This document shows, in pieces, positions 1 to 57,445 of a DNA stretch of 57,445 nt (positions are counted from its first letter, which is position 1; every line of letters begins with the position of its first letter). The translations under genes were made by a program, and so were the position numbers. The notes beneath the pieces were generated by a model. The model did not search any database and was not told the DNA's origin. It worked only from the letters and a program-made list of their open reading frames with translations. The stretch comes from Pseudomonadota bacterium. Its GTDB lineage: Bacteria > Pseudomonadota > Gammaproteobacteria > Steroidobacterales > JBCBZW01. Where the stretch lies: assembly GCA_039815145.1 (NCBI GenBank), contig JBCBZW010000024.1, forward strand, positions 1 to 57,445, in the 5' to 3' direction.

Positions 1-1521
1 CCTAGTCAGATCACCCGCGATGCAGACGTGACGACGTTCGGCTACAACGCCGATCTCGAGCCACTCCAGGTGACACAAGACGCTGCGGATGAGCCTGGCG
101 TGTCAGGGCATTGGTACTACACCGACGGCCTGACGACCTACCTGTCCGACAGCGGCACACACGTCTACCGAATCCCGGTCGAAGGGGTGGTGATCGGTGC
201 GGCTGACTCCGCCACCGGCGAGGTGACGTACTACCACTACGATTTACTGGGTAGCGTCGTCACGACGACGGATGCGGCGGGAAATCTAGATGCCGAAGTG
301 CGCTTCGACGCGTTCGGCAAGCGGCGGCTTCTGAACGGCAACGCTGACGCGAACGATAGCCTGCTCTTCGGTCAGGAAGACGAAGATCTCCCCGGTTTCA
401 CGGGGCATCAGCAACGAGATCTTGCGGGGCTGGTGCAGATGAATGCACGTACGTACGACCCCGTAGTAGCGCGCTTCATGAGCGTGGATCCGTTGATGCG
501 GGATGTGCTGGATAGTCGCTCGCACAATGCGTACTCGTACGTGGAGAACAGCCCGCTGACGTACACCGATCCTACGGGGTTGGCGTTGGATGGGGCTGGT
601 GCTGGAGGTCCTCCAGTCAATATATCCGTTCTCTCGGGTAGCGAGACCACGTTCGCCCTCATTCAAGAGCTCGCGCTTGGAACGGAACGTCGAGTCGCTC
701 TTGAGGAGTACTTTGTCGGTGTTGGGCGCGCTGACGAGATTCAGTTTGCTGCCGGACCTGCTAGCGCTGCTCTCGTTTCGGATCTTTACACGACTGAGAC
801 TGGCTTTTTCGATCGCCCGCTGGGGGTGCCGGGGCGAATCGGAGTGGCCGCGCTGGGTGGGGCAAGTGTGGTCGGAATAGGTCTCCTCCTGGCTAAAACG
901 GGCGTTGTCACTGCATGCGTGTCGAGCGTTGTGTGCGCAGTTGGGGTGGTTACTGTGGCGAGCGGTGCCTTGGTCTACGATCTTACCCACGGTGGAGCAG
1001 AACGTATTCGGGATTCCTTCGTGGCATTCTTCACCAAGGAGACTGCCACCGTCGGGCAATCCCTAGAGGTCGGAGGGGTCACTTTCGGGGTATTGGGAGG
1101 TGGTCTTGCAGGGGGGCGTTTCGCCCTTCGCTTGCCACGAGGATCCGTGCGACGATTGGTAAGTGATCTGGGACTTCCCGTAGAAGCCCAGAGGGCGCTG
1201 TTGCGGGAGTCGCTAGGGAGCACGCCAGGCTCAGGACAGGTAGCGCATCACCTTGTGCCATTGGAGGCAATTAGTCGGTTTCCCGGGTTGCTTCAGAAGG
1301 CCGCCCAGGGAGGGTTTAACATCAACGGTGCGAACAACGGGATCTTACTCAACGCTGCGGAGCACGTTGGCGGGCACCCGATCTACAATCAAGTGGTATT
1401 GCAGGAGCTCGCCAGAATTCCCGCTGGACTAAGTGCTCGTCAGTCTGCGGTCCGTTTGCAGCAAACGGCGGATACACTTAGGCGGGCGATCCAGCGGGGC
1501 ACGTTTGGTCCAATCGGTTAG
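1..1521 (+). CDS. Rhs/YD-repeat protein with C-terminal AHH nuclease toxin domain (5' partial)
   Basis: The frame is open from base 1, so the N-terminal part lies outside the window; the first in-window start-like codon is GTG at 28. Counting from there, residues 70-190 carry the end of the Rhs core: YD-type repeats, a GFTGH motif, an RFMSVDP motif and NAYSYVENSPLTYTDPTG, the usual boundary before a variable toxin tip. Residues about 265-315 are glycine-rich and hydrophobic (pre-toxin or membrane region). The tip has A406-H407-H408 followed by NNGILL and HVGGHPIYN, the pattern of the AHH branch of the HNH/EndoVII nucleases. Known for the family: the Rhs shell encloses a toxin delivered to competitors, often by type VI secretion. 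A nuclease activity is inferred from the motif. The next gene is the likely immunity gene. Confidence 0.9.
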   Translation, partial: PSQITRDADVTTFGYNADLEPLQVTQDAADEPGVSGHWYYTDGLTTYLSDSGTHVYRIPVEGVVIGAADSATGEVTYYHYDLLGSVVTTTDAAGNLDAEVRFDAFGKRRLLNGNADANDSLLFGQEDEDLPGFTGHQQRDLAGLVQMNARTYDPVVARFMSVDPLMRDVLDSRSHNAYSYVENSPLTYTDPTGLALDGAGAGGPPVNISVLSGSETTFALIQELALGTERRVALEEYFVGVGRADEIQFAAGPASAALVSDLYTTETGFFDRPLGVPGRIGVAALGGASVVGIGLLLAKTGVVTACVSSVVCAVGVVTVASGALVYDLTHGGAERIRDSFVAFFTKETATVGQSLEVGGVTFGVLGGGLAGGRFALRLPRGSVRRLVSDLGLPVEAQRALLRESLGSTPGSGQVAHHLVPLEAISRFPGLLQKAAQGGFNINGANNGILLNAAEHVGGHPIYNQVVLQELARIPAGLSARQSAVRLQQTADTLRRAIQRGTFGPIG

Positions 1522-1531
1522 GGGATGAGTT

Positions 1532-1960
1532 ATGGATGATCGATGGAAGACATCCTGGGATGCCTTCGCGAGAGAAGTTGCGAGTAGATTCAATTCTGGG
1601 GAAGACGACGCCGGACTATCTAGTAGGTTCGGCGGAAAGACAGTCCGTTGGTTTGGGGTCATCGCGGAGATGCAGCTGTCAGCTCAGTACGCTCCCGGTA
1701 TTTCCCTGAGAATGCCGAGCGTGCGGCTACCTGTCCGTGGGGATGTCACTTACATCGCCGAGCAAGTTTTCGTTGGAACAACTCCGGAGCTTAGTGACGC
1801 TTGGAGGGATACGGACGTCGGCGATGAAGTTGAGTTTGATTGTGAGATCGGTGCAGGAAATGAGCTATTTCCCGGGATTAGAGTATCCGTGTTCGAGGAG
1901 GAGAAGGAGTGTTTCCTTGAGCTGGCGCTAGAGCGTGCTAGGTTGCGCTGTGTGCGTTGA
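1532..1960 (+). CDS. Putative immunity protein for the Rhs-AHH toxin
   Basis: This 142-residue protein starts 10 bp after the toxin stop with an AGGGGAT-type ribosome site before its ATG. It is acidic and has no signal peptide or membrane segment, as expected of a cytosolic toxin antidote. I do not recognise the family. The middle (about residues 37-125, from TVRWFGVIA to FPGIRVSVFEEE) alternates short beta-like strands and vaguely resembles an OB-like barrel; that is only an impression. The immunity role is inferred from position directly after a polymorphic toxin tip and from size. Its stop codon abuts the remains of an IS256-type transposase, so the locus has been disturbed downstream. An orphan gene of other function cannot be excluded. 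Confidence 0.7.
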   Translation: MDDRWKTSWDAFAREVASRFNSGEDDAGLSSRFGGKTVRWFGVIAEMQLSAQYAPGISLRMPSVRLPVRGDVTYIAEQVFVGTTPELSDAWRDTDVGDEVEFDCEIGAGNELFPGIRVSVFEEEKECFLELALERARLRCVR

Positions 1961-1961
1961 C

Positions 1962-2588
1962 GTGTGCTTAGGCATGTGGATCGAGCAGACTGAAGGCGCG
2001 AAGTTCTGGATGCGCGTGATGACCGAACTGCGAGGCCGTGGTACCCAGGGTATTCTCATCGCCATCGTCGATGGGCTGAAAGGCTTTCCTGACGCCATCA
2101 CGGGCGTGTTCCCTTAGACGGTTGTCCAGACCTGCATCGTGCATCTAATCCGCTACTCAATGCAGTTCGCTTCGTGGAAGGAGCGCAAGCAGGTCGCGGC
2201 AGCGCTGAGATCGGTCTACTCAGCCCCAAGCGCTGAGGCCGCCGCAGAGGCCCTGGGTACCTTCGAGCAAGGCGAATGGGGCCAGAAGTGCCCGGCCCTC
2301 GTTCAGAGCCTGGAGGCGGCGCTGGGAAGAAGTGATCCCTTCTTCGCCTTCTCCTCGGAGGTGCGCAAGATTGTCTACACCACGAACGCCATCGAGTCGC
2401 TCAACAGCAGCGTGAGAAAGGCGATCAGGAACCAGGGCCACTTCCCCAACGACACAGCGGCCACGAAGCTGATCTACCTCGCGCTCAAGCGCATCGAGTC
2501 GAAGTGGAAACGGGCACCGAAGGAGTGGCATCCTGCGAAAGCGCAGCTGGCAATCCAGTTCGGTGATCGATTTATCGTTGAGGAATGA
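1962..2588 (+). pseudogene. IS256-family (mutator-type) transposase remnant, 5'-truncated with in-frame amber
   Basis: In one continuous frame the translation shows LGMWIEQTEGAKFW, then VDGLKGFPDAITGVFP, a TAG at 2115-2117, then TVVQTCIVHLIR and IVYTTNAIESLN, all diagnostic of IS256 transposases. The stop sits where the family usually has glutamine, so a single C-to-T change (CAG to TAG) explains it. The N-terminal half, including the first catalytic Asp, is missing; homology begins right after the stop of the preceding gene. The second Asp (VDGLKG) and the Glu (NAIESLN) remain. The copy is therefore dead in cis. It marks the left accessory region as a site of past insertion. Confidence 0.9.
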
Positions 2589-2606
2589 GACTGAGGATCG
2601 GCTCAG

Positions 2607-2625
2607 ACACAGAAATCCTTACACC
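2607..2625 (+). repeat. Candidate right terminal inverted repeat of the IS256-family remnant
   Basis: About 20 bp after the transposase stop lies ACACAGAAATCCTTACACC, which resembles the outer end of IS256-family elements (an ACACA-rich tract then GACAC-like bases). No matching left end was found, consistent with a 5' deletion of the element. The assignment rests on position and loose resemblance only. Confidence 0.4.
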
Positions 2626-2724
2626 GCCGGAGTGCTAGCGCTGATAGCTCAATGGGCAACCGCCGCTGCAGTGATTCTCTGCCTGCCTCGACCGGCAATC
2701 ACTACCCCCGAGTGGGATGTGAGC

Positions 2725-3087
2725 TCAACCGTAGATCCCGTAGATCTCTCTCACCTGCGATGTGTCAACCGCCGGCTCTTCCGAAGGTCGCTCGAAGCTA
2801 GAAACGACTCCGTTCGAACAAAGAAACTTGGCTGGATACTCGGCACTACTCTTCGCGAGTGAGCATCCGCACGAAGCGCAGGCGGTATTCCGAAGGGCTT
2901 CCTCTAGCGGTGGGCCAAGATACGCTTCCCAAGCAACATCGACGGCGTAGATCTCTCCGCATTCGAGACACGAGAGCAATTCGTACCCGTAGTCACCTTC
3001 GGCGTAGGTGACGAATACCGACGTTTCGTCACAGTCTCCGCACCGAGGCACCGTGATCTCCCAGCATCGGATTTTCACCTTTTTCAT
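2725..3087 (-). CDS. Hypothetical cysteine-rich zinc-ribbon protein
   Basis: This 120-residue protein has eight cysteines. C16-x2-C19 and C40-x2-C43 form a plausible zinc ribbon, and C70-x2-C73-x-C75 with C90 could form a second, less regular site. There is no signal peptide. I do not recognise the family. It lies between the transposase remnant and the sigma-factor operon, in the lower-GC patch, and may be accessory cargo such as an orphan immunity or regulatory protein; that is speculation. Coding is supported by the ordered cysteine pairs and an ATG start followed by a normal-looking N-terminus (MKKVKIRCWEI). Confidence 0.7.
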   Translation of the reverse strand: MKKVKIRCWEITVPRCGDCDETSVFVTYAEGDYGYELLSCLECGEIYAVDVAWEAYLGPPLEEALRNTACASCGCSLAKSSAEYPAKFLCSNGVVSSFERPSEEPAVDTSQVREIYGIYG

Positions 3088-3134
3088 GTTGGGACGACCT
3101 TCACGCCCCGGTGGTGGGGAATCAGAACGAACTC

Positions 3135-3620
3135 CTAACCCCCCAAGTAAGGCTGCGACCGCAACAACAACAACGCCCCACTAGGCGACATCACCACCGG
3201 ATGATCCACCCCCCGCTTCCCCAGCAGGTAATCCCCAGCCACCAACAACTCCCCACCAATCTCCAGATCCCCCTCCAACACCAAACACTCCTCATCCATC
3301 TCATGCGCGTGCGCGTCCACCTCGGTACCAGGCTGCACCCGCCACAGGGTCGTCTCCGCCCCCGTATCCGCATCCTTGTGCAGCAGCTTGATCTCGATCC
3401 CGGGTGCGAAGTCCTGCCACTCGCCCTCTTCGCGGCGGACGATGAACAAATCCGGTGACTTGTTGATCTGCTCCATCAGGCGACGCTTGAAGGCCTGGCG
3501 GCGCTCCAGCGGCATCGGGTGTTGATTTACGGCGTCCAGCATCTCATCGAGGGGCGGTTGATCGTCGTGGGTCTCGGGTGTTGTTCGTGGGTCGTTGTTG
3601 CTGTGGTCGTTGTGGTTCAT
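3135..3620 (-). CDS. ChrR-like cupin, putative partner of the ECF sigma factor
   Basis: This 161-residue protein is encoded 3 bp after the sigma gene. Residues 85-160 form a cupin with H104-x-H106-x3-E110 and H140, the same spacing as the ligands of the ChrR cupin-like domain (H141, H143, E147, H177 in the Rhodobacter protein, from memory). ChrR family members restrain a RpoE-type sigma factor and release it under singlet-oxygen stress. The N-terminal 50 residues are helical but contain no H-x3-C-x2-C motif, so the classical zinc anti-sigma domain is absent or altered. It may bind the sigma factor differently, or be a cupin effector rather than a true anti-sigma factor. Confidence 0.85.
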   Translation of the reverse strand: MNHNDHSNNDPRTTPETHDDQPPLDEMLDAVNQHPMPLERRQAFKRRLMEQINKSPDLFIVRREEGEWQDFAPGIEIKLLHKDADTGAETTLWRVQPGTEVDAHAHEMDEECLVLEGDLEIGGELLVAGDYLLGKRGVDHPVVMSPSGALLLLRSQPYLGG

Positions 3621-3623
3621 CGT

Positions 3624-4250
3624 TCAGGCCTCCGTGCGCGCGGGGTCATGGGTGGCCAGGTGCGAGCGCATCGCTCGCATGGCGCGACGGGAATGGGATT
3701 TCACGGTGCCGAGGGGCATGTCGAGGGTCTCGGCGATCTCCGTGTGGCTCAGATCTCTAAAGAAGCTCAGGCTCACCACCTCGCGTTGGGCGGGGGTGAG
3801 TTGGCGGATGGCCTCGGCCACGGCGCTCTGCTCGTCGAAGGCGTTGAGCAGGCGCTCAGGCGCGTCGTGCTCATCGGGCACCTCGGGGGGGGCGTCCATG
3901 AGGATCTGCCGTTCGCTCTCGCGGCGGCGTCGTCGGAGCAGGTCCAGCGCCCGGCAGCGGACCATTAACATCAACCAAGTCATAGGGTTAGCGCGGTCGG
4001 CATCGTAGCGATCGACGTTGCGCCACACCTGCAGGTAGGCCTCCATCATGGCCTCCTCGGCGTCCTCGACAACGGGCAGGATGGTGCGTGCCACGGCGTG
4101 GGCCCGGTCCACGGTGCGTTCGTAGAACTCGCCCATGGCCTTCTCGCTGCCGCTGGCGATGCCGGCGAGCAGGTCGTTCAGCGTGGCCACCGGGGTGGTG
4201 CTCGCGGCGCCGGAGGCGCTGCTCGGGGTCATGTCCGTTGCTGTATTCAC
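3624..4250 (-). CDS. ECF-family RNA polymerase sigma factor (RpoE/ChrR type)
   Basis: This 208-residue protein has a sigma-70 region 2 at about residues 35-105 (a DAEEAMMEAYLQVWRN segment, then MTWLMLMVRCRALDLLRR) and a region 4 helix-turn-helix at about 145-195 (LTPAQREVVSLSFFRDLSH, MPLGTVKSHSRRAMRAMR). It lacks regions 1.1 and 3, as ECF sigmas do. The GTG start is preferred because GGAG lies about eight bases upstream; an ATG six codons in is the alternative. The cupin partner follows after 3 bp, so the two are co-transcribed. By family it directs RNA polymerase to oxidative or photo-oxidative stress promoters; the inducing signal here is unknown. Confidence 0.93.
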   Translation of the reverse strand: MNTATDMTPSSASGAASTTPVATLNDLLAGIASGSEKAMGEFYERTVDRAHAVARTILPVVEDAEEAMMEAYLQVWRNVDRYDADRANPMTWLMLMVRCRALDLLRRRRRESERQILMDAPPEVPDEHDAPERLLNAFDEQSAVAEAIRQLTPAQREVVSLSFFRDLSHTEIAETLDMPLGTVKSHSRRAMRAMRSHLATHDPARTEA

Positions 4251-4270
4251 GGTCCGCTCCGTCTGCGGGA

Positions 4271-4303
4271 CACACTCGTATTGTGCGCTTCGTTGGATCC
4301 TGA
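4271..4303 (-). promoter_or_regulatory. Candidate ECF-type promoter upstream of the sigma-cupin operon
   Basis: On the minus strand the segment from 4303 down reads GGATCCAACG, then about 14 bases, then an ACGAGTG block, roughly 20 bases before the GTG start. The GATCC element recalls the -35 box of RpoE/ChrR regulons (TGATCC). The -10 match is poor. Autoregulation is usual for this sigma class, so a promoter here is expected; the exact boxes are uncertain. Confidence 0.3.
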
Positions 4304-4389
4304 TGGGTATACGGAGCGGGCGAGCCCACCGGATGCACCGGCGGGCTCCTGGTGGCGGGAGGGGTGTGTGCCCGGGGAGTGGGTGCCCC

Positions 4390-4914
4390 CTAAGAGCGTT
4401 CGAGGCGCAGCAACTTGTCCCGATCGTAGGGGCTGAACATCACGATCCTCCAACCCTCCTCGGTGCGGTACAGCAGGTAGAGAGACGCGGTTTCGTAGGC
4501 GATCTCACCGCCCTCGGTGAAGCCGACGCCAACGTTGTTGGCGAGCACCTTGTTGTCGCTTAGCACCTGGAACTCGCGGCTCACCCACTCGAGGCGCTCG
4601 ACGCCCTTACCCTCGAGCATGGTCACGAAGCCCTCGAAGCCGGCGGTGAAGGACTCGACGGTCTCGGGCACACGCGGCGTGCTCATGGGCGGCGATTGCA
4701 GGAATGGCATCAGCACCTGCTGGCTGAGTTCCTCGCGGAACTGGGTGCTGCGTTCGGGATGGCCGAAGCGACGGTTGTAGACGGCGAGGTAGCCGTCGAA
4801 GAACGCGTCGACTTCCTGCTTCGTCTTGGGGTCATCGATGTCTGCGGCTGCCGCGAGTGCGGTGCCGGTGAGTGCCAGGAGTAGGCTGGCGGCGAAGGTA
4901 GTCACAAGGTGCAT
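4390..4914 (-). CDS. Secreted NTF2-like (SnoaL/DUF4440-type) protein
   Basis: The 174-residue product has a clear signal peptide (MHLVTTFAASLLLALTGTAL, cleavage near residue 22). The mature part has the helix-then-sheet pattern of the NTF2/SnoaL fold: an opening helix (KTKQEVDAFFDGYLAVYNRR), then strands ending in SLYLLYRTEEGWRIVMFSPY, the typical last strands of DUF4440-like proteins. No catalytic residues can be assigned. It probably acts in the periplasm. It follows the response regulator by about 160 bp on the same strand and precedes the sigma gene by about 140 bp, so it may be its own unit. Confidence 0.85.
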   Translation of the reverse strand: MHLVTTFAASLLLALTGTALAAAADIDDPKTKQEVDAFFDGYLAVYNRRFGHPERSTQFREELSQQVLMPFLQSPPMSTPRVPETVESFTAGFEGFVTMLEGKGVERLEWVSREFQVLSDNKVLANNVGVGFTEGGEIAYETASLYLLYRTEEGWRIVMFSPYDRDKLLRLERS

Positions 4915-5073
4915 GCAAAGCTCCGGGTAATCCGTCCTGGATGATAGGGAGCTGGCACTATCGGGCTCGGCCTCGGGAGCCGAGTCGTTCGTAGACCGGT
5001 GGCTGACTTCCGTCGACGACTGCGCCCTGCTGACCGGCGACCTGTGCCGCGCTCGCCCGTGGGCGCGAGCCTG

Positions 5074-5493
5074 CTAGGCGGCGGTGACGGCGGCCTCCAG
5101 CTCCTGGATGCTGTAGTCGCCCTTCATCAGGTAACCCCCCACGAAGTCGTAGGCCTTGGAGCGGAGCATGTCGCGTTGGTGCCCTGAGGTGGTGATCATC
5201 ATCACGGTCGTGGCGCCGAGGTCGTGGCGGGTGCGCAGCTCGGTGAAGGCTTCGAGAAAGCCAAAGCCGTCGAGGAGCGGCATGTTGATGTCGAGGAAGA
5301 TCTTGAGGGGCGGGAAGTCGTCGCCGAACTTACGCTTGTTCTCCTCGTACTGCTCGAAGAACACCACGGCGTCGGCGCCGTTCTTGGCCTCGTGGATGGC
5401 GAGGTCGACGGACGCCAGGCTCTCGAGTTCGCGCTTCAGCAGGTAGCGGTCGATCTGGTCGTCATCCACGATGAGCACGGGCACTTTGGTCAT
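5074..5493 (-). CDS. Single-domain response regulator (CheY/Rcp1-like)
   Basis: The 139-residue protein is a lone receiver domain: acidic cluster D10-D12, phospho-acceptor D68 in FLDINMP, a TTS switch near 101-103 and K124 in YLMKG. A loop around residues 48-60 is longer than in CheY, as in phytochrome-type Rcp1 regulators. It has no output domain, so it likely signals by protein contact. The ATG at 5493 is chosen because AGGGGTG precedes it by about nine bases; an in-frame GTG at 5505 overlaps the kinase stop in a GTGA and is an alternative. It is the natural partner of the histidine kinase encoded immediately upstream. Confidence 0.93.
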   Translation of the reverse strand: MTKVPVLIVDDDQIDRYLLKRELESLASVDLAIHEAKNGADAVVFFEQYEENKRKFGDDFPPLKIFLDINMPLLDGFGFLEAFTELRTRHDLGATTVMMITTSGHQRDMLRSKAYDFVGGYLMKGDYSIQELEAAVTAA

Positions 5494-5501
5494 TTGGTCG
5501 T

Positions 5502-6959
5502 TCACCCCTGCAGGGCCTTGGGTAGGTTGAGCACGAAGCGCGCCCCGCTCTCCTTGGCGGGCGCCTCGTAACGGATCTCGCCGTGCATCCGATCGACATG
5601 CCGCTTCACGATGGCGAGCCCGAGGCCAGAGCCTGTGCCGACGGTCGGGTGGAAGCGCTTGAAGCGGGTAAAGAGCTTGGGTTGATGCTCGGCAGGCACG
5701 CCGAGACCGTTGTCCTCTACGACGATCTGCCAATCGCGGTCGCGTTCGGCGACGTCGACGTGTACCCACCGATCCGTCTTGCTCGCGTCGGCGTACTTAT
5801 AGCTGTTGGACAACAAGTTGTTCAACACCTGGGCGAGGCGTATGCGTTGCGTTGTGATCTGGTCCGCAGGCGGGACGCTCGCAGTCATGCGCACACCGCT
5901 CTCGTCGGCGAGGGGGGTGAGCTCCTCGGCAATCTCATCGAGGAGTTCGCTGACGGCGAACCGGTCGCTGGGTGAATCGACCAGATCGGTCTTGGCCAGG
6001 GAGATGAGATCTTCCACCAGCGCTTCGAGCGAGGCCATCTGGTCGTCGATGGCCCGAAGGTTTTCCTGCGCCTCCTGGGTCTCTCCTCGCTTCAGATCAT
6101 CGAGGATGAACTTGATCAGGCGTCGCGTGCGCGTGAGCGGAGCCTTGAGGTCGTGGGAGCTGCGATAAGCGAACTGCTCGAGCTCATCGTTTGCGTCTTG
6201 CAGGGCGGCGGTCTTGCTATGGATCAGCGCGCGCAGCCGCTCGTTGGTGTTGATGTTGAGGAGGTCCTGCTCCAGCCGTGCCTCGGCCACCCGGAGCAGT
6301 TCGCGCAGCTCCGTCGACAGCCGGCTGCCGAGTTCGCCGGCGGAGCGCTCACGGTGCGAGTCCGACTTCAGCAGGCCGATGGCCCGAGCGATGGAGCCGG
6401 AGATGGTGCGCGAGAGGTAGGTGATCAGCGCGATGTTGAACAGGGAGATGAACAGGATCAGGGGGATCAGCGTGCGCAGGGTGAACTGCACGGTGTTGGT
6501 CACGGGTTCTTCGAAGGCCGATGAGTTGGCGATGAACTCATCGCGCGCAAAGCGCAGGGCGCTCTCGAGCTCGGCCTGGGGCAGGGTGCCGGCCTCGTAG
6601 CGGTCGATGGCGGCCAGGGCGGCGTCTGCGTCCGCGATGTCCTTCTCGCAAAGCTCCAGCGCGCGAATCGTATCGATCAGACGCATGATGACGCGATCGA
6701 GGGCACCCGCCTTCTCGATGCAGGCGATGGGCTGTTCGCGGATCAGGTTGATGGTGGTGCGCAGGGCGTCGAGCGCCAGGCCGCCGTTGGGTGGCATATC
6801 GGCCAGCTGGTCGGAGAACTGGGCGTTGTACTTCAGGTGCAGGGAGTTGAGCTGGTGGTAGGTGGCGCCCTTGGCGATGCCAAGCGCGGCCCAGACGGTG
6901 ACGCTGACTTCAGCGACGGTGAGCAGAACGATGATCAGGAGGCGTTGCGCAATGCTCAT
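5502..6959 (-). CDS. Membrane sensor histidine kinase
   Basis: This is a 485-residue kinase. Membrane helices are at about 7-28 and 161-182, enclosing a 130-residue periplasmic sensor of unknown ligand. A linker or coiled coil spans 185-260. The dimerisation domain has H269 in YRSSHDLKAPL. The ATPase domain has the N box around N380, the D416-x-G motif (VEDNGLG) and GTGSGLGLAI at 441-450. The SSHDLKAPL signature is typical of phytochrome-like kinases that pair with Rcp1-type regulators. The kinase starts only 20 bp after ycgB ends and overlaps or abuts the regulator gene, so it appears to be co-transcribed with yeaG-yeaH-ycgB. Confidence 0.94.
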   Translation of the reverse strand: MSIAQRLLIIVLLTVAEVSVTVWAALGIAKGATYHQLNSLHLKYNAQFSDQLADMPPNGGLALDALRTTINLIREQPIACIEKAGALDRVIMRLIDTIRALELCEKDIADADAALAAIDRYEAGTLPQAELESALRFARDEFIANSSAFEEPVTNTVQFTLRTLIPLILFISLFNIALITYLSRTISGSIARAIGLLKSDSHRERSAGELGSRLSTELRELLRVAEARLEQDLLNINTNERLRALIHSKTAALQDANDELEQFAYRSSHDLKAPLTRTRRLIKFILDDLKRGETQEAQENLRAIDDQMASLEALVEDLISLAKTDLVDSPSDRFAVSELLDEIAEELTPLADESGVRMTASVPPADQITTQRIRLAQVLNNLLSNSYKYADASKTDRWVHVDVAERDRDWQIVVEDNGLGVPAEHQPKLFTRFKRFHPTVGTGSGLGLAIVKRHVDRMHGEIRYEAPAKESGARFVLNLPKALQG

Positions 6960-6979
6960 AGGCGGCAGGCGACGCCTCG

Positions 6980-8479
6980 TCAGATCTCGGCGATCGTCTC
7001 AGCCTTGCCGCTAGATCCCACCGTATCCACGCGCACGCGGAAGCCCCACAGGCGGCGTAGGTGACGGGTGACCTCCAGCGCAGCTTCCTTGTTGAGCGGC
7101 CGATCGTTGTACTGCTGGTGACGCACCGTGAGGCTGCGATCGCCCCGGTGGTTCACCTCATACACCTGTATGTTCGGCTCGCGGCTGTGCAGGTTGTAGT
7201 TGTCCGCCAGCGCCGTGCGTAAGCGTCGATAGCCCGCCTCGTCGTGGATGGCGGCGATCTCCAGGGTCTCCTCGCTCTCGTCGTCGAGCACGTCGAACAG
7301 GCGCAGCTCGCGCATCACCTTTGGGCTCAGGTACTGGGCGATGAAGCTCTCGTCCTTGAAGTTACGCATGGCGAAGTCGAGGGTGGGCAGCCAGTCGCTG
7401 CCGGCGATGTCCGGGAACCAGTAGCGGTCCTCGTCCGTCGGGTCTTCGCACATGCGCTTCAGGTCGGTGAAGATCGAGAAGCCGAGCGTGTAGGGGTTGA
7501 GACCTGAGTAGTGTTGGCTGTCGAAGCTCGGCTGGTAGACCACATTGGTGTGCGACTGCAGGAACTCGATCATGAAGCCGTCGCTGCAGTAACCCTCGTC
7601 GTAGAGGCGATTGAGCAGCGTGTAGTGCCAGAAGGTGGCCCAGCCTTCGTTCATCACCTGGGTTTGGCGCTGGGGATAGAAGTATTGCGCCACCTTGCGC
7701 ACGATGCGCACCACCTCGCGCTGCCAGGGTTCCAGTAGCGGCGCGTTCTTCTCGATGAAGTAGAGCAGATTCTCCTGCGGCTCGGCGGGGAAGCGCTGGT
7801 GCTTCTGATCGTTCGCGGCGCTGCCCTGGTTGGCGTACTGGGGGATGGTGCGCCACAGCTCGTTCACCTGGCGCTGCAGGTAGTCTTCGCGATCACGTTG
7901 ACGCGCGCGCTCCTCCTGCAGGGATAGCGGCGAGGGGCGCTTGTAGCGGTCGACGCCCTGGTTCATGAGGGCGTGGCAGGAGTCGAGGAGCAGCTCTACG
8001 GCTTCCTGGCCGTGGCGCTCCTCGCATTCGTGGATGAAGTTACGGGCGAACTCGAGGTAGTCGATGATCGCGTCCGCGTTGGTCCACGCGCGGAAGAGGT
8101 AGTTGCCCTTGAAGAAGGAGTTGTGGCCGTAGCACGCGTGGGCGATCACCAGCGCCTGCATGGGCAGCGTGTTCTCCTCCATGAGGTACGCGATGCAGGG
8201 GTTGGAGTTGATCACGATCTCGTAGGCGAGGCCCATGAAGCCGCGACGGTAGGCCTTCTCCACGTTCAGGAACTGCTTGCCGAAGCTCCAGTGGTGGTAG
8301 TTGATGGGCATGCCTACGGAGGAGTAGGCGTCCATCATCTGTTCGGCGGTGATGATCTCGAGCTGGTTGGGGTACGTATCGAGGCCGTACTCCGCCGCCA
8401 GCTCGGCGATCACGTGGTCGTACTTCTCGATGAGCGGGAAGGTCCAGTCGGAATCTTCCGAGATGATCCGATGGGTCAT
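6980..8479 (-). CDS. ycgB: SpoVR family protein YcgB
   Basis: The 499-residue protein matches YcgB/SpoVR in length and in characteristic stretches: [48 protein letters not shown] and [13 protein letters not shown]. Family members are made in stationary phase or stress in proteobacteria, and in Bacillus SpoVR is involved in spore cortex formation; the molecular activity is not established. Its ATG overlaps the yeaH stop in an ATGA, which couples their translation. It is the third gene of the classical yeaG-yeaH-ycgB set, and a two-component pair follows directly. Confidence 0.97.
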
Positions 8480-9738
8480 GAGCTGAGTTGACGGGCGAAG
8501 AGCTTGCGAAACACCGGGTAGATGTCGTTGGCGCCGTCGATCTGCTGCATGGCGAAGTTGGGATGTGCTTCCTTCACGATCTCATACTCCTGCCACAAGC
8601 GCTGATGACTTGCGGGGGTGATCTCGATGTAGGCGAAGTACTGCATCAGGGGCAGTAGCTCCTCGCTCAGGATGGCGCGGCAGCCGGGCGAGTCGTCGGG
8701 CCAGTTGTCGCCGTCGGAGGCCTGGGCGCAGTAGATGTTCCACGCGTTGGAGGGGTAGCGATCGCGAATGATGTCGCGCGTGAGGTTCAGGGCGCTGGAG
8801 ACGACGGTGCCGCCGGTCTCGCGCGAGTGGAAGAACTCGTCCTCCTCCACCTCGATGGCCACCGTGTGGTGGCGGATGAACACCACGTCGATGCGCTCGT
8901 AGTTACGCTGCAGGAAGAGGTACAGGAGGATGAAGAACTGCTTGGCGAGGTCCTTGCGCTCCTGGGTCATGGAGCCGGACACGTCCATCAGGCAGAACAT
9001 CACGGCCTGGGTGCTCGGCTGCGGCTGCTTGATGCGGTGGTTGTAGCGCAGGTCCACCGTGTCCAGGAAGGGGATGGCGCGCAGGCGCGTACGCAGGGAG
9101 CGCATCTCCTCTTCCAGCTCCTGGCCGCGGTCACCTTCCTTTTCGTCGTCGCTCAGGGCCTCGAACTCGGCTTCCAAGGTCTTTAGCTGGCCACGGAGCG
9201 GACCGCCCATGGCGATGCGCCGCGCGAGGGAGCCGCGCAGGGAGCGTACGACGTTGATGTTGGTGGGCATGCCGTCCAGCGTGTAGCCGGCACGCACAGT
9301 CTTGTAGTCGGGCAGGCGGGTGAGTTCTTTCTTGACCAGGTGGGGTAGCTCGAGATCTTCGAACATGAAGTCGAGGAACTCCTGGCGACTCAGCTCGAAG
9401 GCGAAGTCATCCTCGCCCTGGCCGTCCTTGCTCGCCTTGCCGCCGCGACCGCCCTTGCCGCCCTTCGGCCGCTGCACGCGATCACCGGTGATGAACTCCT
9501 TGTTGCCCGGGTGCACCATATCGCGACGGCCGCCGTCGCCGATCGTGAACTGCGGCTCGGAGATGTCGCGGGCGGGAATGGTGACCTTCTCGCCCTTGTT
9601 GATCTCCGTGATGCTGCGACCGGAGGCCGCGTCGTTCACGGCCTTCTTCAGCTGATGCTTGAAGCGCTGCAGGAAGCGCTGGCGATTGACGATGCTCTTC
9701 TTCTTCGCATCGGCCCGCCTGTCGACGATCAGTGACAC
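8476..9738 (-). CDS. yeaH: YeaH/YhbH family protein (DUF444, VWA-like)
   Basis: This 420-residue protein opens with [19 protein letters not shown], typical of YeaH/YhbH. A basic and glycine-rich stretch (residues 85-108, [15 protein letters not shown]) follows. The C-terminal half is a von Willebrand A-like fold with an intact metal site, D252-x-S254-x-S256 in [10 protein letters not shown]. The start is GTG at 9738 with AGGGAAG upstream. In E. coli the gene is co-expressed with the kinase YeaG in the RpoS and nitrogen-starvation responses; its biochemical role is unknown. It follows yeaG by 12 bp and overlaps ycgB by 4 bp. Confidence 0.96.
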
Positions 9739-9750
9739 TAAAGCGCTTCC

Positions 9751-11673
9751 CTAGCTGGTCTTTCGAACGCGCAGATACCACTCGCTGAGCAGACGCACTT
9801 GCTTCGGCGTGTAGCCCTTCTCGACCATGCGGTCCACGAAGTCCTGGTGCTTCTTCTGATCCTCGTCCGACGCCTTGGCGTTGAAGGAGATCACCGGCAG
9901 GAGGTCTTCGGTCTTCGAGAACATCTTCTTCTCGATGACGATGCGCAGCTTCTCGTAGCTGGTCCACTTCGGGTTCTTGCCCGAGTGCTTGGCGCGAGCG
10001 CGCAGCACGAAGTTGACCACCTCGTTGCGGAAGTCTTTGGGATTTGAGATGCCAGCGGGCTTCTCGATCTTCTCCAGCTCCTCGTTGAGGGCGGCGCGAT
10101 CGAGCAGCTCACCGGTGTCCGGATCGCGGTAGTGCTGGTCCTGCAGCCAGAAGTCGGCGTAGGTCACGTAGCGATCGAAGAGGTTCTGGCCGTACTCGGC
10201 GTAGGACTCGAGGTAGGCCTTCTGCAGTTCCTCGCCGATGAACTTGGCGTAGTTCGGCTGCAGGTAGTTCTTGATGAAGCCGAGGTAGCGCTCCTCCACT
10301 TCGGGCGGAAACTGCTCGCGCAGGATCTGCTGCTCCAGCACGTAGAGCAGGTGCACGGGGTTAGCCGCCACCTCGCTGTGATCGAAGTTGAACACGCGGG
10401 AGAGGATCTTGAAGGCGAAGCGGGTGGACAGCCCGGCCATGCCTTCGTCGACGCCGGCGTAGTCCTGGTACTCGCGGATGGACTTGGCCTTGGGGTCGGT
10501 GTCCTTCAGGTTCTCGCCGTCGTACACGCGCATCTTGGAGAAGACACTCGAGTTTTCGGGCTCTTTCACCCGCGACAGCACGGAGAACTGCGACAGCATC
10601 TCCAGCGTGTCCGGCGCGCAGGGCGCTTCGCTGAGGCTGCTGCCCTCGAGCAGCTTGTTGTAGATCTTCACCTCGTCGGACACGCGCAGGCAGTACGGCA
10701 CCTTCACGATGTACACGCGATCGAGGAACGCCTCGTTGTTGCGGTTGGACTTGAAGGCCTGCCACTCCGATTCGTTGGAGTGGGCGAGGATCAACCCCTC
10801 GAAGGGGATCGCACCCATGCCTTCGGTGCCGTTGTAGTTGCCCTCCTGCGTGGCGGTGAGCAGGGGGTGAAGCACCTTGATAGGTGCCTTGAACATCTCG
10901 ACGAACTCCATCACGCCTTGGTTGGCGAGGCAGAGGCCGCCGGAGAAGCTGTAGGCATCCGGGTCGTGTTGGGCGAAGTTCTCGAGCTTGCGGATGTCGA
11001 CCTTGCCGACCAGCGAAGAGATATCTTGATTGTTCTCATCGCCCGGTTCGGTCTTGGCAACGCCGATCTGTGCCAGGCGCGAGGGGTAGCGCTTCACCAC
11101 GCGGAAGCGGGTGACGTCGCCATTGAACTCCTGTAAGCGCTTCACGGCCCAGGGCGACATGATGGTGTTGAGGTAACGACGCGGGATGCCGTAATCCTCT
11201 TCCAGGATGTCGGCGTCTTCGGTCGGGTCGAACAGCCCGAGCGGCGACTCGTTTACCGGTGAGCCCTCCAGCGCGTAGATGGGCATGTGTTCGATCAGTT
11301 GTTTGAGCTTCTCGGCGAGGGACGACTTGCCGCCGCCCACGGGGCCCAAGAGGTAGAGAATCTGCTTGCGTTCTTCGAGGCCTTGGGCGGCGTGCTTGAG
11401 GTAAGAGACGATCTGTTCGATGGTCTCCTCCATGCCGAAGAAGTCCTGAAACGCCGGGTAGACGCGCAGCATCTTGTTTTGGAAGATGCGTGATAGGCGT
11501 GGATCATCACGCGTATCGACCGTCTCCGGCTCACCGATCGCCATCAACAGGCGCTCGGCGGCGTTGGCGTAGGTGGCGGGTTCCTGCTTACACAGTTGGA
11601 GGTAATCCTGGAGGCTGATCACCTCCTCCTCCGTGCCCTTGTACCGCTGCTGATGCCGCTCGAAAATGTCCAT
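9751..11673 (-). CDS. yeaG: PrkA-type serine protein kinase YeaG
   Basis: The 640-residue product has the family length. The N-terminal AAA-like PrkA domain carries a P-loop LGPVGGGKSSLAEKL (about residues 109-123) and continues through the conserved GAIPFEGLILAHSNESEW and FLDRVYIVKVPYCLR segments. The C-terminal PrkA kinase domain ends near residue 640. PrkA/YeaG proteins phosphorylate Ser/Thr residues and act in sustained nitrogen starvation and stationary-phase stress. It is the first gene of a probable five-gene operon with yeaH, ycgB, a histidine kinase and a response regulator. A long untranslated leader of around 200 bases is possible. Confidence 0.97.
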   Translation of the reverse strand: MDIFERHQQRYKGTEEEVISLQDYLQLCKQEPATYANAAERLLMAIGEPETVDTRDDPRLSRIFQNKMLRVYPAFQDFFGMEETIEQIVSYLKHAAQGLEERKQILYLLGPVGGGKSSLAEKLKQLIEHMPIYALEGSPVNESPLGLFDPTEDADILEEDYGIPRRYLNTIMSPWAVKRLQEFNGDVTRFRVVKRYPSRLAQIGVAKTEPGDENNQDISSLVGKVDIRKLENFAQHDPDAYSFSGGLCLANQGVMEFVEMFKAPIKVLHPLLTATQEGNYNGTEGMGAIPFEGLILAHSNESEWQAFKSNRNNEAFLDRVYIVKVPYCLRVSDEVKIYNKLLEGSSLSEAPCAPDTLEMLSQFSVLSRVKEPENSSVFSKMRVYDGENLKDTDPKAKSIREYQDYAGVDEGMAGLSTRFAFKILSRVFNFDHSEVAANPVHLLYVLEQQILREQFPPEVEERYLGFIKNYLQPNYAKFIGEELQKAYLESYAEYGQNLFDRYVTYADFWLQDQHYRDPDTGELLDRAALNEELEKIEKPAGISNPKDFRNEVVNFVLRARAKHSGKNPKWTSYEKLRIVIEKKMFSKTEDLLPVISFNAKASDEDQKKHQDFVDRMVEKGYTPKQVRLLSEWYLRVRKTS

Positions 11674-12136
11674 CAGGACCTTACCTCTCTAGCACGAAGA
11701 CGTGACTCGCCGGTTCGATCGTTGGGCAGCTGGCTCATTAAGCGCGCTCGCGAACCGATCGATGCGGGTACATGGGTTTTTGAAGGCGAGGGTGAAACGA
11801 AGCGCCGCTCCTAAGGTCGCCCTTATGGCTGAGACGCCTTCCAGGTAAACCTAGTTCCATGGTTGGCGCTCGAACGTCACCTTGGATAACACTCTTGATG
11901 CTACACATCGCCGCGGGTGTCAAGGCGATGTAGAAGCGCGCACAAGCCGTGTCGTCGTGAGGTGACCGACGCTTTCGACCGTACGCCGCGGGGGCCTTGG
12001 GCGCTGTGACACGAATCACGTATGTCACACCGATATGTTGCATGGCTGGACGGCCCGCCGAGCGGACTCCGACGGCACCGCAAGCAGCGCGCTACACTGG
12101 CAGTCGAAGGAAGCAGGCGTCGGTTGTGGAGGCACC
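11674..12136. other. Intergenic region between divergent yeaG and the TIR-like gene
   Basis: These 463 bp contain no convincing gene; open frames here lack family features. On the minus strand a consensus -35 (TTGACA) is annotated separately. On the plus strand TACACT at 12093-12098, preceded 18 bases earlier by CCGACG, may be a weak promoter for the TIR-like gene. A GGAGG ribosome site stands just before the GTG at 12137. The rest shows nothing I can assign. Confidence 0.6.
11895..11923 (-). promoter_or_regulatory. Candidate promoter for the yeaG-yeaH-ycgB operon
   Basis: Reading the minus strand from 11923, a perfect TTGACA is followed after 17 bases by CATCAA (3 of 6 to the -10 consensus). 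A start here would give a leader of about 210 bases before the yeaG ATG. The operon is often under alternative sigma control in other bacteria, so this may not be the only promoter. Confidence 0.35.
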
Positions 12137-12580
12137 GTGAGCGAGTCAGACCCGATCAGGATTTGTGTCAGTCATACCTGGTCAGAACACGATGACTATC
12201 ACCGATTCTTCGAGTACATCGGTGAGGTAGACAGTTTCTTCTACAGCAACCTGAGCAAGCCGCTGGCCGAACCGCCGACGTCGCGACTCGATGTCGAGCA
12301 GCGCCTCGGCACGCAGATCGAGGCGGCCGAGATATTGATCGTGCTGGTGCCCGTGTGGGAGGAGAACGCACCGCTGATCGAGTTGCAGATCGCGTTGGCG
12401 CGGCGCCACCGTCGACCGATCATCGCGTTGCGCGCTTCCGGGGCGCAAACGTTCCCAAAAGCCCTCGAAACACTTGTTGACGATGTCGTGATTTGGAATG
12501 AACGCCTGATTGTAGACGCAATCTTGCGCCATGCCCGCGGCGATCATACGAATCGATTCGAAGTACTGGATTTCCCTTGA
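12137..12580 (+). CDS. Standalone TIR-like domain protein (MTH538/ThsB-type)
   Basis: The 147-residue protein is a single TIR-like domain. The first strand is RICVSHTWSEHDD, the core strand is AEILIVLVPVWEEN, then IELQIALARRHRRPIIAL, and the end is DDVVIWNERLIVDAIL; this order fits the MTH538/DUF1863 TIR-like group that includes Thoeris ThsB. E82 lies in the position of the conserved Glu of the third helix (E-x3-A before RPIIA), though the usual neighbouring Trp is replaced. GTG at 12137 is chosen because GGAGG precedes it by a short gap. No ThsA-like effector is nearby. NAD processing or nucleotide-signal production is inferred, not shown; a house-keeping adaptor role is possible. Confidence 0.82.
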   Translation: MSESDPIRICVSHTWSEHDDYHRFFEYIGEVDSFFYSNLSKPLAEPPTSRLDVEQRLGTQIEAAEILIVLVPVWEENAPLIELQIALARRHRRPIIALRASGAQTFPKALETLVDDVVIWNERLIVDAILRHARGDHTNRFEVLDFP

Positions 12581-12648
12581 TAGTCTTGGCGTTGGCAGAC
12601 CTGATCGAAGGTTCTGCCGCCTAGGAAACAACAATACGGGGGAAAAGC

Positions 12649-13053
12649 ATGACCAAGCTTACCGAGATCGAGGGGATTGGCGCGACGTACGCGGAGAAAC
12701 TGTCCGCAGACGGCATCAGCACCATCGAGAAGCTGCTCGAGGCGGGCTGCACCAAGGCCGGTCGCAAGAAGATCTCCACCCAGTGCGACATCAGCGAGAA
12801 GCTCGTGCTGAAGTGGGTCAACCGTGCCGACCTGGCGCGCGTGAAGGGCATCGGCGAGGAGTACGCGGATCTGCTCGAGCTGGCCGGCGTCGACACCGTG
12901 CCGGAGCTGGCACAGCGCAACGCGGCCAACCTGCACGCCAAGATGGCCGAAGTGAACGAAGAGAAGAAGGCTGTTCGCCAGCTGCCCAGCGCCGACACGG
13001 TGGCGGGCTGGATCGATCAGGCCAAAGATCTGCCGCGCGTTGTCACGCACTAG
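12649..13053 (+). CDS. DUF4332 domain protein with helix-hairpin-helix motifs
   Basis: The 134-residue protein has two helix-hairpin-helix-like units, IEGIGATYAEKLSADGI (residues 6-22) and VKGIGEEYADLLELAGV (about 65-81), the layout of DUF4332. HhH motifs commonly bind DNA non-specifically, but the function of this family is not known. It is soluble with a charged middle part. A GGGGGAAAAGC stretch before the ATG supplies the ribosome site. It follows the TIR-like gene by 68 bp on the same strand, so the two may be co-transcribed. Confidence 0.9.
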   Translation: MTKLTEIEGIGATYAEKLSADGISTIEKLLEAGCTKAGRKKISTQCDISEKLVLKWVNRADLARVKGIGEEYADLLELAGVDTVPELAQRNAANLHAKMAEVNEEKKAVRQLPSADTVAGWIDQAKDLPRVVTH

Positions 13054-13086
13054 CAGTTCGCGACAAGACCGGCGGCATCGCACACG

Positions 13087-13353
13087 ATGAAGTTCTCTCT
13101 GTTTCTCATCGCGGCAGGGTGTTCCGCCCTCGCCGCGGCGTGCTTCCTGATCTTCCAGGTGGAACAGGGGGCGACCACCAATGCCGTGGGCCAGTACGTG
13201 TTGGCGGGCTTGCTCGCCTTCGCTCTGCCGCTGGTGACGGTGCTCGTGATGCGTTTGCTCACACCGGCCAGGAGCTACCTGGCCGGTGCGCTGGCATGGA
13301 TCGCCGTGGCCGCCGGCACGGGCGGTCTGTTCGGCATTCTCCTGCTGCGCTAG
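13087..13353 (+). CDS. Small membrane protein, three predicted transmembrane helices
   Basis: The 88-residue product is almost wholly hydrophobic, with helices at about 4-24, 37-57 and 65-87 joined by short loops (FQVEQGATTN and LTPARSY). No family is recognised. It starts 33 bp after the DUF4332 gene and ends 19 bp before the hydrolase start, so it fits within a plus-strand operon. A lipoprotein reading is unlikely because the early cysteine at position 12 is not in a proper lipobox context. Its inner-membrane location is inferred from hydrophobicity. Confidence 0.75.
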   Translation: MKFSLFLIAAGCSALAAACFLIFQVEQGATTNAVGQYVLAGLLAFALPLVTVLVMRLLTPARSYLAGALAWIAVAAGTGGLFGILLLR

Positions 13354-13372
13354 GCGCAGTCGCCGCAACTCG

Positions 13373-14281
13373 GTGCAGCCAAGGGAGCTTCGCCTAGCCA
13401 CGCCTGGCCTCTACTTGGCTGGGCGCTTGTGGTCGCCGCCGGCGCCGGCGGCGGATGCTGTGCCAGTGCTCGCTGTGCACGGGTTCCAAGACAACGCGGC
13501 GAGCTTCGATCGCCTCGCCCCTGCCTGGCTCGCCCGTGGCGAGTGCGCCTGCAGTGAGCTGTTCGCGCTGGATCTCGCGGGTCACGGCAGATCCGGCTGG
13601 CGGGCGCCGGGCGCCGGGTACTTCATCATGGATTACGTGGCCGACGTGCTCGCCGCTGCCGACGCGCTCAGCTGGTCGCGTTTCGTGATCCTCGGCCACT
13701 CGCTGGGTGCGGGCATCGCCACGTTGCTGGGCGGTGCGCGGCCGGAGCGTCTTCTCGGCGCGCTGCTCATCGACGGCCTCGGCCCCGTCTCGATGGCGCC
13801 GGGGAAGGGGCCATCGCTCGCGGCCACAGCCTTGGCCGAGCGCTCGCGCGCCCCCTCGCGTGCGCGGGAGATGCGCGACCTCGAGGAAGCGTCCGCCGTT
13901 CGGGCCAGCTCGCGGATCCGGATCGACCGCGACGCCGCGAGAATGCTCTGTGCCCGCGGCACGCAGGCCACCGCCGAGGGCAAGGTGACCTGGCGCGCAG
14001 ACCCGCGCTTGAGTCGCCCCTCCCTGAGTCGTCTGACCGAGGACACGGTGCTGGCCTTCTTGCGAGCGATGGCCGTGCCTACGCTGCTGTTCGAAGCCGA
14101 TCAGGGGGTGTTGCACAGCTTGCCGGCAGGGCGCTATGCGGCACGCCTCGAGGCCCATCCCGCGCTTACGCGGGAGGCGTTGCCAGGTCATCACCACCTG
14201 CACATGGCGTCTGCGGCGGCGCCGATCGCCGATCGATCAGACGCGTTCTTGCGTACCCATTTGCCGCCTGGCTCGCGGTAA
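13373..14281 (+). CDS. Alpha/beta hydrolase
   Basis: The protein of about 302 residues has the alpha/beta hydrolase signature order: VLAVHGFQDNAASFDRL (oxyanion region), DLAGHGRSG, the nucleophile elbow GHSLGAG, and a late histidine in LPGHHHLHM. The acid is probably the Asp in FEADQG. The substrate is unknown. The GTG at 13373 is the first start codon after the preceding gene's stop, but no strong ribosome site precedes it, so the start is provisional. It lies in a run of plus-strand genes from 12.1 to 16 kb. Confidence 0.88.
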   Translation: MQPRELRLATPGLYLAGRLWSPPAPAADAVPVLAVHGFQDNAASFDRLAPAWLARGECACSELFALDLAGHGRSGWRAPGAGYFIMDYVADVLAAADALSWSRFVILGHSLGAGIATLLGGARPERLLGALLIDGLGPVSMAPGKGPSLAATALAERSRAPSRAREMRDLEEASAVRASSRIRIDRDAARMLCARGTQATAEGKVTWRADPRLSRPSLSRLTEDTVLAFLRAMAVPTLLFEADQGVLHSLPAGRYAARLEAHPALTREALPGHHHLHMASAAAPIADRSDAFLRTHLPPGSR

Positions 14282-14353
14282 GCTTCGCGCTCACGCCATT
14301 CATTCATCCTGGCAGCCCGCCTCGGCTGAGCGCTGCCCCACCGGAGCCTCTGC

Positions 14354-14860
14354 ATGGAAGTCAGCGCTGTCCATCCCTACTCCTATCCGCTCGATCAGGT
14401 GATCGCGCAGTTCATGAGCGCCGACTTCTACCGCGCCAAGTTCACCGCCGTGGGGGCGCGCAACATCGAATTGCTCGACGAGCAGCGCGGGGAGGATAGC
14501 TACGTCATCGTCACCGAGCGCGAAGTGCCTCTGGAGGGCGTGCCCGGTGTGCTAAAGAACTTTCTCGGTGCCTGGAACAAGATCCACCAGAGCGAGCGTT
14601 GGGAGCGTGCGGGCGATGAGTACTTCAACGAACTGAAGATCACGGCGGCCGGCGTGCCCGTGGATCTGACCGGCAGCATGATGTTGCGGCCGGACGGCAC
14701 CACCTGCGTCAACGAAGTGCACATGGAGGTGACCTGCGCCGTGCCGCTGGTGGGCGGCAAGCTGATGGAATTCGTCGCTGAGAACACCTCGCGCGGCCTC
14801 GCCGACGAGCACCGCGTCATCAGCGAGTACCTGTCGCAACACCTGCCCTCGTCTTCTTGA
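14354..14860 (+). CDS. DUF2505 domain protein (SRPBCC-like)
   Basis: The 168-residue protein begins MEVSAVHPYSYPLDQVIAQF and keeps the DUF2505 pattern of a polyketide-cyclase-like ligand-binding fold: a start strand, an FMSADFYRAKF helix, long antiparallel strands (YVIVTEREVPLEG, TTCVNEVHMEVTCAVP) and a C-terminal helix (GGKLMEFVAENTSRGL). Such folds bind hydrophobic ligands; no role is known for this family. It has no signal peptide. It sits between a hydrolase and a ParM-like ATPase on the same strand. Confidence 0.87.
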   Translation: MEVSAVHPYSYPLDQVIAQFMSADFYRAKFTAVGARNIELLDEQRGEDSYVIVTEREVPLEGVPGVLKNFLGAWNKIHQSERWERAGDEYFNELKITAAGVPVDLTGSMMLRPDGTTCVNEVHMEVTCAVPLVGGKLMEFVAENTSRGLADEHRVISEYLSQHLPSSS

Positions 14861-14915
14861 ACGATCGAAACGTGCAGTCGATCGCCGCTGCTTCCTGCCT
14901 GCAATCGGTGCCTCG

Positions 14916-15950
14916 ATGGAAATAGTCGGATTGGACTTGGGGTGCGGGTACACCAAGGCGGTGTCCGGAACGCGGTCGGACGTGTTCAAGTCGGTGATCG
15001 GCACCGCCAGCGAGCGACCCCTCAGCGACGATCTGGCGCTGACCGACGCGAGCGACCGCCATCGCGAGTTCGCCTTGGCGGACAGCGGCAAGCGCTACTA
15101 CCTCGGCGACCTCGCCGAGCGCGAGTGCGACAGCCCCAAAGCCACCCTGGAGGCGGGGGAGTTCTTCGACGAGTTCGCCCCGTCCCTGGCGCCGGCCAGC
15201 CTGGCCTGGTTGCTCGGCCGCGACGTGGAGGAGCTCGGCGTGGTCGTGGGCCTGCCGATGGCGCAGTTCGCTGACCACCGCGAACGCCTGACGGATATGC
15301 TCACCGGTCAACACCAGGTGGACCTCTACGAGCGCGGCGGCGGGAGCAAACGGGTCAAGGTTACGGTGAGCGAGGTGTGCGTGCTACCGCAGCCGTTGGG
15401 GTCGGCGCTGCACCTGATGCTGGGCGATGACGGCCAGGTGGTCGAGCAGGAGATTTTCGACAAGAAGATCGGGGTGATCGACGTCGGGCTGCACGCTACC
15501 GGCTTCGCGGTCGCGCACCGCGGTGACTATTCCCGTCGCGCGAGCGCTACGGCACCGAACGGCCTCGCGCGAGCCTATCGCGTCATCGCCGACCGGCTGC
15601 AAGAGGCGAGCGGGGTGGCGGTCGATCTGCATCGCCTGTCCGCCGTGCTGCAGGCGGGCAGTATCCGCATCCACGGCACTCGTTACGACCTGCGCCGGAT
15701 CGCCGAGCAAGCCTACGAGGATCTGGCCATCGTCATCGCCAAGTACGCTGAGAAGCACTGGCGCGACGAGTGGGATCTGGACGTGATGCTGCTAACGGGC
15801 GGCGGCGGGCCTTTGCTGGCCCCGTGGCTGGCGCCTGCTTTGCGGGGAGAGGTGGTGTTGGCGGACGAGGGCACCGATCCGCGTCTGGCGAACGCCTGGG
15901 GGTTCGCCAAATACGGCCGGCGCCTCTGGTCGCTGTCACCGTCGGCTTGA
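14916..15950 (+). CDS. ParM/StbA-like actin-family ATPase
   Basis: The 344-residue protein has the actin-fold ATPase motifs in order: phosphate-1 VGLDLGCGYTKAV (residues 4-16), phosphate-2 GVIDVGLHATGFAV (about 187-200) and the adenosine motif LLTGGGGPLL (about 293-302). This matches StbA/ParM-like plasmid-segregation actins and related archaeal-type proteins. Such proteins form ATP-driven filaments. No ParR-like adaptor or centromere-like repeat array is evident nearby, and the surroundings are chromosomal, so a role other than plasmid partition is likely. It converges with a 48-codon minus-strand gene. Confidence 0.88.
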   Translation: MEIVGLDLGCGYTKAVSGTRSDVFKSVIGTASERPLSDDLALTDASDRHREFALADSGKRYYLGDLAERECDSPKATLEAGEFFDEFAPSLAPASLAWLLGRDVEELGVVVGLPMAQFADHRERLTDMLTGQHQVDLYERGGGSKRVKVTVSEVCVLPQPLGSALHLMLGDDGQVVEQEIFDKKIGVIDVGLHATGFAVAHRGDYSRRASATAPNGLARAYRVIADRLQEASGVAVDLHRLSAVLQAGSIRIHGTRYDLRRIAEQAYEDLAIVIAKYAEKHWRDEWDLDVMLLTGGGGPLLAPWLAPALRGEVVLADEGTDPRLANAWGFAKYGRRLWSLSPSA

Positions 15951-15961
15951 GTCCTCGGGTG

Positions 15962-16108
15962 TTACGTTTTCGAGCGCGAGCGTAGGGATGAGATCAGCTC
16001 GCTCAGCAGGTAGAGCGTGAAGTAGGCCGGCACGCGACGCTGTCGTTCCGGAGTGGGCGTAACGCCCTTGGGCGCCTCGGCAGATGCCTCGTCGTCGATG
16101 CGTTCCAT
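15962..16108 (-). CDS. Small hypothetical protein (48 residues)
   Basis: The translation begins MERIDDEASAEAPKGVTP and ends with a helical, basic stretch (RVPAYFTLYLLSELISSL then RSRSKT). It converges with the ParM-like gene, stop to stop 11 bp apart. An AAGG lies close before the ATG and another AAGGTG further out. The ordered charge pattern, an amphipathic helix after a disordered acidic head, suggests a real gene but no family is recognised. It could be a partner of the neighbouring actin-like protein; that is only proximity. Confidence 0.45.
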   Translation of the reverse strand: MERIDDEASAEAPKGVTPTPERQRRVPAYFTLYLLSELISSLRSRSKT

Positions 16109-16249
16109 AATCCTTGGGCACCTTTTGCTGCGATCGGTATCTACACAGAGAGCAAGCTGCGTGCCACGCTATCAAGGGACGATGATTCAGTGACATGCGC
16201 CTGAAGGCACGAGTGCTGGCCGCGAGGCTGTAAAGAAGGTCGACGACCA

Positions 16250-17062
16250 ATGCTGTATCGCACCAAGACCATCGTAGGCTGCCTCCTCGGGCTGAGCCTG
16301 TTGGCTGCCAGCGTCGCGGCTACGGGGCAAAGCGTGGACGCCTGGAGCAGTTCGGCGGACGCCAAGGGCCGCACGCTCGTGCGTACCCGCTCGGTCAGTG
16401 GCATCGAATCGGTCGACGTGCACGCGGGCACGGGCGTGGTGGCCTTGCAGGGCGCTGCCGAGCAGGCGGAGTTGCTGGTGTCCGTACGCCTCACGGAAAA
16501 CGAGGAGGCGCTGCAGCCCGGCGCCGTGGAAACGGGGCGGGCGCAGGCCAGTGCCGCGATCGCCGCCGCGAGCCTGGAGGTCGACAACCGCGGCAGCTGG
16601 CTCTTCCTGGAAGTGCGTTACCCCCCTGGAACAGATCCTGCCCTCGTGCGCGAGCAATGGACCGTGACCTTGCCGCCGGGCATCGACGCCGAGGTGGAGA
16701 TGGCGGCCGGTCGCCTGTTCGCCCGAGATGTGGATGGACGCCTCGACCTGCACCTGGGGGTGGGCACCATCAAGGCATCAACCCGTGGCCCGGGCATCGA
16801 TGCCGAAGTCTCCTACGGCGATGCCTCGATCGACGTCTTCACGGCGTCCCCCGGGCGTCTCTCGGCGATGACCGGGACGGGCAACGCCCGGGTCACCCTC
16901 GACGGGGTCGCCCTGCCCATGCGTCGCCCCCTTCCGGGCGCGGTGGTGGTGGGCAACGCCGGCGGGCAGAACGACTACATCGTGCGGTCCGAGGTGGGGA
17001 GCGTGGAGCTCAGCGTGCGCCGTCTGACGCCCGAGGGCGAGGAAGTGCCACTGGAGGAGTGA
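16250..17062 (+). CDS. Secreted DUF4097-like beta-helix protein
   Basis: The 270-residue product has a signal peptide (cleavage near residue 25, after SVAATG). The mature part starts with strands linking RSVSGIESVDVHAGTGVVAL, as in DUF4097 proteins, then a helical insert (ETGRAQASAAIAAASLEV) and a region of short strands each making one turn (IDAEVEMAAGRLFARDVDG, LDLHLGVGTIKASTRG). Repeats are less regular than in the DUF4097 protein at the right end of the window. It is probably periplasmic or surface-associated. Function unknown. AGAAGG about ten bases upstream supports the ATG. Confidence 0.78.
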   Translation: MLYRTKTIVGCLLGLSLLAASVAATGQSVDAWSSSADAKGRTLVRTRSVSGIESVDVHAGTGVVALQGAAEQAELLVSVRLTENEEALQPGAVETGRAQASAAIAAASLEVDNRGSWLFLEVRYPPGTDPALVREQWTVTLPPGIDAEVEMAAGRLFARDVDGRLDLHLGVGTIKASTRGPGIDAEVSYGDASIDVFTASPGRLSAMTGTGNARVTLDGVALPMRRPLPGAVVVGNAGGQNDYIVRSEVGSVELSVRRLTPEGEEVPLEE

Positions 17063-17069
17063 GCGGGCC

Positions 17070-17465
17070 TCAGCCGGGCTTGCGCTGGGGTGCAGCCCGC
17101 GGCGCGCTCGCGTCCTGCCCCGGCGATGCCACCGGTGCGGTGGGCGCGGCACTTGCCTTGGGACTTTCGGGGGGACGCTCCTCGCCGAGCACGCGGCGTA
17201 GTTGGGCGATCTCCTTGTCTCGTTGCTCCACCTGAGCCTGCAAGCGTACCAGCTGGTGCCTCAGCTGCTGCTGCGCGCGAGGATGGGCATTGTCGCCGGG
17301 CGTGGCGCCGCGGCCTCTCAGGTCTCTTGCCTGGCGATGTAGTCGACGTTGCATCGAGGAGAGTTCTGCCCGCGCGTGGTAGCCGCGCACCAGCCAGCCG
17401 GCGAGGGCGCCGAGGGCGGCCGTCAGCATCAGGCAGACCAGCACTTGGCCGATGATGTACAACAC
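17070..17465 (-). CDS. N-terminally anchored coiled-coil protein
   Basis: The 131-residue protein has one membrane helix (residues 4-25, IGQVLVCLMLTAALGALAGW), a coiled-coil stretch at about 30-95 rich in Arg, Gln and Leu (RHQLVRLQAQVEQRDKEIAQLRRVL), and a Pro/Ala-rich tail. It resembles membrane-tethered scaffold proteins such as YhcB in layout but not in sequence. It follows the BON/OmpA-like gene by 4 bp, so the pair is an operon and probably works together at the envelope. Confidence 0.72.
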   Translation of the reverse strand: MLYIIGQVLVCLMLTAALGALAGWLVRGYHARAELSSMQRRLHRQARDLRGRGATPGDNAHPRAQQQLRHQLVRLQAQVEQRDKEIAQLRRVLGEERPPESPKASAAPTAPVASPGQDASAPRAAPQRKPG

Positions 17466-17469
17466 GAAG

Positions 17470-18678
17470 CTAATTCTCCTGCTCGGTCTGTTGGAACACG
17501 AGCTGCAGCCTCACCGGGTCGCGCTGGCCCGCGACGCGAGCGACGGCCACCAGCTCGGCGCCGAGCCCTGCCTCGATGAGGTAGGCGCGCACGTCGTCGG
17601 CGAAGGTGGCAAAGCCCCGGGCCGCGACGTCGGGCGCGGCGACGACCAGTCCTGCGCCGCAGCTTTGCACGAGCGCGCGGACCTGGTCTAGCGTCAGGCG
17701 GGCACGACGATCGAGGCCCGAGAAATCGCCGTCGGGCCGAAGCTCGCCGCCATCGATCATCAGTCCCAAGGCGCTGCGGCAGCCGTCCTGATCGACGCGA
17801 CCGTCGCGAAAGATCGGGACCAGGTTCACCCGCAGGGCGAACTGGGCGGGCGCACGCTGGCGCAGCGACTCGCGCACGGCGCTGAGCGTGGTGCTGTCGG
17901 CGGCAGCGCCCGTCAGGGTCAGCGATGCGCGGCCTTCTCGGTCGCGGCGAAGCGTCGCGTTGGCCACGTCGAGCAGGGCGATGGTGGAGATCGCCGCCGC
18001 TGCCGCCTGGCGCCATTGTTCGCTGGCGCGCGGGGTGAGTTCCAGCTCCGTGGTCACCGCCTCGGCGGTGAAGCGGCGCTCCGCGTCGTGCACCAGGGCC
18101 GTGGTAGTCTGCGCGTCACCCACTTCCCCCACCAGGCGGAGTTCCGAGCCATCGAACACGATCCACAGGCTGCGCGGCAGTCCTGGCGCCGCCGTGGCGC
18201 CCATCTCTTGCGAGGCGGCAGCGATCTGATCGGGCGGCACGGCCACCACCAGGTGGTCGTGCACGCGGGTGACCGCGGTGAGCTCACCGACCGCTTCGCG
18301 AATCCGCGCCTGATCGAGGTCGCTCGGCGCGATACCGAACAGCAGCACCTCGCGTCCGAGCACGTCGGCTTGTACCCACGTGTCGGCGAGCTCGCGGGCG
18401 AGCACGCGGTCGACGCGGGCGGTGACGTCCCGCTCGATCACCGGCACGGCGCGCAGGCTGCACCAGAGCGAGAACATGGCGAGCAGCCCCGCGCTGGCGA
18501 GGGTGATCGCGTTGCGTTCGAGCCGTTGCTGTTCGTCGAGATCGCCGGGCTTGCGTTCGATCGCGCTCAGCATTCGCGCGTGCAGGCCCCTGGCGGCATT
18601 CATCGCCCGATCCGCCTGTTGGCTCAGGTGGGGGCGAAGGCCACGGGAGATCGCTCGCAGGCGAGGCGAATCAGTCAT
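17470..18678 (-). CDS. Membrane protein with BON-like repeats and a degenerate OmpA-like C-terminus
   Basis: In this 402-residue protein a single membrane helix at about 56-76 (ITLASAGLLAMFSLWCSLRA) is followed by two or three BON-like repeats: for example VQADVLGREVLLFGIAPS followed by VTRVHDHLVVAV, and a similar unit around residues 150-200. Residues about 285-395 (CRSALGLMIDGGEL... SCGAGLVVAAPDVAARGF... VRAYLIEAGLGAELV) follow the strand and helix order of an OmpA/MotB domain, but the peptidoglycan-binding Asp and Arg appear to be replaced. The layout recalls ArfA-type proteins. The assignment is by pattern only. It is divergent from the antiporter gene with 40 bp between starts. Confidence 0.7.
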   Translation of the reverse strand: MTDSPRLRAISRGLRPHLSQQADRAMNAARGLHARMLSAIERKPGDLDEQQRLERNAITLASAGLLAMFSLWCSLRAVPVIERDVTARVDRVLARELADTWVQADVLGREVLLFGIAPSDLDQARIREAVGELTAVTRVHDHLVVAVPPDQIAAASQEMGATAAPGLPRSLWIVFDGSELRLVGEVGDAQTTTALVHDAERRFTAEAVTTELELTPRASEQWRQAAAAAISTIALLDVANATLRRDREGRASLTLTGAAADSTTLSAVRESLRQRAPAQFALRVNLVPIFRDGRVDQDGCRSALGLMIDGGELRPDGDFSGLDRRARLTLDQVRALVQSCGAGLVVAAPDVAARGFATFADDVRAYLIEAGLGAELVAVARVAGQRDPVRLQLVFQQTEQEN

Positions 18679-18718
18679 CGGCGTTGCGCCGTTGTCGCGG
18701 GTGGGGGAGCGTCAGGCG

Positions 18719-20566
18719 ATGCATGACATCGGAACCTACATCGTGGCGGTGCTGACCTTGGCCGTGGCGGCCCAGTGGCTGGCGTGGCGCATCAAAGTGC
18801 CGTCGATCATCCTGTTGGCGGTGGCTGGCCTGGTGGCCGGACCTTTGACCCTCAGTCTAAACCCGCACGAGGTGTTTGGAGCGTCCTTGCACCCGATCGT
18901 GGGCTTGTGCGTGGCGATCATCCTGTTCGAAGGCGGTTTGCACCTACACATCGGCGACCTGCGGGTCGCCGGTCCGGGCGTGCGGCGCCTGGTTGTCCGT
19001 GGCGTGCCCCTGAACTGGCTGTTCGGCGCCCTGGCCGGGCACTACATCGGTGGCCTGTCCTGGCCGGTCGCGACCGTGTTCGGCGCCATCATGACCGTCA
19101 CCGGGCCCACGGTGATCCTGCCCATGCTGCGTCAGGCGGGTCTCAACCGGCGCACGGCTTCGTACTTGAAGTGGGAGGGCATCGTCAACGACCCCGTGGG
19201 CGTGATGCTCGCCGTGCTCGCTTTGCAACTGTTCACCCAGGACGGTCACGGCGGCGTCGGCAGCCTGGCGCTCGCCCTGGGCAAGACGGTGTTGGCCGGT
19301 GGCCTCGGCGTCGGCGTCGGCTACGCGGTGGGCAGAGTGTTCCGCGCGGGTGGCGTGCCCGAGTACCTGAAGGCGCCGGTCATGCTCATGTCGGTGTTCG
19401 TGGTTTACCAAATTGGTAACTGGCTGCACGAGGAGGCGGGGCTCTTCGGGGTGACCGCGCTCGGTGTGGTGCTCGGCAATATGGGCCTTGCCAGCATCGA
19501 AGACATGCGGCGCTTCAAAGAGTACATCGTGGTCATCCTGGTCGGGGTCGTGTTCATCCTCCTGAGCGCCGACATCTCCCGCGAAACGCTGCTGGCCGTG
19601 GATTGGCGTGTGCTCGCCCTCGTCTTCACGATCATGTTCGTGACCCGTCCCGCGGCCACCATGTTGGCCACGGCCGGGGCGGGCATGACCATGAGCGACC
19701 GCCTGTTCCTCTCCTGGATCGCGCCGCGTGGCATCGTGGCCGCGGCGACCGCCGGCCTCATGGCGGCGAGCCTGCAGGCGGCGGGCTACGCCGACGCCGA
19801 ATCCATGCTGGCCCTCGTGTTCGGGGTGATCTTCGCCACCGTGATCCTGCACGGCGCCACCGTGGGCTGGCTGGCACGTCGCCTCGGGCTGGTTTCGAAA
19901 GAGGTGGGTTCCCTGCTCATCGTGGGTGCCTCGCCCTGGAGCATCGCCCTCGCCAGCAAGCTCCAGGCCCTGGGCGTGCGGGTGGTGATGGCGGACGACT
20001 CCTGGCGCAGCCTGCAGCGCGCCAGAATGGCTGAGCTACCGATCTTCTACGGTGAGATCCTGTCGGAGCACGCGGTCGACTCGGTCGAGATCGCCCACGT
20101 GAGTACGGTGTTGGCGGTCACCCACAACGACATGTACAACGCTCTCGTGTGCACCGCGATGGCACCGGCGATCGGGCGCAACAACGTGTTCCAGCTGGCG
20201 ATGGATCGTGAGGAGGAAGATCCGCGACACGTGGCCCGTCCCCTGCGCGGGCGCGTGGCCTTTGGTGGGGATGTCGATTTCGACCGCCTGTGGCGCCTGC
20301 ACGCGAGGGGCTGGGAGTTCGGGTCCTCGCGCCTGAGCAAGACCTACGACTACGAGGCGTTTCAGGCTGATCTGCCCGAGGACGGGCTGGAGCTGATCGT
20401 GCGCAAGGCCCAGGGCACCCTATCCGTGCGCGACGGCAAGGAGAGCGCGCCGGGCGCCGAGGAGGATGTCATCGTCTATCTCGCCCCCGCGCGGGAGAAG
20501 ACCAAGCGGGCCGAGTCGCCGCGCGAGGAGAGTTCGGCACCGGCCACGGACGCGCCGGAGAACTGA
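18719..20566 (+). CDS. Cation/proton antiporter (CPA family) with C-terminal RCK-like region
   Basis: The protein has about 615 residues. Residues 1-400 form about 12 membrane helices of the sodium/hydrogen exchanger fold, with VAIILFEGGLHL, TGPTVILPMLRQ and KWEGIVNDPVGVMLAVL (the acidic ND pair of the transport site). From about 405 a cytosolic Rossmann-like RCK/TrkA-N region follows (SLLIVGASPWSIALASKLQ, VVMADDSW, TVLAVTHNDMYNALVC). Its nucleotide loop reads GASPWS rather than G-x-G-x2-G. It exports Na+ or K+ in exchange for protons. ATG at 18719 is chosen for its GGGGGAG ribosome site; the upstream open frame is antisense to the neighbouring gene. Confidence 0.92.
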   Translation: MHDIGTYIVAVLTLAVAAQWLAWRIKVPSIILLAVAGLVAGPLTLSLNPHEVFGASLHPIVGLCVAIILFEGGLHLHIGDLRVAGPGVRRLVVRGVPLNWLFGALAGHYIGGLSWPVATVFGAIMTVTGPTVILPMLRQAGLNRRTASYLKWEGIVNDPVGVMLAVLALQLFTQDGHGGVGSLALALGKTVLAGGLGVGVGYAVGRVFRAGGVPEYLKAPVMLMSVFVVYQIGNWLHEEAGLFGVTALGVVLGNMGLASIEDMRRFKEYIVVILVGVVFILLSADISRETLLAVDWRVLALVFTIMFVTRPAATMLATAGAGMTMSDRLFLSWIAPRGIVAAATAGLMAASLQAAGYADAESMLALVFGVIFATVILHGATVGWLARRLGLVSKEVGSLLIVGASPWSIALASKLQALGVRVVMADDSWRSLQRARMAELPIFYGEILSEHAVDSVEIAHVSTVLAVTHNDMYNALVCTAMAPAIGRNNVFQLAMDREEEDPRHVARPLRGRVAFGGDVDFDRLWRLHARGWEFGSSRLSKTYDYEAFQADLPEDGLELIVRKAQGTLSVRDGKESAPGAEEDVIVYLAPAREKTKRAESPREESSAPATDAPEN

Positions 20567-20587
20567 GCGAAGGGAAGTGAAGGATCG

Positions 20588-21226
20588 ATGTCATCGACAA
20601 CAGCTGAACGGTTGACGATCGCAGGCCCCGGCGGGGCCCTGCAACTCTTGGTGGAGTCGCCGGAAACGGACGCCCTGGGGGTCACCGTCGTGTGCCATCC
20701 CCATCCCCTCCACGGCGGCACCATGGACAACAAGGTCGCCTACACCCTGGCCCGCACCATGAACCTGCTCGGCCGCACGGCCGTGCGCTTCAACTTCCGT
20801 GGTGTCGGTGAGAGTGCGGGTACGCACGACGACGGCCGGGGCGAGCGCGAGGACGTGCTCGCGGTGATCAAGTGGGCCGCCGAGCGCTATCCCGGGCTGC
20901 CCTTGTGGCTTGCGGGCTTCTCCTTTGGTGCCTGCATGGCTGCTGCGGCGGCGGACGAGGCGGGCGTGGAACAGCTCGTGTTGGTCGCGCCCGCGGCGGA
21001 TCGCTACGGGATGACCGAGGTCAGCGTGGCCGCCCCGCTGGTGCTCGCCCAAGGCATGGCGGACGACGTGGTCAGCCCGGAGGCTGCCCTGCAATGGGCG
21101 CGCAGGCAGGAAGGCGAGGTCACGGTGTTGGAGTTCGCCGACGTAGGTCACTTTTTCCACGGTGCGCAGGTGTCTTTGCGCAGCCGTCTGCTGGAGGCGC
21201 TGGGTGCGCCGGAGGGTGGAGCATGA
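20588..21226 (+). CDS. Alpha/beta hydrolase, dienelactone-hydrolase-like
   Basis: This 212-residue hydrolase carries CHPHPLHGGTMDNKV, NFRGVGESAG and the nucleophile elbow GFSFGA, with the His in DVGHFFHG near the C-terminus and the acid in GMADDVV. This compact type (COG2945-like) is common in proteobacteria; its substrate is unknown. It is cytosolic. It starts 21 bp after the antiporter stop and overlaps the following TerB-like gene by an ATGA, so the three genes probably form one operon. Confidence 0.93.
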   Translation: MSSTTAERLTIAGPGGALQLLVESPETDALGVTVVCHPHPLHGGTMDNKVAYTLARTMNLLGRTAVRFNFRGVGESAGTHDDGRGEREDVLAVIKWAAERYPGLPLWLAGFSFGACMAAAAADEAGVEQLVLVAPAADRYGMTEVSVAAPLVLAQGMADDVVSPEAALQWARRQEGEVTVLEFADVGHFFHGAQVSLRSRLLEALGAPEGGA

Positions 21227-21687
21227 TCCAGGCGCTCAAATCGTTGCTGGGGCTGGACCAAGCAACGGCGAGCGACAATGTTCGTTTGACCAGTGAGGAC
21301 CTGCCGCTGGCCACCGCCACCTTGCTGGTCGAGATGACCCGTGCCGACCACAACCAGACCGAAGATGAGCGCGCCACGGTGGAGCAGGCGCTGGTGAGTC
21401 ACTTCGCCCTGCCCGCCGACGAGGCGCGTGCGCTCCTGGAGGAAGCGGAGCGGGAGACGGACCGGGCGATTTCCCTGTACGACTACACGGCCGCGCTCAA
21501 TCAGGCGCTCGACGATGAACAGCGGGTGAAGGTGTTGGAACTGCTGTGGCGAGTCGCGCTCGCCGACGGTCACCTGGACAAGTACGAGGAGTACCTGGTG
21601 CGCAAGGTGGCCGATCTACTCTACGTGCCCCACGCCAGCTACATCCGAGCCAAGCTGGCGGTGGTGGACGCCCAGGACGAGGGCTAG
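21223..21687 (+). CDS. TerB family protein
   Basis: The 154-residue all-helical protein has the TerB-type repeats: LPLATATLLVEMTRADHNQT, then a DEARALLEEAERE helix and KVLELLWRVALADGHLDKYE, with acidic metal-contact residues. TerB-like domains are linked to tellurite resistance and other envelope stress systems, but most family members are of unknown function. The ATG overlaps the hydrolase stop, favouring translational coupling. No other ter genes adjoin it; a TelA gene lies at the other end of the window. Confidence 0.9.
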   Translation: MIQALKSLLGLDQATASDNVRLTSEDLPLATATLLVEMTRADHNQTEDERATVEQALVSHFALPADEARALLEEAERETDRAISLYDYTAALNQALDDEQRVKVLELLWRVALADGHLDKYEEYLVRKVADLLYVPHASYIRAKLAVVDAQDEG

Positions 21688-21717
21688 CGGCGCACTAGCC
21701 TCGTCCCGGAGCGGCGC

Positions 21718-21747
21718 GGGCGACCGTCCTTAGCGCGGCGGTCGCCC
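21718..21747. terminator. Candidate bidirectional terminator between convergent genes
   Basis: GGGCGACCG at 21718-21726 pairs perfectly with CGGTCGCCC at 21739-21747 around a 12-base loop. It sits between the stops of the TerB-like gene (plus) and the HU-like gene (minus). There is no T tract on either side, so it may act with Rho or only protect transcript ends. Confidence 0.5.
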
Positions 21748-21755
21748 GAGCGACA

Positions 21756-22106
21756 TCAGACCATATCCTTCAGAGTCTTCAGCGCCTGAATCTTCACGGT
21801 CTTGCGAGCCGGCTTGGCCTTGAACATCTGCTCTTCACCGGTGAAGGGGTTGATGCCCTTGCGTGCCTTGGTGGCCGGCTTGGTCTGAACCTTGATCTTC
21901 ATCAGGCCGGGCATGGAGAAGATGCCGGGGCCGCGGCGACCGAGGTTCTTCTTCATCAGGCCCTGCAGGCTCTCGAAGACTGCGTTCACGTCCTTGCGTG
22001 CCATGCCGGTTTCCTCGGCGATGTGCGCGAGGATCTCGCTCTTGGTGGGCGGCTTCGGCGCCGCTGCAGCAGCACTACGCGTGGTGGTCTTTTTCTTCGT
22101 TGCCAT
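21756..22106 (-). CDS. HU-family DNA-binding protein with lysine/alanine-rich tail
   Basis: The 116-residue protein begins with a disordered basic tail (MATKKKTTTRSAAAAAP, about 20 residues) followed by an HU/IHF-like body: a helix pair (KSEILAHIAEETGMARKDVN), then strands and the DNA-arm region, here KPATKARKGINPFTGEEQ, and a C-terminal AKPARKTVKIQAL strand. The arm differs from classical HU, which has R-x-G-R-N-P. This divergent type is widespread in gammaproteobacteria and acts as a nucleoid-associated protein. A hairpin downstream separates it from TerB. Confidence 0.92.
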   Translation of the reverse strand: MATKKKTTTRSAAAAAPKPPTKSEILAHIAEETGMARKDVNAVFESLQGLMKKNLGRRGPGIFSMPGLMKIKVQTKPATKARKGINPFTGEEQMFKAKPARKTVKIQALKTLKDMV

Positions 22107-22248
22107 GGGTGGATCCCCCTCAGGACTCCCTCTCGGGAGTGATTTGTTGAACTCAAGCCGGCACGCACCTGCGACCGGCGTCGATGGGTACTCGCCTTGA
22201 CCCGTTGCCGCTCCGGCTGACGGGTCGCTGGGCGAGGCAGCGATTCGG

Positions 22249-22758
22249 TCAGAACTTGAAGGTGCGCCGGAACTTCAAATACTGCGAGGCAGTCTCGTTT
22301 TCCGGCGTCACGTCCAGTTCGATCATCAACGTTTCGGTGCTGCTGACGGGCAGCTCCGCGATGTAGTAAACGGCCTCACCGCCCTCGTCGATCTCGCGAA
22401 AGGAGAGGTCCTTTCGCTGCGCCGAGAGATTGGCCACGTTCGAGACCACCTCAGCCTTCACCGGTGTGGCGAGGCCGTCCCCGTTCTTCTTCAGCACGGA
22501 CACGTTCACCAGCACTCGGCGCTGGCCACGGGTGATGCCGTAGCTGCGAGCGATCTCCGGGGAGAGCTGGTCCGTGGTGAAGGTGTTGAAGTAGATGACG
22601 TAGTCACCCGTATCGAGGGATGAGACGTCAGCGCCGAGGGCGGTGGCGGGTGCTTGGCGAGGAGCGGGGAGGCGGGTGCTGTCGGCGGTGTCGCTACAGC
22701 CGCTTGCAAGTGCAAGCAGCAGCGCAGTTGTCGTTGTGGCAGCTACCCATCGCCTCAT
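22249..22758 (-). CDS. DUF4426 domain lipoprotein
   Basis: The 169-residue protein has a lipoprotein signal (LLALASGC, Cys21) and the DUF4426 pattern: GDYVIYFNTFTTDQLSPEIARSYG, then QRRVLVNVSVLKKNGDGL and a closing beta segment (TLMIELDVTPENETASQYLKFRR). DUF4426 genes usually sit near yggT and metXW in gammaproteobacteria, and this one follows yggT. It is predicted to be anchored in the outer or inner membrane facing the periplasm. Function unknown. Confidence 0.93.
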   Translation of the reverse strand: MRRWVAATTTTALLLALASGCSDTADSTRLPAPRQAPATALGADVSSLDTGDYVIYFNTFTTDQLSPEIARSYGITRGQRRVLVNVSVLKKNGDGLATPVKAEVVSNVANLSAQRKDLSFREIDEGGEAVYYIAELPVSSTETLMIELDVTPENETASQYLKFRRTFKF

Positions 22759-22816
22759 GCGGCGGTCCCCGGTCAGCGCAATTGGCCGTAACTATAGTGC
22801 AAGGTTTCCCCCAAGT

Positions 22817-22860
22817 CATCGAAAAACACCTTTTTTTAAGGGTTTTTTGCGTGTTCGATG
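22817..22860. repeat. AT-rich imperfect palindrome, possible terminator downstream of yggT
   Basis: CATCGAAAAACACC at the left and GTGTTCGATG at the right are near-complementary, and the inner CCTT/AAGG pairs are flanked by A and T runs. On the minus strand it lies about 120 bp after the yggT stop and 60 bp before the DUF4426 start, with a T run, so it could terminate yggT transcription or be an operator or promoter-adjacent element. AT richness is striking against the GC-rich background. Confidence 0.4.
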
Positions 22861-22977
22861 AGCGAAAAGCGGGAATTTCAGCAGGATTAGGCGTTTTCCG
22901 ACCGTTGATCGGTGTCGTGAGAGCGTCTGTCGCCCCTGTTGGCTAGCAGATTTGCTGGCACCTCGACCCTGCGTTTC

Positions 22978-23523
22978 TCAGCTCAGAAAGTGGATCGTGG
23001 AGAGCTGAATCATGATGGCCTGGAGCGCGATGATCGCCACCAGCGGAGACAGGTCGAAGCCGGCGATGGCGGGTAGTACGGACCGGATCGGTCGCAGGAC
23101 GGGATCTGCGATCTGCCCGAGTAAGCGCGCCACCGGGTGACCCGCCATCCCGGGCGCCCAGCTGAGCAGCGCGTTCACGATGAGGATCATGATCAGGCAG
23201 CGCAGCGTGGCGAGCACGCCCTGCAGCACCGCTTCCAGCAGGGTGCCACCGAGGGGCAGTGTGATCCCGCGCAGCACGGTGAAGACCACCACGAGCGAGA
23301 CAGCTTCGATGACGATCACGGCGAGCACCGTGGCCAGCTCCACGCCGCCGACGTTGGGGATCACCTTTCTCAGGGGCGCGATCACCGGGTTGGTGACCCG
23401 ATAGACGAACTGAGAAAGGGGGTTGTGAAACTCGGCGCGCACAGCGTAAAGCAGGAACCGCAGGATAAAGACCGTCGAGAGCAGGGTGAATGCGGTGGAG
23501 ATCAGAAAAACCAAAGCAGCCAT
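22978..23523 (-). CDS. yggT: YggT family integral membrane protein
   Basis: This 181-residue protein consists of two YggT repeats. Each has a membrane helix, then a loop with an RVTNPVIAPLRKVIP-type motif (residues about 44-58, and again IADPVLRPIRSVLP at about 136-149). The protein has four or five membrane helices. YggT has been linked to osmotic protection and, as YlmG in other organisms, to cell-division or chloroplast nucleoid functions; the activity is unclear. It follows yggS on the same strand. Confidence 0.95.
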   Translation of the reverse strand: MAALVFLISTAFTLLSTVFILRFLLYAVRAEFHNPLSQFVYRVTNPVIAPLRKVIPNVGGVELATVLAVIVIEAVSLVVVFTVLRGITLPLGGTLLEAVLQGVLATLRCLIMILIVNALLSWAPGMAGHPVARLLGQIADPVLRPIRSVLPAIAGFDLSPLVAIIALQAIMIQLSTIHFLS

Positions 23524-23603
23524 GCGGGCAGGCCTCCTCGTGTGCGCGGGTGCAGCGCTGGGCGGCGCCCAGCATAGCGGCGCCTCGGCGGGCGAGCCAG
23601 TAC

Positions 23604-24296
23604 TCAGGTAGCGGGTCTTGGACCGAAGATGGCGGTGCCGATCCGCACGTGCGTGGCGCCCTCGGCGATCGCCGCTTCCAAATCGCCGGACATGCCGGCG
23701 GACAGTACGTCCAGGTGGTGGCCCGTGTCATTCAATTGACGTTGCAGCAGGTGCAGTTGGCGGAAGTGCTCACGCTGGCGCGCTTCCTCCCGCTCGGCGG
23801 GGGGCAGGGTCATCAGTCCGCGCAGGGCGAGGCGAGGTAGCGAGGCGACGTGTTCGGCGAGGGCGCCGAGTTGCTCAGGGGGCACGCCGTTGCGCCCGTC
23901 CTGGCCCGTGAAGTCCACCTGCAAGCACACCTGCAGCGGCGGCCGGTCGTCGTCCGGTCGCTGGGCGGAGAGGCGATCGGCGATCACCGCCCGATCCACC
24001 GAATGTACCCAGTCGAATCGCTCGGCCACGGCGGCGGTTTTATTGCGTTGGAGGCGACCGATGAAATGCCAGCACAGGGAGAGATCGCCGAGCGCGTCGA
24101 GCTTGTCCTGCGCCTCCTGGGCGTAGCTCTCGGCGATGTGTCGATGGCCCACCGCGGCTAGGGCGCGCACGGCTTGCGGCGGGTGTCGCTTAGCGACGGC
24201 AATCAGGGTGATGCTCGCCGGGTCGCGGCCGTAGCGTTCGGCGGCGGTGCGAATCCGCTCGTGAACCGCGTCAAGATTCGCTGTGACCTCGGTCAT
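23604..24296 (-). CDS. yggS: YggS family PLP homeostasis protein
   Basis: The 230-residue protein is a single-domain alanine-racemase-like barrel. K36 in LIAVAK is the PLP-binding lysine, at the same number as in E. coli YggS. HFIGRLQRNK, WVHSVDR, LQVDFTGQDGRNG and a late GMSGDLEAAIAEGATHVRIG are family blocks. It binds pyridoxal phosphate and regulates vitamin B6 and amino-acid pools rather than catalysing a known reaction. It is divergent from pilT, with 103 bp between starts, the classic yggS/pilT layout. Confidence 0.97.
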   Translation of the reverse strand: MTEVTANLDAVHERIRTAAERYGRDPASITLIAVAKRHPPQAVRALAAVGHRHIAESYAQEAQDKLDALGDLSLCWHFIGRLQRNKTAAVAERFDWVHSVDRAVIADRLSAQRPDDDRPPLQVCLQVDFTGQDGRNGVPPEQLGALAEHVASLPRLALRGLMTLPPAEREEARQREHFRQLHLLQRQLNDTGHHLDVLSAGMSGDLEAAIAEGATHVRIGTAIFGPRPAT

Positions 24297-24399
24297 GTTA
24301 GCTCCGCATTCCCTTGGCTATACTTCAGCACCGCCCAATACGGCCCTGCTATGCTCCGGCGCATAGGCTCATCGCTGGCCGCGACCCCTGGATGACCCA

Positions 24400-25440
24400 A
24401 TGGCTGTAGACATTTCCCAGCTGCTGAACTTCGCCGTCAAGCACAACGCGTCCGATCTGCACCTCTCCGGCGGCATGCCGCCGATGATCCGGGTGGATGG
24501 GGACATGAAGCGCGTCAACATGCCGTCACTCTCCCACAAGGAGGTGCACGCCATGGTGTACGACATCATGAACGACAAGCAGCGTAAGGACTACGAAGAG
24601 TTCTTCGAGACCGACTTCTCCTTCGAGCTGCCGGGCGTCGCGCGCTTTCGCGTAAACGCCTTCAACCAGAATCGCGGCTCGGGTGCCGTGTTCCGGAGCA
24701 TCCCCTCGCGCATCCTCACGCTCGAGGATCTCGATGCGCCGCGGATCTTCCAGGAGATCTCCATGTACCCGCGCGGCATCGTGCTGGTGACCGGGCCTAC
24801 GGGCTCTGGTAAGTCGACCACCCTCGCGGCCATGGTCGACTTCATCAATGACTCCAAGCCGGACCACATCCTCACCATCGAGGATCCGATCGAGTTCGTG
24901 CACGAGAGCAAGCGCAGCCTTATCAACCAGCGCGAAGTGCACCGAGACACGCACGGTTTCGCCGAGGCACTTCGCTCGGCGCTGCGTGAAGACCCGGACG
25001 TGATCCTGGTCGGCGAGATGCGCGACCTCGAGACCATCCGCCTCGCGCTCACCGCCGCCGAGACGGGGCACCTGGTGTTCGGCACCCTGCACACGAGCTC
25101 CGCCGCCAAGACCATCGACCGCGTGGTCGACGTCTTCCCCGCGGCCGAGAAGGACATGGTGCGCTCCATGCTCTCCGAGTCCCTGCGCGCGGTGATCTCC
25201 CAGACGCTCTTGAAGAAGACCGGTGGGGGACGCGTGGCCGCGCACGAGATCATGATCGGCACGCCGGCCATTCGTAACCTCATCCGCGAGGGCAAGATCG
25301 CCCAGATGTACTCGGCGATCCAGACCGGCCAGGGCATGGGCATGCAGACCCTGGATCAGTGCCTGCAGGACCTCGTGCAGCGCGGCGTGGTCAGTCGCGA
25401 TGAGGCGCGCCTGAAGGCGGCCCAGAAAGATCAGTTCTAA
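24400..25440 (+). CDS. pilT: Type IV pilus retraction ATPase PilT
   Basis: The 346-residue protein has an N-terminal PAS-like domain (ASDLHLSGGMPPMIRVDG), Walker A GPTGSGKST (132-140), the Asp box TIEDPIEF, Walker B with VILVGEMRDLETI, the His box TGHLVFGTLHT and the PilT-specific AIRNLIREGK near the C-terminus. It forms a hexamer at the pilus base and drives pilus retraction. It is the first of three consecutive PilT-family ATPase genes. Confidence 0.98.
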   Translation: MAVDISQLLNFAVKHNASDLHLSGGMPPMIRVDGDMKRVNMPSLSHKEVHAMVYDIMNDKQRKDYEEFFETDFSFELPGVARFRVNAFNQNRGSGAVFRSIPSRILTLEDLDAPRIFQEISMYPRGIVLVTGPTGSGKSTTLAAMVDFINDSKPDHILTIEDPIEFVHESKRSLINQREVHRDTHGFAEALRSALREDPDVILVGEMRDLETIRLALTAAETGHLVFGTLHTSSAAKTIDRVVDVFPAAEKDMVRSMLSESLRAVISQTLLKKTGGGRVAAHEIMIGTPAIRNLIREGKIAQMYSAIQTGQGMGMQTLDQCLQDLVQRGVVSRDEARLKAAQKDQF

Positions 25441-25498
25441 CACCTAGGCGAGATGCTCGGCGCACGCCGGGATGACGCGTTTCGGGGAGTGATCAGAG

Positions 25499-26728
25499 AT
25501 GGAAAGAGAACAGGCCTCGAAGCTGGTCAAGGATCTGCTGCGCCAGATGATCATCAGCGGCGCCTCAGATATGTTCATCACGGCGGAGTTTCCGCCCGCC
25601 CTGAAGATCGATGGCAAGATCCGCACGGTCTCCGAATCGCCGCTCACGCCTGAGCAGGCGAACCTCGTCGTGCGCACGCTGATGAACGACAAGCAGCTGA
25701 AGGAGTTCGACGCGACCAACGAGTGTAACTTCGCCATCTCCCTGGCCAATGTGGCCACCCGAGGCGGTGACAAGGTGCACGGTCGCTACCGCGTGAGCGC
25801 CTTCGTTCAGCAGGGCAACGCGGGCTGCGTGGTGCGTACGATCAACACGCGTATCCCCACCTTCGAAGAAATGGATCTGCCCTCGCAGCTGCGCGACGTC
25901 GTGATGACCAAGCGGGGGCTGGTGTTGGTGGTGGGCGGCACCGGCTCGGGTAAGTCGACCAGCCTTGCGGCCATGATCGGCCACCGCAACCAGCACACGC
26001 GCGGGCACATCATCACGATCGAGGATCCGATCGAGTTCGTGCACCCGCACCACGGCTGCGTGATCACCCAGCGCGAGGTGGGTGTCGACACGGACAACTG
26101 GCATACGGCGCTCAAGAACACCCTGCGCCAGGCGCCGGACGTGATCCTGATCGGTGAGATTCGAGATCAGGAGACGATGCAGTACGCCGTGCAGTTCGCC
26201 GAGACCGGCCACCTGTGCCTTGCCACCTTGCACGCGAACAACGCCAACCAGGCCCTCGACCGCATCGTGAACTTCTTCCCCGAAGAGCGCCGGCCGCAGC
26301 TGCTCATGGATCTGTCCCTGAACGTGCGTGCCCTCATCTCCCAGCGCTTGCTCACCCGCGAGCAGGGCAACGGCCGCGTCGCCGCCATGGAGATCATGAC
26401 CACCTCCCCGCTCATCGCCGATCTCATCCATCGCGGCGAGTTCCACAAGATCAAGGAGGTCATGGCCAAGTCGAATCGTCTCGGCATGATGACCTTCGAT
26501 CAGTCCCTCTTCATGCTCTACGAAGCGGGCTTCGTGAGCGAGGCGGAGGCGATGCGCAACGCCGATTCGAAGAACGAGCTGCGCCTGCGCATCAAGCTCG
26601 AGAGTCAGCGCGCGCGAGACAACGACAGCGCGGAGGCGGACAAGCTGCGCATCCTCGAACCGGATTCGAAGGGGGTGAGCGGCTTGGCGCGCGGCGCTGG
26701 CGGGCACCAAGAGGGAAGGGGCGAATGA
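25499..26728 (+). CDS. pilU: PilT-dependent retraction ATPase PilU
   Basis: The 409-residue protein has Walker A GGTGSGKST (about 146-154), HIITIEDPIEFVH, VILIGEIRDQET and the His box GHLCLATLHANNANQALDRI, which is the PilU form. It lacks AIRNLIRE. PilU assists PilT in high-force retraction. The last 40 residues (after LRLRIKLESQ) are a charged, glycine-ending tail longer than in typical PilU. GGGGAG upstream supports the ATG. It follows pilT by 58 bp and is followed by a second PilU-like gene. Confidence 0.94.
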   Translation: MEREQASKLVKDLLRQMIISGASDMFITAEFPPALKIDGKIRTVSESPLTPEQANLVVRTLMNDKQLKEFDATNECNFAISLANVATRGGDKVHGRYRVSAFVQQGNAGCVVRTINTRIPTFEEMDLPSQLRDVVMTKRGLVLVVGGTGSGKSTSLAAMIGHRNQHTRGHIITIEDPIEFVHPHHGCVITQREVGVDTDNWHTALKNTLRQAPDVILIGEIRDQETMQYAVQFAETGHLCLATLHANNANQALDRIVNFFPEERRPQLLMDLSLNVRALISQRLLTREQGNGRVAAMEIMTTSPLIADLIHRGEFHKIKEVMAKSNRLGMMTFDQSLFMLYEAGFVSEAEAMRNADSKNELRLRIKLESQRARDNDSAEADKLRILEPDSKGVSGLARGAGGHQEGRGE

Positions 26729-26765
26729 TGCGCGGCGTTAGTGGACGCAGGGAGGCGCTGCCCCG

Positions 26766-27821
26766 ATGAACATGCGTCCGCTCCTGAAGTTGATGGCTGA
26801 GCGCAAGGCCTCCGATCTCTTTCTCACCGCGGGTGCCCCGGTCAAGATCAAGATCGAGGGCAAGATCATGTCGGTGAACAAGCAGGTGCTGAACCCGGCC
26901 AATGTTCGCCAGGCGGCCATCTCCCTGATGTCCGCCGACCAGGTCGATCGCTTCAGCCGCGAGATGGAACTCGATTTCGCGGTGAGCGAACCTGAGTGGG
27001 GGCGCTTCCGCGTCAACGTCTTCCACCAGCGTGGCAACGTGGCCATGTGCCTGCGCTACATCACCGGTGGGGTGCCCACGCTGGGCGAGTTGAAGATGCC
27101 TGACGTGCTCGCCGATCTGGCCATGCTCAAGCGGGGCTTGGTGTTGATGGTGGGGTCGACCGGTTCGGGTAAGTCCACCACTCTTGCGGCGATGATCGAC
27201 CATCGCAACCGCAACGCCAGCGACCACATCCTCACGATCGAGGATCCGATCGAGTACCTGCACTCGAACAGTAGTTGCATCATCAATCAGCGTGAGGTGG
27301 GGCTCGATACCGTGTCCTACTCACGAGCCCTGCGCAGCGCCCTGCGCGAGGCGCCGGACGTGGTGCTGATCGGCGAGATCCGCGATCGGGACAGCCTGCG
27401 CTCGACCATCGACCTGGCCGGCACAGGGCACCTCGCCGTGTCCACGATGCACGCGAACAACGCGGCCGAGACCCTCGACCGGGTGGTCAACATGTTCCCG
27501 GCGGAGCAGCACACGCAGGTGCTGATGGATCTCTCCCAGTACCTGAAGGCCATCGTGTCCCAGCGCCTGGTGATCGGCCGGGATGGGAAGCGGGTGGCAG
27601 CCGTCGAGGTGTTGCTGGTGACGCCCTACGTGAGCGAACTCATCAAGAAGGGTGATATCACGGCCGTGAAGGAGGCCTTGGCCGAGGGGCGTGAGTCGGG
27701 CATGCAAAACTTCGATAGTGCCCTGTACGATCTTTACGCGGCGAACCGCATCGGTCTGGAAGAAGCCCTGTCCAACGCCGATTCGCGCTCCAACCTCGAG
27801 TCTCGCATCAACTTCTCGTAG
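26766..27821 (+). CDS. Third PilT-family ATPase (PilU-like)
   Basis: The 351-residue protein keeps all motor motifs: Walker A GSTGSGKST (130-138), HILTIEDPIEYLH, VVLIGEIRDRDS, and TGHLAVSTMHANNAAETLDR. The opening RPLLKLMAERKASDLFLTAG matches PilU-type starts. In the Walker B region the common RD-x-ET is RDRDS. It is distinct from both neighbours and starts 37 bp after the pilU stop. It could be an accessory retraction motor or modulate PilT/PilU. It is convergent with pyrB, 17 bp apart. Confidence 0.93.
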   Translation: MNMRPLLKLMAERKASDLFLTAGAPVKIKIEGKIMSVNKQVLNPANVRQAAISLMSADQVDRFSREMELDFAVSEPEWGRFRVNVFHQRGNVAMCLRYITGGVPTLGELKMPDVLADLAMLKRGLVLMVGSTGSGKSTTLAAMIDHRNRNASDHILTIEDPIEYLHSNSSCIINQREVGLDTVSYSRALRSALREAPDVVLIGEIRDRDSLRSTIDLAGTGHLAVSTMHANNAAETLDRVVNMFPAEQHTQVLMDLSQYLKAIVSQRLVIGRDGKRVAAVEVLLVTPYVSELIKKGDITAVKEALAEGRESGMQNFDSALYDLYAANRIGLEEALSNADSRSNLESRINFS

Positions 27822-27838
27822 GCATCCGTAGCAGTCGC

Positions 27839-28813
27839 CTAGACGTGGACCGCTCCGCGGTCCAGGCGCAGTGTCTTCCATACCCGTTCCAGCACGGCCA
27901 TGCGAATGGCCACGCCGTTGGCCACCTGTTGGCGCACGGTGGAACGGGGGTCTTCGACCAGGCTCGACTCCATTTCCAGGCCCCGATTCACCGGCCCCGG
28001 GTGCATCACGATCACCCCCGCATCCGCCTGCGCCAGGCGCTGCGAGGTAAGGCCGTAGTCGCGGAAGTATTCCTCGGGCTGCGGCATCTCGTCGCTGCGC
28101 ATGCGCTCGCGCTGAATACGCAGTCCCATCACCACGTGGGCGCCGGCGATGGCCTGGTCGATATCGGTGTAGCGCGTGCAGCCGGCGTACTGATCGGGTT
28201 CGGGCAGCATCGCGGTGGGGCCGCACAGACGCAGTTCATCGACGCCCAACACCTGCAGCGCATCCACGGCTGAGCGGGCGACGCGCGAATGGCGGATGTC
28301 GCCCACGATCGTCACCTTTAGCGATGCCATGTCCGGGTGGTGGCGGCGAATGGTCATCACATCCAGTAGGCCCTGGGTGGGGTGTGCGAGGTTGCCCTCA
28401 CCGGCGTTGACGATGGCGACGCGCGGATCCACCTGCTCGGCCACCTGCGCCAGGATGCCCTTGTCGCCGGTGCGGATGACGAAGATGTCGCAGCGCATGG
28501 CCTCCAGCGTCAGCACCGTGTCGAGCAGGGTCTCACCCTTGCTCTGGGAGGAGGTGGTCACGTCGAAGTCGAGCACCGTGGCGCCGAGGCGTCGGGCGGC
28601 CAGCTCGAAGGAGGCGCGGGTGCGGGTGCTCGGCTCGCACATCAGATTCACCACCGTGGCGCCCGCCAGCAGGCGGTACTCGGGGAGGGGTTCGCTGCGG
28701 TCGGGGGCGAACTGCTCGGCGCGGTCCAGTAGTTCGCGCAGCATCGGCGCTGACATGCCTTGCAAGGTCAATAGGTGACGCAGGTTGCCGTCGGCGTCGT
28801 ACTGGGCGTTCAT
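27839..28813 (-). CDS. pyrB: Aspartate carbamoyltransferase catalytic subunit
   Basis: The 324-residue enzyme catalyses carbamoyl phosphate plus L-aspartate to N-carbamoyl-L-aspartate in pyrimidine synthesis. It shows the carbamoyl-phosphate loop CEPSTRTRASFELAARRLGA, then HPTQGLLDV, VGDIRHSRVARSAVDAL and the late HPGPVNRGLEME. No pyrI follows; a dihydroorotase-like partner is also not adjacent. Its ATG overlaps the ruvX stop by 4 bp (ATGA), so it is the last gene of the gshB-tonB-yqgE-ruvX-pyrB block. Confidence 0.98.
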   Translation of the reverse strand: MNAQYDADGNLRHLLTLQGMSAPMLRELLDRAEQFAPDRSEPLPEYRLLAGATVVNLMCEPSTRTRASFELAARRLGATVLDFDVTTSSQSKGETLLDTVLTLEAMRCDIFVIRTGDKGILAQVAEQVDPRVAIVNAGEGNLAHPTQGLLDVMTIRRHHPDMASLKVTIVGDIRHSRVARSAVDALQVLGVDELRLCGPTAMLPEPDQYAGCTRYTDIDQAIAGAHVVMGLRIQRERMRSDEMPQPEEYFRDYGLTSQRLAQADAGVIVMHPGPVNRGLEMESSLVEDPRSTVRQQVANGVAIRMAVLERVWKTLRLDRGAVHV

Positions 28814-29253
28814 GGACGGTCATCTCCGGTTTGGGCCAGCCAGGTCTCGACGATCAGGCGGGCGGCGTGGGAATCGAGATCACCCGGACGTACGCGACGC
28901 TTGCGTACGCCGGAGCGACGTTGCTCGCGAAGCTGCTCGCGGGCTTCGAAGGAGGTCAGGCGCTCATCCACCAGCTCCACGGGCAGGCCCGCACGGGCGC
29001 CGAGGGTCTCGGCGAAGGTCTCAGCCGCGGTGGTCATGGCGGAGTCCGTCCCGTCCATGTTCGACGGCCGGCCTACCAGCAATCGCGTCGGCGACCATTG
29101 GGCGATGAGGGCATCGATGGCGGCCCAGTCCGGCTCGCCGCCTTGGGCCTGCAGGGTGGCTTCGGCGCTGGCCGAGGCGGTGAGGGTCTGGCCGACGGCC
29201 ACGCCGATACGCCGCGCGCCGTAGTCGAAGCCGAGCAGCAGCTCCGTCGTCAT
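28810..29253 (-). CDS. ruvX: Holliday junction resolvase-like RuvX/YqgF
   Basis: This 147-residue RNase H-fold protein has the YqgF motifs: FDYGARRIGVAVG (first Asp), LLVGRPSNMDG, and VDERLTSFEA with the Glu, plus a late DSHAARLIVE with the last Asp. YqgF/RuvX is involved in 16S rRNA 5'-end processing and possibly junction cleavage. ATG at 29253 is chosen over a longer upstream frame because it gives the usual length and lies 5 bp after the yqgE stop. Confidence 0.96.
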   Translation of the reverse strand: MTTELLLGFDYGARRIGVAVGQTLTASASAEATLQAQGGEPDWAAIDALIAQWSPTRLLVGRPSNMDGTDSAMTTAAETFAETLGARAGLPVELVDERLTSFEAREQLREQRRSGVRKRRVRPGDLDSHAARLIVETWLAQTGDDRP

Positions 29254-29258
29254 GCGGC

Positions 29259-29831
29259 TCAGGCGTGCCCCACGTCTGAGGAGAGCAGGGAGAGATCCAC
29301 GCCGAGCAGCTGCGCAGCACTTTCCCAACGTCGATCGAAGGGCGTGCTGAAGATGATCGCCTGATCCGCGGGCACGGAGAGCCAGGCGTTGTTGCTCATC
29401 TCGTCTTCGAGCTGGCCCGCGTCCCAGCCGGCGTAGCCGAGGGCGACGAGGGCATGGTGGGGGCCATCGCCCGCCGCCATCGCCTGCAGCACGTCGCGAG
29501 AGGTGGTCACGGACAGGCCGGGCGCCACCTTCAGGGTGGACTCCCACTCGCTCGCGCCATCGTGGAGCACGAATCCGCGCTCGGGCTGCACCGGCCCGCC
29601 ATCGAGCACCTCGCGGTTGCTGACGGTGTCCGCCGGGTTCTCGAGCGACAGCTGATCGAACACCTCACGCAGGCGCATCTGCCGCGGTCGGTTGATCACT
29701 ATCCCCAGCGCGCCCTCTGCGTTGTGTTCGCAGATCAGCGTCACGGTACGGCGAAAATTTGGATCGGTCATCGTAGGCATGGCGATCAGGAACTGATTGC
29801 TCATGTCAGAGGTGGTGCTCATCGGCGCCAT
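29259..29831 (-). CDS. yqgE: YqgE/AlgH family protein
   Basis: The product is up to 190 residues. SNQFLIAMPTMTDPNFRRTVTLICEHN opens the family domain, followed by GALGIVINRP, LDGGPVQPERGFVLHD and GYAGWDAGQLEDEMSNNAWL. YqgE/AlgH proteins are conserved, of unknown biochemistry, and almost always precede ruvX. Several in-frame starts exist; the third ATG (29804) gives the length nearest to E. coli YqgE, and none has a strong ribosome site. Confidence 0.95.
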   Translation of the reverse strand: MAPMSTTSDMSNQFLIAMPTMTDPNFRRTVTLICEHNAEGALGIVINRPRQMRLREVFDQLSLENPADTVSNREVLDGGPVQPERGFVLHDGASEWESTLKVAPGLSVTTSRDVLQAMAAGDGPHHALVALGYAGWDAGQLEDEMSNNAWLSVPADQAIIFSTPFDRRWESAAQLLGVDLSLLSSDVGHA

Positions 29832-29870
29832 TGTAGCGGACGGCCCGCATGCGTGCGGCGCCGCTGGCGC

Positions 29871-30740
29871 TCACGGACTGATGATACGGCCACCTGCGAA
29901 ACGCCATTCGTAGACGAAGCGGAGGGAGTCGTAGTCGCGCCTCAGGTGGTCGGGGAAGGGAGCGAACGGGGCCGCCAGGCGAAGGATCCTCAACGCCGCC
30001 TGGTCGAGGAGTGGGTGGTCGGACGGGCGCACCACTTGAATGCTGCGCAGGCCACCGTCGGCATTGATGGCCACCTCCACGAGTGGCGAACCGGACAAGC
30101 CCTGCTGGCGAGCAGCGTCCGGGAAATACAACGTGCCTACCTCTTCCACGCGGTCTTTCCAGCGCGCCATGTACTCCGCCACGTTAGAGGCCTGGGTGGA
30201 CACGGAGATCTCCAGCTCGCGAATCTCGCCCTCCGCCTGCAGGCGATCGCGCCGCTGGAAGGTGGTTTTCGGCGAGGCGAACTGAATGCGGGCGCTAAGG
30301 CGCGCCGGCGCCGTTTGTCGAGCCGCGTCGGGCGGGGCGTTCACCTCGCGCCGGGCCTCGTTGGGCGTGACGAGCTGCTCGTGGGGGATTTCTTCCGCCG
30401 CCTGCTCCTGTTCTTCGGCGGCATCGCCGTCCGTCTCACCGAGGGCGTCCACGGCGTTGGCGGGCATCACGATGCCGCCGCTGTCTTCGGCGCGCTCGGT
30501 GCCCGAGCCAAGGCGGTTGGCGGCAGCCGCGTACACGGCATCGTCGGGCGTGTAGTCGAGTTCCTGCGCCTGGGGGTCGCTCAGCACCACCTTGAGCGGT
30601 TGTCCGCTGCTGGAGGGGGTGGCTGAGTTGTCGAAGGTGATGCCGAGGATCAGCAGCCCGTGGAGCAGCGTTGCGCCGAAGAGTGCGTAGACCAGGGCAT
30701 CGCTGCTACTGGCGTGGCTGGGGCTGCCGAGGCTACTCAC
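29871..30740 (-). CDS. tonB: TonB family protein
   Basis: The 289-residue protein has a membrane anchor at about 16-36 (LVYALFGATLLHGLLILGI), an acidic and proline-poor spacer, and a TonB C-terminal domain at about 200-289 (YFPDAARQQGLSGSPLVEVAI, LDQAALRILRLAAPFAPFP). TonB proteins carry inner-membrane energy to outer-membrane receptors; this position next to gshB is that of the accessory TonB-like paralogues. The GTG start overlaps the gshB stop as GTGA, indicating an operon. ExbB/ExbD are not in the window. Confidence 0.9.
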   Translation of the reverse strand: MSSLGSPSHASSSDALVYALFGATLLHGLLILGITFDNSATPSSSGQPLKVVLSDPQAQELDYTPDDAVYAAAANRLGSGTERAEDSGGIVMPANAVDALGETDGDAAEEQEQAAEEIPHEQLVTPNEARREVNAPPDAARQTAPARLSARIQFASPKTTFQRRDRLQAEGEIRELEISVSTQASNVAEYMARWKDRVEEVGTLYFPDAARQQGLSGSPLVEVAINADGGLRSIQVVRPSDHPLLDQAALRILRLAAPFAPFPDHLRRDYDSLRFVYEWRFAGGRIISP

Positions 30741-31708
30741 GCGGGCGCCAGCCCCCGGCGTTCGGCGATCACCTGCATCAGATCCCCGGCGATATCCAGG
30801 CCGAACTGGGCGTCGAGCTCGCGGATGCAGGTGGGGCTGGTGACGTTGATCTCCGTCAGCTTGCCGCCGATCACGTCCAGCCCCGCGAACAGGATGCCCC
30901 GCGCCTTGAGTTCGGGGCCGACGCGGGCACAGATGGCGAACTCCGCGTCGGTCAGGGGACGGCCGACGCCGCGGCCGCCGGCGGCGAGATTGCCGCGCAG
31001 CTCGCCCTTGGCCGGGATACGTGCGAGGCCATAGGGCACCGCCTTGCCGTCGATCAGGAGCACGCGCGTATCGCCTTCCTCGGCGATCTCGGGGATGTAC
31101 TCCTGAAGCACGGTGAAGCGTTTACCGTGATCGGTGAGTGTTTCAAGGATGACGCTATTGTTCTGGTCCTCGCGGGACATCATGAAGATCGACTTTCCGC
31201 CCATGCCGTCGAGCGGCTTGGCGACCGCGCGCTCGTAGCGAAGCGCGAATTCCCGAAGGCGCTCCATGTCCCGACCGATCATCGTGGCCGGGCATAGTTC
31301 GGGGAACCACGCGGTGAACGCCTTTTCGCTGATATCGCGCAGGCTCCGGGGGTCGTTCACCACCAGCACGCCGTCCAGGGCCGCCCGTTCGAGGATGTAA
31401 GTTGTGAACACGTACTCGATATCGAAGGGCGGATCCTTGCGCATGAGGATGACATCGAGCTGGTTCAAGGGAATGTGATCTGGGTCAGAGAGTGACCACC
31501 AGCGACGCGTATCGTCTTGGACTTCCAGTTGGCGCACCGTGGCGCTGGCCTGGCCGTCCACCAACTGCAGATCGTCCAGCTGCATGTAGTAGAGGCGCCA
31601 GCCACGCCGGGCCGCCGCCAGCAGCATGGCCAGCGTGCTGTCCTTTTGCGGCTTGATGGCCTCGATGGGATCCATGATCACCCCGACCCGTAGCGGCTCT
31701 ACCGACAT
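30737..31708 (-). CDS. gshB: Glutathione synthase
   Basis: The 323-residue ATP-grasp ligase joins gamma-glutamylcysteine and glycine. It has VGVIMDPIEAIKPQKDSTLAM at the start, MRKDPPFDIEYVFTTYIL, KPLDGMGGKSIF (the nucleotide loop), VLLIDGKAVPYGLARIP and FAGLDVIGGKLTEINVTSPT. ATG at 31708 gives the family length; a longer upstream reading contains no family sequence. It is divergent from pilG with 250 bp between starts and leads the five-gene minus-strand block. Confidence 0.97.
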   Translation of the reverse strand: MSVEPLRVGVIMDPIEAIKPQKDSTLAMLLAAARRGWRLYYMQLDDLQLVDGQASATVRQLEVQDDTRRWWSLSDPDHIPLNQLDVILMRKDPPFDIEYVFTTYILERAALDGVLVVNDPRSLRDISEKAFTAWFPELCPATMIGRDMERLREFALRYERAVAKPLDGMGGKSIFMMSREDQNNSVILETLTDHGKRFTVLQEYIPEIAEEGDTRVLLIDGKAVPYGLARIPAKGELRGNLAAGGRGVGRPLTDAEFAICARVGPELKARGILFAGLDVIGGKLTEINVTSPTCIRELDAQFGLDIAGDLMQVIAERRGLAPA

Positions 31709-31839
31709 GACCGATTTCGACCCCTTGCGACTGAGGAACCGGATCATAGCAGGCACGCGAAGTGGCCCCAGATGAGGTGCGCTGGGCGTCACGGATTTGG
31801 ACTGCGGAGCCCGACAGATGACGATTTGTTGCGGAGCTG

Positions 31840-31848
31840 TGGTATACA
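31840..31848 (+). promoter_or_regulatory. Candidate extended -10 promoter upstream of pilG
   Basis: TGGTATACA at 31840-31848 fits an extended -10 (TG-N-TATAAT-like). The -35 region about 17 bases earlier is poor (TGACGA-like). A start about ten bases later would leave a 100-base leader before the pilG GTG. This divergent spacer also must hold the gshB promoter, which I could not place. Confidence 0.35.
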
Positions 31849-31958
31849 GCCGCTGCGGGATACAGAAATAGGGAAGGATTTCCCACATCGAGGACAGGAG
31901 GTCCGATGATAACAAGGTCGCACCACTTGCCTCTGGACCTTCCGAAAGAGGGGCTCAC

Positions 31959-32381
31959 GTGAGCAGTAACGAAAGCAGCGCCACCACGTCGGATGCCGTC
32001 GCCTCGCCCTTCGAGGGGTTGAAGGTGTTGGTAATCGACGACAGTAAGACCATTCGCCGAACGGCCGAGACCCTGTTGAAGCGCGAGGGCTGTGACGTGG
32101 TCACCGCCGAAGACGGCTTCGACGCCCTGGCCAAGGTGGCGGATCATGAGCCGGATATCGTCTTCGTCGATATCATGATGCCGCGTCTCAACGGCTATGA
32201 AACTTGTTCACTGATCAAGAACAACCGGGCCTTTCGCAGCATCCCGGTGATCATGCTGTCGAGCAAGGATGGTTTGTTCGATCGTGCTCGCGGCCGCATC
32301 GTCGGCTCCGAGGAGTATCTGACCAAACCCTTCACCAAGGATGAACTTCTCGAAGCTATCGAACGGCACGTAGAACGGTAA
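31959..32381 (+). CDS. pilG: Response regulator PilG of the Pil-Chp pathway
   Basis: This 140-residue single receiver domain has an 18-residue N-terminal lead, then acidic D27-D28, phospho-site D71 in FVDIMMPRLNGYE, and lysine in YLTKPF. FDALAKVADHEPDIVFVDIMM closely matches PilG. PilG is phosphorylated by ChpA and promotes pilus extension and cAMP signalling. The start is GTG with GAGGGG upstream. It is the first gene of the pilGHIJ-chpA-chpC cluster. Confidence 0.96.
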   Translation: MSSNESSATTSDAVASPFEGLKVLVIDDSKTIRRTAETLLKREGCDVVTAEDGFDALAKVADHEPDIVFVDIMMPRLNGYETCSLIKNNRAFRSIPVIMLSSKDGLFDRARGRIVGSEEYLTKPFTKDELLEAIERHVER

Positions 32382-32394
32382 ACCGGATGGAGCA

Positions 32395-32775
32395 ATGGCC
32401 ATGGCACTTGTTCTGATCGTGGACGATTCACCAACGCAGACGCACGCTTTGCGCACATCGTTGGAGAAGCACGGCTACGATATCGCCACAGCAGTCAATG
32501 GCCAGGATGGCGTACGCAAGGCGCAGGAACTGCACCCGGACTTGATTCTCATGGACGTGATCATGCCGCATCTGAATGGATTTCAGGCGACGCGCGAGCT
32601 GTCGAAGCACCCCGAGACGGCTGCGATTCCCGTGGTGATGGTGACCACGAAGGACGAGGAAAGCGACCGCGTCTGGGGCATTCGCCAGGGCGCCGTCGAC
32701 TACCTGGTGAAACCCGTGTCGGAGCGCGAACTGCTCGACACGGCGCGCGCCGCTTTGGAGCGCCGCAGCGCATGA
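32395..32775 (+). CDS. pilH: Response regulator PilH of the Pil-Chp pathway
   Basis: The 126-residue receiver domain has D10-D11, phospho-site D54 in ILMDVIMPHLNGF, and lysine in YLVKPV. RVWGIRQGAVDYLVKPV is typical of PilH. PilH acts as the second output or phosphate sink, favouring retraction. Its stop overlaps the pilI ATG (ATGA), and it begins 13 bp after pilG. Confidence 0.96.
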   Translation: MAMALVLIVDDSPTQTHALRTSLEKHGYDIATAVNGQDGVRKAQELHPDLILMDVIMPHLNGFQATRELSKHPETAAIPVVMVTTKDEESDRVWGIRQGAVDYLVKPVSERELLDTARAALERRSA

Positions 32776-33374
32776 GTGAGCCGTCACCGCCGTCGGAGAA
32801 CGCCGAGGAGCACGCGGCCTCTTCGCTGCTCAGCCTGCGTCACGACCCCTACCGCCTGCTGCTCGAGATGGAGCGCCGCGCGCGCGAGGCTCGCCTCGGG
32901 CCGGGCGAAGACGGTGCGCCCGGGCAGGAGTGGAACGGCATCGCCCTGCGGGTCGGTGATCTGCGCCTGCTCACGGCCCGCGAGGAGATCATGGAGGTGT
33001 TGATGCCGCCGGAGGTCACTCGCGTGCCGGGCGCGCAGCCGTGGCTGCGTGGCATCACCCAGCTGCGCGGTCAGCTCATCCCGCTGACGGACCTGCGCGC
33101 CTACCTGTTCGATGCCCCGGTGCCCGTCGGCTTGAGCGGCACTCGCGTGCTGGTCGCTAGCCACCGGCAGATTCCCGCAGGCTTGATCGTGGACGAGGTC
33201 TACGGCTTCCGGCGCATCCCGGACACGCGCCGGCGCCAGGTGGAGCTGGATGGACTGCCACCGCGCATCCGGCCCTGCGTCGAAGGCGGTTTCCTGGTCG
33301 ACGATCAGGTTTGGCCTGCCGTCCGCCTGCACACGCTGATTGAGAGCGATAAATTCCTGGATCCGGCGGTTTAG
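32772..33374 (+). CDS. pilI: CheW-like coupling protein PilI
   Basis: The 200-residue protein starts with an acidic and proline-rich 25-residue lead and then a CheW domain (residues about 40-195): GIALRVGDLRLLTAREEIMEVL, VPGAQPWLRGITQLRGQLIPLTDL, RVLVASHRQIPAGLIVDEVYGFRRI. It connects the receptor PilJ to the kinase ChpA. The gene overlaps pilH by 4 bp. Confidence 0.95.
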   Translation: MSEPSPPSENAEEHAASSLLSLRHDPYRLLLEMERRAREARLGPGEDGAPGQEWNGIALRVGDLRLLTAREEIMEVLMPPEVTRVPGAQPWLRGITQLRGQLIPLTDLRAYLFDAPVPVGLSGTRVLVASHRQIPAGLIVDEVYGFRRIPDTRRRQVELDGLPPRIRPCVEGGFLVDDQVWPAVRLHTLIESDKFLDPAV

Positions 33375-33393
33375 CGCCTCGCGATCCGACTGA

Positions 33394-33409
33394 CCGCGCC
33401 CCGGCGCGG
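33394..33409 (+). repeat. Short GC-rich hairpin between pilI and pilJ
   Basis: CCGCGCC at 33394-33400 is complementary to GGCGCGG at 33403-33409 with a 2-base spacer, so fewer than seven pairs can form. It has no T run. It lies 19 bp after the pilI stop and may influence relative expression or mRNA stability; it is not a convincing terminator. Confidence 0.3.
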
Positions 33410-33428
33410 GATCATACGAGAGTCGATC

Positions 33429-35501
33429 ATGTCTGAAAAAAGCCTGTCGGAACGATTGCTTCCGTTGTTCGGAATCGCCCTGGTGGCGTCCTTGGCGGTG
33501 GCTGCCGCGAGCCACTTCCTCGGCGTTCAGGAGGAGGAAGGCGGTTCGCGAATGGCGGCAGCGGTGCAGCAGCAAGGCGTGCTGTCACAGCAGCTGATCG
33601 CCGTTGCTGGCGCCGCTCGACGGCACGAGACCGAGGCCTTCGACTCGCTCGGCACCCTGTTGAACGGGGTAAGGGCGACGCAGCCGTTGCCCAACGAGGC
33701 GTCGGCCGTCGCCGAGGCTAGGGACAAGGTCGCCCGCCATGCGAGCGCCGTGCTCGAGACGCGCTCGGCGCTGGAGGAAGTGAGTGCCGCCGCGACCCAG
33801 ATCGATGCCCAGGTGGACCAGCTCTTCGAGCAGCTGGGCGACCTCCTCGGCATGCTGCCCTCAGCTGAGCGGGCCGCCCTGGCGCCGCACATCGAACGCT
33901 TCGAGCTGACCGCCAAGGGCATGCAGCAGGACGCTGCGGCGCTGAACGGCGGCTTTGGCACGATCGCCCTCGTGGTCGAGCGCATGAGCTCGGGCGAGGA
34001 GTACCTGGGACAGATGATCCGGGGCCTCAGCGAGAAGAACAATGCGCTCGGTGTCCCCGATGTCTCGAGCGGCACCACGCGCGCCCAGCTGGCGCGCGTC
34101 TCCAGCACCTTCAACGAGTTGTCCGGTGCCGTGCGCATCGCCGTGGGCGCGGCGGATCGCCTGATCTTCATGCAGAGCCGCGCCGATCTGCTGACGGCAG
34201 CCTCGGAGCAATGGTTCAAGGCCTTGCCGGCCGTGACCGGCACAACCGTGGCCAGCGGCCTGAGCTCCCTGCTGATGCCGATTGCCCTCGGCGTCGGCCT
34301 CGTGCTCGCCCTGGTCATGCTCGTGCTGCAACGGGGCGCCGCCAGCGCGCAGCGTCTGGCCAAGGCCCAGGCGGCCCAGAACGAACGCAACCAGACGGCG
34401 ATCCTGCGCCTGCTCGACGAGCTCGGCAGCCTCGCCGACGGCGACCTTACGGTGCAGGCGACGGTCACCGAGGACATCACCGGTGCGATCGCCGACTCCA
34501 TCAACTACGCGGTCGAGGCCCTGCGCGGCCTGGTCGAGACCATCGACGCCAGTGCCATTCAGATTGACGCCGCTGCCCGCCAGACCAAGGCGAGCGCCGC
34601 TCACCTGGCCACCGCCAGCGGCAACCAGTCCCGTCACGTGGCCTCCGCCACCGAGTCGATCGCCAACATTGCCAAGCAGATCGAGGAGGTCTCCGGCAAC
34701 GCCGAGCGCTCCTCCGACGTGGCACGCCACTCGGTGGACGTCGCGCACAAGGGCGGCGAGGCCGTGCGCCGTACCATCGACGGCATGAACACGATCCGCG
34801 AGACCATCCAGGAGACCTCCAAGCGCATCAAGCGTCTTGGCGAGAGCTCCCAGGAGATCGGCAACATCGTGGAGCTGATCAACGATATCGCCGATCAGAC
34901 CAACATCCTCGCCCTAAACGCGTCGATCCAGGCCTCCATGGCCGGCGAGGCGGGCCGCGGCTTCGCGGTAGTGGCAGACGAGGTGCAGCGCCTCGCCGAG
35001 AAGTCCGCCAACGCCACCAAGCAGATCGAAGTGCTGGTGCGCACGATTCAGGCCGATACCAACGAGGCCGTGATCTCCATGGAGCAGAGCACCACGGATG
35101 TGGTCAGCGGTGCGACCTTGGCGGAGAATGCAGGCGCATCCCTCGATGAGATCGAGCAAGTGTCGAACCAGATCGCCTCCCTGGTGCAGAACATCTCTGC
35201 CACCGCCCGCCAGCAGGCCACGGCCGCCGGCGGCGTGACGCGCAACATGGCCGTGCTGCAGGAGATCAGTGCCCAGACCGCCGAGTCGACCGGCGCCACC
35301 TCCACCGCCATCGGCAAGCTCGCTAAGTTGGCGAGCGGGCTGCGCAAGTCGGTCGCCGGCTTCACCCTGCCCGACCGCGCGAGCGGCAGCAGCGGCCCGA
35401 GCACCACCACCGGTGCGATCGATATCTCTGGCGCGGCAGAAGACGACAGTGCCCGCGCCTCCTCCAACGCTTCGGCCCAGCGCACGGCGGGAGCTGCCTG
35501 A
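33429..35501 (+). CDS. pilJ: Methyl-accepting chemotaxis protein PilJ
   Basis: The 690-residue receptor has membrane helices at about 14-36 ([19 protein letters not shown]) and about 277-300 ([19 protein letters not shown]), a long periplasmic sensor, and a cytosolic signalling part. The hairpin tip has [19 protein letters not shown] and [17 protein letters not shown], in which [12 protein letters not shown] is the PilJ variant of the usual EAARAGE. It senses pilin or surface contact and controls ChpA. The chpA ATG follows after a single base. Confidence 0.96.
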
Positions 35502-35502
35502 G

Positions 35503-38500
35503 ATGACGCAGCCCCCGGCAGGGCCCACGACGACGAGCACCGCCGGCAGCAGCGGATCGCGTCCGCGGCCGGCACGCCGTGGGGCGGGAGTCGCCTGGTC
35601 TCACGAGACCGTGCAATGGGTGAAGCGCGAGCTGGCGAACAGTATCGTTGACGCCCACGCGCTCCTCGAGCGCTTCGCCGAGGACCGCGAGGCCCTCGAT
35701 CTCATGCGCCGCTTCGCCAACCTCATGCACACGGCCGCTGGCGCCCTGCGCATGGTGGACATCCAGGGAGCCACCTTGCTGGTGGAGGAGATGGAGGTGG
35801 TGGCCGAGGGCATCGAGCAGGGCACCCTGCTCAGCGCCGACGACGGCCTCGACGCCCTCACCCGCTCGGTGGTTCAACTGCCCGCCTACGTCGAGCGCGT
35901 GGCCGCCGGCGAGCGGGATATTCCCCTGCTTCTCCTGCCCCTGCTGAACGACCTGCGTGCCGTGCGCGGCAGCCCCCTGCTCTCCGAGAGCACGCTGTTC
36001 ATTCTCAACATTCCGGCCGAGACCATGCCGGAGAAGTTCGGCGGTAAGGCCAGCGCCGAAGACATCTCGCAGGTGCTGCGCAAGCTCCACCCGCACTTCC
36101 AGCTGTCTTTGCTCGGGTGGCTGCGTGGACGTGATGCCGAACGTTGTCTGAGCCGCATGAACGTGGTGTCGGAGAGCGTGATCGATCTGACCCGCGTGTC
36201 CTCCCTCGCCCGCTTGTTCTGGGTGGTGTGCGCGGTCATCGAGGCGCTGCAGGACGGTGGCTTACCCACCGGTGCGTCGATCAAGCGACTCATGGGGCAG
36301 GTCGAGCGCCAGCTACGCCGCGTGGTCACGGCTGGCGAAGAGGATTTCGAAGCCTCTCCAGCGGAAGAACTGCTGAGCAACCTGCTCTACTACGTGGCGC
36401 GGGCCGGTTCGACCGGTGAGCGCGTCGGCGCAGTAAAGCAAGCCTTCGCCCTGCGTGAGCTGTTGCCGGAGAACGAGGAACTCGACTCGGCGCGCGCCGA
36501 TCTCGGTGGGCCCAGTGCGGAGCTCATGGAGACCGTGGGCGAGGCGATCAAGACCGATCTCTCGCGTATCAAGGAGCTATTGGAGCAGCACCTCGCCAGC
36601 GGTGGCAGCGCCGACTCGGCGACCCTCAGCGAGAACGTCGAACAGTTCAAGAAGATCGGCGATACGCTGCGCGTGCTCGGTCTGGGTGACCTGTCCCTGC
36701 GTATCGAAGGGCAGCGTGACGCGCTCGAGGGATTGATCGAAACGGGGCAGGTGGATGCCGAGGCCCTGCTCGGCGTGGCTTCCGCCCTGCTCGAGATCGA
36801 AGATGCCCTGGACGATGCCCTGGAGTCGCAGTCGCTTTCCTCCAGCCGCGACGAGGAAGAAGGCGCCGGGGTTACTCAAGAATTTCAAAAGGTGGTGGCG
36901 GCGGTCGTCCGCGAGTGCAACGTCAGCCTCGGGGAGATCAAGGAGATCCTGGCCCGCTACTCGCGCGATCCGCGCGACCGGCAGGATTTCGAACGCCTCG
37001 GACCGCTTCAGCGCACGGTCGCGGCGGCCCTGCACATGCTCGAGAAGCACGAAGCTGCGACTATCGCCCGCCGCCTGGTCACCGTGGTGGAAGGGCCTCT
37101 CCTGAACGGTTCTTCGCCGCCGGCGGACAGCGACCTCGACCGCCTTGCCGACGCCTTGGTGGGTCTAGAGTATTACCTCGAGACCATCGGCGCCGGGCGG
37201 CCGGACCCGGGCTACATGCTGGAAAACGCCGCGACCTGTCTCGATGTGCTCGCGCCCGTCGAGGAGGCGGCGCCCGTCACCGAAGCGATTGCGGAGGCGC
37301 CGCCGAGTGCGCCGGGCGCCGCTGACGAAATGGAAGCTGTCCGGCTCACTGGCGCCGGTGTCGCCGTGGACCCAGAACTGCTGGAACTCTTCCTCGAAGA
37401 GGCCCGGGAGGAGATCGAGTCGATCGACGCGTACCTGCCGGCGTGGCGGGACGCCTCCGACAGCCGCGAGATGATCGTCGCCCTGCGCCGCTCCTTCCAC
37501 ACCTTGAAGGGCAGCGGCCGCATGGTCGGCGCCATGGACATCGGCGACTTCGCCTGGGGCGTCGAGCACCTTCTGAACGGATTGCTCAACAAGCGTTTCT
37601 CGGCTACCGCCGAGCTGCGTGCATACATCGATGAGGCGGCGCTCGCCTTACCTGGCTTCATTGCTTGCCTGGAGCAGGGGTCGGCGATCGACGAGTCGCT
37701 GCGAGCCATGATTCGGCGCGGCGCTGAGCTCGGTAACCTCGCCGTGCCCGCAGCCGCATCACCGCCGCCGGTAGCACCTGCGGCGCCTGAGCCGCCGCCG
37801 CAGAGCGAAGCGCTCGAGGAGGTGATCGAAGAAGCCTCCGCGCCGACCCCGAGCGACGATCAGCCCGCGCAGGACCACGACGCGCAGGTCGGTGCTGTCG
37901 CCGAGACGGACGAGGAACCCTCGCTCGCCCCGATGGCCGATGCGCTCGAGGACAATCCCGACAGCCTGGACTCGACCACCCATCTCGACGAGTGGGACGC
38001 GGCGACCGCCGCGATGCGCGCGCGCCGCGACCCCACGGAGAGCCTGCCCACGCTGCTCGAACTGCGCGATGTGGCCGGCGATGAGGAATTGGAAGACTCG
38101 GGGCTCATGACCAGTCCCGGGTTGGAGGCGCTGCCGCCGCCTGAGCTCGACGATGCGATGCGCGAGGCGATCGACTCGGCGGTGGGGCAGGTAGGTACGC
38201 TCACGACCGAGGCGTGCACGAGTCTCGGGGTGGCGGCGGTCGATCCACAGCTGGTCGAGGCGTGGAGAAGCGTGGAACGCCTGGCGAGCGATGCGAGCCT
38301 GGAGCCCCTCGAGCGGCTGGCCGAAAGCGTGTGGCGCTACCTGGAGCGGGCCGCCCTGGAGGCATTGGCCCTGCCCGATGCCGCTGCCGAAGTGCTGGGT
38401 ACTGCGGCGGTTACGGCCGAACGCTGGATGGAAGATCCGGCGGAGCTTCAAGCGCCTGACTCGATCGACGCCCTGGACGATCTCCTGGAGCAGCTCTACG

Positions 38501-41013
38501 ACCTGCCCGAACCGGACGCAGCGCCGCAGGCCGTACCTGACGAGCTGGTCAGCACCGTCAGCCACGAGCACACCGCGCCAGCGGCGAGCGACGAGGCAGC
38601 GGACGACGGGGAGCACGCACCCGCCTACGACGACACGCTCGTCGAGATCTTCACCGAGGAAGCGGGGGAGTTGCTCGAGGCCGCGGACAGCAGCCTCCAG
38701 CAATGGCGCCAGGAGGCGGGTGACAGCGCTGCGGCCGTCGCCGAACTCAAGCGCGTGCTGCACACCCTCAAGGGCGGCGCGCGCATGGCGGGCATCACGC
38801 CTATCGGCGACGTTAGTCACGAGCTCGAAACGCTCTTGATTCGCGCGGGTGAAGGCGAGGATGCGACCGGCGATCAGCAAATCCTGGATCTCGCCCAGAG
38901 CACCGTCGACAGTCTCCAGGGCATGCGCGACGCGTTGGTGGCACGCGAGCCCCTGCGCGGCTCCGCCGCGGCCCTGAATCGCATCCGCACGGCGGCCGGC
39001 GGCGGCCACGAGACTGAGGCGGATCCGGAGCCGCAGGCGCCCGCGCAGGTCAGCGCCCAAGACGACCCCACACCGCAGGCGGACGTGGTCGCCAAGGGCA
39101 TCGCTCGGGCGGCTGGCGAAGACGCTGCCACAACTCGGGCTGCGCCGGCAGCGCCAAGGGCCGACCTGACCAAGCGCCGCGAGACGATTCGCGTGGGTGC
39201 AGATCTGCTGGATTCCCTGCTCAACGATGCCGGCGAGATCAGCATCTTCCGCTCCCGCATGGAACAGCAGGTCTCCTCCATGGGCTTCAACGTGGCGGAG
39301 TTCGGGCAGACGGTAGATCGCCTACGGGCTCAGCTGCGCAAGCTGGAGCTCGAGACGGAGGCGCAGATCCTCTTCCGCCACCAGGACGACAGCTCGCGTG
39401 AGCGCACCAACTTCGATCCCCTGGAGCTCGATCGCTACTCCCTGATCCAACAGCTCTCGCGCGCCCTGGCCGAGTCGGTGAACGATCTTGGCAGCTTGCG
39501 CGACATACTCTCCGGCATGCACCACGAGTCGGAGAACCTGCTGGTGCAGCAGGCTCGCGCCACCGGCGACCTGCAGGCAGGGCTGATGCGCACGCGCATG
39601 GTGCCCTTCTCTCGCCACACGCAGCGCCTCACGCGCATCGTGCGCCAAACGGCGGATGAACTCGGCAAGCAGGCAGCCCTGCGCGTGGACGGGGGCGCCG
39701 GCGAGCTCGATCGTCAGATCCTCGAGCGCATGCTGCCGCCCTTCGAACACATGCTTCGCAACGCCGTCGTGCACGGTATCGAGTCGCCGAGCGACCGCCG
39801 CAACGCCGGTAAGGCCGAGCAGGCGCAAATCACCATCAGCCTGCGCCGCGAGGGTGCGGAGATGGTGATCGCTGTGGCCGACGACGGCGCCGGCCTCGAT
39901 GTCGACGCGATCCGCGAGCGCGGCCTGCGCCAGGGGCTCATTCACGAGGACGATCAGCTCAGCAATCGCGATCTGATGCAGCTGATCTTCCGCCCCGGTT
40001 TCAGCACCGCCTCCGAGATCACGCAGGCCGCGGGCCGCGGCGTGGGCATGGACGTGGTGGCGAGCGAGGTGCGCAAGCTCGGCGGCACCCTCGACTTCGA
40101 ATCCGAGCAGGGCCAGGGCACCCGTTTCGAGGTGCGCTTGCCCTTCACCCTCGCGATCACCCAGGCCTTGCTGGTGGAAGCTGGCGGCGAGGGCTACGCC
40201 ATTCCCCTGCCGGCGGTGGAAGGCATCCTGCGCCTGCCCACCCCCGAGGTGGAGCGGCACCTGGAAGAGTCCGGTCCGGTCTACGAGTACAGCGGCACCC
40301 GCTATCGCTTCTCCTTGCTAGGGAATTTGCTAGGTAACGAGACGGCAGCCCTGCCCGATACGACGACCACGCCGGTGATCCTGGTGCGCGCAGGCGAGCG
40401 CAGCACCGCTCTGGTGGTGGACGCCCTGAACGGCAACCGGGAGATCGTCGTGAAGACGGCGGGGCCACAGATCGCGGCGATCCGCGGTATCGCCGGCGCC
40501 ACGGTGCTCGGCGATGGCGCGCTGCGCCTGATCCTGGACGTCGGCGCTCTCGTGCGTGGCGGTGCGGTTCGCGCGGCGCAGGCCGAAGAGCTTCCCCCGG
40601 CCGAGCACCACAAGCCCCTGGCGCTGGTGGTGGATGACTCGATCACCGTGCGGCGCGTGACCAGCCGTCTCCTCGAGCGCAACGGCGTGCGCGTGCTCAC
40701 GGCGCGCGACGGCATCGATGCGATCTCCGTGATGGAGGAGTACATGCCGGACGTGCTGCTGCTGGACATCGAGATGCCGCGCATGGACGGCTACGAACTC
40801 GTCGCCCACATGCGCAAGCAGGATCGACTGCGGACCATCCCCATCGTGATGATCACCTCGCGCGTGGGTGAGAAGCACCGTGCCCACGGACTGGCCCTCG
40901 GGGTCAACGACTACCTTGGCAAGCCCTATCAGGAAGCTCAGCTGCTCTCGGCTCTCGAGCCGTTCTTGAATCGATCTCGCGTCAGCGGTGCCGGTGCCGG
41001 TGGAGGCGCCTAA
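35503..41013 (+). CDS. chpA: Hybrid chemotaxis kinase ChpA with multiple Hpt domains
   Basis: This is a CheA-type kinase of about 1836 residues. An N-terminal helical region has an Hpt-like H76 (LMHTAAGALRMV), followed by degenerate Hpt/FimL-like bundles (about 340-560). Two canonical Hpt domains have H666 (SFHTLKGSGRMVG) and H1087 (VLHTLKGGARMAG). Next come the dimerisation region, the ATPase domain (N1420 in MLRNAVVHGIE, then DDGAGLD and GRGVGMDVV), a CheW-like domain and a C-terminal receiver with phospho-site D1755 (LLDIEMPRMDGYE). It phosphorylates PilG and PilH. ATG at 35503 follows the pilJ stop; the frame upstream of it is antisense-like noise. Confidence 0.97.
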   Translation: MTQPPAGPTTTSTAGSSGSRPRPARRGAGVAWSHETVQWVKRELANSIVDAHALLERFAEDREALDLMRRFANLMHTAAGALRMVDIQGATLLVEEMEVVAEGIEQGTLLSADDGLDALTRSVVQLPAYVERVAAGERDIPLLLLPLLNDLRAVRGSPLLSESTLFILNIPAETMPEKFGGKASAEDISQVLRKLHPHFQLSLLGWLRGRDAERCLSRMNVVSESVIDLTRVSSLARLFWVVCAVIEALQDGGLPTGASIKRLMGQVERQLRRVVTAGEEDFEASPAEELLSNLLYYVARAGSTGERVGAVKQAFALRELLPENEELDSARADLGGPSAELMETVGEAIKTDLSRIKELLEQHLASGGSADSATLSENVEQFKKIGDTLRVLGLGDLSLRIEGQRDALEGLIETGQVDAEALLGVASALLEIEDALDDALESQSLSSSRDEEEGAGVTQEFQKVVAAVVRECNVSLGEIKEILARYSRDPRDRQDFERLGPLQRTVAAALHMLEKHEAATIARRLVTVVEGPLLNGSSPPADSDLDRLADALVGLEYYLETIGAGRPDPGYMLENAATCLDVLAPVEEAAPVTEAIAEAPPSAPGAADEMEAVRLTGAGVAVDPELLELFLEEAREEIESIDAYLPAWRDASDSREMIVALRRSFHTLKGSGRMVGAMDIGDFAWGVEHLLNGLLNKRFSATAELRAYIDEAALALPGFIACLEQGSAIDESLRAMIRRGAELGNLAVPAAASPPPVAPAAPEPPPQSEALEEVIEEASAPTPSDDQPAQDHDAQVGAVAETDEEPSLAPMADALEDNPDSLDSTTHLDEWDAATAAMRARRDPTESLPTLLELRDVAGDEELEDSGLMTSPGLEALPPPELDDAMREAIDSAVGQVGTLTTEACTSLGVAAVDPQLVEAWRSVERLASDASLEPLERLAESVWRYLERAALEALALPDAAAEVLGTAAVTAERWMEDPAELQAPDSIDALDDLLEQLYDLPEPDAAPQAVPDELVSTVSHEHTAPAASDEAADDGEHAPAYDDTLVEIFTEEAGELLEAADSSLQQWRQEAGDSAAAVAELKRVLHTLKGGARMAGITPIGDVSHELETLLIRAGEGEDATGDQQILDLAQSTVDSLQGMRDALVAREPLRGSAAALNRIRTAAGGGHETEADPEPQAPAQVSAQDDPTPQADVVAKGIARAAGEDAATTRAAPAAPRADLTKRRETIRVGADLLDSLLNDAGEISIFRSRMEQQVSSMGFNVAEFGQTVDRLRAQLRKLELETEAQILFRHQDDSSRERTNFDPLELDRYSLIQQLSRALAESVNDLGSLRDILSGMHHESENLLVQQARATGDLQAGLMRTRMVPFSRHTQRLTRIVRQTADELGKQAALRVDGGAGELDRQILERMLPPFEHMLRNAVVHGIESPSDRRNAGKAEQAQITISLRREGAEMVIAVADDGAGLDVDAIRERGLRQGLIHEDDQLSNRDLMQLIFRPGFSTASEITQAAGRGVGMDVVASEVRKLGGTLDFESEQGQGTRFEVRLPFTLAITQALLVEAGGEGYAIPLPAVEGILRLPTPEVERHLEESGPVYEYSGTRYRFSLLGNLLGNETAALPDTTTTPVILVRAGERSTALVVDALNGNREIVVKTAGPQIAAIRGIAGATVLGDGALRLILDVGALVRGGAVRAAQAEELPPAEHHKPLALVVDDSITVRRVTSRLLERNGVRVLTARDGIDAISVMEEYMPDVLLLDIEMPRMDGYELVAHMRKQDRLRTIPIVMITSRVGEKHRAHGLALGVNDYLGKPYQEAQLLSALEPFLNRSRVSGAGAGGGA

Positions 41014-41016
41014 GCA

Positions 41017-41505
41017 ATGAGCAATGCCCACGATCTGGCGTCCGATAGCGGCGCCCTGTACAGCCTTCTCGTGCCCCTGGAGCAGATGCGCCTGATCGTG
41101 CCGCGCGATTGCGTGGCCGAGGTGGTGGGATGGGATGCGGCTCGCCATGCGCATCGCGACTCGCGCACGCCCTGGCTGATGGGCAAGCTCCCTTGGGATG
41201 ACGTGGACGTTCCCGTCATCTCCTTCGAGGGGCTCTGTGGGATCAACGTGGAACCGCCCGCTCACCGGGCGCGCGTGGTGGTGATGCGTTGCCTGGGCGA
41301 TGCCTTCTCGCCGGGCTACTTCGGCATCCTGACGGCGGGCTTTCCGCAACTGGTCCGCGTGAGCGCCGAGGTGCTGGTGGCGGACGAGCAAAGCAACTGG
41401 CCCGCGTCGGCGCCCGTACTCTGTCAGCTGCGCATGGTCGGTCAGTCGCCCGTCATTCCCGATCTGGAACTGCTAGAGCATCAGCTCGCCGAGACCGCTG
41501 CCTGA
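41017..41505 (+). CDS. chpC: CheW-like protein ChpC
   Basis: The 162-residue CheW-type protein starts 3 bp after chpA. It has LYSLLVPLEQMRLIVPRDCVAE, RTPWLMGKLPWDDVDVPVISFE and RVVVMRCLGDAF, the pattern of ChpC. It is thought to couple additional receptors to ChpA. No chpB (methylesterase) lies between chpA and this gene. It converges with the transporter gene, only 8 bp between stops. Confidence 0.88.
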   Translation: MSNAHDLASDSGALYSLLVPLEQMRLIVPRDCVAEVVGWDAARHAHRDSRTPWLMGKLPWDDVDVPVISFEGLCGINVEPPAHRARVVVMRCLGDAFSPGYFGILTAGFPQLVRVSAEVLVADEQSNWPASAPVLCQLRMVGQSPVIPDLELLEHQLAETAA

Positions 41506-41513
41506 GGGCAGCG

Positions 41514-42905
41514 CTAGCCCCCCAGGCTGAAGACGAACACCAACCCGATCGCGATCGGCGCGACGAAGCGCGTGAACAACTGCCAGAGCCGGTACCAGAA
41601 GGTCGGTAGCTCCAGTTCAGCACTGGTGATCGCGCTCGAGATCCACCAACCGGCGAACAGCGCGTAGAGCATGCCGCCCAGGGGCATGATCACGTTGGTC
41701 ACCGAGAAATCCAATAGATCGAAGATCGTCTTTCCTTCGAAGCGCGGGATGAACGCGAGGGGGTGGAAGTTGCCCAGCACGTTGAAGGAGAAGACGGTCA
41801 GCAGGCCGAACACGAACGCGGCAGCTGCCAGTAGCGGGGCCATCGTGCGTCGGTTCAGCTTCGGCGACTCCTCCGCGCGCGAGGTCATGAGTTCGAGCAT
41901 GCCGATGGCCGAGGTGAGGGCCGCGACGAAGACGAGCAGGAAGAACAGGGCGCCGATCACCGAGCCACCCGCCATCTGACCGAAGGCGGTGGAGAGGGCC
42001 ACGAAGATGAGTTGCGGCCCCTCGGCAGGGTCGATGCCGTACTGGAAGACGATCGGGAAGATGGCGAGGCCGGCGAGCAGGGCAACCAAGGTATCGCCCG
42101 CCGCCACGATCAGGGCGGCCTTGGGCAGGTGAACGTTGGCGGGCAGGTACGCGGAGTAGACGAGCACCGACCCGATGCCTACGTTGACCGAGAAGAAGGC
42201 CTGCCCCAGCGCGTCGAGGGCCACGTCGAAGTTGACCTGCTCCAGGCGCGGCACGAACAGGTAGTTCATGGCGGTGGGGAAGTCGCCCGCCACCATGCCG
42301 TAGATCACCATGAAGATCAGCAGCACGAACAGCGCCGGCATCAGGAGCTTGAGGGCGCGCTCGATGCCGCCGGTGATGCCTCGCGATACCGTGTAGCCGG
42401 TGACGGCCATGAACAGGGCGTGCCAGAACACCAGCTCCGCCGGCCGGGACAGGAAGTCGCCGAACATCTGCCCCGCGCCCTGGGCGGACAGATCGACGAA
42501 GGCGCCAGTCACTGCTTTCATTAGGTAAGCCAGGGACCAGCCTGCCACCACACTGAAGAAGCTCAGTACGATGAAAACGGCGACGATCCCGGCCCAGCCG
42601 AGCATGGCCCAGGCGCTGCCGCCGCGGTCGCCGGCCAACTGGCGCAGGGCCTGGGGCGGCGACAGCCCCGTGCGGCGTCCGATGATCATCTCGCTGAGCA
42701 TGATCGGGGTGGCGATGAGCACGATGGCCACCAGGTACATGGCGACGAAGGCGGCGCCGCCGCTCTGCCCCAGGGTGTAGGGGAACTTCCATAGGTTCCC
42801 CAGGCCAACGGCCGTGCCGATAGCGGCCAGCAAGAAGGCGAGGCGGGAACTGAAGTGCTCGTGGGCAGGGGCGCTGCTGCTGCTGCTGGTGGCGGTCGCT
42901 GACAT
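41514..42905 (-). CDS. Sodium-dependent neurotransmitter-symporter (NSS) family transporter
   Basis: The protein of about 463 residues has 11-12 membrane helices. The first carries AIGTAVGLGNLWKFPY, the unwound sodium- and substrate-binding stretch of LeuT-like transporters; a later FFSVNVGIGSVLVYSAYLP and FVALSTAFGQM add family support. It imports amino acids or similar solutes with Na+. The ATG at 42905 with GGACGAT upstream is chosen over a longer frame whose first 67 residues look non-coding. Confidence 0.95.
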   Translation of the reverse strand: MSATATSSSSSAPAHEHFSSRLAFLLAAIGTAVGLGNLWKFPYTLGQSGGAAFVAMYLVAIVLIATPIMLSEMIIGRRTGLSPPQALRQLAGDRGGSAWAMLGWAGIVAVFIVLSFFSVVAGWSLAYLMKAVTGAFVDLSAQGAGQMFGDFLSRPAELVFWHALFMAVTGYTVSRGITGGIERALKLLMPALFVLLIFMVIYGMVAGDFPTAMNYLFVPRLEQVNFDVALDALGQAFFSVNVGIGSVLVYSAYLPANVHLPKAALIVAAGDTLVALLAGLAIFPIVFQYGIDPAEGPQLIFVALSTAFGQMAGGSVIGALFFLLVFVAALTSAIGMLELMTSRAEESPKLNRRTMAPLLAAAAFVFGLLTVFSFNVLGNFHPLAFIPRFEGKTIFDLLDFSVTNVIMPLGGMLYALFAGWWISSAITSAELELPTFWYRLWQLFTRFVAPIAIGLVFVFSLGG

Positions 42906-43041
42906 GTAATCGTCCGTGAGTGCAGAGGGCTTGGCGGGTTCGGTTAAGGCCCGCGCGGCGGTGCTTCGAGGGAGGACAGTAGCAAACCGTTGCCGCTGCC
43001 GGGGCTTCTCATCGCGATTCCCAGGTGTCGGCTGCCTTCGA

Positions 43042-43812
43042 TCATTCAGCGCCCGCCAGCGCTGCGCGGTGGGCCATAGCGCCGTGGAGCATCGCCAGGG
43101 AGGCAAGGCCCGCGGTGTCGGCGCGCAGCACGCGCGGCCCCAGGGAGAGCCGCTCGAACTGGGCGGCCTCCAGCAGGAGATCCTCGCGGGGATCGAAGCC
43201 GCCCTCGGGGCCCACCAGCAGCACCACCGCGCGCGGCGTGCTCGTCAGGGTGCCAGCGCGCTGGCCGAGATGGTGTTCGGCGCGCGGATCCAGCCACCAA
43301 CGCAGGGTGTCTTCGTGCGGGTCCAGGCCGCGCACGGCGTCCTCCAGGGAGGTCGGTGAGGCCACCTCAGGCACGCGGTTGAGACCGCACTGCTCGCAGG
43401 CTGCGTGCACGACCCGTTGCCAATGCTCGCGCCGTTGCTCGCCGCGCTCTCCCTGGAGCTTCACCACCGCCCGATGGGTCTTGAGGGGCACGATCCGGTG
43501 CACGCCGAGTTCGGTTGCCTTCTCCACCACCGTATCCATGCGCCCACCGCGACAGACCGCCTGCCACAGGGTGACGGCCAGCCCCGCCGCATCGCGATCA
43601 TCCGCACGATGCTCGTGGATATCTGCGGCGAGGCGTCCGCTGCGTTGCACGAGCGTGGCGTGGTACTCGCCGCCACGGCCGTCGAACAGCACCAGCGGCT
43701 CCCCGGGGCGCAAGCGCAGCACCCGCTGAACGTGGTGGGCGATAGGTTTCTCGAGGTCGAGGGAGTCTCGACCGTCGATAGGCTCCTGCACCAACACTCG
43801 GGGGATACGCAT
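43042..43812 (-). CDS. rsmE: 16S rRNA (uracil-1498-N3)-methyltransferase RsmE
   Basis: The 256-residue protein has a PUA-like N-terminal domain and a SPOUT knot with LLVGPEGGFDPREDLLLEA and the LGPRVLRADTA segment, which form the SAM site. It methylates U1498 of 16S rRNA. ELGVHRIVPLKTHRAVV and RMDTVVEKATELG are further family blocks. It is divergent from ampD, 161 bp between starts. Confidence 0.97.
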   Translation of the reverse strand: MRIPRVLVQEPIDGRDSLDLEKPIAHHVQRVLRLRPGEPLVLFDGRGGEYHATLVQRSGRLAADIHEHRADDRDAAGLAVTLWQAVCRGGRMDTVVEKATELGVHRIVPLKTHRAVVKLQGERGEQRREHWQRVVHAACEQCGLNRVPEVASPTSLEDAVRGLDPHEDTLRWWLDPRAEHHLGQRAGTLTSTPRAVVLLVGPEGGFDPREDLLLEAAQFERLSLGPRVLRADTAGLASLAMLHGAMAHRAALAGAE

Positions 43813-43973
43813 AGGGGGTCGCGGTCGCTCTCGGTAAGGCGGAAGCGCGTGGGGTCGCCTCCAAAGGCGGCGCGCCGTCCAGTCATCAAGGTGGCACGAT
43901 TCTCCCGAGCGCTCTGCGTTGGCGCAAGTCTGCCCAGGCAGCGCGCGGCGGAGGTAACCGCTAGAATCGGTTC

Positions 43974-44612
43974 GTGAATTCGACTCCTCGCCAGCGTTCT
44001 CGTGGCCGCATTCAGGTCGACCCGCAGAGCGGATGTGTCACCGGAGCGGTGCAACGCCACTCCCCCAACCAGGACCCGCGCCCCGACGGTGTGGTGCCCT
44101 CGCTGGTGGTGCTGCACGGCATCAGCCTGCCGCCGGGGTGCTTTGGCACGGGGGACGTTCACGCGCTTTTCACCAACTGCCTGGCGGGCCATGAGGACTC
44201 GCAAGTCGCCGCGCTGAGCGAGGTGCGAGTCTCCAGTCATCTGCTCATCGAGCGTGATGGCCACCTGTCGCAGTACGTGCCGTTGACCGCCCGCGCCTGG
44301 CACGCAGGGCCGTCGTGCTACTTCGGTCGCGAGGCCTGCAACGACTTCTCGATCGGTATCGAGCTGGAGGGCACGGACGCCACGCCCTACGAAACGGCCC
44401 AGTACGACACCTTGGTCGAGGTGTTGGGCGCGATCTTCGCCGCTTGGCCCGGGACTCTGGGGCCGCAGCGCGTCGTCGGTCACTGCGACATCGCCCCCGG
44501 CCGCAAGACCGATCCCGGCGTGGCCTTCGATTGGCCGGCGTTGTTCTCTCGCCTGACGACGTCGGATCTGCTGGCTGCCGGTCGCTGTTCTTCGGGGCGC
44601 TCATGCACCTGA
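43974..44612 (+). CDS. ampD: 1,6-anhydro-N-acetylmuramyl-L-alanine amidase AmpD
   Basis: The 212-residue zinc amidase cleaves the amide bond in anhydro-muropeptides during cell-wall recycling in the cytosol. Zinc ligands are H48 (VVLHGIS), H170 and D180 (GHCDIAPGRKTDPG), with E130 (IGIELEG) as catalytic acid, the spacing expected from AmpD. It has no signal peptide. The start is GTG at 43974. The last codons overlap ampE by 10 bp, and the C-terminus (RCSSGRSCT) is a frame-overlap tail. Loss of AmpD derepresses ampC in other species; no ampC is in the window. Confidence 0.96.
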   Translation: MNSTPRQRSRGRIQVDPQSGCVTGAVQRHSPNQDPRPDGVVPSLVVLHGISLPPGCFGTGDVHALFTNCLAGHEDSQVAALSEVRVSSHLLIERDGHLSQYVPLTARAWHAGPSCYFGREACNDFSIGIELEGTDATPYETAQYDTLVEVLGAIFAAWPGTLGPQRVVGHCDIAPGRKTDPGVAFDWPALFSRLTTSDLLAAGRCSSGRSCT

Positions 44613-45532
44613 TCGCCCTCCTGCTCGGGTTGGTGCTCGAGTACCGGCTCACCCGCTTGTTCTCCCTGCGCGAGCTGCGCTGGTTCGACGCCTACTTCGA
44701 TCTCGCGCTGGGCGTGCTCTCGCGCTGTCGGGGTGGGGTCGCCCTGGTGCTGGCGGTCCCCGTGGTGGCGCTGCCGGTAGTGCCGGTGGCGTGGGCTTGC
44801 CACGTGCTGGCGCAGAACTGGCTGTTCGGTGCGCCCTACGTCGGCTTCTCGGTGTTGATGCTGTTGATCGCGCTGGGCCCCAGAAACCTGGCGGAGGACG
44901 TGCAGGACTACGCCACGGCCCTGCGTGCGGGGGATGCGGAGCAAGCGCGTCGCTTAGGCAAGGGATTGGTCGAACACGACATTCATCGCGACGCGCAAGG
45001 TAGCGACGCCGAGGTGCCGAGGCGCCGGTTGCGTGAGGCGATCTTCGTGCAGGCGGACAATCGCCTGTTCGGCGTGATCTTCTGGTTCATCGTGTGCGGT
45101 CCCTTCGGCGCCGCGGCGGCCTGGGCCTTTCGAATCAGCGATCTCCTGCGCCGCCGCGCGGCCTTCGAGGCGGACAGGCGAAGTGCGGGTGGTGAGGCGT
45201 CGCCGGCGTTCCTGCGCGCCGTGCGTCGCTTACACGGGTTATTGGCATGGGTGCCGATTCGCTTGCTGGCCCTCGCCCTCGCCCTCGCGGGGAGCTTCGA
45301 TCGGGCGTTGGCAGCCTTGCGCGAGCATCGGCGAGGGGAAGCGCTGCCGTTCTACATGGCCAACGAGGCGCTGCTCGCTCGCGTCGGCTGCGGGGCCCTC
45401 GGCGCGGAGGCCGACGACGACGAGATGGATTTGGCCCACAGCGTGGAAAGCGCGCTAGCGCTCGTGGATCGGGCGCTCTGGGTGTGGCTGACGGCGATCG
45501 CCCTGATGACCCTTGCCGGCTCCGTGCGCTGA
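44603..45532 (+). CDS. ampE: AmpE-like regulatory membrane protein
   Basis: This protein of about 309 residues has four or so membrane helices (LIALLLGLVLEYRLTRLF at the start, VALVLAVPVVALPVVPVAWAC, LFGVIFWFIVCGPFGAAAAWAF, VWLTAIALMTLAGS at the end). The FVQADNRLFGVIFWF and GPFGAAAAWAFRISDLL segments are AmpE-like. AmpE is encoded after ampD in many gammaproteobacteria and is tied to sensing of cell-wall damage. ATG at 44603 overlaps ampD by 10 bp. Confidence 0.93.
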   Translation: MHLIALLLGLVLEYRLTRLFSLRELRWFDAYFDLALGVLSRCRGGVALVLAVPVVALPVVPVAWACHVLAQNWLFGAPYVGFSVLMLLIALGPRNLAEDVQDYATALRAGDAEQARRLGKGLVEHDIHRDAQGSDAEVPRRRLREAIFVQADNRLFGVIFWFIVCGPFGAAAAWAFRISDLLRRRAAFEADRRSAGGEASPAFLRAVRRLHGLLAWVPIRLLALALALAGSFDRALAALREHRRGEALPFYMANEALLARVGCGALGAEADDDEMDLAHSVESALALVDRALWVWLTAIALMTLAGSVR

Positions 45533-45539
45533 GCCTGGC

Positions 45540-46088
45540 TCAGCGATCGCGACGCCACAGCACATCGCCGCCCCGCTCGTGACGGGCGAGGGTGCGGGCG
45601 ATGACGAACAGCAGATCCGATAGGCGGTTGAGGTAGGTCAGGAGCAGCGGGTTGACCTCCGTGTCGCGCGTGAGCGTCCACACGCGGCGCTCCGTGCGTC
45701 GGCAGACCGTGCGCGCCACGTGCGCCGCCGCCGCCGCCGGTCCACCGCCCGGCAGGATGAAGTCCTTCAGCGGCGGCAGATCTTCGTTGAGCTGGTCGAG
45801 CACCTGCTCGAGGCGATCCACGTGCGCTTGGGTCATCGCGGTGTACCCGGGAAGGCAGAGCTCCCCGCCGAGATCGAACAGGTCGTGTTGCACGTCCGTG
45901 AGGGTCTCGACGACGCGCTCCGGCAGATTCGGGACGGCGAGTAGCACCCCTACGTGGCTGTTCAATTCGTCGGCGGAGCCGTAGGCTTCCACCCGCGGGT
46001 CGTCCTTCGGCACGCGCGAGCCATCGCCAAGGCCGGTAGTGCCCTTGTCGCCGGTACGCGTGTAGATCTTGGTGAGTCGATTGCCCAT
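45540..46088 (-). CDS. Cob(I)alamin adenosyltransferase (PduO type)
   Basis: The 182-residue helical-bundle enzyme transfers adenosyl from ATP to cob(I)alamin. KIYTRTGDKGTTGLGDGSRV at the N-terminus is the ATP site, followed by YGSADELNSHVG and ARTVCRRTERRVW, which are diagnostic. ATG at 46088, with GAGG about ten bases before, gives the expected length; the longer upstream frame has no family sequence. It converges with ampE, 7 bp apart. Confidence 0.96.
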   Translation of the reverse strand: MGNRLTKIYTRTGDKGTTGLGDGSRVPKDDPRVEAYGSADELNSHVGVLLAVPNLPERVVETLTDVQHDLFDLGGELCLPGYTAMTQAHVDRLEQVLDQLNEDLPPLKDFILPGGGPAAAAAHVARTVCRRTERRVWTLTRDTEVNPLLLTYLNRLSDLLFVIARTLARHERGGDVLWRRDR

Positions 46089-46251
46089 AACAGCCTCAGC
46101 TAGCCTCCGTTGCCTCTGGTGGTCGCGACGACGCAGGTGCGCGGCGAACAGCTGCCATGGCCGGGGCGCAATCACCCCGCCATGCCACGGGCGGCGATTC
46201 TACCTGACGCGGACCGCACAGCGGCAGCATGAGCGATAAGGAGTCGAGTTG

Positions 46252-47040
46252 ATGAGCACGGTCGGGAGCCGATCATTGCAGGTCGCCCTGGAAGCGGCCA
46301 AGGCTGGCGCGGACATCGCCGCCCGTCACTATCGCGCCTCGATCGAGGTGCAGACCAAGGATGACGGCAGCCCCGTGACAGAAGCGGACATCGCCGCCGA
46401 GCATGAGATTCGCGACATACTCAGCCGAGAGTTCCCCGACGACGGTTTCCTGGGCGAGGAGACGGGGCGCTCGCGGCCGCAGGCGCGGCGTACCTGGATC
46501 GTCGATCCGATCGATGGCACGCGCAGCTTCGTGCGCGGCTATCCCTTCTTCTCCACCCAGATAGCGTTGCAGGAAGATGGGGACTTAGTGCTCGGCGTTT
46601 CCGCTGCACCGGCCTTCGGTGATCTGGCCTTCGCCGAGCGTGGCGTCGGTGCCTGGTTGAATGACCAACCGCTCGCCGTGAGTTCGCTCGATGCCCTTGG
46701 CGACTCAACGATATCGATAGGTAATGTCGGCCGCTTGGCGGCAGACGATCGCTGGCAGGCGATCGGTCGCCTGGCGCAGGAGACGGCCCGCTTCCGCGGC
46801 TACGGTGACTTCTACCACTACCACTTGCTCGCGAGCGGACGCCTCGAAGGGGTGATCGAGTCGGACGTGAATATCTTCGACGTGGCGGCCCTGGCCGTGA
46901 TCGTGCGCGAGGCGGGCGGCGCGGTGAGTGACCTCGCTGGGGGCGCGTTTACCCTGGAGTCGACGGACATCCTGGCCACCAACGGCGCCCTCCACGAGCG
47001 CCTGCTCACGATGCTGCGAGACCCGAACGGGCAAGCGTAG
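46252..47040 (+). CDS. Inositol-monophosphatase-family enzyme, likely histidinol-phosphatase HisN
   Basis: The 262-residue Mg-dependent phosphatase has GEETG (first metal Glu), WIVDPIDGTRSFVRGYPFF (the catalytic DPIDGT) and SDVNIFDVAALAVIVREAGG (the last metal Asp). The SFVRGYPFFS motif favours HisN, histidinol phosphate to histidinol, over SuhB. AAGGAG eight bases upstream selects the ATG at 46252. No other his gene is near, so a different monophosphate substrate remains possible. Confidence 0.92.
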   Translation: MSTVGSRSLQVALEAAKAGADIAARHYRASIEVQTKDDGSPVTEADIAAEHEIRDILSREFPDDGFLGEETGRSRPQARRTWIVDPIDGTRSFVRGYPFFSTQIALQEDGDLVLGVSAAPAFGDLAFAERGVGAWLNDQPLAVSSLDALGDSTISIGNVGRLAADDRWQAIGRLAQETARFRGYGDFYHYHLLASGRLEGVIESDVNIFDVAALAVIVREAGGAVSDLAGGAFTLESTDILATNGALHERLLTMLRDPNGQA

Positions 47041-47044
47041 GGTG

Positions 47045-47230
47045 CTAGTTGGCGTCCTCTACCTCCACGCTCACCACCATGTCGTCCTCGACGCGTACCC
47101 GGATGCTCATGGGGCGGCAGCACACGGCGCAGTCCTCGACGAAGGCCTGCTCCCCCTCGATCGGGTCGATCACCACCGAGTGAGTCTCCCAGCATGCGGG
47201 GCACTGCACGAGCTGTTCGAGATCCATCAT
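47045..47230 (-). CDS. CPXCG-motif cysteine-rich small protein
   Basis: The 61-residue protein has CPAC near the N-terminus (residues 10-13) and CAVCC at 34-38 with RP after it, the pattern of the CPXCG family of metal-binding small proteins. Its function is unknown. It converges with the HisN-like gene, 4 bp between stops, and lies 15 bp downstream of pdxH, so it is probably in the same operon. Confidence 0.92.
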   Translation of the reverse strand: MMDLEQLVQCPACWETHSVVIDPIEGEQAFVEDCAVCCRPMSIRVRVEDDMVVSVEVEDAN

Positions 47231-47245
47231 GGCGTGTGGTCCGTA

Positions 47246-47905
47246 TCAGGGTTGTAGTCGGGAAACCGTCCAGGGCCCCGTATCGGCGCCGCCCTGATCA
47301 TCCGTGTGGGGGGTGACCTCGCGTACCCACACGGCGCGGTCGTGCACCCGTGCCGGGCCCGACACCCACAGCTCCATCCGTTGCGGCCAAAGGCGCCAGC
47401 CACCCCAATGGGGCGGTCGTGGCACCTCATCACCCTCGGCGAAGCGCTCGCTCGCCGCCGTGAACTGATCGATCAGCGCATCGCGGGAGTCGATCGGCTG
47501 GCTTTGCTGGGAGGCCCAGGCGCCGATGCGAGAGTCGCGATCGCGCGAGGCGAAGTAGCCGTCGCTCTCGCTCGCCGGCGAGCGCACGACGGGACCTTGC
47601 AGGCGCACCTGGCGATCGTGAGCGTCGAATAGCAGGACAGCTTCCGCCCAGGGCGTGGCGCTGAGCTGCTGACCCTTGTCCGAGGCGTAGTTGGTGAAGA
47701 ACACCACGTGGCCGCCGGTGCCGTCGACCAGCTTGCACAGGACCACGCGGGCCCGCGGTCGCCCGTCTTCATCGACGGTGGCGATGCACATGGCGTTGGG
47801 GTTGGCGGTGGCCTTTGCGGTCATGGCCTCGTCGAGCCAGCGCTCGAAGGTGCTGAAGGGTTCCCTGGGCAGAGGATCGGGTAGCAGGGGGGTGCTCGTG
47901 GTCAT
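47246..47905 (-). CDS. pdxH: Pyridoxamine 5'-phosphate oxidase
   Basis: This 219-residue FMN enzyme makes pyridoxal 5'-phosphate. The FMN site RPRARVVLCKLVDGTGGHVVF-type region (residues about 50-72), the YASDKGQQL segment, and RVHDRAVWV at the end match PdxH. MCIATVDEDGRPRARVVL is typical. The C-terminal RLQP closes the protein. It belongs with yggS in vitamin B6 metabolism, though the genes are far apart. It is followed by the CPXCG gene. Confidence 0.96.
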   Translation of the reverse strand: MTTSTPLLPDPLPREPFSTFERWLDEAMTAKATANPNAMCIATVDEDGRPRARVVLCKLVDGTGGHVVFFTNYASDKGQQLSATPWAEAVLLFDAHDRQVRLQGPVVRSPASESDGYFASRDRDSRIGAWASQQSQPIDSRDALIDQFTAASERFAEGDEVPRPPHWGGWRLWPQRMELWVSGPARVHDRAVWVREVTPHTDDQGGADTGPWTVSRLQP

Positions 47906-47944
47906 CGGGGCTCCACAGGTGCCGTGCCTAGCGGCTTGGATAGG

Positions 47945-49480
47945 TTAGGGGGTGCCTCCCTTGGCGGCGCCTCCCGTGCGGCGGGGGTCCGCCGCCGACT
48001 CGAGGCGGCCGTCGGCGCGCAGCAGCGCGGCGCCGACACCCCCGAAGTACATGGATTGTTCGTCGAAGCCACGCACGGGGATGCGCACGGCGCTGGCGTC
48101 GATGCCGGGCTCGACGGCGACCTGCTCATCGCCCGAGTCGCTCACTTCCGTGTGCAGGCGTGGCGCGTTGATGGCGTCGGTCAAGGACATGTCGCGATAC
48201 ACGAAGTTGATCAGGGTCTGCAGGATCGCGCTGGTGATGCGGTCCGCCCCCGGCGAGCCGATGGAGAGCACGTCGCCGGCACCGTTGACGGCGACGGTCG
48301 GCGCCATGTTCGAGGAGATGCGAGTCCCAGGGGGTCCCGCGATCAGGCCGCGGCGATTGAGTTCGATCTCGCCCAGGCAGTTGTTCATCCAGATCCCGGT
48401 GCCGGGCGGGATGACGCCCGCGCTGTAGCCTGCGGACATGGTGATGGCGCACGCACCGCGGTGATCGTCGACCGCGGAGGCGTGCACGGTGGAGGACGAC
48501 GGTGAGGTCGGCTGCAGGGCCCCGTCACGGGCCATGTCCAACAGGGCGCGCGCGTCGGCATCGACCTGGTCGCTGAGGTCGAGGGTGCGGCGACGGTAGC
48601 CGAAGACGGCGCGCTGGATGTCCACCAACTGGGCGATCGACTCCGCGTCCGTCCCCTGGTGTTCCGCGCGCCGAACCGCGAGCAGCATCGCGGAGAGGGT
48701 GGTTCCCCCGATCGCCGGGGGCGGGTTGGTGGCGATCTCCCAATCGCCCAGCGATAGGGCGAGGGGGGGGCGCACCACCGGCTCGTAGGTGGCGAGGTCT
48801 TCGGCCGTCAACATCCCTTCGTGTTCGCGGCTGTCGCTCGCGATGCACGCGGCGATCTCGCCACGATAAAAATCGCTCACGCCGTGGCGTGCGATCCGCT
48901 CGAGGCTGCTGCCGAGATCTTCCACCAGGATCAACTCACCGCGCGCTTTCAGGCGCCCGTCATCGTGGTGCAGGGCTTTGCGGCTCAGGGGATGCCAACC
49001 GAACACGACCTCGTGGGAATGGACCAGGTAGTCGTGGGCCGGTTGCGGCAGGGGAAAGCCATCGCGGGCAAGTTCGAAGGCCGGTTGCACGAGGGCGTGC
49101 CAGGGGAGGCGGCCGTAGCGTTGCGACGCGAGGCCCAGCGCGGCGAGGGCCCCGGGCACGCCGACACTTCCGTGGCCGACGATCGTGCGCAAGCCACCGC
49201 CGTAGCTCATCACCGCGTCGTGAACGCCCTTGCCGAGTGCCTCTTCACGCAGGCCACGGCCCGGCATGGCGATGCTGCCATCTATCGTGACCGGCGCTTC
49301 GCCTGGGGCGCTGACCGTGACGAAGCCACCACCGCCAAGGGAGCACACGCCGGGCTCTGTGGTCATGGAGACGAGCGAGGCAGCGATGGCAGCATCGACG
49401 GCGTTGCCGCCCTCGTCTGCGATGCGCTTGCCGGCCTCAGCGGAGAGCTGTGAACTGGATGCGACGGCGACTTCTGTCAT
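47945..49480 (-). CDS. Gamma-glutamyltransferase family protein (cytosolic form)
   Basis: The 511-residue Ntn-hydrolase homologue has EAGKRIADEGGNAVDAAIAA at the start of the large subunit. T331 in STVHASAVDDHRG is the expected self-cleavage and catalytic threonine, and PGTGIWMNNCLGE resembles the acceptor region. Further C-terminal blocks GPPGTRISSNMAPTV and IGSPGADRITSAILQ fit GGT. There is no signal peptide, unlike typical periplasmic GGT, so the mature enzyme is probably cytosolic and may hydrolyse another gamma-glutamyl or acyl substrate. The true substrate is unknown. Confidence 0.92.
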   Translation of the reverse strand: MTEVAVASSSQLSAEAGKRIADEGGNAVDAAIAASLVSMTTEPGVCSLGGGGFVTVSAPGEAPVTIDGSIAMPGRGLREEALGKGVHDAVMSYGGGLRTIVGHGSVGVPGALAALGLASQRYGRLPWHALVQPAFELARDGFPLPQPAHDYLVHSHEVVFGWHPLSRKALHHDDGRLKARGELILVEDLGSSLERIARHGVSDFYRGEIAACIASDSREHEGMLTAEDLATYEPVVRPPLALSLGDWEIATNPPPAIGGTTLSAMLLAVRRAEHQGTDAESIAQLVDIQRAVFGYRRRTLDLSDQVDADARALLDMARDGALQPTSPSSSTVHASAVDDHRGACAITMSAGYSAGVIPPGTGIWMNNCLGEIELNRRGLIAGPPGTRISSNMAPTVAVNGAGDVLSIGSPGADRITSAILQTLINFVYRDMSLTDAINAPRLHTEVSDSGDEQVAVEPGIDASAVRIPVRGFDEQSMYFGGVGAALLRADGRLESAADPRRTGGAAKGGTP

Positions 49481-49501
49481 AACTGCATGTTAGCAGCGTT
49501 G

Positions 49502-49514
49502 CTCGCGACGCGAG
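49502..49514. promoter_or_regulatory. Short palindrome in a divergent promoter region
   Basis: CTCGCGACGCGAG is a perfect 6-bp inverted repeat around a central A, placed between the starts of the gamma-glutamyltransferase-like gene and a hydrolase gene. It may be an operator for either. Random GC-rich palindromes are frequent here, so the evidence is slight. Confidence 0.25.
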
Positions 49515-49595
49515 TGTTGCAGCTGTGGGTGTTGGGGCAGCAGGCCTGTGATCTATCAGGGCGCGGGTCGAGGCAGGTCCGTGCTTTGATGCGGC

Positions 49596-50507
49596 ATGCC
49601 TTACGCAGCGGTCAATGGCATTCGCCTGCATTATCGTTACCTCGGTCAGGACCGACATCCCGACGCGCAGCCCGTGCTCATGCTCCACGGCTTGGGCTGT
49701 TCCAGCGAGGACTGGGATCTGCAGGTGCCAGCCTTCTCGCCCCATCACCCCTTGATCATGCCCTGCCTGCGGGGTTTCGGTCGTTCAGACAAGCCGACGG
49801 GCTGCTATACGGTGCCCGCCTTCGCCCAGGACATCTTGGGATTGCTCGATGAGATGGGCGTGCGCCGGGCACACGTGCTGGGGTATTCGATGGGTGGCGC
49901 CGTGGCCCTGCAACTTGCCGTGGCGCGGCCTGAGCGGGTGGCGTCGGTGACCCTGGTCAACGCGCAGGCGTCCTTCGAAGTCGCGCGCTGGCGGGAGCAG
50001 TTGATGAAGCTCTACCGCATCGGTATGGGAAGCGAGCGGGGTCTGCAGCGCATGGCGCGCTTGCTCAACCGCCACTGCTTTCCCGAGCCGCACCAGCAGG
50101 CCCTGCGGGAGGAGATGACGCGGCGCCACCTTCGCAACCACAAGCCGAGCTACCTGGCGGCGATCCAGGCGCTGGCCGGATGGTCCGTGGCCCCTCGCCT
50201 GCGCGAACTCCAGATGCCGGTGCTCGTGGTGAGCGGTGATAAGGACTTCGTGCCGCCCGAGGATCGCATGGCGATGGTTCGCCAGTTGCGCAAGGCGCAC
50301 TTCGAACTGGTGAAGGACAGCCGCCACGCCACGCCCTACGATCAGGCGACGGTCTTCAACGATCTGGTGCTGTCGTTTCTGCGCGATCCCGAGGCGCTCG
50401 TCGGGGGGGCGGACGAGGGCGACGCGGTGGCGAGCCCCTTGGGCGGCCTGCGCGCCCGTCGCTCGCACGTGTTGGCCCGTCAGGGTGCGGCCAAGGCGCA
50501 CCCCTAG
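49596..50507 (+). CDS. Alpha/beta hydrolase
   Basis: The 303-residue protein has LMLHGLGCSSEDWD (oxyanion hole), the nucleophile elbow GYSMGGAV, GDKDFVPPEDR (acid) and a late DSRHATPYDQ (His). It resembles BioH- and 3-oxoadipate enol-lactonase-like hydrolases, but the substrate is unknown. The last 40 residues (after PEALVGGADEGD) are a charged tail with Arg-rich end. It is divergent from the GGT-like gene and convergent with the DUF2058 gene. Confidence 0.93.
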   Translation: MPYAAVNGIRLHYRYLGQDRHPDAQPVLMLHGLGCSSEDWDLQVPAFSPHHPLIMPCLRGFGRSDKPTGCYTVPAFAQDILGLLDEMGVRRAHVLGYSMGGAVALQLAVARPERVASVTLVNAQASFEVARWREQLMKLYRIGMGSERGLQRMARLLNRHCFPEPHQQALREEMTRRHLRNHKPSYLAAIQALAGWSVAPRLRELQMPVLVVSGDKDFVPPEDRMAMVRQLRKAHFELVKDSRHATPYDQATVFNDLVLSFLRDPEALVGGADEGDAVASPLGGLRARRSHVLARQGAAKAHP

Positions 50508-50510
50508 GCG

Positions 50511-51080
50511 CTACCACATCAGATCGTCGGGCACCGGGTGGGCCGCGTAGGCATCGTCCGTCGCTGCCGCGTCCGGCGTGGGCTCATCCGCCTTTGCGAT
50601 ACGAATGTGTTCGCCCTTGGCGTCTACCTTCTGTAGCCGTTCCGCCTGTGCGGTGGCCATCAGGTGTCCGCGACCTTCGAGCACAGCGACCACCAGGGCG
50701 CCGGTCACGAGTTCACGTTGTTGTTTCGAAGTGACCCAGATCTGCTTGATCTTCTTACCAGACTGGTAGAAGTGCTTGATGTCACCTTCCGGGTCGTTCA
50801 GTCGCTGCTCGTTGATGATGGCGCGTAGCTGGCCGAGGATGGCCTTGCGCTCGCGCTCCACGTTGCGCGCCTGGTTGAGTTCGCGATCACGCAGTTGACG
50901 AGCGGAGGAGGCAGCCTTGGCAGCGCGCGTGGCTTCGCTGTCCGGCGCCTTGGCAGCGCGTTCCGCCTTGCTCTTGCGTGGCTTGCGCTTGCGCCCCTTG
51001 GCGGCGTTTTGCTTCGACTTGCGAAGTTGATCTTCCGAGACCAATCCGGACTGCAGCAGCTGATCCTGCAGACTACCCAT
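50511..51080 (-). CDS. DUF2058 (YaiL-like) protein
   Basis: The 189-residue protein is highly charged. The N-terminus SLQDQLLQSGLVSEDQLRK is a conserved opening, followed by a lysine/arginine-rich stretch (KGRKRKPRKSKAERAAKA) and a C-terminal domain with IIN then YQSGKKIKQIWVTSKQQREL. These match YaiL/DUF2058, a conserved nucleoprotein-like family without known activity. It converges with the hydrolase gene, 3 bp between stops. Confidence 0.94.
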   Translation of the reverse strand: MGSLQDQLLQSGLVSEDQLRKSKQNAAKGRKRKPRKSKAERAAKAPDSEATRAAKAASSARQLRDRELNQARNVERERKAILGQLRAIINEQRLNDPEGDIKHFYQSGKKIKQIWVTSKQQRELVTGALVVAVLEGRGHLMATAQAERLQKVDAKGEHIRIAKADEPTPDAAATDDAYAAHPVPDDLMW

Positions 51081-51229
51081 GGGTGCTCTCCGCCGACCGA
51101 GCCGTGCGTTACGGCGGGTCGATAGCTCTGATTAGATGACGGTGCGCTGGTAAGCGAGGAACGCAAAATACCACAGCATTGTCGAAGCACAACGGTACCC
51201 GTTGCAACTTCGGGGCGAGCGGTGCCCGC

Positions 51230-52405
51230 CTAGCCCTGGAGCAGCCCTGCGCGGTGTGCCCACCACAGAGCACCGCCGATCACGCCAGCACCTAGCGCTA
51301 CCGCTAGCACGATCGATGGCCAGTGCCAGGGTCGCTCGCCAACGACGCGCCCGGTGCGGGCGTTGACGGCAAGGCGAAAGCGCTTCGATCGGTACTCGTA
51401 GCTTGCCGTCCAGACCGGCAGCAGCAGGTGCTTGAAAGTGGTGTCGAAATGCTCGGTCTGCACCGAATGGACGCGCTGGCGATCGCCGCCGATGTCGCGC
51501 AGGACATCGCGTCGGATGATCCCGCCCATGATGCCCCGGGCCACCTCGAAGCCCTGGTCAAGGCTGACCTCGTACACCTCGCTGCGAAAGCCACTCAGGT
51601 AGCGCTCATCGTAGGGCACCAGGGCGGCGAGATCCCAGGGCGCGAGCTTGTCGGTCAGGGTACGGGGCAGGGACTTCGATGCGCCCACCAGCACGTCGTC
51701 GAAGCGGCGCGCGACGGTGCCGCTCACGCGCCGCCAGCGCACCCGCGCTTCTCGCCGATTCACGGTGACCGTGCGCCCGTTGCGCACCGTGGTCACCGGC
51801 ACGTTCACGTAGTAGACGGTGCCGCGTTCGCCCGTGTAGCTACTGCGCGTGCGCGAATCGTAGGTCCAGTAGGGGAGGTACACGCCGTGCAAACCGCCGA
51901 CCCGCCCGTAGCGGCGCAGCTTCGGCGGCGCGAAGATGAGTTTGCCCAGCCACTTGGAAACCCCGTCCCGCGCGCCTTGCTCGTCGACGTCGAAGGGGAG
52001 GAGGGACTTCGGATGGATCCGCGTCGGACTATCGGGATCCTCGAGGGCGAGCTGATTGACGACGATGGGAGTGGCGCAGAACGGGCACTCCCCGGCGTGT
52101 TGCTTGGGGTCGAATTGAAACTGCGCGGCACAGCTCGGACATCGTGTGGCCGTGGGGGACACCGGCCCCGCCTGCGCCAAGCGGTCTAGCGCCTCGCGCA
52201 GGGGATACTCACGGATCTGCGCCGACGCCCGTTCGGGGATCGGCGTCTCATGGCCGCAGAACGCGCACTCGAGCGTGCGCGTGCCCGGTTGGAAGGTCTG
52301 CAGCGCACCGCAGCCGTCGCAAGCGAAGGCGCGTTCGTTGGCCTGGTGGCGCGGCTTGGGGGGCGCCTCCGGCGCCTGCGCAGGCGCCGCGTCTTGCTCG
52401 TTCAA
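51230..52405 (-). CDS. Membrane-anchored tandem zinc-ribbon protein
   Basis: The protein has about 391 residues. Two zinc ribbons occupy the first 125: CDGC with CAFC, then CPSC with CPFC. A central region of beta-rich, YLPYWTYDSRTRSSYTGERG-type sequence follows, and one membrane helix is near the C-terminus (IVLAVALGAGVIGGALWW). The only in-frame start is TTG at 52405, with no strong ribosome site, so the start is tentative. Proteins of this layout are found next to SPFH genes and may be anchoring partners. It follows the SPFH gene by 31 bp. Confidence 0.85.
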   Translation of the reverse strand: MNEQDAAPAQAPEAPPKPRHQANERAFACDGCGALQTFQPGTRTLECAFCGHETPIPERASAQIREYPLREALDRLAQAGPVSPTATRCPSCAAQFQFDPKQHAGECPFCATPIVVNQLALEDPDSPTRIHPKSLLPFDVDEQGARDGVSKWLGKLIFAPPKLRRYGRVGGLHGVYLPYWTYDSRTRSSYTGERGTVYYVNVPVTTVRNGRTVTVNRREARVRWRRVSGTVARRFDDVLVGASKSLPRTLTDKLAPWDLAALVPYDERYLSGFRSEVYEVSLDQGFEVARGIMGGIIRRDVLRDIGGDRQRVHSVQTEHFDTTFKHLLLPVWTASYEYRSKRFRLAVNARTGRVVGERPWHWPSIVLAVALGAGVIGGALWWAHRAGLLQG

Positions 52406-52436
52406 CGCGGTGGGGTCGACCGGCGCCTATCGCCCC

Positions 52437-53558
52437 TCACTGGGGTGGGAGCGGCGGCGGCATCTGGGCGAACATCTCGGCGAGCTCCGCCACCCCTTGG
52501 GCTTCCTGCCATTCCTTCAAGCCAGGCCGCCAGGCCAGCGAGTCCCGGGAGAGCTCCCCCGACTGGATCTTCGTGCGCACCTCGGTCTTGGTGAAGGGGC
52601 CGGTTTGATGGCCATTGACCGCCAGGTAGTAGCGCGCTTCGGTGGGCAGCGGCGGCGGCGTGTCGCCGGCAGCGCCGGCAGCCGGGGCGTTGCCCTTGCC
52701 GCCCGTGCTCAGGGTCTCCCCCAGCTTTGAAGCCATCGCAAAGCCCATGCCTAAGCCGACCCCGTCGCCCGCGCCGCCACCTGGGTTGGCGGCCGCCACG
52801 GTCATCGCTTCGGCGGCTTGGAAGGTGGCGTAGTCCTCGAGGTTGCCGATGATGCCCATGCTGGTGCGCTTGTCGAGCGCCTTCTCCACGGCGTCGGGCA
52901 GGGAGATGTTCTCCACCAGCAGCGTGGGAAGGGCCAGGCCGTACTCCGCAAACTCCTTCCCGATCCACTTGCTGATGAAATCACCGAGCTTGTCGTAGTT
53001 GGCGGCGAGGTCGAGGACCGGGATGCCCGAGTCGCCAAGGATCGTGCTGAAGCGCGAGACGATGAGATTGCGTAGCTGGTTGGTGATCTCATCGGTGGTG
53101 AAACGCCCGTCCGTGCCGACCACTTCGCGCAGGAAGACCGAAGGGTCCTCGATGCGGATCGTGTAGGTGCCGTAGGCACGAAGGCGTACGGGACCGAACT
53201 CACGATCGCGCAGCATGATCGGGTTCTTGGTGCCCCACTTCAGATCGGTGAACTGGCGCGTGCTGAAGAAGTAGACCTCGGCCTTGAAGGGGCTCTCGAA
53301 GCCGTGCGGCCAGCTCATGATCGTGGTCATGATGGGCATGTTGCTGGTTTCCAGCTTGTACAAGCCCGGCTGGTAGACGTCGGCGAGGCGGCCCTCGTTG
53401 ACCAGCACGGCCACCTGTCCCTCGCGCACGGTCAGCATGGCGCCGTACTTGATCTCGTTGCCGTAGCGCTCGAAGCGGTGGACTAGGGTGTCCTGCGAGT
53501 CGTCGGTCCACTCGATGACGTCGACGAATTCGCCGCGGATGCGATCCCAAAAGCTCAT
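52437..53558 (-). CDS. SPFH-domain protein with C-terminal GYF_2 domain
   Basis: The 373-residue protein has an SPFH/virion-core-like N-terminal part (residues about 30-240: REGQVAVLVNEGRLADVYQPG, YFFSTRQFTDLKWGTKNPI, FGPVRLRAYGTYTIRIEDP, then VENISLPDAVEKALDK), a flexible Gly/Ala linker and a GYF_2 domain at about 310-365 (YLAVNGHQTGPFTKTEVR, SLAWRPGLKEWQ). The SPFH fold forms membrane-associated rings. Its ATG overlaps the telA stop by 4 bp (ATGA). It is likely partnered with the adjacent zinc-ribbon, TelA and XpaC proteins. Confidence 0.9.
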   Translation of the reverse strand: MSFWDRIRGEFVDVIEWTDDSQDTLVHRFERYGNEIKYGAMLTVREGQVAVLVNEGRLADVYQPGLYKLETSNMPIMTTIMSWPHGFESPFKAEVYFFSTRQFTDLKWGTKNPIMLRDREFGPVRLRAYGTYTIRIEDPSVFLREVVGTDGRFTTDEITNQLRNLIVSRFSTILGDSGIPVLDLAANYDKLGDFISKWIGKEFAEYGLALPTLLVENISLPDAVEKALDKRTSMGIIGNLEDYATFQAAEAMTVAAANPGGGAGDGVGLGMGFAMASKLGETLSTGGKGNAPAAGAAGDTPPPLPTEARYYLAVNGHQTGPFTKTEVRTKIQSGELSRDSLAWRPGLKEWQEAQGVAELAEMFAQMPPPLPPQ

Positions 53559-54643
53559 GATTCACTGTTCTCCGTCTGCTCGCGGCCCGCCGCGTTGGTG
53601 AGAGCTTCTCTTAGCTGCGCTTCTGCTGTCTGCAGTTCTTCGCGCGCAGCGACTCGTGCCTGGCGCCCCTCCTCGGCAATCGCGAGGCTCTCCTCGATGG
53701 TCTCGATGAGGGTCTGGTTGGCCGCCTTTACCGAGGCGACATCCAGGGCCCCGCGTTCGATCGCTCGCCGGCTGTCCGCATTGGCTACCTTGAGGTCGCG
53801 TGCGTTGGCCTCGAGCATCTCGTTGGTAAGGTCGCTCGCCGCCTCCACCGAGCGCGTCGCCTGGCCGGAGCGGTAGACGGCCACGGCGGTCGCCAGCTGC
53901 TGGCGCCACAATGGCACGGTGTTGGTGAGCACCGAGTTGATGCGGTTCACCAATCCCTTGTTGTTCTCCTGCACCAGGCGGATGCCGGGCAGGCTCTGCA
54001 TGGTTACCTGGCGCGTGAGGCGCAGGTCGTGCAGGCGGCGCTCGAGGTCGTCACGCGAGGCGCGCATGTCGCGCAGCGCCTGCGCATCGAGCACGTCACC
54101 GCTGCTGTCGGCCTTCTCCTGCAGCGCGGGCAAGGTTTCCGTGTCGGCCTGGGCCAGGCGCTCCTCGCCGACGGCGATGTAGCCGTCGAGGGCGTGGAAG
54201 CACTCGAGGCTTCCCTGGTAGAGGCGATCCAGGCGTGTGAGGTCTGTGAGCAGGGTGGTCTTGTGTTGCTCCAGGCGATCGGTGATGGCGTCGATCTGTC
54301 CGCGCACGCTCTCGTAGCGCTGCAGGAACTTCGCCAGGGGGCGCGATGCGGAGAACAACCAGGAGAGTAGTCCTCGTCGCTTGCCCTGGGCGGCGAGCGC
54401 GTCGACGTCGAACCCGCGCAAGGTGGCGATCACATCGTTGAGCGCTTCGCCCGCCTGACCGACGTCCTGGTTCTTCACCCCATCGAGGATCTGATCGGTC
54501 ACCCCGGCCAGCTCCTGTTGCGCGCTGGCGCCGAAGGTCATGATGGACTGCGCGTCCGCCAGGTCCAGGCGTGCGCTGAGGGCGGCGCGGTCGATCTCTG
54601 CAACCTCGTGATCTGGTTCGGGGGGATTTGATGGTGATGACAT
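53555..54643 (-). CDS. telA: TelA family toxic-anion resistance protein
   Basis: The 362-residue all-helical protein carries the TelA/KlaA pattern: KFLQRYESVRGQIDAITDRL, MRASRDDLERRLHDLRLTRQ, MQSLPGIRLVQENNKGLVNRI, and AVYRSGQATRSVEAASDLTN. TelA is linked to resistance to tellurite and other toxic anions and to membrane-active peptides; the mechanism is unknown. It is cytosolic with long helices. It is co-transcribed with an XpaC gene upstream and overlaps the SPFH gene downstream. Confidence 0.95.
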   Translation of the reverse strand: MSSPSNPPEPDHEVAEIDRAALSARLDLADAQSIMTFGASAQQELAGVTDQILDGVKNQDVGQAGEALNDVIATLRGFDVDALAAQGKRRGLLSWLFSASRPLAKFLQRYESVRGQIDAITDRLEQHKTTLLTDLTRLDRLYQGSLECFHALDGYIAVGEERLAQADTETLPALQEKADSSGDVLDAQALRDMRASRDDLERRLHDLRLTRQVTMQSLPGIRLVQENNKGLVNRINSVLTNTVPLWRQQLATAVAVYRSGQATRSVEAASDLTNEMLEANARDLKVANADSRRAIERGALDVASVKAANQTLIETIEESLAIAEEGRQARVAAREELQTAEAQLREALTNAAGREQTENSES

Positions 54644-54674
54644 GGGCTGATCCTCGCGTAGTCAGGGCGCTTAC

Positions 54675-55457
54675 CTAGCTGATGCCCTCGAGTTCCAGAC
54701 GACGCTTGAGCACCTCGATTTGCACATCGAGATCCAGCACGTCGTTGGCGAGCAGCCGCTCACGCTGTTCTGCGAACACGCGGGCGATCGTGTCCAGCAC
54801 CTCGGTGAAGTTCTCCTCCAGCGCCGTGACGCCGTGTTGGAGCGCGGTGTTCTCGTAGCGCTCGCAAACCTGCAACGCGCCCTCGAGGTAGACGGACAGG
54901 AAGCGCCGGGCCTTGCTGACATCGCCTGGATCCGCTTCCAGCAAGCCCAGAATCTGGCGGGCTTCGCCGACGATCTGGTTCAAGCGTTCGGCCAGGGGAA
55001 GCTGACGCAAGCGCTTGGCGAGGGCGTCCAAGCGTTCGATCTGCGCCCGGGCCTGCGCCAGCTGTTGGCGCACGGCCTTGGGCGCCGTGCTGTCAGCGGC
55101 GCCCGTCGTCTCATGAGGCCACCAGGCGAGCCAGGCGCCCACCAGGGTCAGGCCGGCGATCAGGACCGAGAACCCGGTGCTGTGGCCGATAAGGAAGCGA
55201 TCACACACGGCACACCCCAAGGCCAAGGCGCCGCTTCCCATCCAGCGCAGGCGGCGCGCACTGTCCGGCGCCTCCAGCAGCGTTTGCGGTCGCAGGCCCC
55301 GGCGCACGAGCCATACGGCCGCGCCGATCAGGCCCAGGGTGGCAAGCTCCGCCAGGACGTGGTCCGTTCGGCCGCGCGCCAAGGACAGGACGGTGGCGGG
55401 CAGCAGCGGGAGGGCGAGGGGTAACAGGAGATACCCGCGCAGATCGACGCGCGGCAT
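54675..55457 (-). CDS. XpaC-like membrane protein
   Basis: The product has about 260 residues. Three or four membrane helices lie in the first 110 (LLLPLALPLLPATVLSLARG, HVLAELATLGLIGAAVWLV, FSVLIAGLTLVGAWLAWW), followed by a cytosolic coiled-coil-like half (ARAQIERLDALAKRLRQLP, FLSVYLEGALQVCERYENTA). XpaC (once described from 5-bromo-4-chloroindolyl phosphate hydrolysis) is commonly adjacent to telA. An in-frame GTG at 55493 is an alternative start; the ATG at 55457 follows an AGG. Confidence 0.85.
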   Translation of the reverse strand: MPRVDLRGYLLLPLALPLLPATVLSLARGRTDHVLAELATLGLIGAAVWLVRRGLRPQTLLEAPDSARRLRWMGSGALALGCAVCDRFLIGHSTGFSVLIAGLTLVGAWLAWWPHETTGAADSTAPKAVRQQLAQARAQIERLDALAKRLRQLPLAERLNQIVGEARQILGLLEADPGDVSKARRFLSVYLEGALQVCERYENTALQHGVTALEENFTEVLDTIARVFAEQRERLLANDVLDLDVQIEVLKRRLELEGIS

Positions 55458-55839
55458 GGCGCCGTGCCTAGCAGATCGATAGATCTCAGGCACCGGCAGC
55501 GCTCCACAGGCCCCCGCAGGTGGTCAGGCCCACCACGAGCATCAGGATCATGCCCCCGACTATGCGTCGCAGGACGAGACCCGCCGATGGCGGGCTCGGG
55601 AGCTTCGGCCCCACCGCGGGAGAGGGCGGCGAGGTGGAGGTGCGCGGTTGGCGGTCGATGTTGGCGCTCCCGACAGGCGGTTCAGGCCCCTCAGTATACG
55701 GCCTTTGCTGGGCGGTCTCCGGCCGTCGCCGCCGCGGCGCATCAGGGCCCAGCGGAAAACGTTGCGGGGCGATTCAAACGCTTGCGCGCCCCGTCACATC
55801 CAAGGCTCGACGTTATCCCCCAGGGAGGAGACCCAGACA
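55458..55839. other. Intergenic region before the DUF4097 gene
   Basis: These 382 bp lie between the xpaC-like gene and the DUF4097 gene, which are divergent. On the minus strand a frame from 55768 to 55486 without stops contains a proline-rich stretch then a membrane helix, annotated separately. A GTATAC block at 55693-55698 may be part of a promoter. The plus side has a GGGAGGAG ribosome site just before 55840. Nothing else is assigned. Confidence 0.5.
55486..55614 (-). CDS. Possible small membrane protein upstream of xpaC
   Basis: From a GTG at 55614 the frame reads VGPKLPSPPSAGLVLRR, then a membrane helix (IVGGMILMLVVGLTTCGGLW) and ends SAAGA, 42 residues. The frame extends further upstream, proline-rich, with no better start codon and no ribosome site. 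Its stop lies inside the alternative xpaC GTG start, so translational coupling is conceivable. The helix is the only support. Confidence 0.3.
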   Translation of the reverse strand: MGPKLPSPPSAGLVLRRIVGGMILMLVVGLTTCGGLWSAAGA

Positions 55840-56871
55840 ATGCTCAACTTCGCTAACTCGCAGGCGCAGCGGGCGCCCGCATCCATCGGCGCCTTCGCCG
55901 TCCTCGCATTGGCGCTGGCGGTGCCTGGCGCGGCCCACGCGGATGTCATCGAGCGCAGCTTCGATGTCGGTTCGACGGGCCGCTTGGTGCTCGATTCCGA
56001 CGTCGGCGCCGTGGAGGTGGAATCCAACAACTCAGGTCGCGTGGAGGTTCGCGTCGAGCGCGATGGCCGTGACGCCGACCGTTTCGAAGTGGAGTTCGAC
56101 CAGCGCGGCAGCGAAGTCCGCGTGCGTGGCGAACTGCCCGGCCGACGCAACTGGAACAATCGTGACCTCGAGATCGAGTTCCGCGTGTCGGTGCCGCGGG
56201 GCTTCGAGATCGAGGTCAACACCTCCGGTGGCAGCATCGAGGTGGACGACCTGGACGGTAACGTCGACGTCAACACGGCGGGAGGTTTCATCCGCCTGGC
56301 CAACATGGGGGGTGAGGTCAACGCCCGTACGGCAGGCGGTAGCATCGACCTGGAGGAATCGCGCGGAAACGCCCGACTCAATACGGCAGGCGGCTCCATC
56401 AGCGTTCGCCGTGCGGGGGGCGAGGTGGAAGCGAAGACCGCCGGTGGTTCGATCAGCATCGATGATGCGGGCGGCTCCGTGAACGCGCGCACCGCGGGTG
56501 GCTCGATTCGCATCGGGGCCAGCGGGGGGGATGTCGTTGCCCACACCGCTGGCGGCAGCGTGAGCGTGGACGATGTGTACGGTTCCGTGGACGCCTCAAC
56601 CAACGGCGGCAGCATCAATGCGCGGATTCGCTCGCAACCGTCCGGCAACAGCGAGCTGCGTACCCATGGCGGTAGCGTGACGGTCAGTCTGGCCCCGGGC
56701 ATTGCCATGGACATCGATGCGTACAGCAGCAACTCCCGCGTCAGCAGCGACTTCGATTTCCCCGCCTCCGCCTGGGACGACGATCGCGCTGAGCTGCGCG
56801 CGGCGCTGAACGGCGGCGGACCGGAGCTCTCCATTCGCGCCAGCCACCGCATTCGCATCAAGCGCGATTAG
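55840..56871 (+). CDS. Secreted DUF4097 beta-helix repeat protein
   Basis: The protein has about 343 residues. A signal peptide (residues about 1-35, SIGAFAVLALALAVPGAAHA) is followed by strands (VIERSFDVGSTGRLVLDSDV) typical of DUF4097, and then eight 18-residue repeats built on the pattern V-x-A-x-TAGGSI-x-V-x2-x2-GG. Each repeat should be one turn of a right-handed beta-helix. The C-terminus (SLAPGIAMDIDAYSS, PELSIRASHRIRIKRD) caps it. It is expected in the periplasm or on the surface; the function is unknown. The ATG at 55840 follows GGGAGGAG. Confidence 0.9.
   Translation: MLNFANSQAQRAPASIGAFAVLALALAVPGAAHADVIERSFDVGSTGRLVLDSDVGAVEVESNNSGRVEVRVERDGRDADRFEVEFDQRGSEVRVRGELPGRRNWNNRDLEIEFRVSVPRGFEIEVNTSGGSIEVDDLDGNVDVNTAGGFIRLANMGGEVNARTAGGSIDLEESRGNARLNTAGGSISVRRAGGEVEAKTAGGSISIDDAGGSVNARTAGGSIRIGASGGDVVAHTAGGSVSVDDVYGSVDASTNGGSINARIRSQPSGNSELRTHGGSVTVSLAPGIAMDIDAYSSNSRVSSDFDFPASAWDDDRAELRAALNGGGPELSIRASHRIRIKRD
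56209..56640 (+). repeat. Eight tandem 54-bp coding repeats
   Basis: Units begin at 56209, 56263, 56317, 56371, 56425, 56479, 56533 and 56587. The asparagine- or arginine-like codon before T-A/S-G-G recurs at exact 54-base spacing (checked at 56218, 56272, 56326 and 56380). The DNA is similar but not identical between units, so the array is old or under selection. Each unit encodes an 18-residue turn. Confidence 0.9.
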
Positions 56872-56935
56872 GGGGCTGATCTACCCAGCGTTTTCCTAGG
56901 CGAGATCGGTATCGCTGCATAGTTTTCAGTCTTTT

Positions 56936-56962
56936 GTCGCGGATGGCATCGCCGTCCGCGAC
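56936..56962. repeat. Strong hairpin downstream of the DUF4097 gene
   Basis: GTCGCGGATGGC and GCCGTCCGCGAC pair over 12 positions (one T-G wobble) around an ATC loop. It lies 65 bp after the DUF4097 stop and 50 bp before the next start. There is no T run, so it may be a Rho-type end, an mRNA-stabilising element or a regulatory site for the downstream gene. Confidence 0.55.
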
Positions 56963-57011
56963 GGACTATCCTCCTTCCCGGACCGCGGATCTCAAAGGGA
57001 GTTGGATCGAC

Positions 57012-57445
57012 ATGCGCCGAACCGTAAGACATTTAGGTGTGCCTACGATATGTCCTAGGCATACGCTTGCCGCGGCTACCCTCGCGATGTGCGCCCTGGC
57101 GCTTCCTTGCTACGCGGCGCTTACCCTCAGCGCCCCGCAGCCGTTCCTTCTTCCCGATGCGACGATCGACATCAGCGTTCGCGACGGCCAACCGGGCGCG
57201 CGCTTCGTGGTGCTTGCATCGTCCACGCCAGCATCCTTCGCGGTGGGGCAGCTGGGCACCCTGTACTTGGCGCCGGGTACCTTCCAGGTCCTTGGGGCGG
57301 GGTTTCTCGACGCGCAAGGTGAAGGGACGGCCAGCCTGCCCGTCCCCGATACGGTGGAGGACGGTGATCGCTTGTACCTGCAGGCGCTCGAGCTCGGGGC
57401 GGAACGTCGCTTCAGCGAAAACTCGGTCGCCTTGCGTCGCCAGTC
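57012..57445 (+). CDS. Secreted hypothetical protein (3' partial)
   Basis: The frame opens with ATG at 57012, 13 bases after an AGGGAG, and stays open to the window end (144 codons seen). The N-terminus has basic residues then a hydrophobic segment (residues about 18-36, TLAAATLAMCALALPCYAAL), a likely signal peptide. The mature part has short strand-like stretches with PDATIDISVRDGQPGARFVVL and a YLQALELG segment, suggesting an extracellular beta-sandwich domain. I do not recognise the family. The gene continues beyond the window. Confidence 0.75.
   Translation, partial: MRRTVRHLGVPTICPRHTLAAATLAMCALALPCYAALTLSAPQPFLLPDATIDISVRDGQPGARFVVLASSTPASFAVGQLGTLYLAPGTFQVLGAGFLDAQGEGTASLPVPDTVEDGDRLYLQALELGAERRFSENSVALRRQ

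Follow-up and report, generated by a model that had tools for sequence, protein, structure and literature searches.

A conserved xpaC–telA–SPFH–zinc-ribbon operon with a small membrane-protein gene at its head: a putative envelope-stress scaffold without PspA

In the window, i.e., the whole stretch of 57,445 nucleotides analyzed here, five genes follow one another on the minus strand. The first (55486..55614) encodes a small one-helix membrane protein, 42 aa long when counted from the GTG at 55614 as the putative start, with the helix at about residues 18–36. It is followed by xpaC (54675..55493; GTG start; Halogen_Hydrol family PF10112), telA (53555..54643; ATG start; TelA family PF05816), an SPFH-GYF gene (52437..53558; ATG start; Band_7_1 and GYF_2), and a zinc-ribbon gene (51230..52405; TTG start; two zinc ribbons and a C-terminal TM helix). 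All coordinates of the four-gene module, re-checked in the window sequence, are correct; the tight packing claimed in the original prediction is thus borne out, with one ATGA overlap of four bases between telA and the SPFH-GYF gene and two gaps of 31 bases each, between xpaC and telA and between the SPFH-GYF and zinc-ribbon genes. The 42-residue ORF (55614–55486) likewise ends inside the xpaC start as claimed, overlapping the GTG at 55493 by 8 bases. No promoter-like site was found upstream of the operon by a sigma-70 consensus scan; stress-type promoters lie outside that consensus. Of the two genes next to the module, a divergent toastrack gene and a DUF2058 gene, neither is a conserved neighbor in the loci compared, with the exception of one DUF2058-like match at L112; for loci L128–L157 the comparison covered only short flanks. 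An anti-phage defense role was set aside, as the four module proteins have no PADLOC match.

The SPFH-GYF protein is assigned to Pfam PF13421 (E 6.8e-100; SPFH/Band_7_1 at residues 26–236) and GYF_2 (E 3.6e-16; residues 310–359). GYF domains bind proline-rich ligands; proline-rich stretches lie on either side of this one, and the same is seen in 75 of the 78 proteins with a regex-recognized core (83 examined). In a sequence search against solved structures, the GYF part matches the gliding-motility protein 7z3c (E 1.6e-7), and a match to cellodextrin phosphorylase (E 0.0045) was taken as due to chance. The control genome, B. subtilis, likewise has a PF13421 match. For the zinc-ribbon protein, Pfam gave no match above the cut-off. 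Its two sets of cysteines (C29, C32, C47, C50 and C89, C92, C107, C110) do not vary among 11 sequences; it further has a conserved middle domain and a single C-terminal TM helix (365–383). It is homologous to an Enterococcus protein encoded between SPFH and TPM (tblastn E 7e-15; profile E 1.4e-47), the Enterococcus SPFH and zinc-ribbon genes adjoining an annotated TPM gene, as in ydjGHI. Judged by its architecture and by the Enterococcus homolog, the protein is YdjG-like. A similar SPFH–zinc-ribbon pair on a Vibrio plasmid is located close to a TIR gene.

Comparison of related loci shows the operon of four genes to be conserved among bacteria. Of 70 loci whose upstream sequence spans 5 kb or more, 64 keep all four on one strand; across 229 genomes of the class, the XpaC gene is immediately 5' of TelA in 18/18 cases, and strong Band_7_1 genes adjoin TelA in 12/14. 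The XpaC–TelA loci counted apart from the window are 24 of 24. Random association in other genomes, which the original prediction named as its refutation, was checked, and the order proved to be strongly kept. Genomes with the zinc-ribbon protein (n = 12) have a strong Band_7_1 match in 12/12 and TelA in 11/12 cases (Fisher p 3e-18 and 9e-12, respectively, uncorrected for relatedness). In two genomes the zinc-ribbon gene is apart from xpaC-telA-SPFH, hence, the pieces co-occur even when unlinked. Part of the set is absent in the remaining 6/70 loci (L022, L023, L026, L030, L032, and L054), so the halves of the operon can stand apart.

Such separations would be expected if peptide–XpaC–TelA and SPFH–zinc-ribbon were two independent units that share transcription only, doing different jobs under the same stress; xpaC-telA in stretches that lack a strong SPFH match (L112–L115, L117), SPFH–zinc-ribbon without TelA (L026, L108–L111), and the separate operons described in the B. 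subtilis passages are consistent with this. However, the frequent adjacency of strong Band_7_1 genes to TelA in this class and the four-base overlap of telA with the SPFH gene in the window argue for a closer tie, and we consider two unconnected units unlikely.

XpaC (PF10112, E 1.4e-27), whose GTG start at 55493 is backed by the family alignment, has N-terminal hydrophobic segments (three 19-residue peaks) followed by a soluble C-terminal part. TelA (PF05816, E 1.6e-102) has no TM peak; its most amphipathic 18-mer is at residues 92–109, and its AlphaFold model is an all-helical, long helical bundle (pTM 0.60). No relationship between TelA and XpaC is detectable (hhalign probability <1%), and the solved-structure sequence search gave nothing convincing for XpaC, TelA, or the zinc-ribbon protein. 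The possibility that TelA is a relative of PspA gained no support: two AlphaFold models, Foldseek, and a second structure comparison gave generic helical bundles only. Foldseek with the TelA model yielded no match at E ≤ 0.001, and ESCRT-III/PspA chains are not among the 50 matches listed per TelA structure search. The VIA rows for the model hold, among the matches listed, mixed helical bundles with Z of 13.4 or lower; for the ClyA-type alpha-pore-forming proteins, SmhB, AhlB, and ClyA give Z 12.0–12.6 and rmsd 3.9–4.3 Å over 211–228 residues, a range common for helical bundles.

The names TelA and XpaC stem from tellurite and dye phenotypes, and the mechanism is not agreed upon. A dedicated tellurite or toxic-anion resistance operon, in which TelA and XpaC would handle or export the anion with SPFH and zinc-ribbon proteins only in support, would fit the family name, the wide occurrence of telA-like genes on plasmids (a match in 597 records, 550 of which are called conjugative), and the modest tellurite sensitivity of the Listeria telA mutant; yet no transporter or reductase domain is matched in any of the four proteins, and the review passage on Listeria gives a stronger effect for nisin (about four-fold more sensitive) than for tellurite (two-fold). 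The available passages on regulation also point to the envelope: in Bacillus, the xpaC-telA dyad is a member of the sigmaW regulon; for Listeria, it is listed among the LiaRS-regulated genes; and in Lactococcus, a table row of a membrane-protein overproduction study gives it as induced. Such a specialized resistance role is, on these grounds, quite improbable.

The 42-aa ORF ranks first in hydropathy among the 329 window ORFs of 30–80 aa, six of which have a 19-residue mean of at least 1.6. In 66 of 68 relatives, a one-helix peptide (length 23–59 residues, median 29) is encoded ahead of xpaC, with the recurrent pattern of a basic N-terminus and a single hydrophobic helix; in some Rhodobacteraceae, longer two-helix frames occupy this position. 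Hydrophobic ORFs are seen before the start of 54/67 xpaC genes vs. 11/524 other genes. Against a profile of the relatives' peptides, built without the window peptide, the latter scores 15.3 bits, a value reached by 0 of 736 control upstream regions (best 9.7); an earlier, smaller profile gave only 8.9 bits (E 0.043). The in-frame pN/pS in relatives (0.35 and 0.52 vs. 1.0–2.0 in shifted frames) indicates purifying selection at the protein level. Pfam and NCBIfam gave no coherent match for the peptide, and its exact start is unsure, as no Shine–Dalgarno sequence is visible before the GTG. The peptide accompanies xpaC-telA also where SPFH is absent. The possible small membrane gene of the original prediction is thus a real gene, and its product, a very small membrane protein, is found at this place in many relatives. 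A leader peptide controlling xpaC translation is very improbable: the window ORF does overlap the start of xpaC, and in many relatives it lies close by, but the recurrent pattern, the low in-frame pN/pS, and the two-helix frames all indicate selection on the protein.

Established here are which genes the operon contains and in what order, that a small peptide gene heads it, and that its zinc-ribbon/SPFH pair is related to the YdjG/YdjI type; the operon probably protects the inner membrane. We favor, with a rough probability of 0.55, the reading that the five genes are an envelope-stress operon whose products build a scaffold on the cytoplasmic face of the inner membrane without PspA. This ESCRT-III protein, on which the Bacillus system relies, is encoded elsewhere in the same genome. 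We infer that the peptide and XpaC would form the membrane anchor of TelA, because the peptide accompanies xpaC-telA and not SPFH; TelA, modeled as a soluble long bundle with an amphipathic patch, may dock on the membrane and/or XpaC. The SPFH protein would oligomerize on the cytoplasmic face. The zinc-ribbon TM protein would hold it at the membrane, much as YdjI depends on YdjG/YdjH in Bacillus, and the assumed binding of GYF to the SPFH protein's own or its partners' proline-rich tails would cross-link it. Under membrane stress, the assembly could stabilize the membrane or gather repair and cell-wall factors; that telA mutants elsewhere are sensitive to tellurite or nisin would then be a consequence. 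The envelope-stress part of the predicted membrane stress-protection complex thus fits the published passages on both halves, the single complex staying putative.

A bolder version, possible and on balance doubtful, is that peptide, XpaC, and TelA act together as a membrane machine of three parts, replacing PspA as the partner of the YdjI/YdjG-type SPFH scaffold, the peptide being an overlooked protein family. Membrane-acting cassettes would then be exchanged on an SPFH/zinc-ribbon core: PspA–TPM, TPM alone, or peptide–XpaC–TelA with or without a DUF2927 lipoprotein. More generally, TelA and XpaC are tied gene by gene to a scaffold of known envelope-stress type, so that their partners can be put to the test; the peptide may be a missing subunit, one that is overlooked if only annotated genes are studied.

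Of the known systems, KlaA/TelA of plasmids belongs to the same family as the window telA product but is more distant, with 23–39% identity over the matched part among the matches listed (40/597), the Paracoccus row excepted. A comparative-genomics paper on Ter/TelA systems may touch on the joined operon; no earlier description of it was found in the accessible text of the open-licence literature. The window shares with pspA-ydjGHI of B. subtilis, as far as published passages describe it, a YdjI-type Band-7 protein and a YdjG-type two-zinc-ribbon membrane protein encoded side by side. In B. subtilis, membrane placement of YdjI and PspA requires YdjG and YdjH according to such a passage. Neither PspA nor a TPM protein (YdjH) is found in the window operon: PF04012 is matched in this genome on contigs C13 and C153 only (the window is C24), no further gene lies between the listed ones, and single-sequence phmmer searches of 112 loci matched only L122 and L123 with two PspA queries and only the query itself with Enterococcus TPM. 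L122 and L123, the PspA loci of the same genome, are on separate contigs with other partners and are not matched by any of the four module profiles. By eye, L122 has pspF/pspBC-like ORFs, and L123 has NfeD- and flotillin-like ORFs. The window SPFH protein ends in GYF and proline tails, where a published description gives its Bacillus counterpart a zinc ribbon, and the window operon adds xpaC-telA and the small peptide. The xpaC-yaaN (telA) dyad of Bacillota, stress-induced there according to published passages, likewise has xpaC directly before telA, as does the window (a PF10112 gene immediately before a PF05816 gene); in the window, however, the dyad is joined to SPFH and zinc-ribbon genes, with the small peptide in front. 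The operon thus unites xpaC-telA with the YdjI/YdjG-type SPFH/zinc-ribbon pair, which the available Bacillus passages place in two separate operons of the sigmaW regulon, xpaC-yaaN and pspA-ydjGHI.

All five genes of the module lie on the minus strand. A small ORF at 55614-55486 is first in order of transcription and is followed by xpaC (55493-54675; Pfam PF10112), telA (54643-53555; PF05816), the SPFH-GYF gene (53558-52437; PF13421 and PF14237), and, last, the zinc-ribbon-TM gene (52405-51230); rechecked coordinates of the window agree with the four genes and the spacing of the original prediction. The zinc-ribbon-TM protein matches no Pfam family above the cut-off; it has two zinc ribbons, whose eight cysteines are all invariant among 11 sequences, and a single C-terminal TM helix. 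The hydropathy scan of the window proteins gives three hydrophobic peaks for XpaC and none for TelA and the SPFH protein.

The structure model of TelA (66 sequences; pLDDT 75, pTM 0.60) contains two long helices, 101-181 and 184-287, and the most amphipathic 18-mer, 92-109, lies where this long hairpin begins and could, on the model, serve as a membrane-docking face. The fold matches of the model are generic helical bundles, and its ClyA-type rows reach Z of about 12, no higher than the background stated for the tool. Proline-rich stretches occupy both sides of the GYF domain in 75 of the 78 proteins with a pattern-recognised GYF; of the five among 83 proteins that fall outside the pattern, three have, by eye, the same proline flanks, and two have HTH instead.

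The predicted association of the four genes is borne out in other genomes. In the survey of 229 genomes of the class, the zinc-ribbon protein is present in 12, counting that of the window, and eight of the 11 other loci have xpaC, telA, SPFH, and zinc-ribbon genes in this order on one strand; L026 retains only the SPFH and zinc-ribbon genes, while L022 and L023 have a lone zinc-ribbon gene, with xpaC-telA-SPFH on another contig of each genome. The profile scan of named genomes matched at least 591 stretches, at least 589 of them encoding a relative, and the best 80 were kept. Together with the 11 class loci, all four genes are found in 68 of 91 loci, many of the remainder being interrupted by a contig end, and in 64 of the 70 whose zinc-ribbon gene is preceded by 5 kb or more of sequence; judged by record titles, these loci come chiefly from Gammaproteobacteria and Rhodobacteraceae. 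By match positions in the class genomes, TelA is directly downstream of XpaC for 18/18 over-cut-off XpaC matches, and Band_7_1 matches above 100 bits adjoin TelA in 12/14 (exceptions, genomes G224 and G201), those below 29 bits being excluded as presumed other SPFH proteins; Fisher p-values for gene co-occurrence overstate significance, as the genomes are related. At L104 (4124-4966) and L134, an extra divergent XpaC-like gene lies upstream of xpaC-telA.

The possible small membrane gene before xpaC also recurs. Two small profiles find the peptide (E < 0.1) in 66 of 68 relatives. The exceptions are L097 and L025, where a different hydrophobic ORF takes that position. As the profile seeds come from the same loci, the count is in part built in, and the check on other genomes is given by the 398 phylum genomes. 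A 26-sequence profile built without the window peptide gives it 15.3 bits, the best of 736 other upstream regions reaching 9.7; a smaller, 13-sequence profile gives the peptide 8.9 bits (E 0.043). A hydrophobic ORF of 25-90 aa ending at -60 to +20 of the xpaC start is seen in 54/68 relatives with upstream room (54/67 under the uniform rule), compared with 1/68 for telA, 0/76 for SPFH, 1/85 for zinc-ribbon, and 11/524 for other long frames.

The 66 peptides have 23-59 residues (median 29); 58 start with ATG, and in 51 a Shine-Dalgarno-like four-mer lies between -18 and -4, whereas six show one at the control distance. Gammaproteobacterial members resemble MPKxLQRVIGFFILLATVGMxSCQAL, those of Rhodobacteraceae MSGTGLQKLAYAALLVLLFGVTTGWLGGL. 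Some Rhodobacteraceae have a second hydrophobic stretch upstream in the frame, and such an extension at L045, L053, L061, L067, L070, L084, and L101 suggests a two-helix form. Among 141 same-length pairs with at least 55% identity, pN is 0.22 and pS 0.62, with shifted-frame ratios of 1.21 and 1.97, and when every same-length pair outside the gamma set is taken (259 pairs), pN/pS is 0.52, with 1.02 and 1.76 in shifted frames, the pairs not being independent of one another; the L072/L090 pair differs by 12 synonymous changes and no others. The Pfam/NCBIfam scan of 35 members gave no family matching more than two.

The peptide gene accompanies xpaC: it is kept at most xpaC-telA loci whose stretch contains no strong SPFH match, and it does not appear in the part read of a Paracoccus plasmid that has telA-DUF2927-SPFH-zinc-ribbon but lacks xpaC. 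Of six such xpaC-telA loci (L112-L117), four have a clear peptide; in L116 its match is weak and a weak SPFH-like match follows telA, and in L115 it was not found. XpaC is present in 35 of the 398 phylum genomes, some of which may share species with the named loci (L154 and L116 are one and the same locus). Excluding the window, the peptide appears at E <= 0.064 in 25 of 29 XpaC loci fetched from them, including 24/24 with both XpaC and TelA within the stretch; it is missed in L151 and in L155-L157, whose XpaC is divergent.

The other parts are also shared. The SPFH and zinc-ribbon pair stands alone on Vibrio and Tsukamurella plasmids and adjoins TPM in Enterococcus; in Comamonas, the zinc-ribbon gene is paired with an HTH-tailed SPFH. 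On the Vibrio coralliilyticus plasmid (L108), genes for a TIR domain and a TRAFs-binding domain lie near the pair. In most of the Rhodobacteraceae loci listed, telA and SPFH are about 1 kb apart, and the frames read in this interval encode a DUF2927 putative lipoprotein (HEELAQGLGL...RPSIFND; L044:7888-8826 and similar loci; one protein scanned against Pfam), of which the full-text search of open-licence papers gave no mention. A DUF2058-like gene adjoins xpaC-telA in L112 (1080-1619) and follows the module in the window (50511-51080), possibly by chance. Divergent from the module is a plus-strand DUF4097 (toastrack) gene (55834-56871), with a signal peptide likely by eye; toastrack belongs to the domains described as Psp partners (PMC11237479, in extract), and this neighbour was not found at the other loci compared. 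Single-sequence phmmer search of 112 loci found neither PspA nor TPM beside the module. Both PspA loci of the window's genome lie elsewhere: the first has ORFs resembling, by eye, pspF-pspA-pspBC, the second (L123, G000:C153) PspA with NfeD-type membrane protein-like and flotillin-like ORFs.

Listings from open-licence literature searches for TelA or XpaC together with SPFH give no account of the present operon. The main text of PMC11237479, which in extract describes the ydj operon with ZnR and TPM, lacks TelA and XpaC, and TelA, GYF, and YdjI are absent from the P. aeruginosa SPFH survey. The added membrane peptide thus far appears to have been overlooked, and joint action of the five products in a complex is putative. 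As excerpted, Listeria lmo1966-1967 (XpaC, TelA) respond to garvicin KS with mild induction and appear in a list of LiaRS-regulated genes (PMC12791056), Lactococcus XpaC-like and telA1 are rows in an induced-gene table (PMC3139573), and a review gives nisin and tellurite sensitivity for a Listeria telA mutant (PMC11765107). Likewise in extract, YdjG is a zinc ribbon and YdjI a band-7 protein (PMC9239133), membrane recruitment of YdjI and PspA requires YdjG and YdjH (PMC8581546), and the sigmaW regulon has xpaC-yaaN as core and pspA-ydjGHI as secondary members (PMC3498285). The module appears to be a conserved operon of the envelope-stress type, in which two known units are joined.
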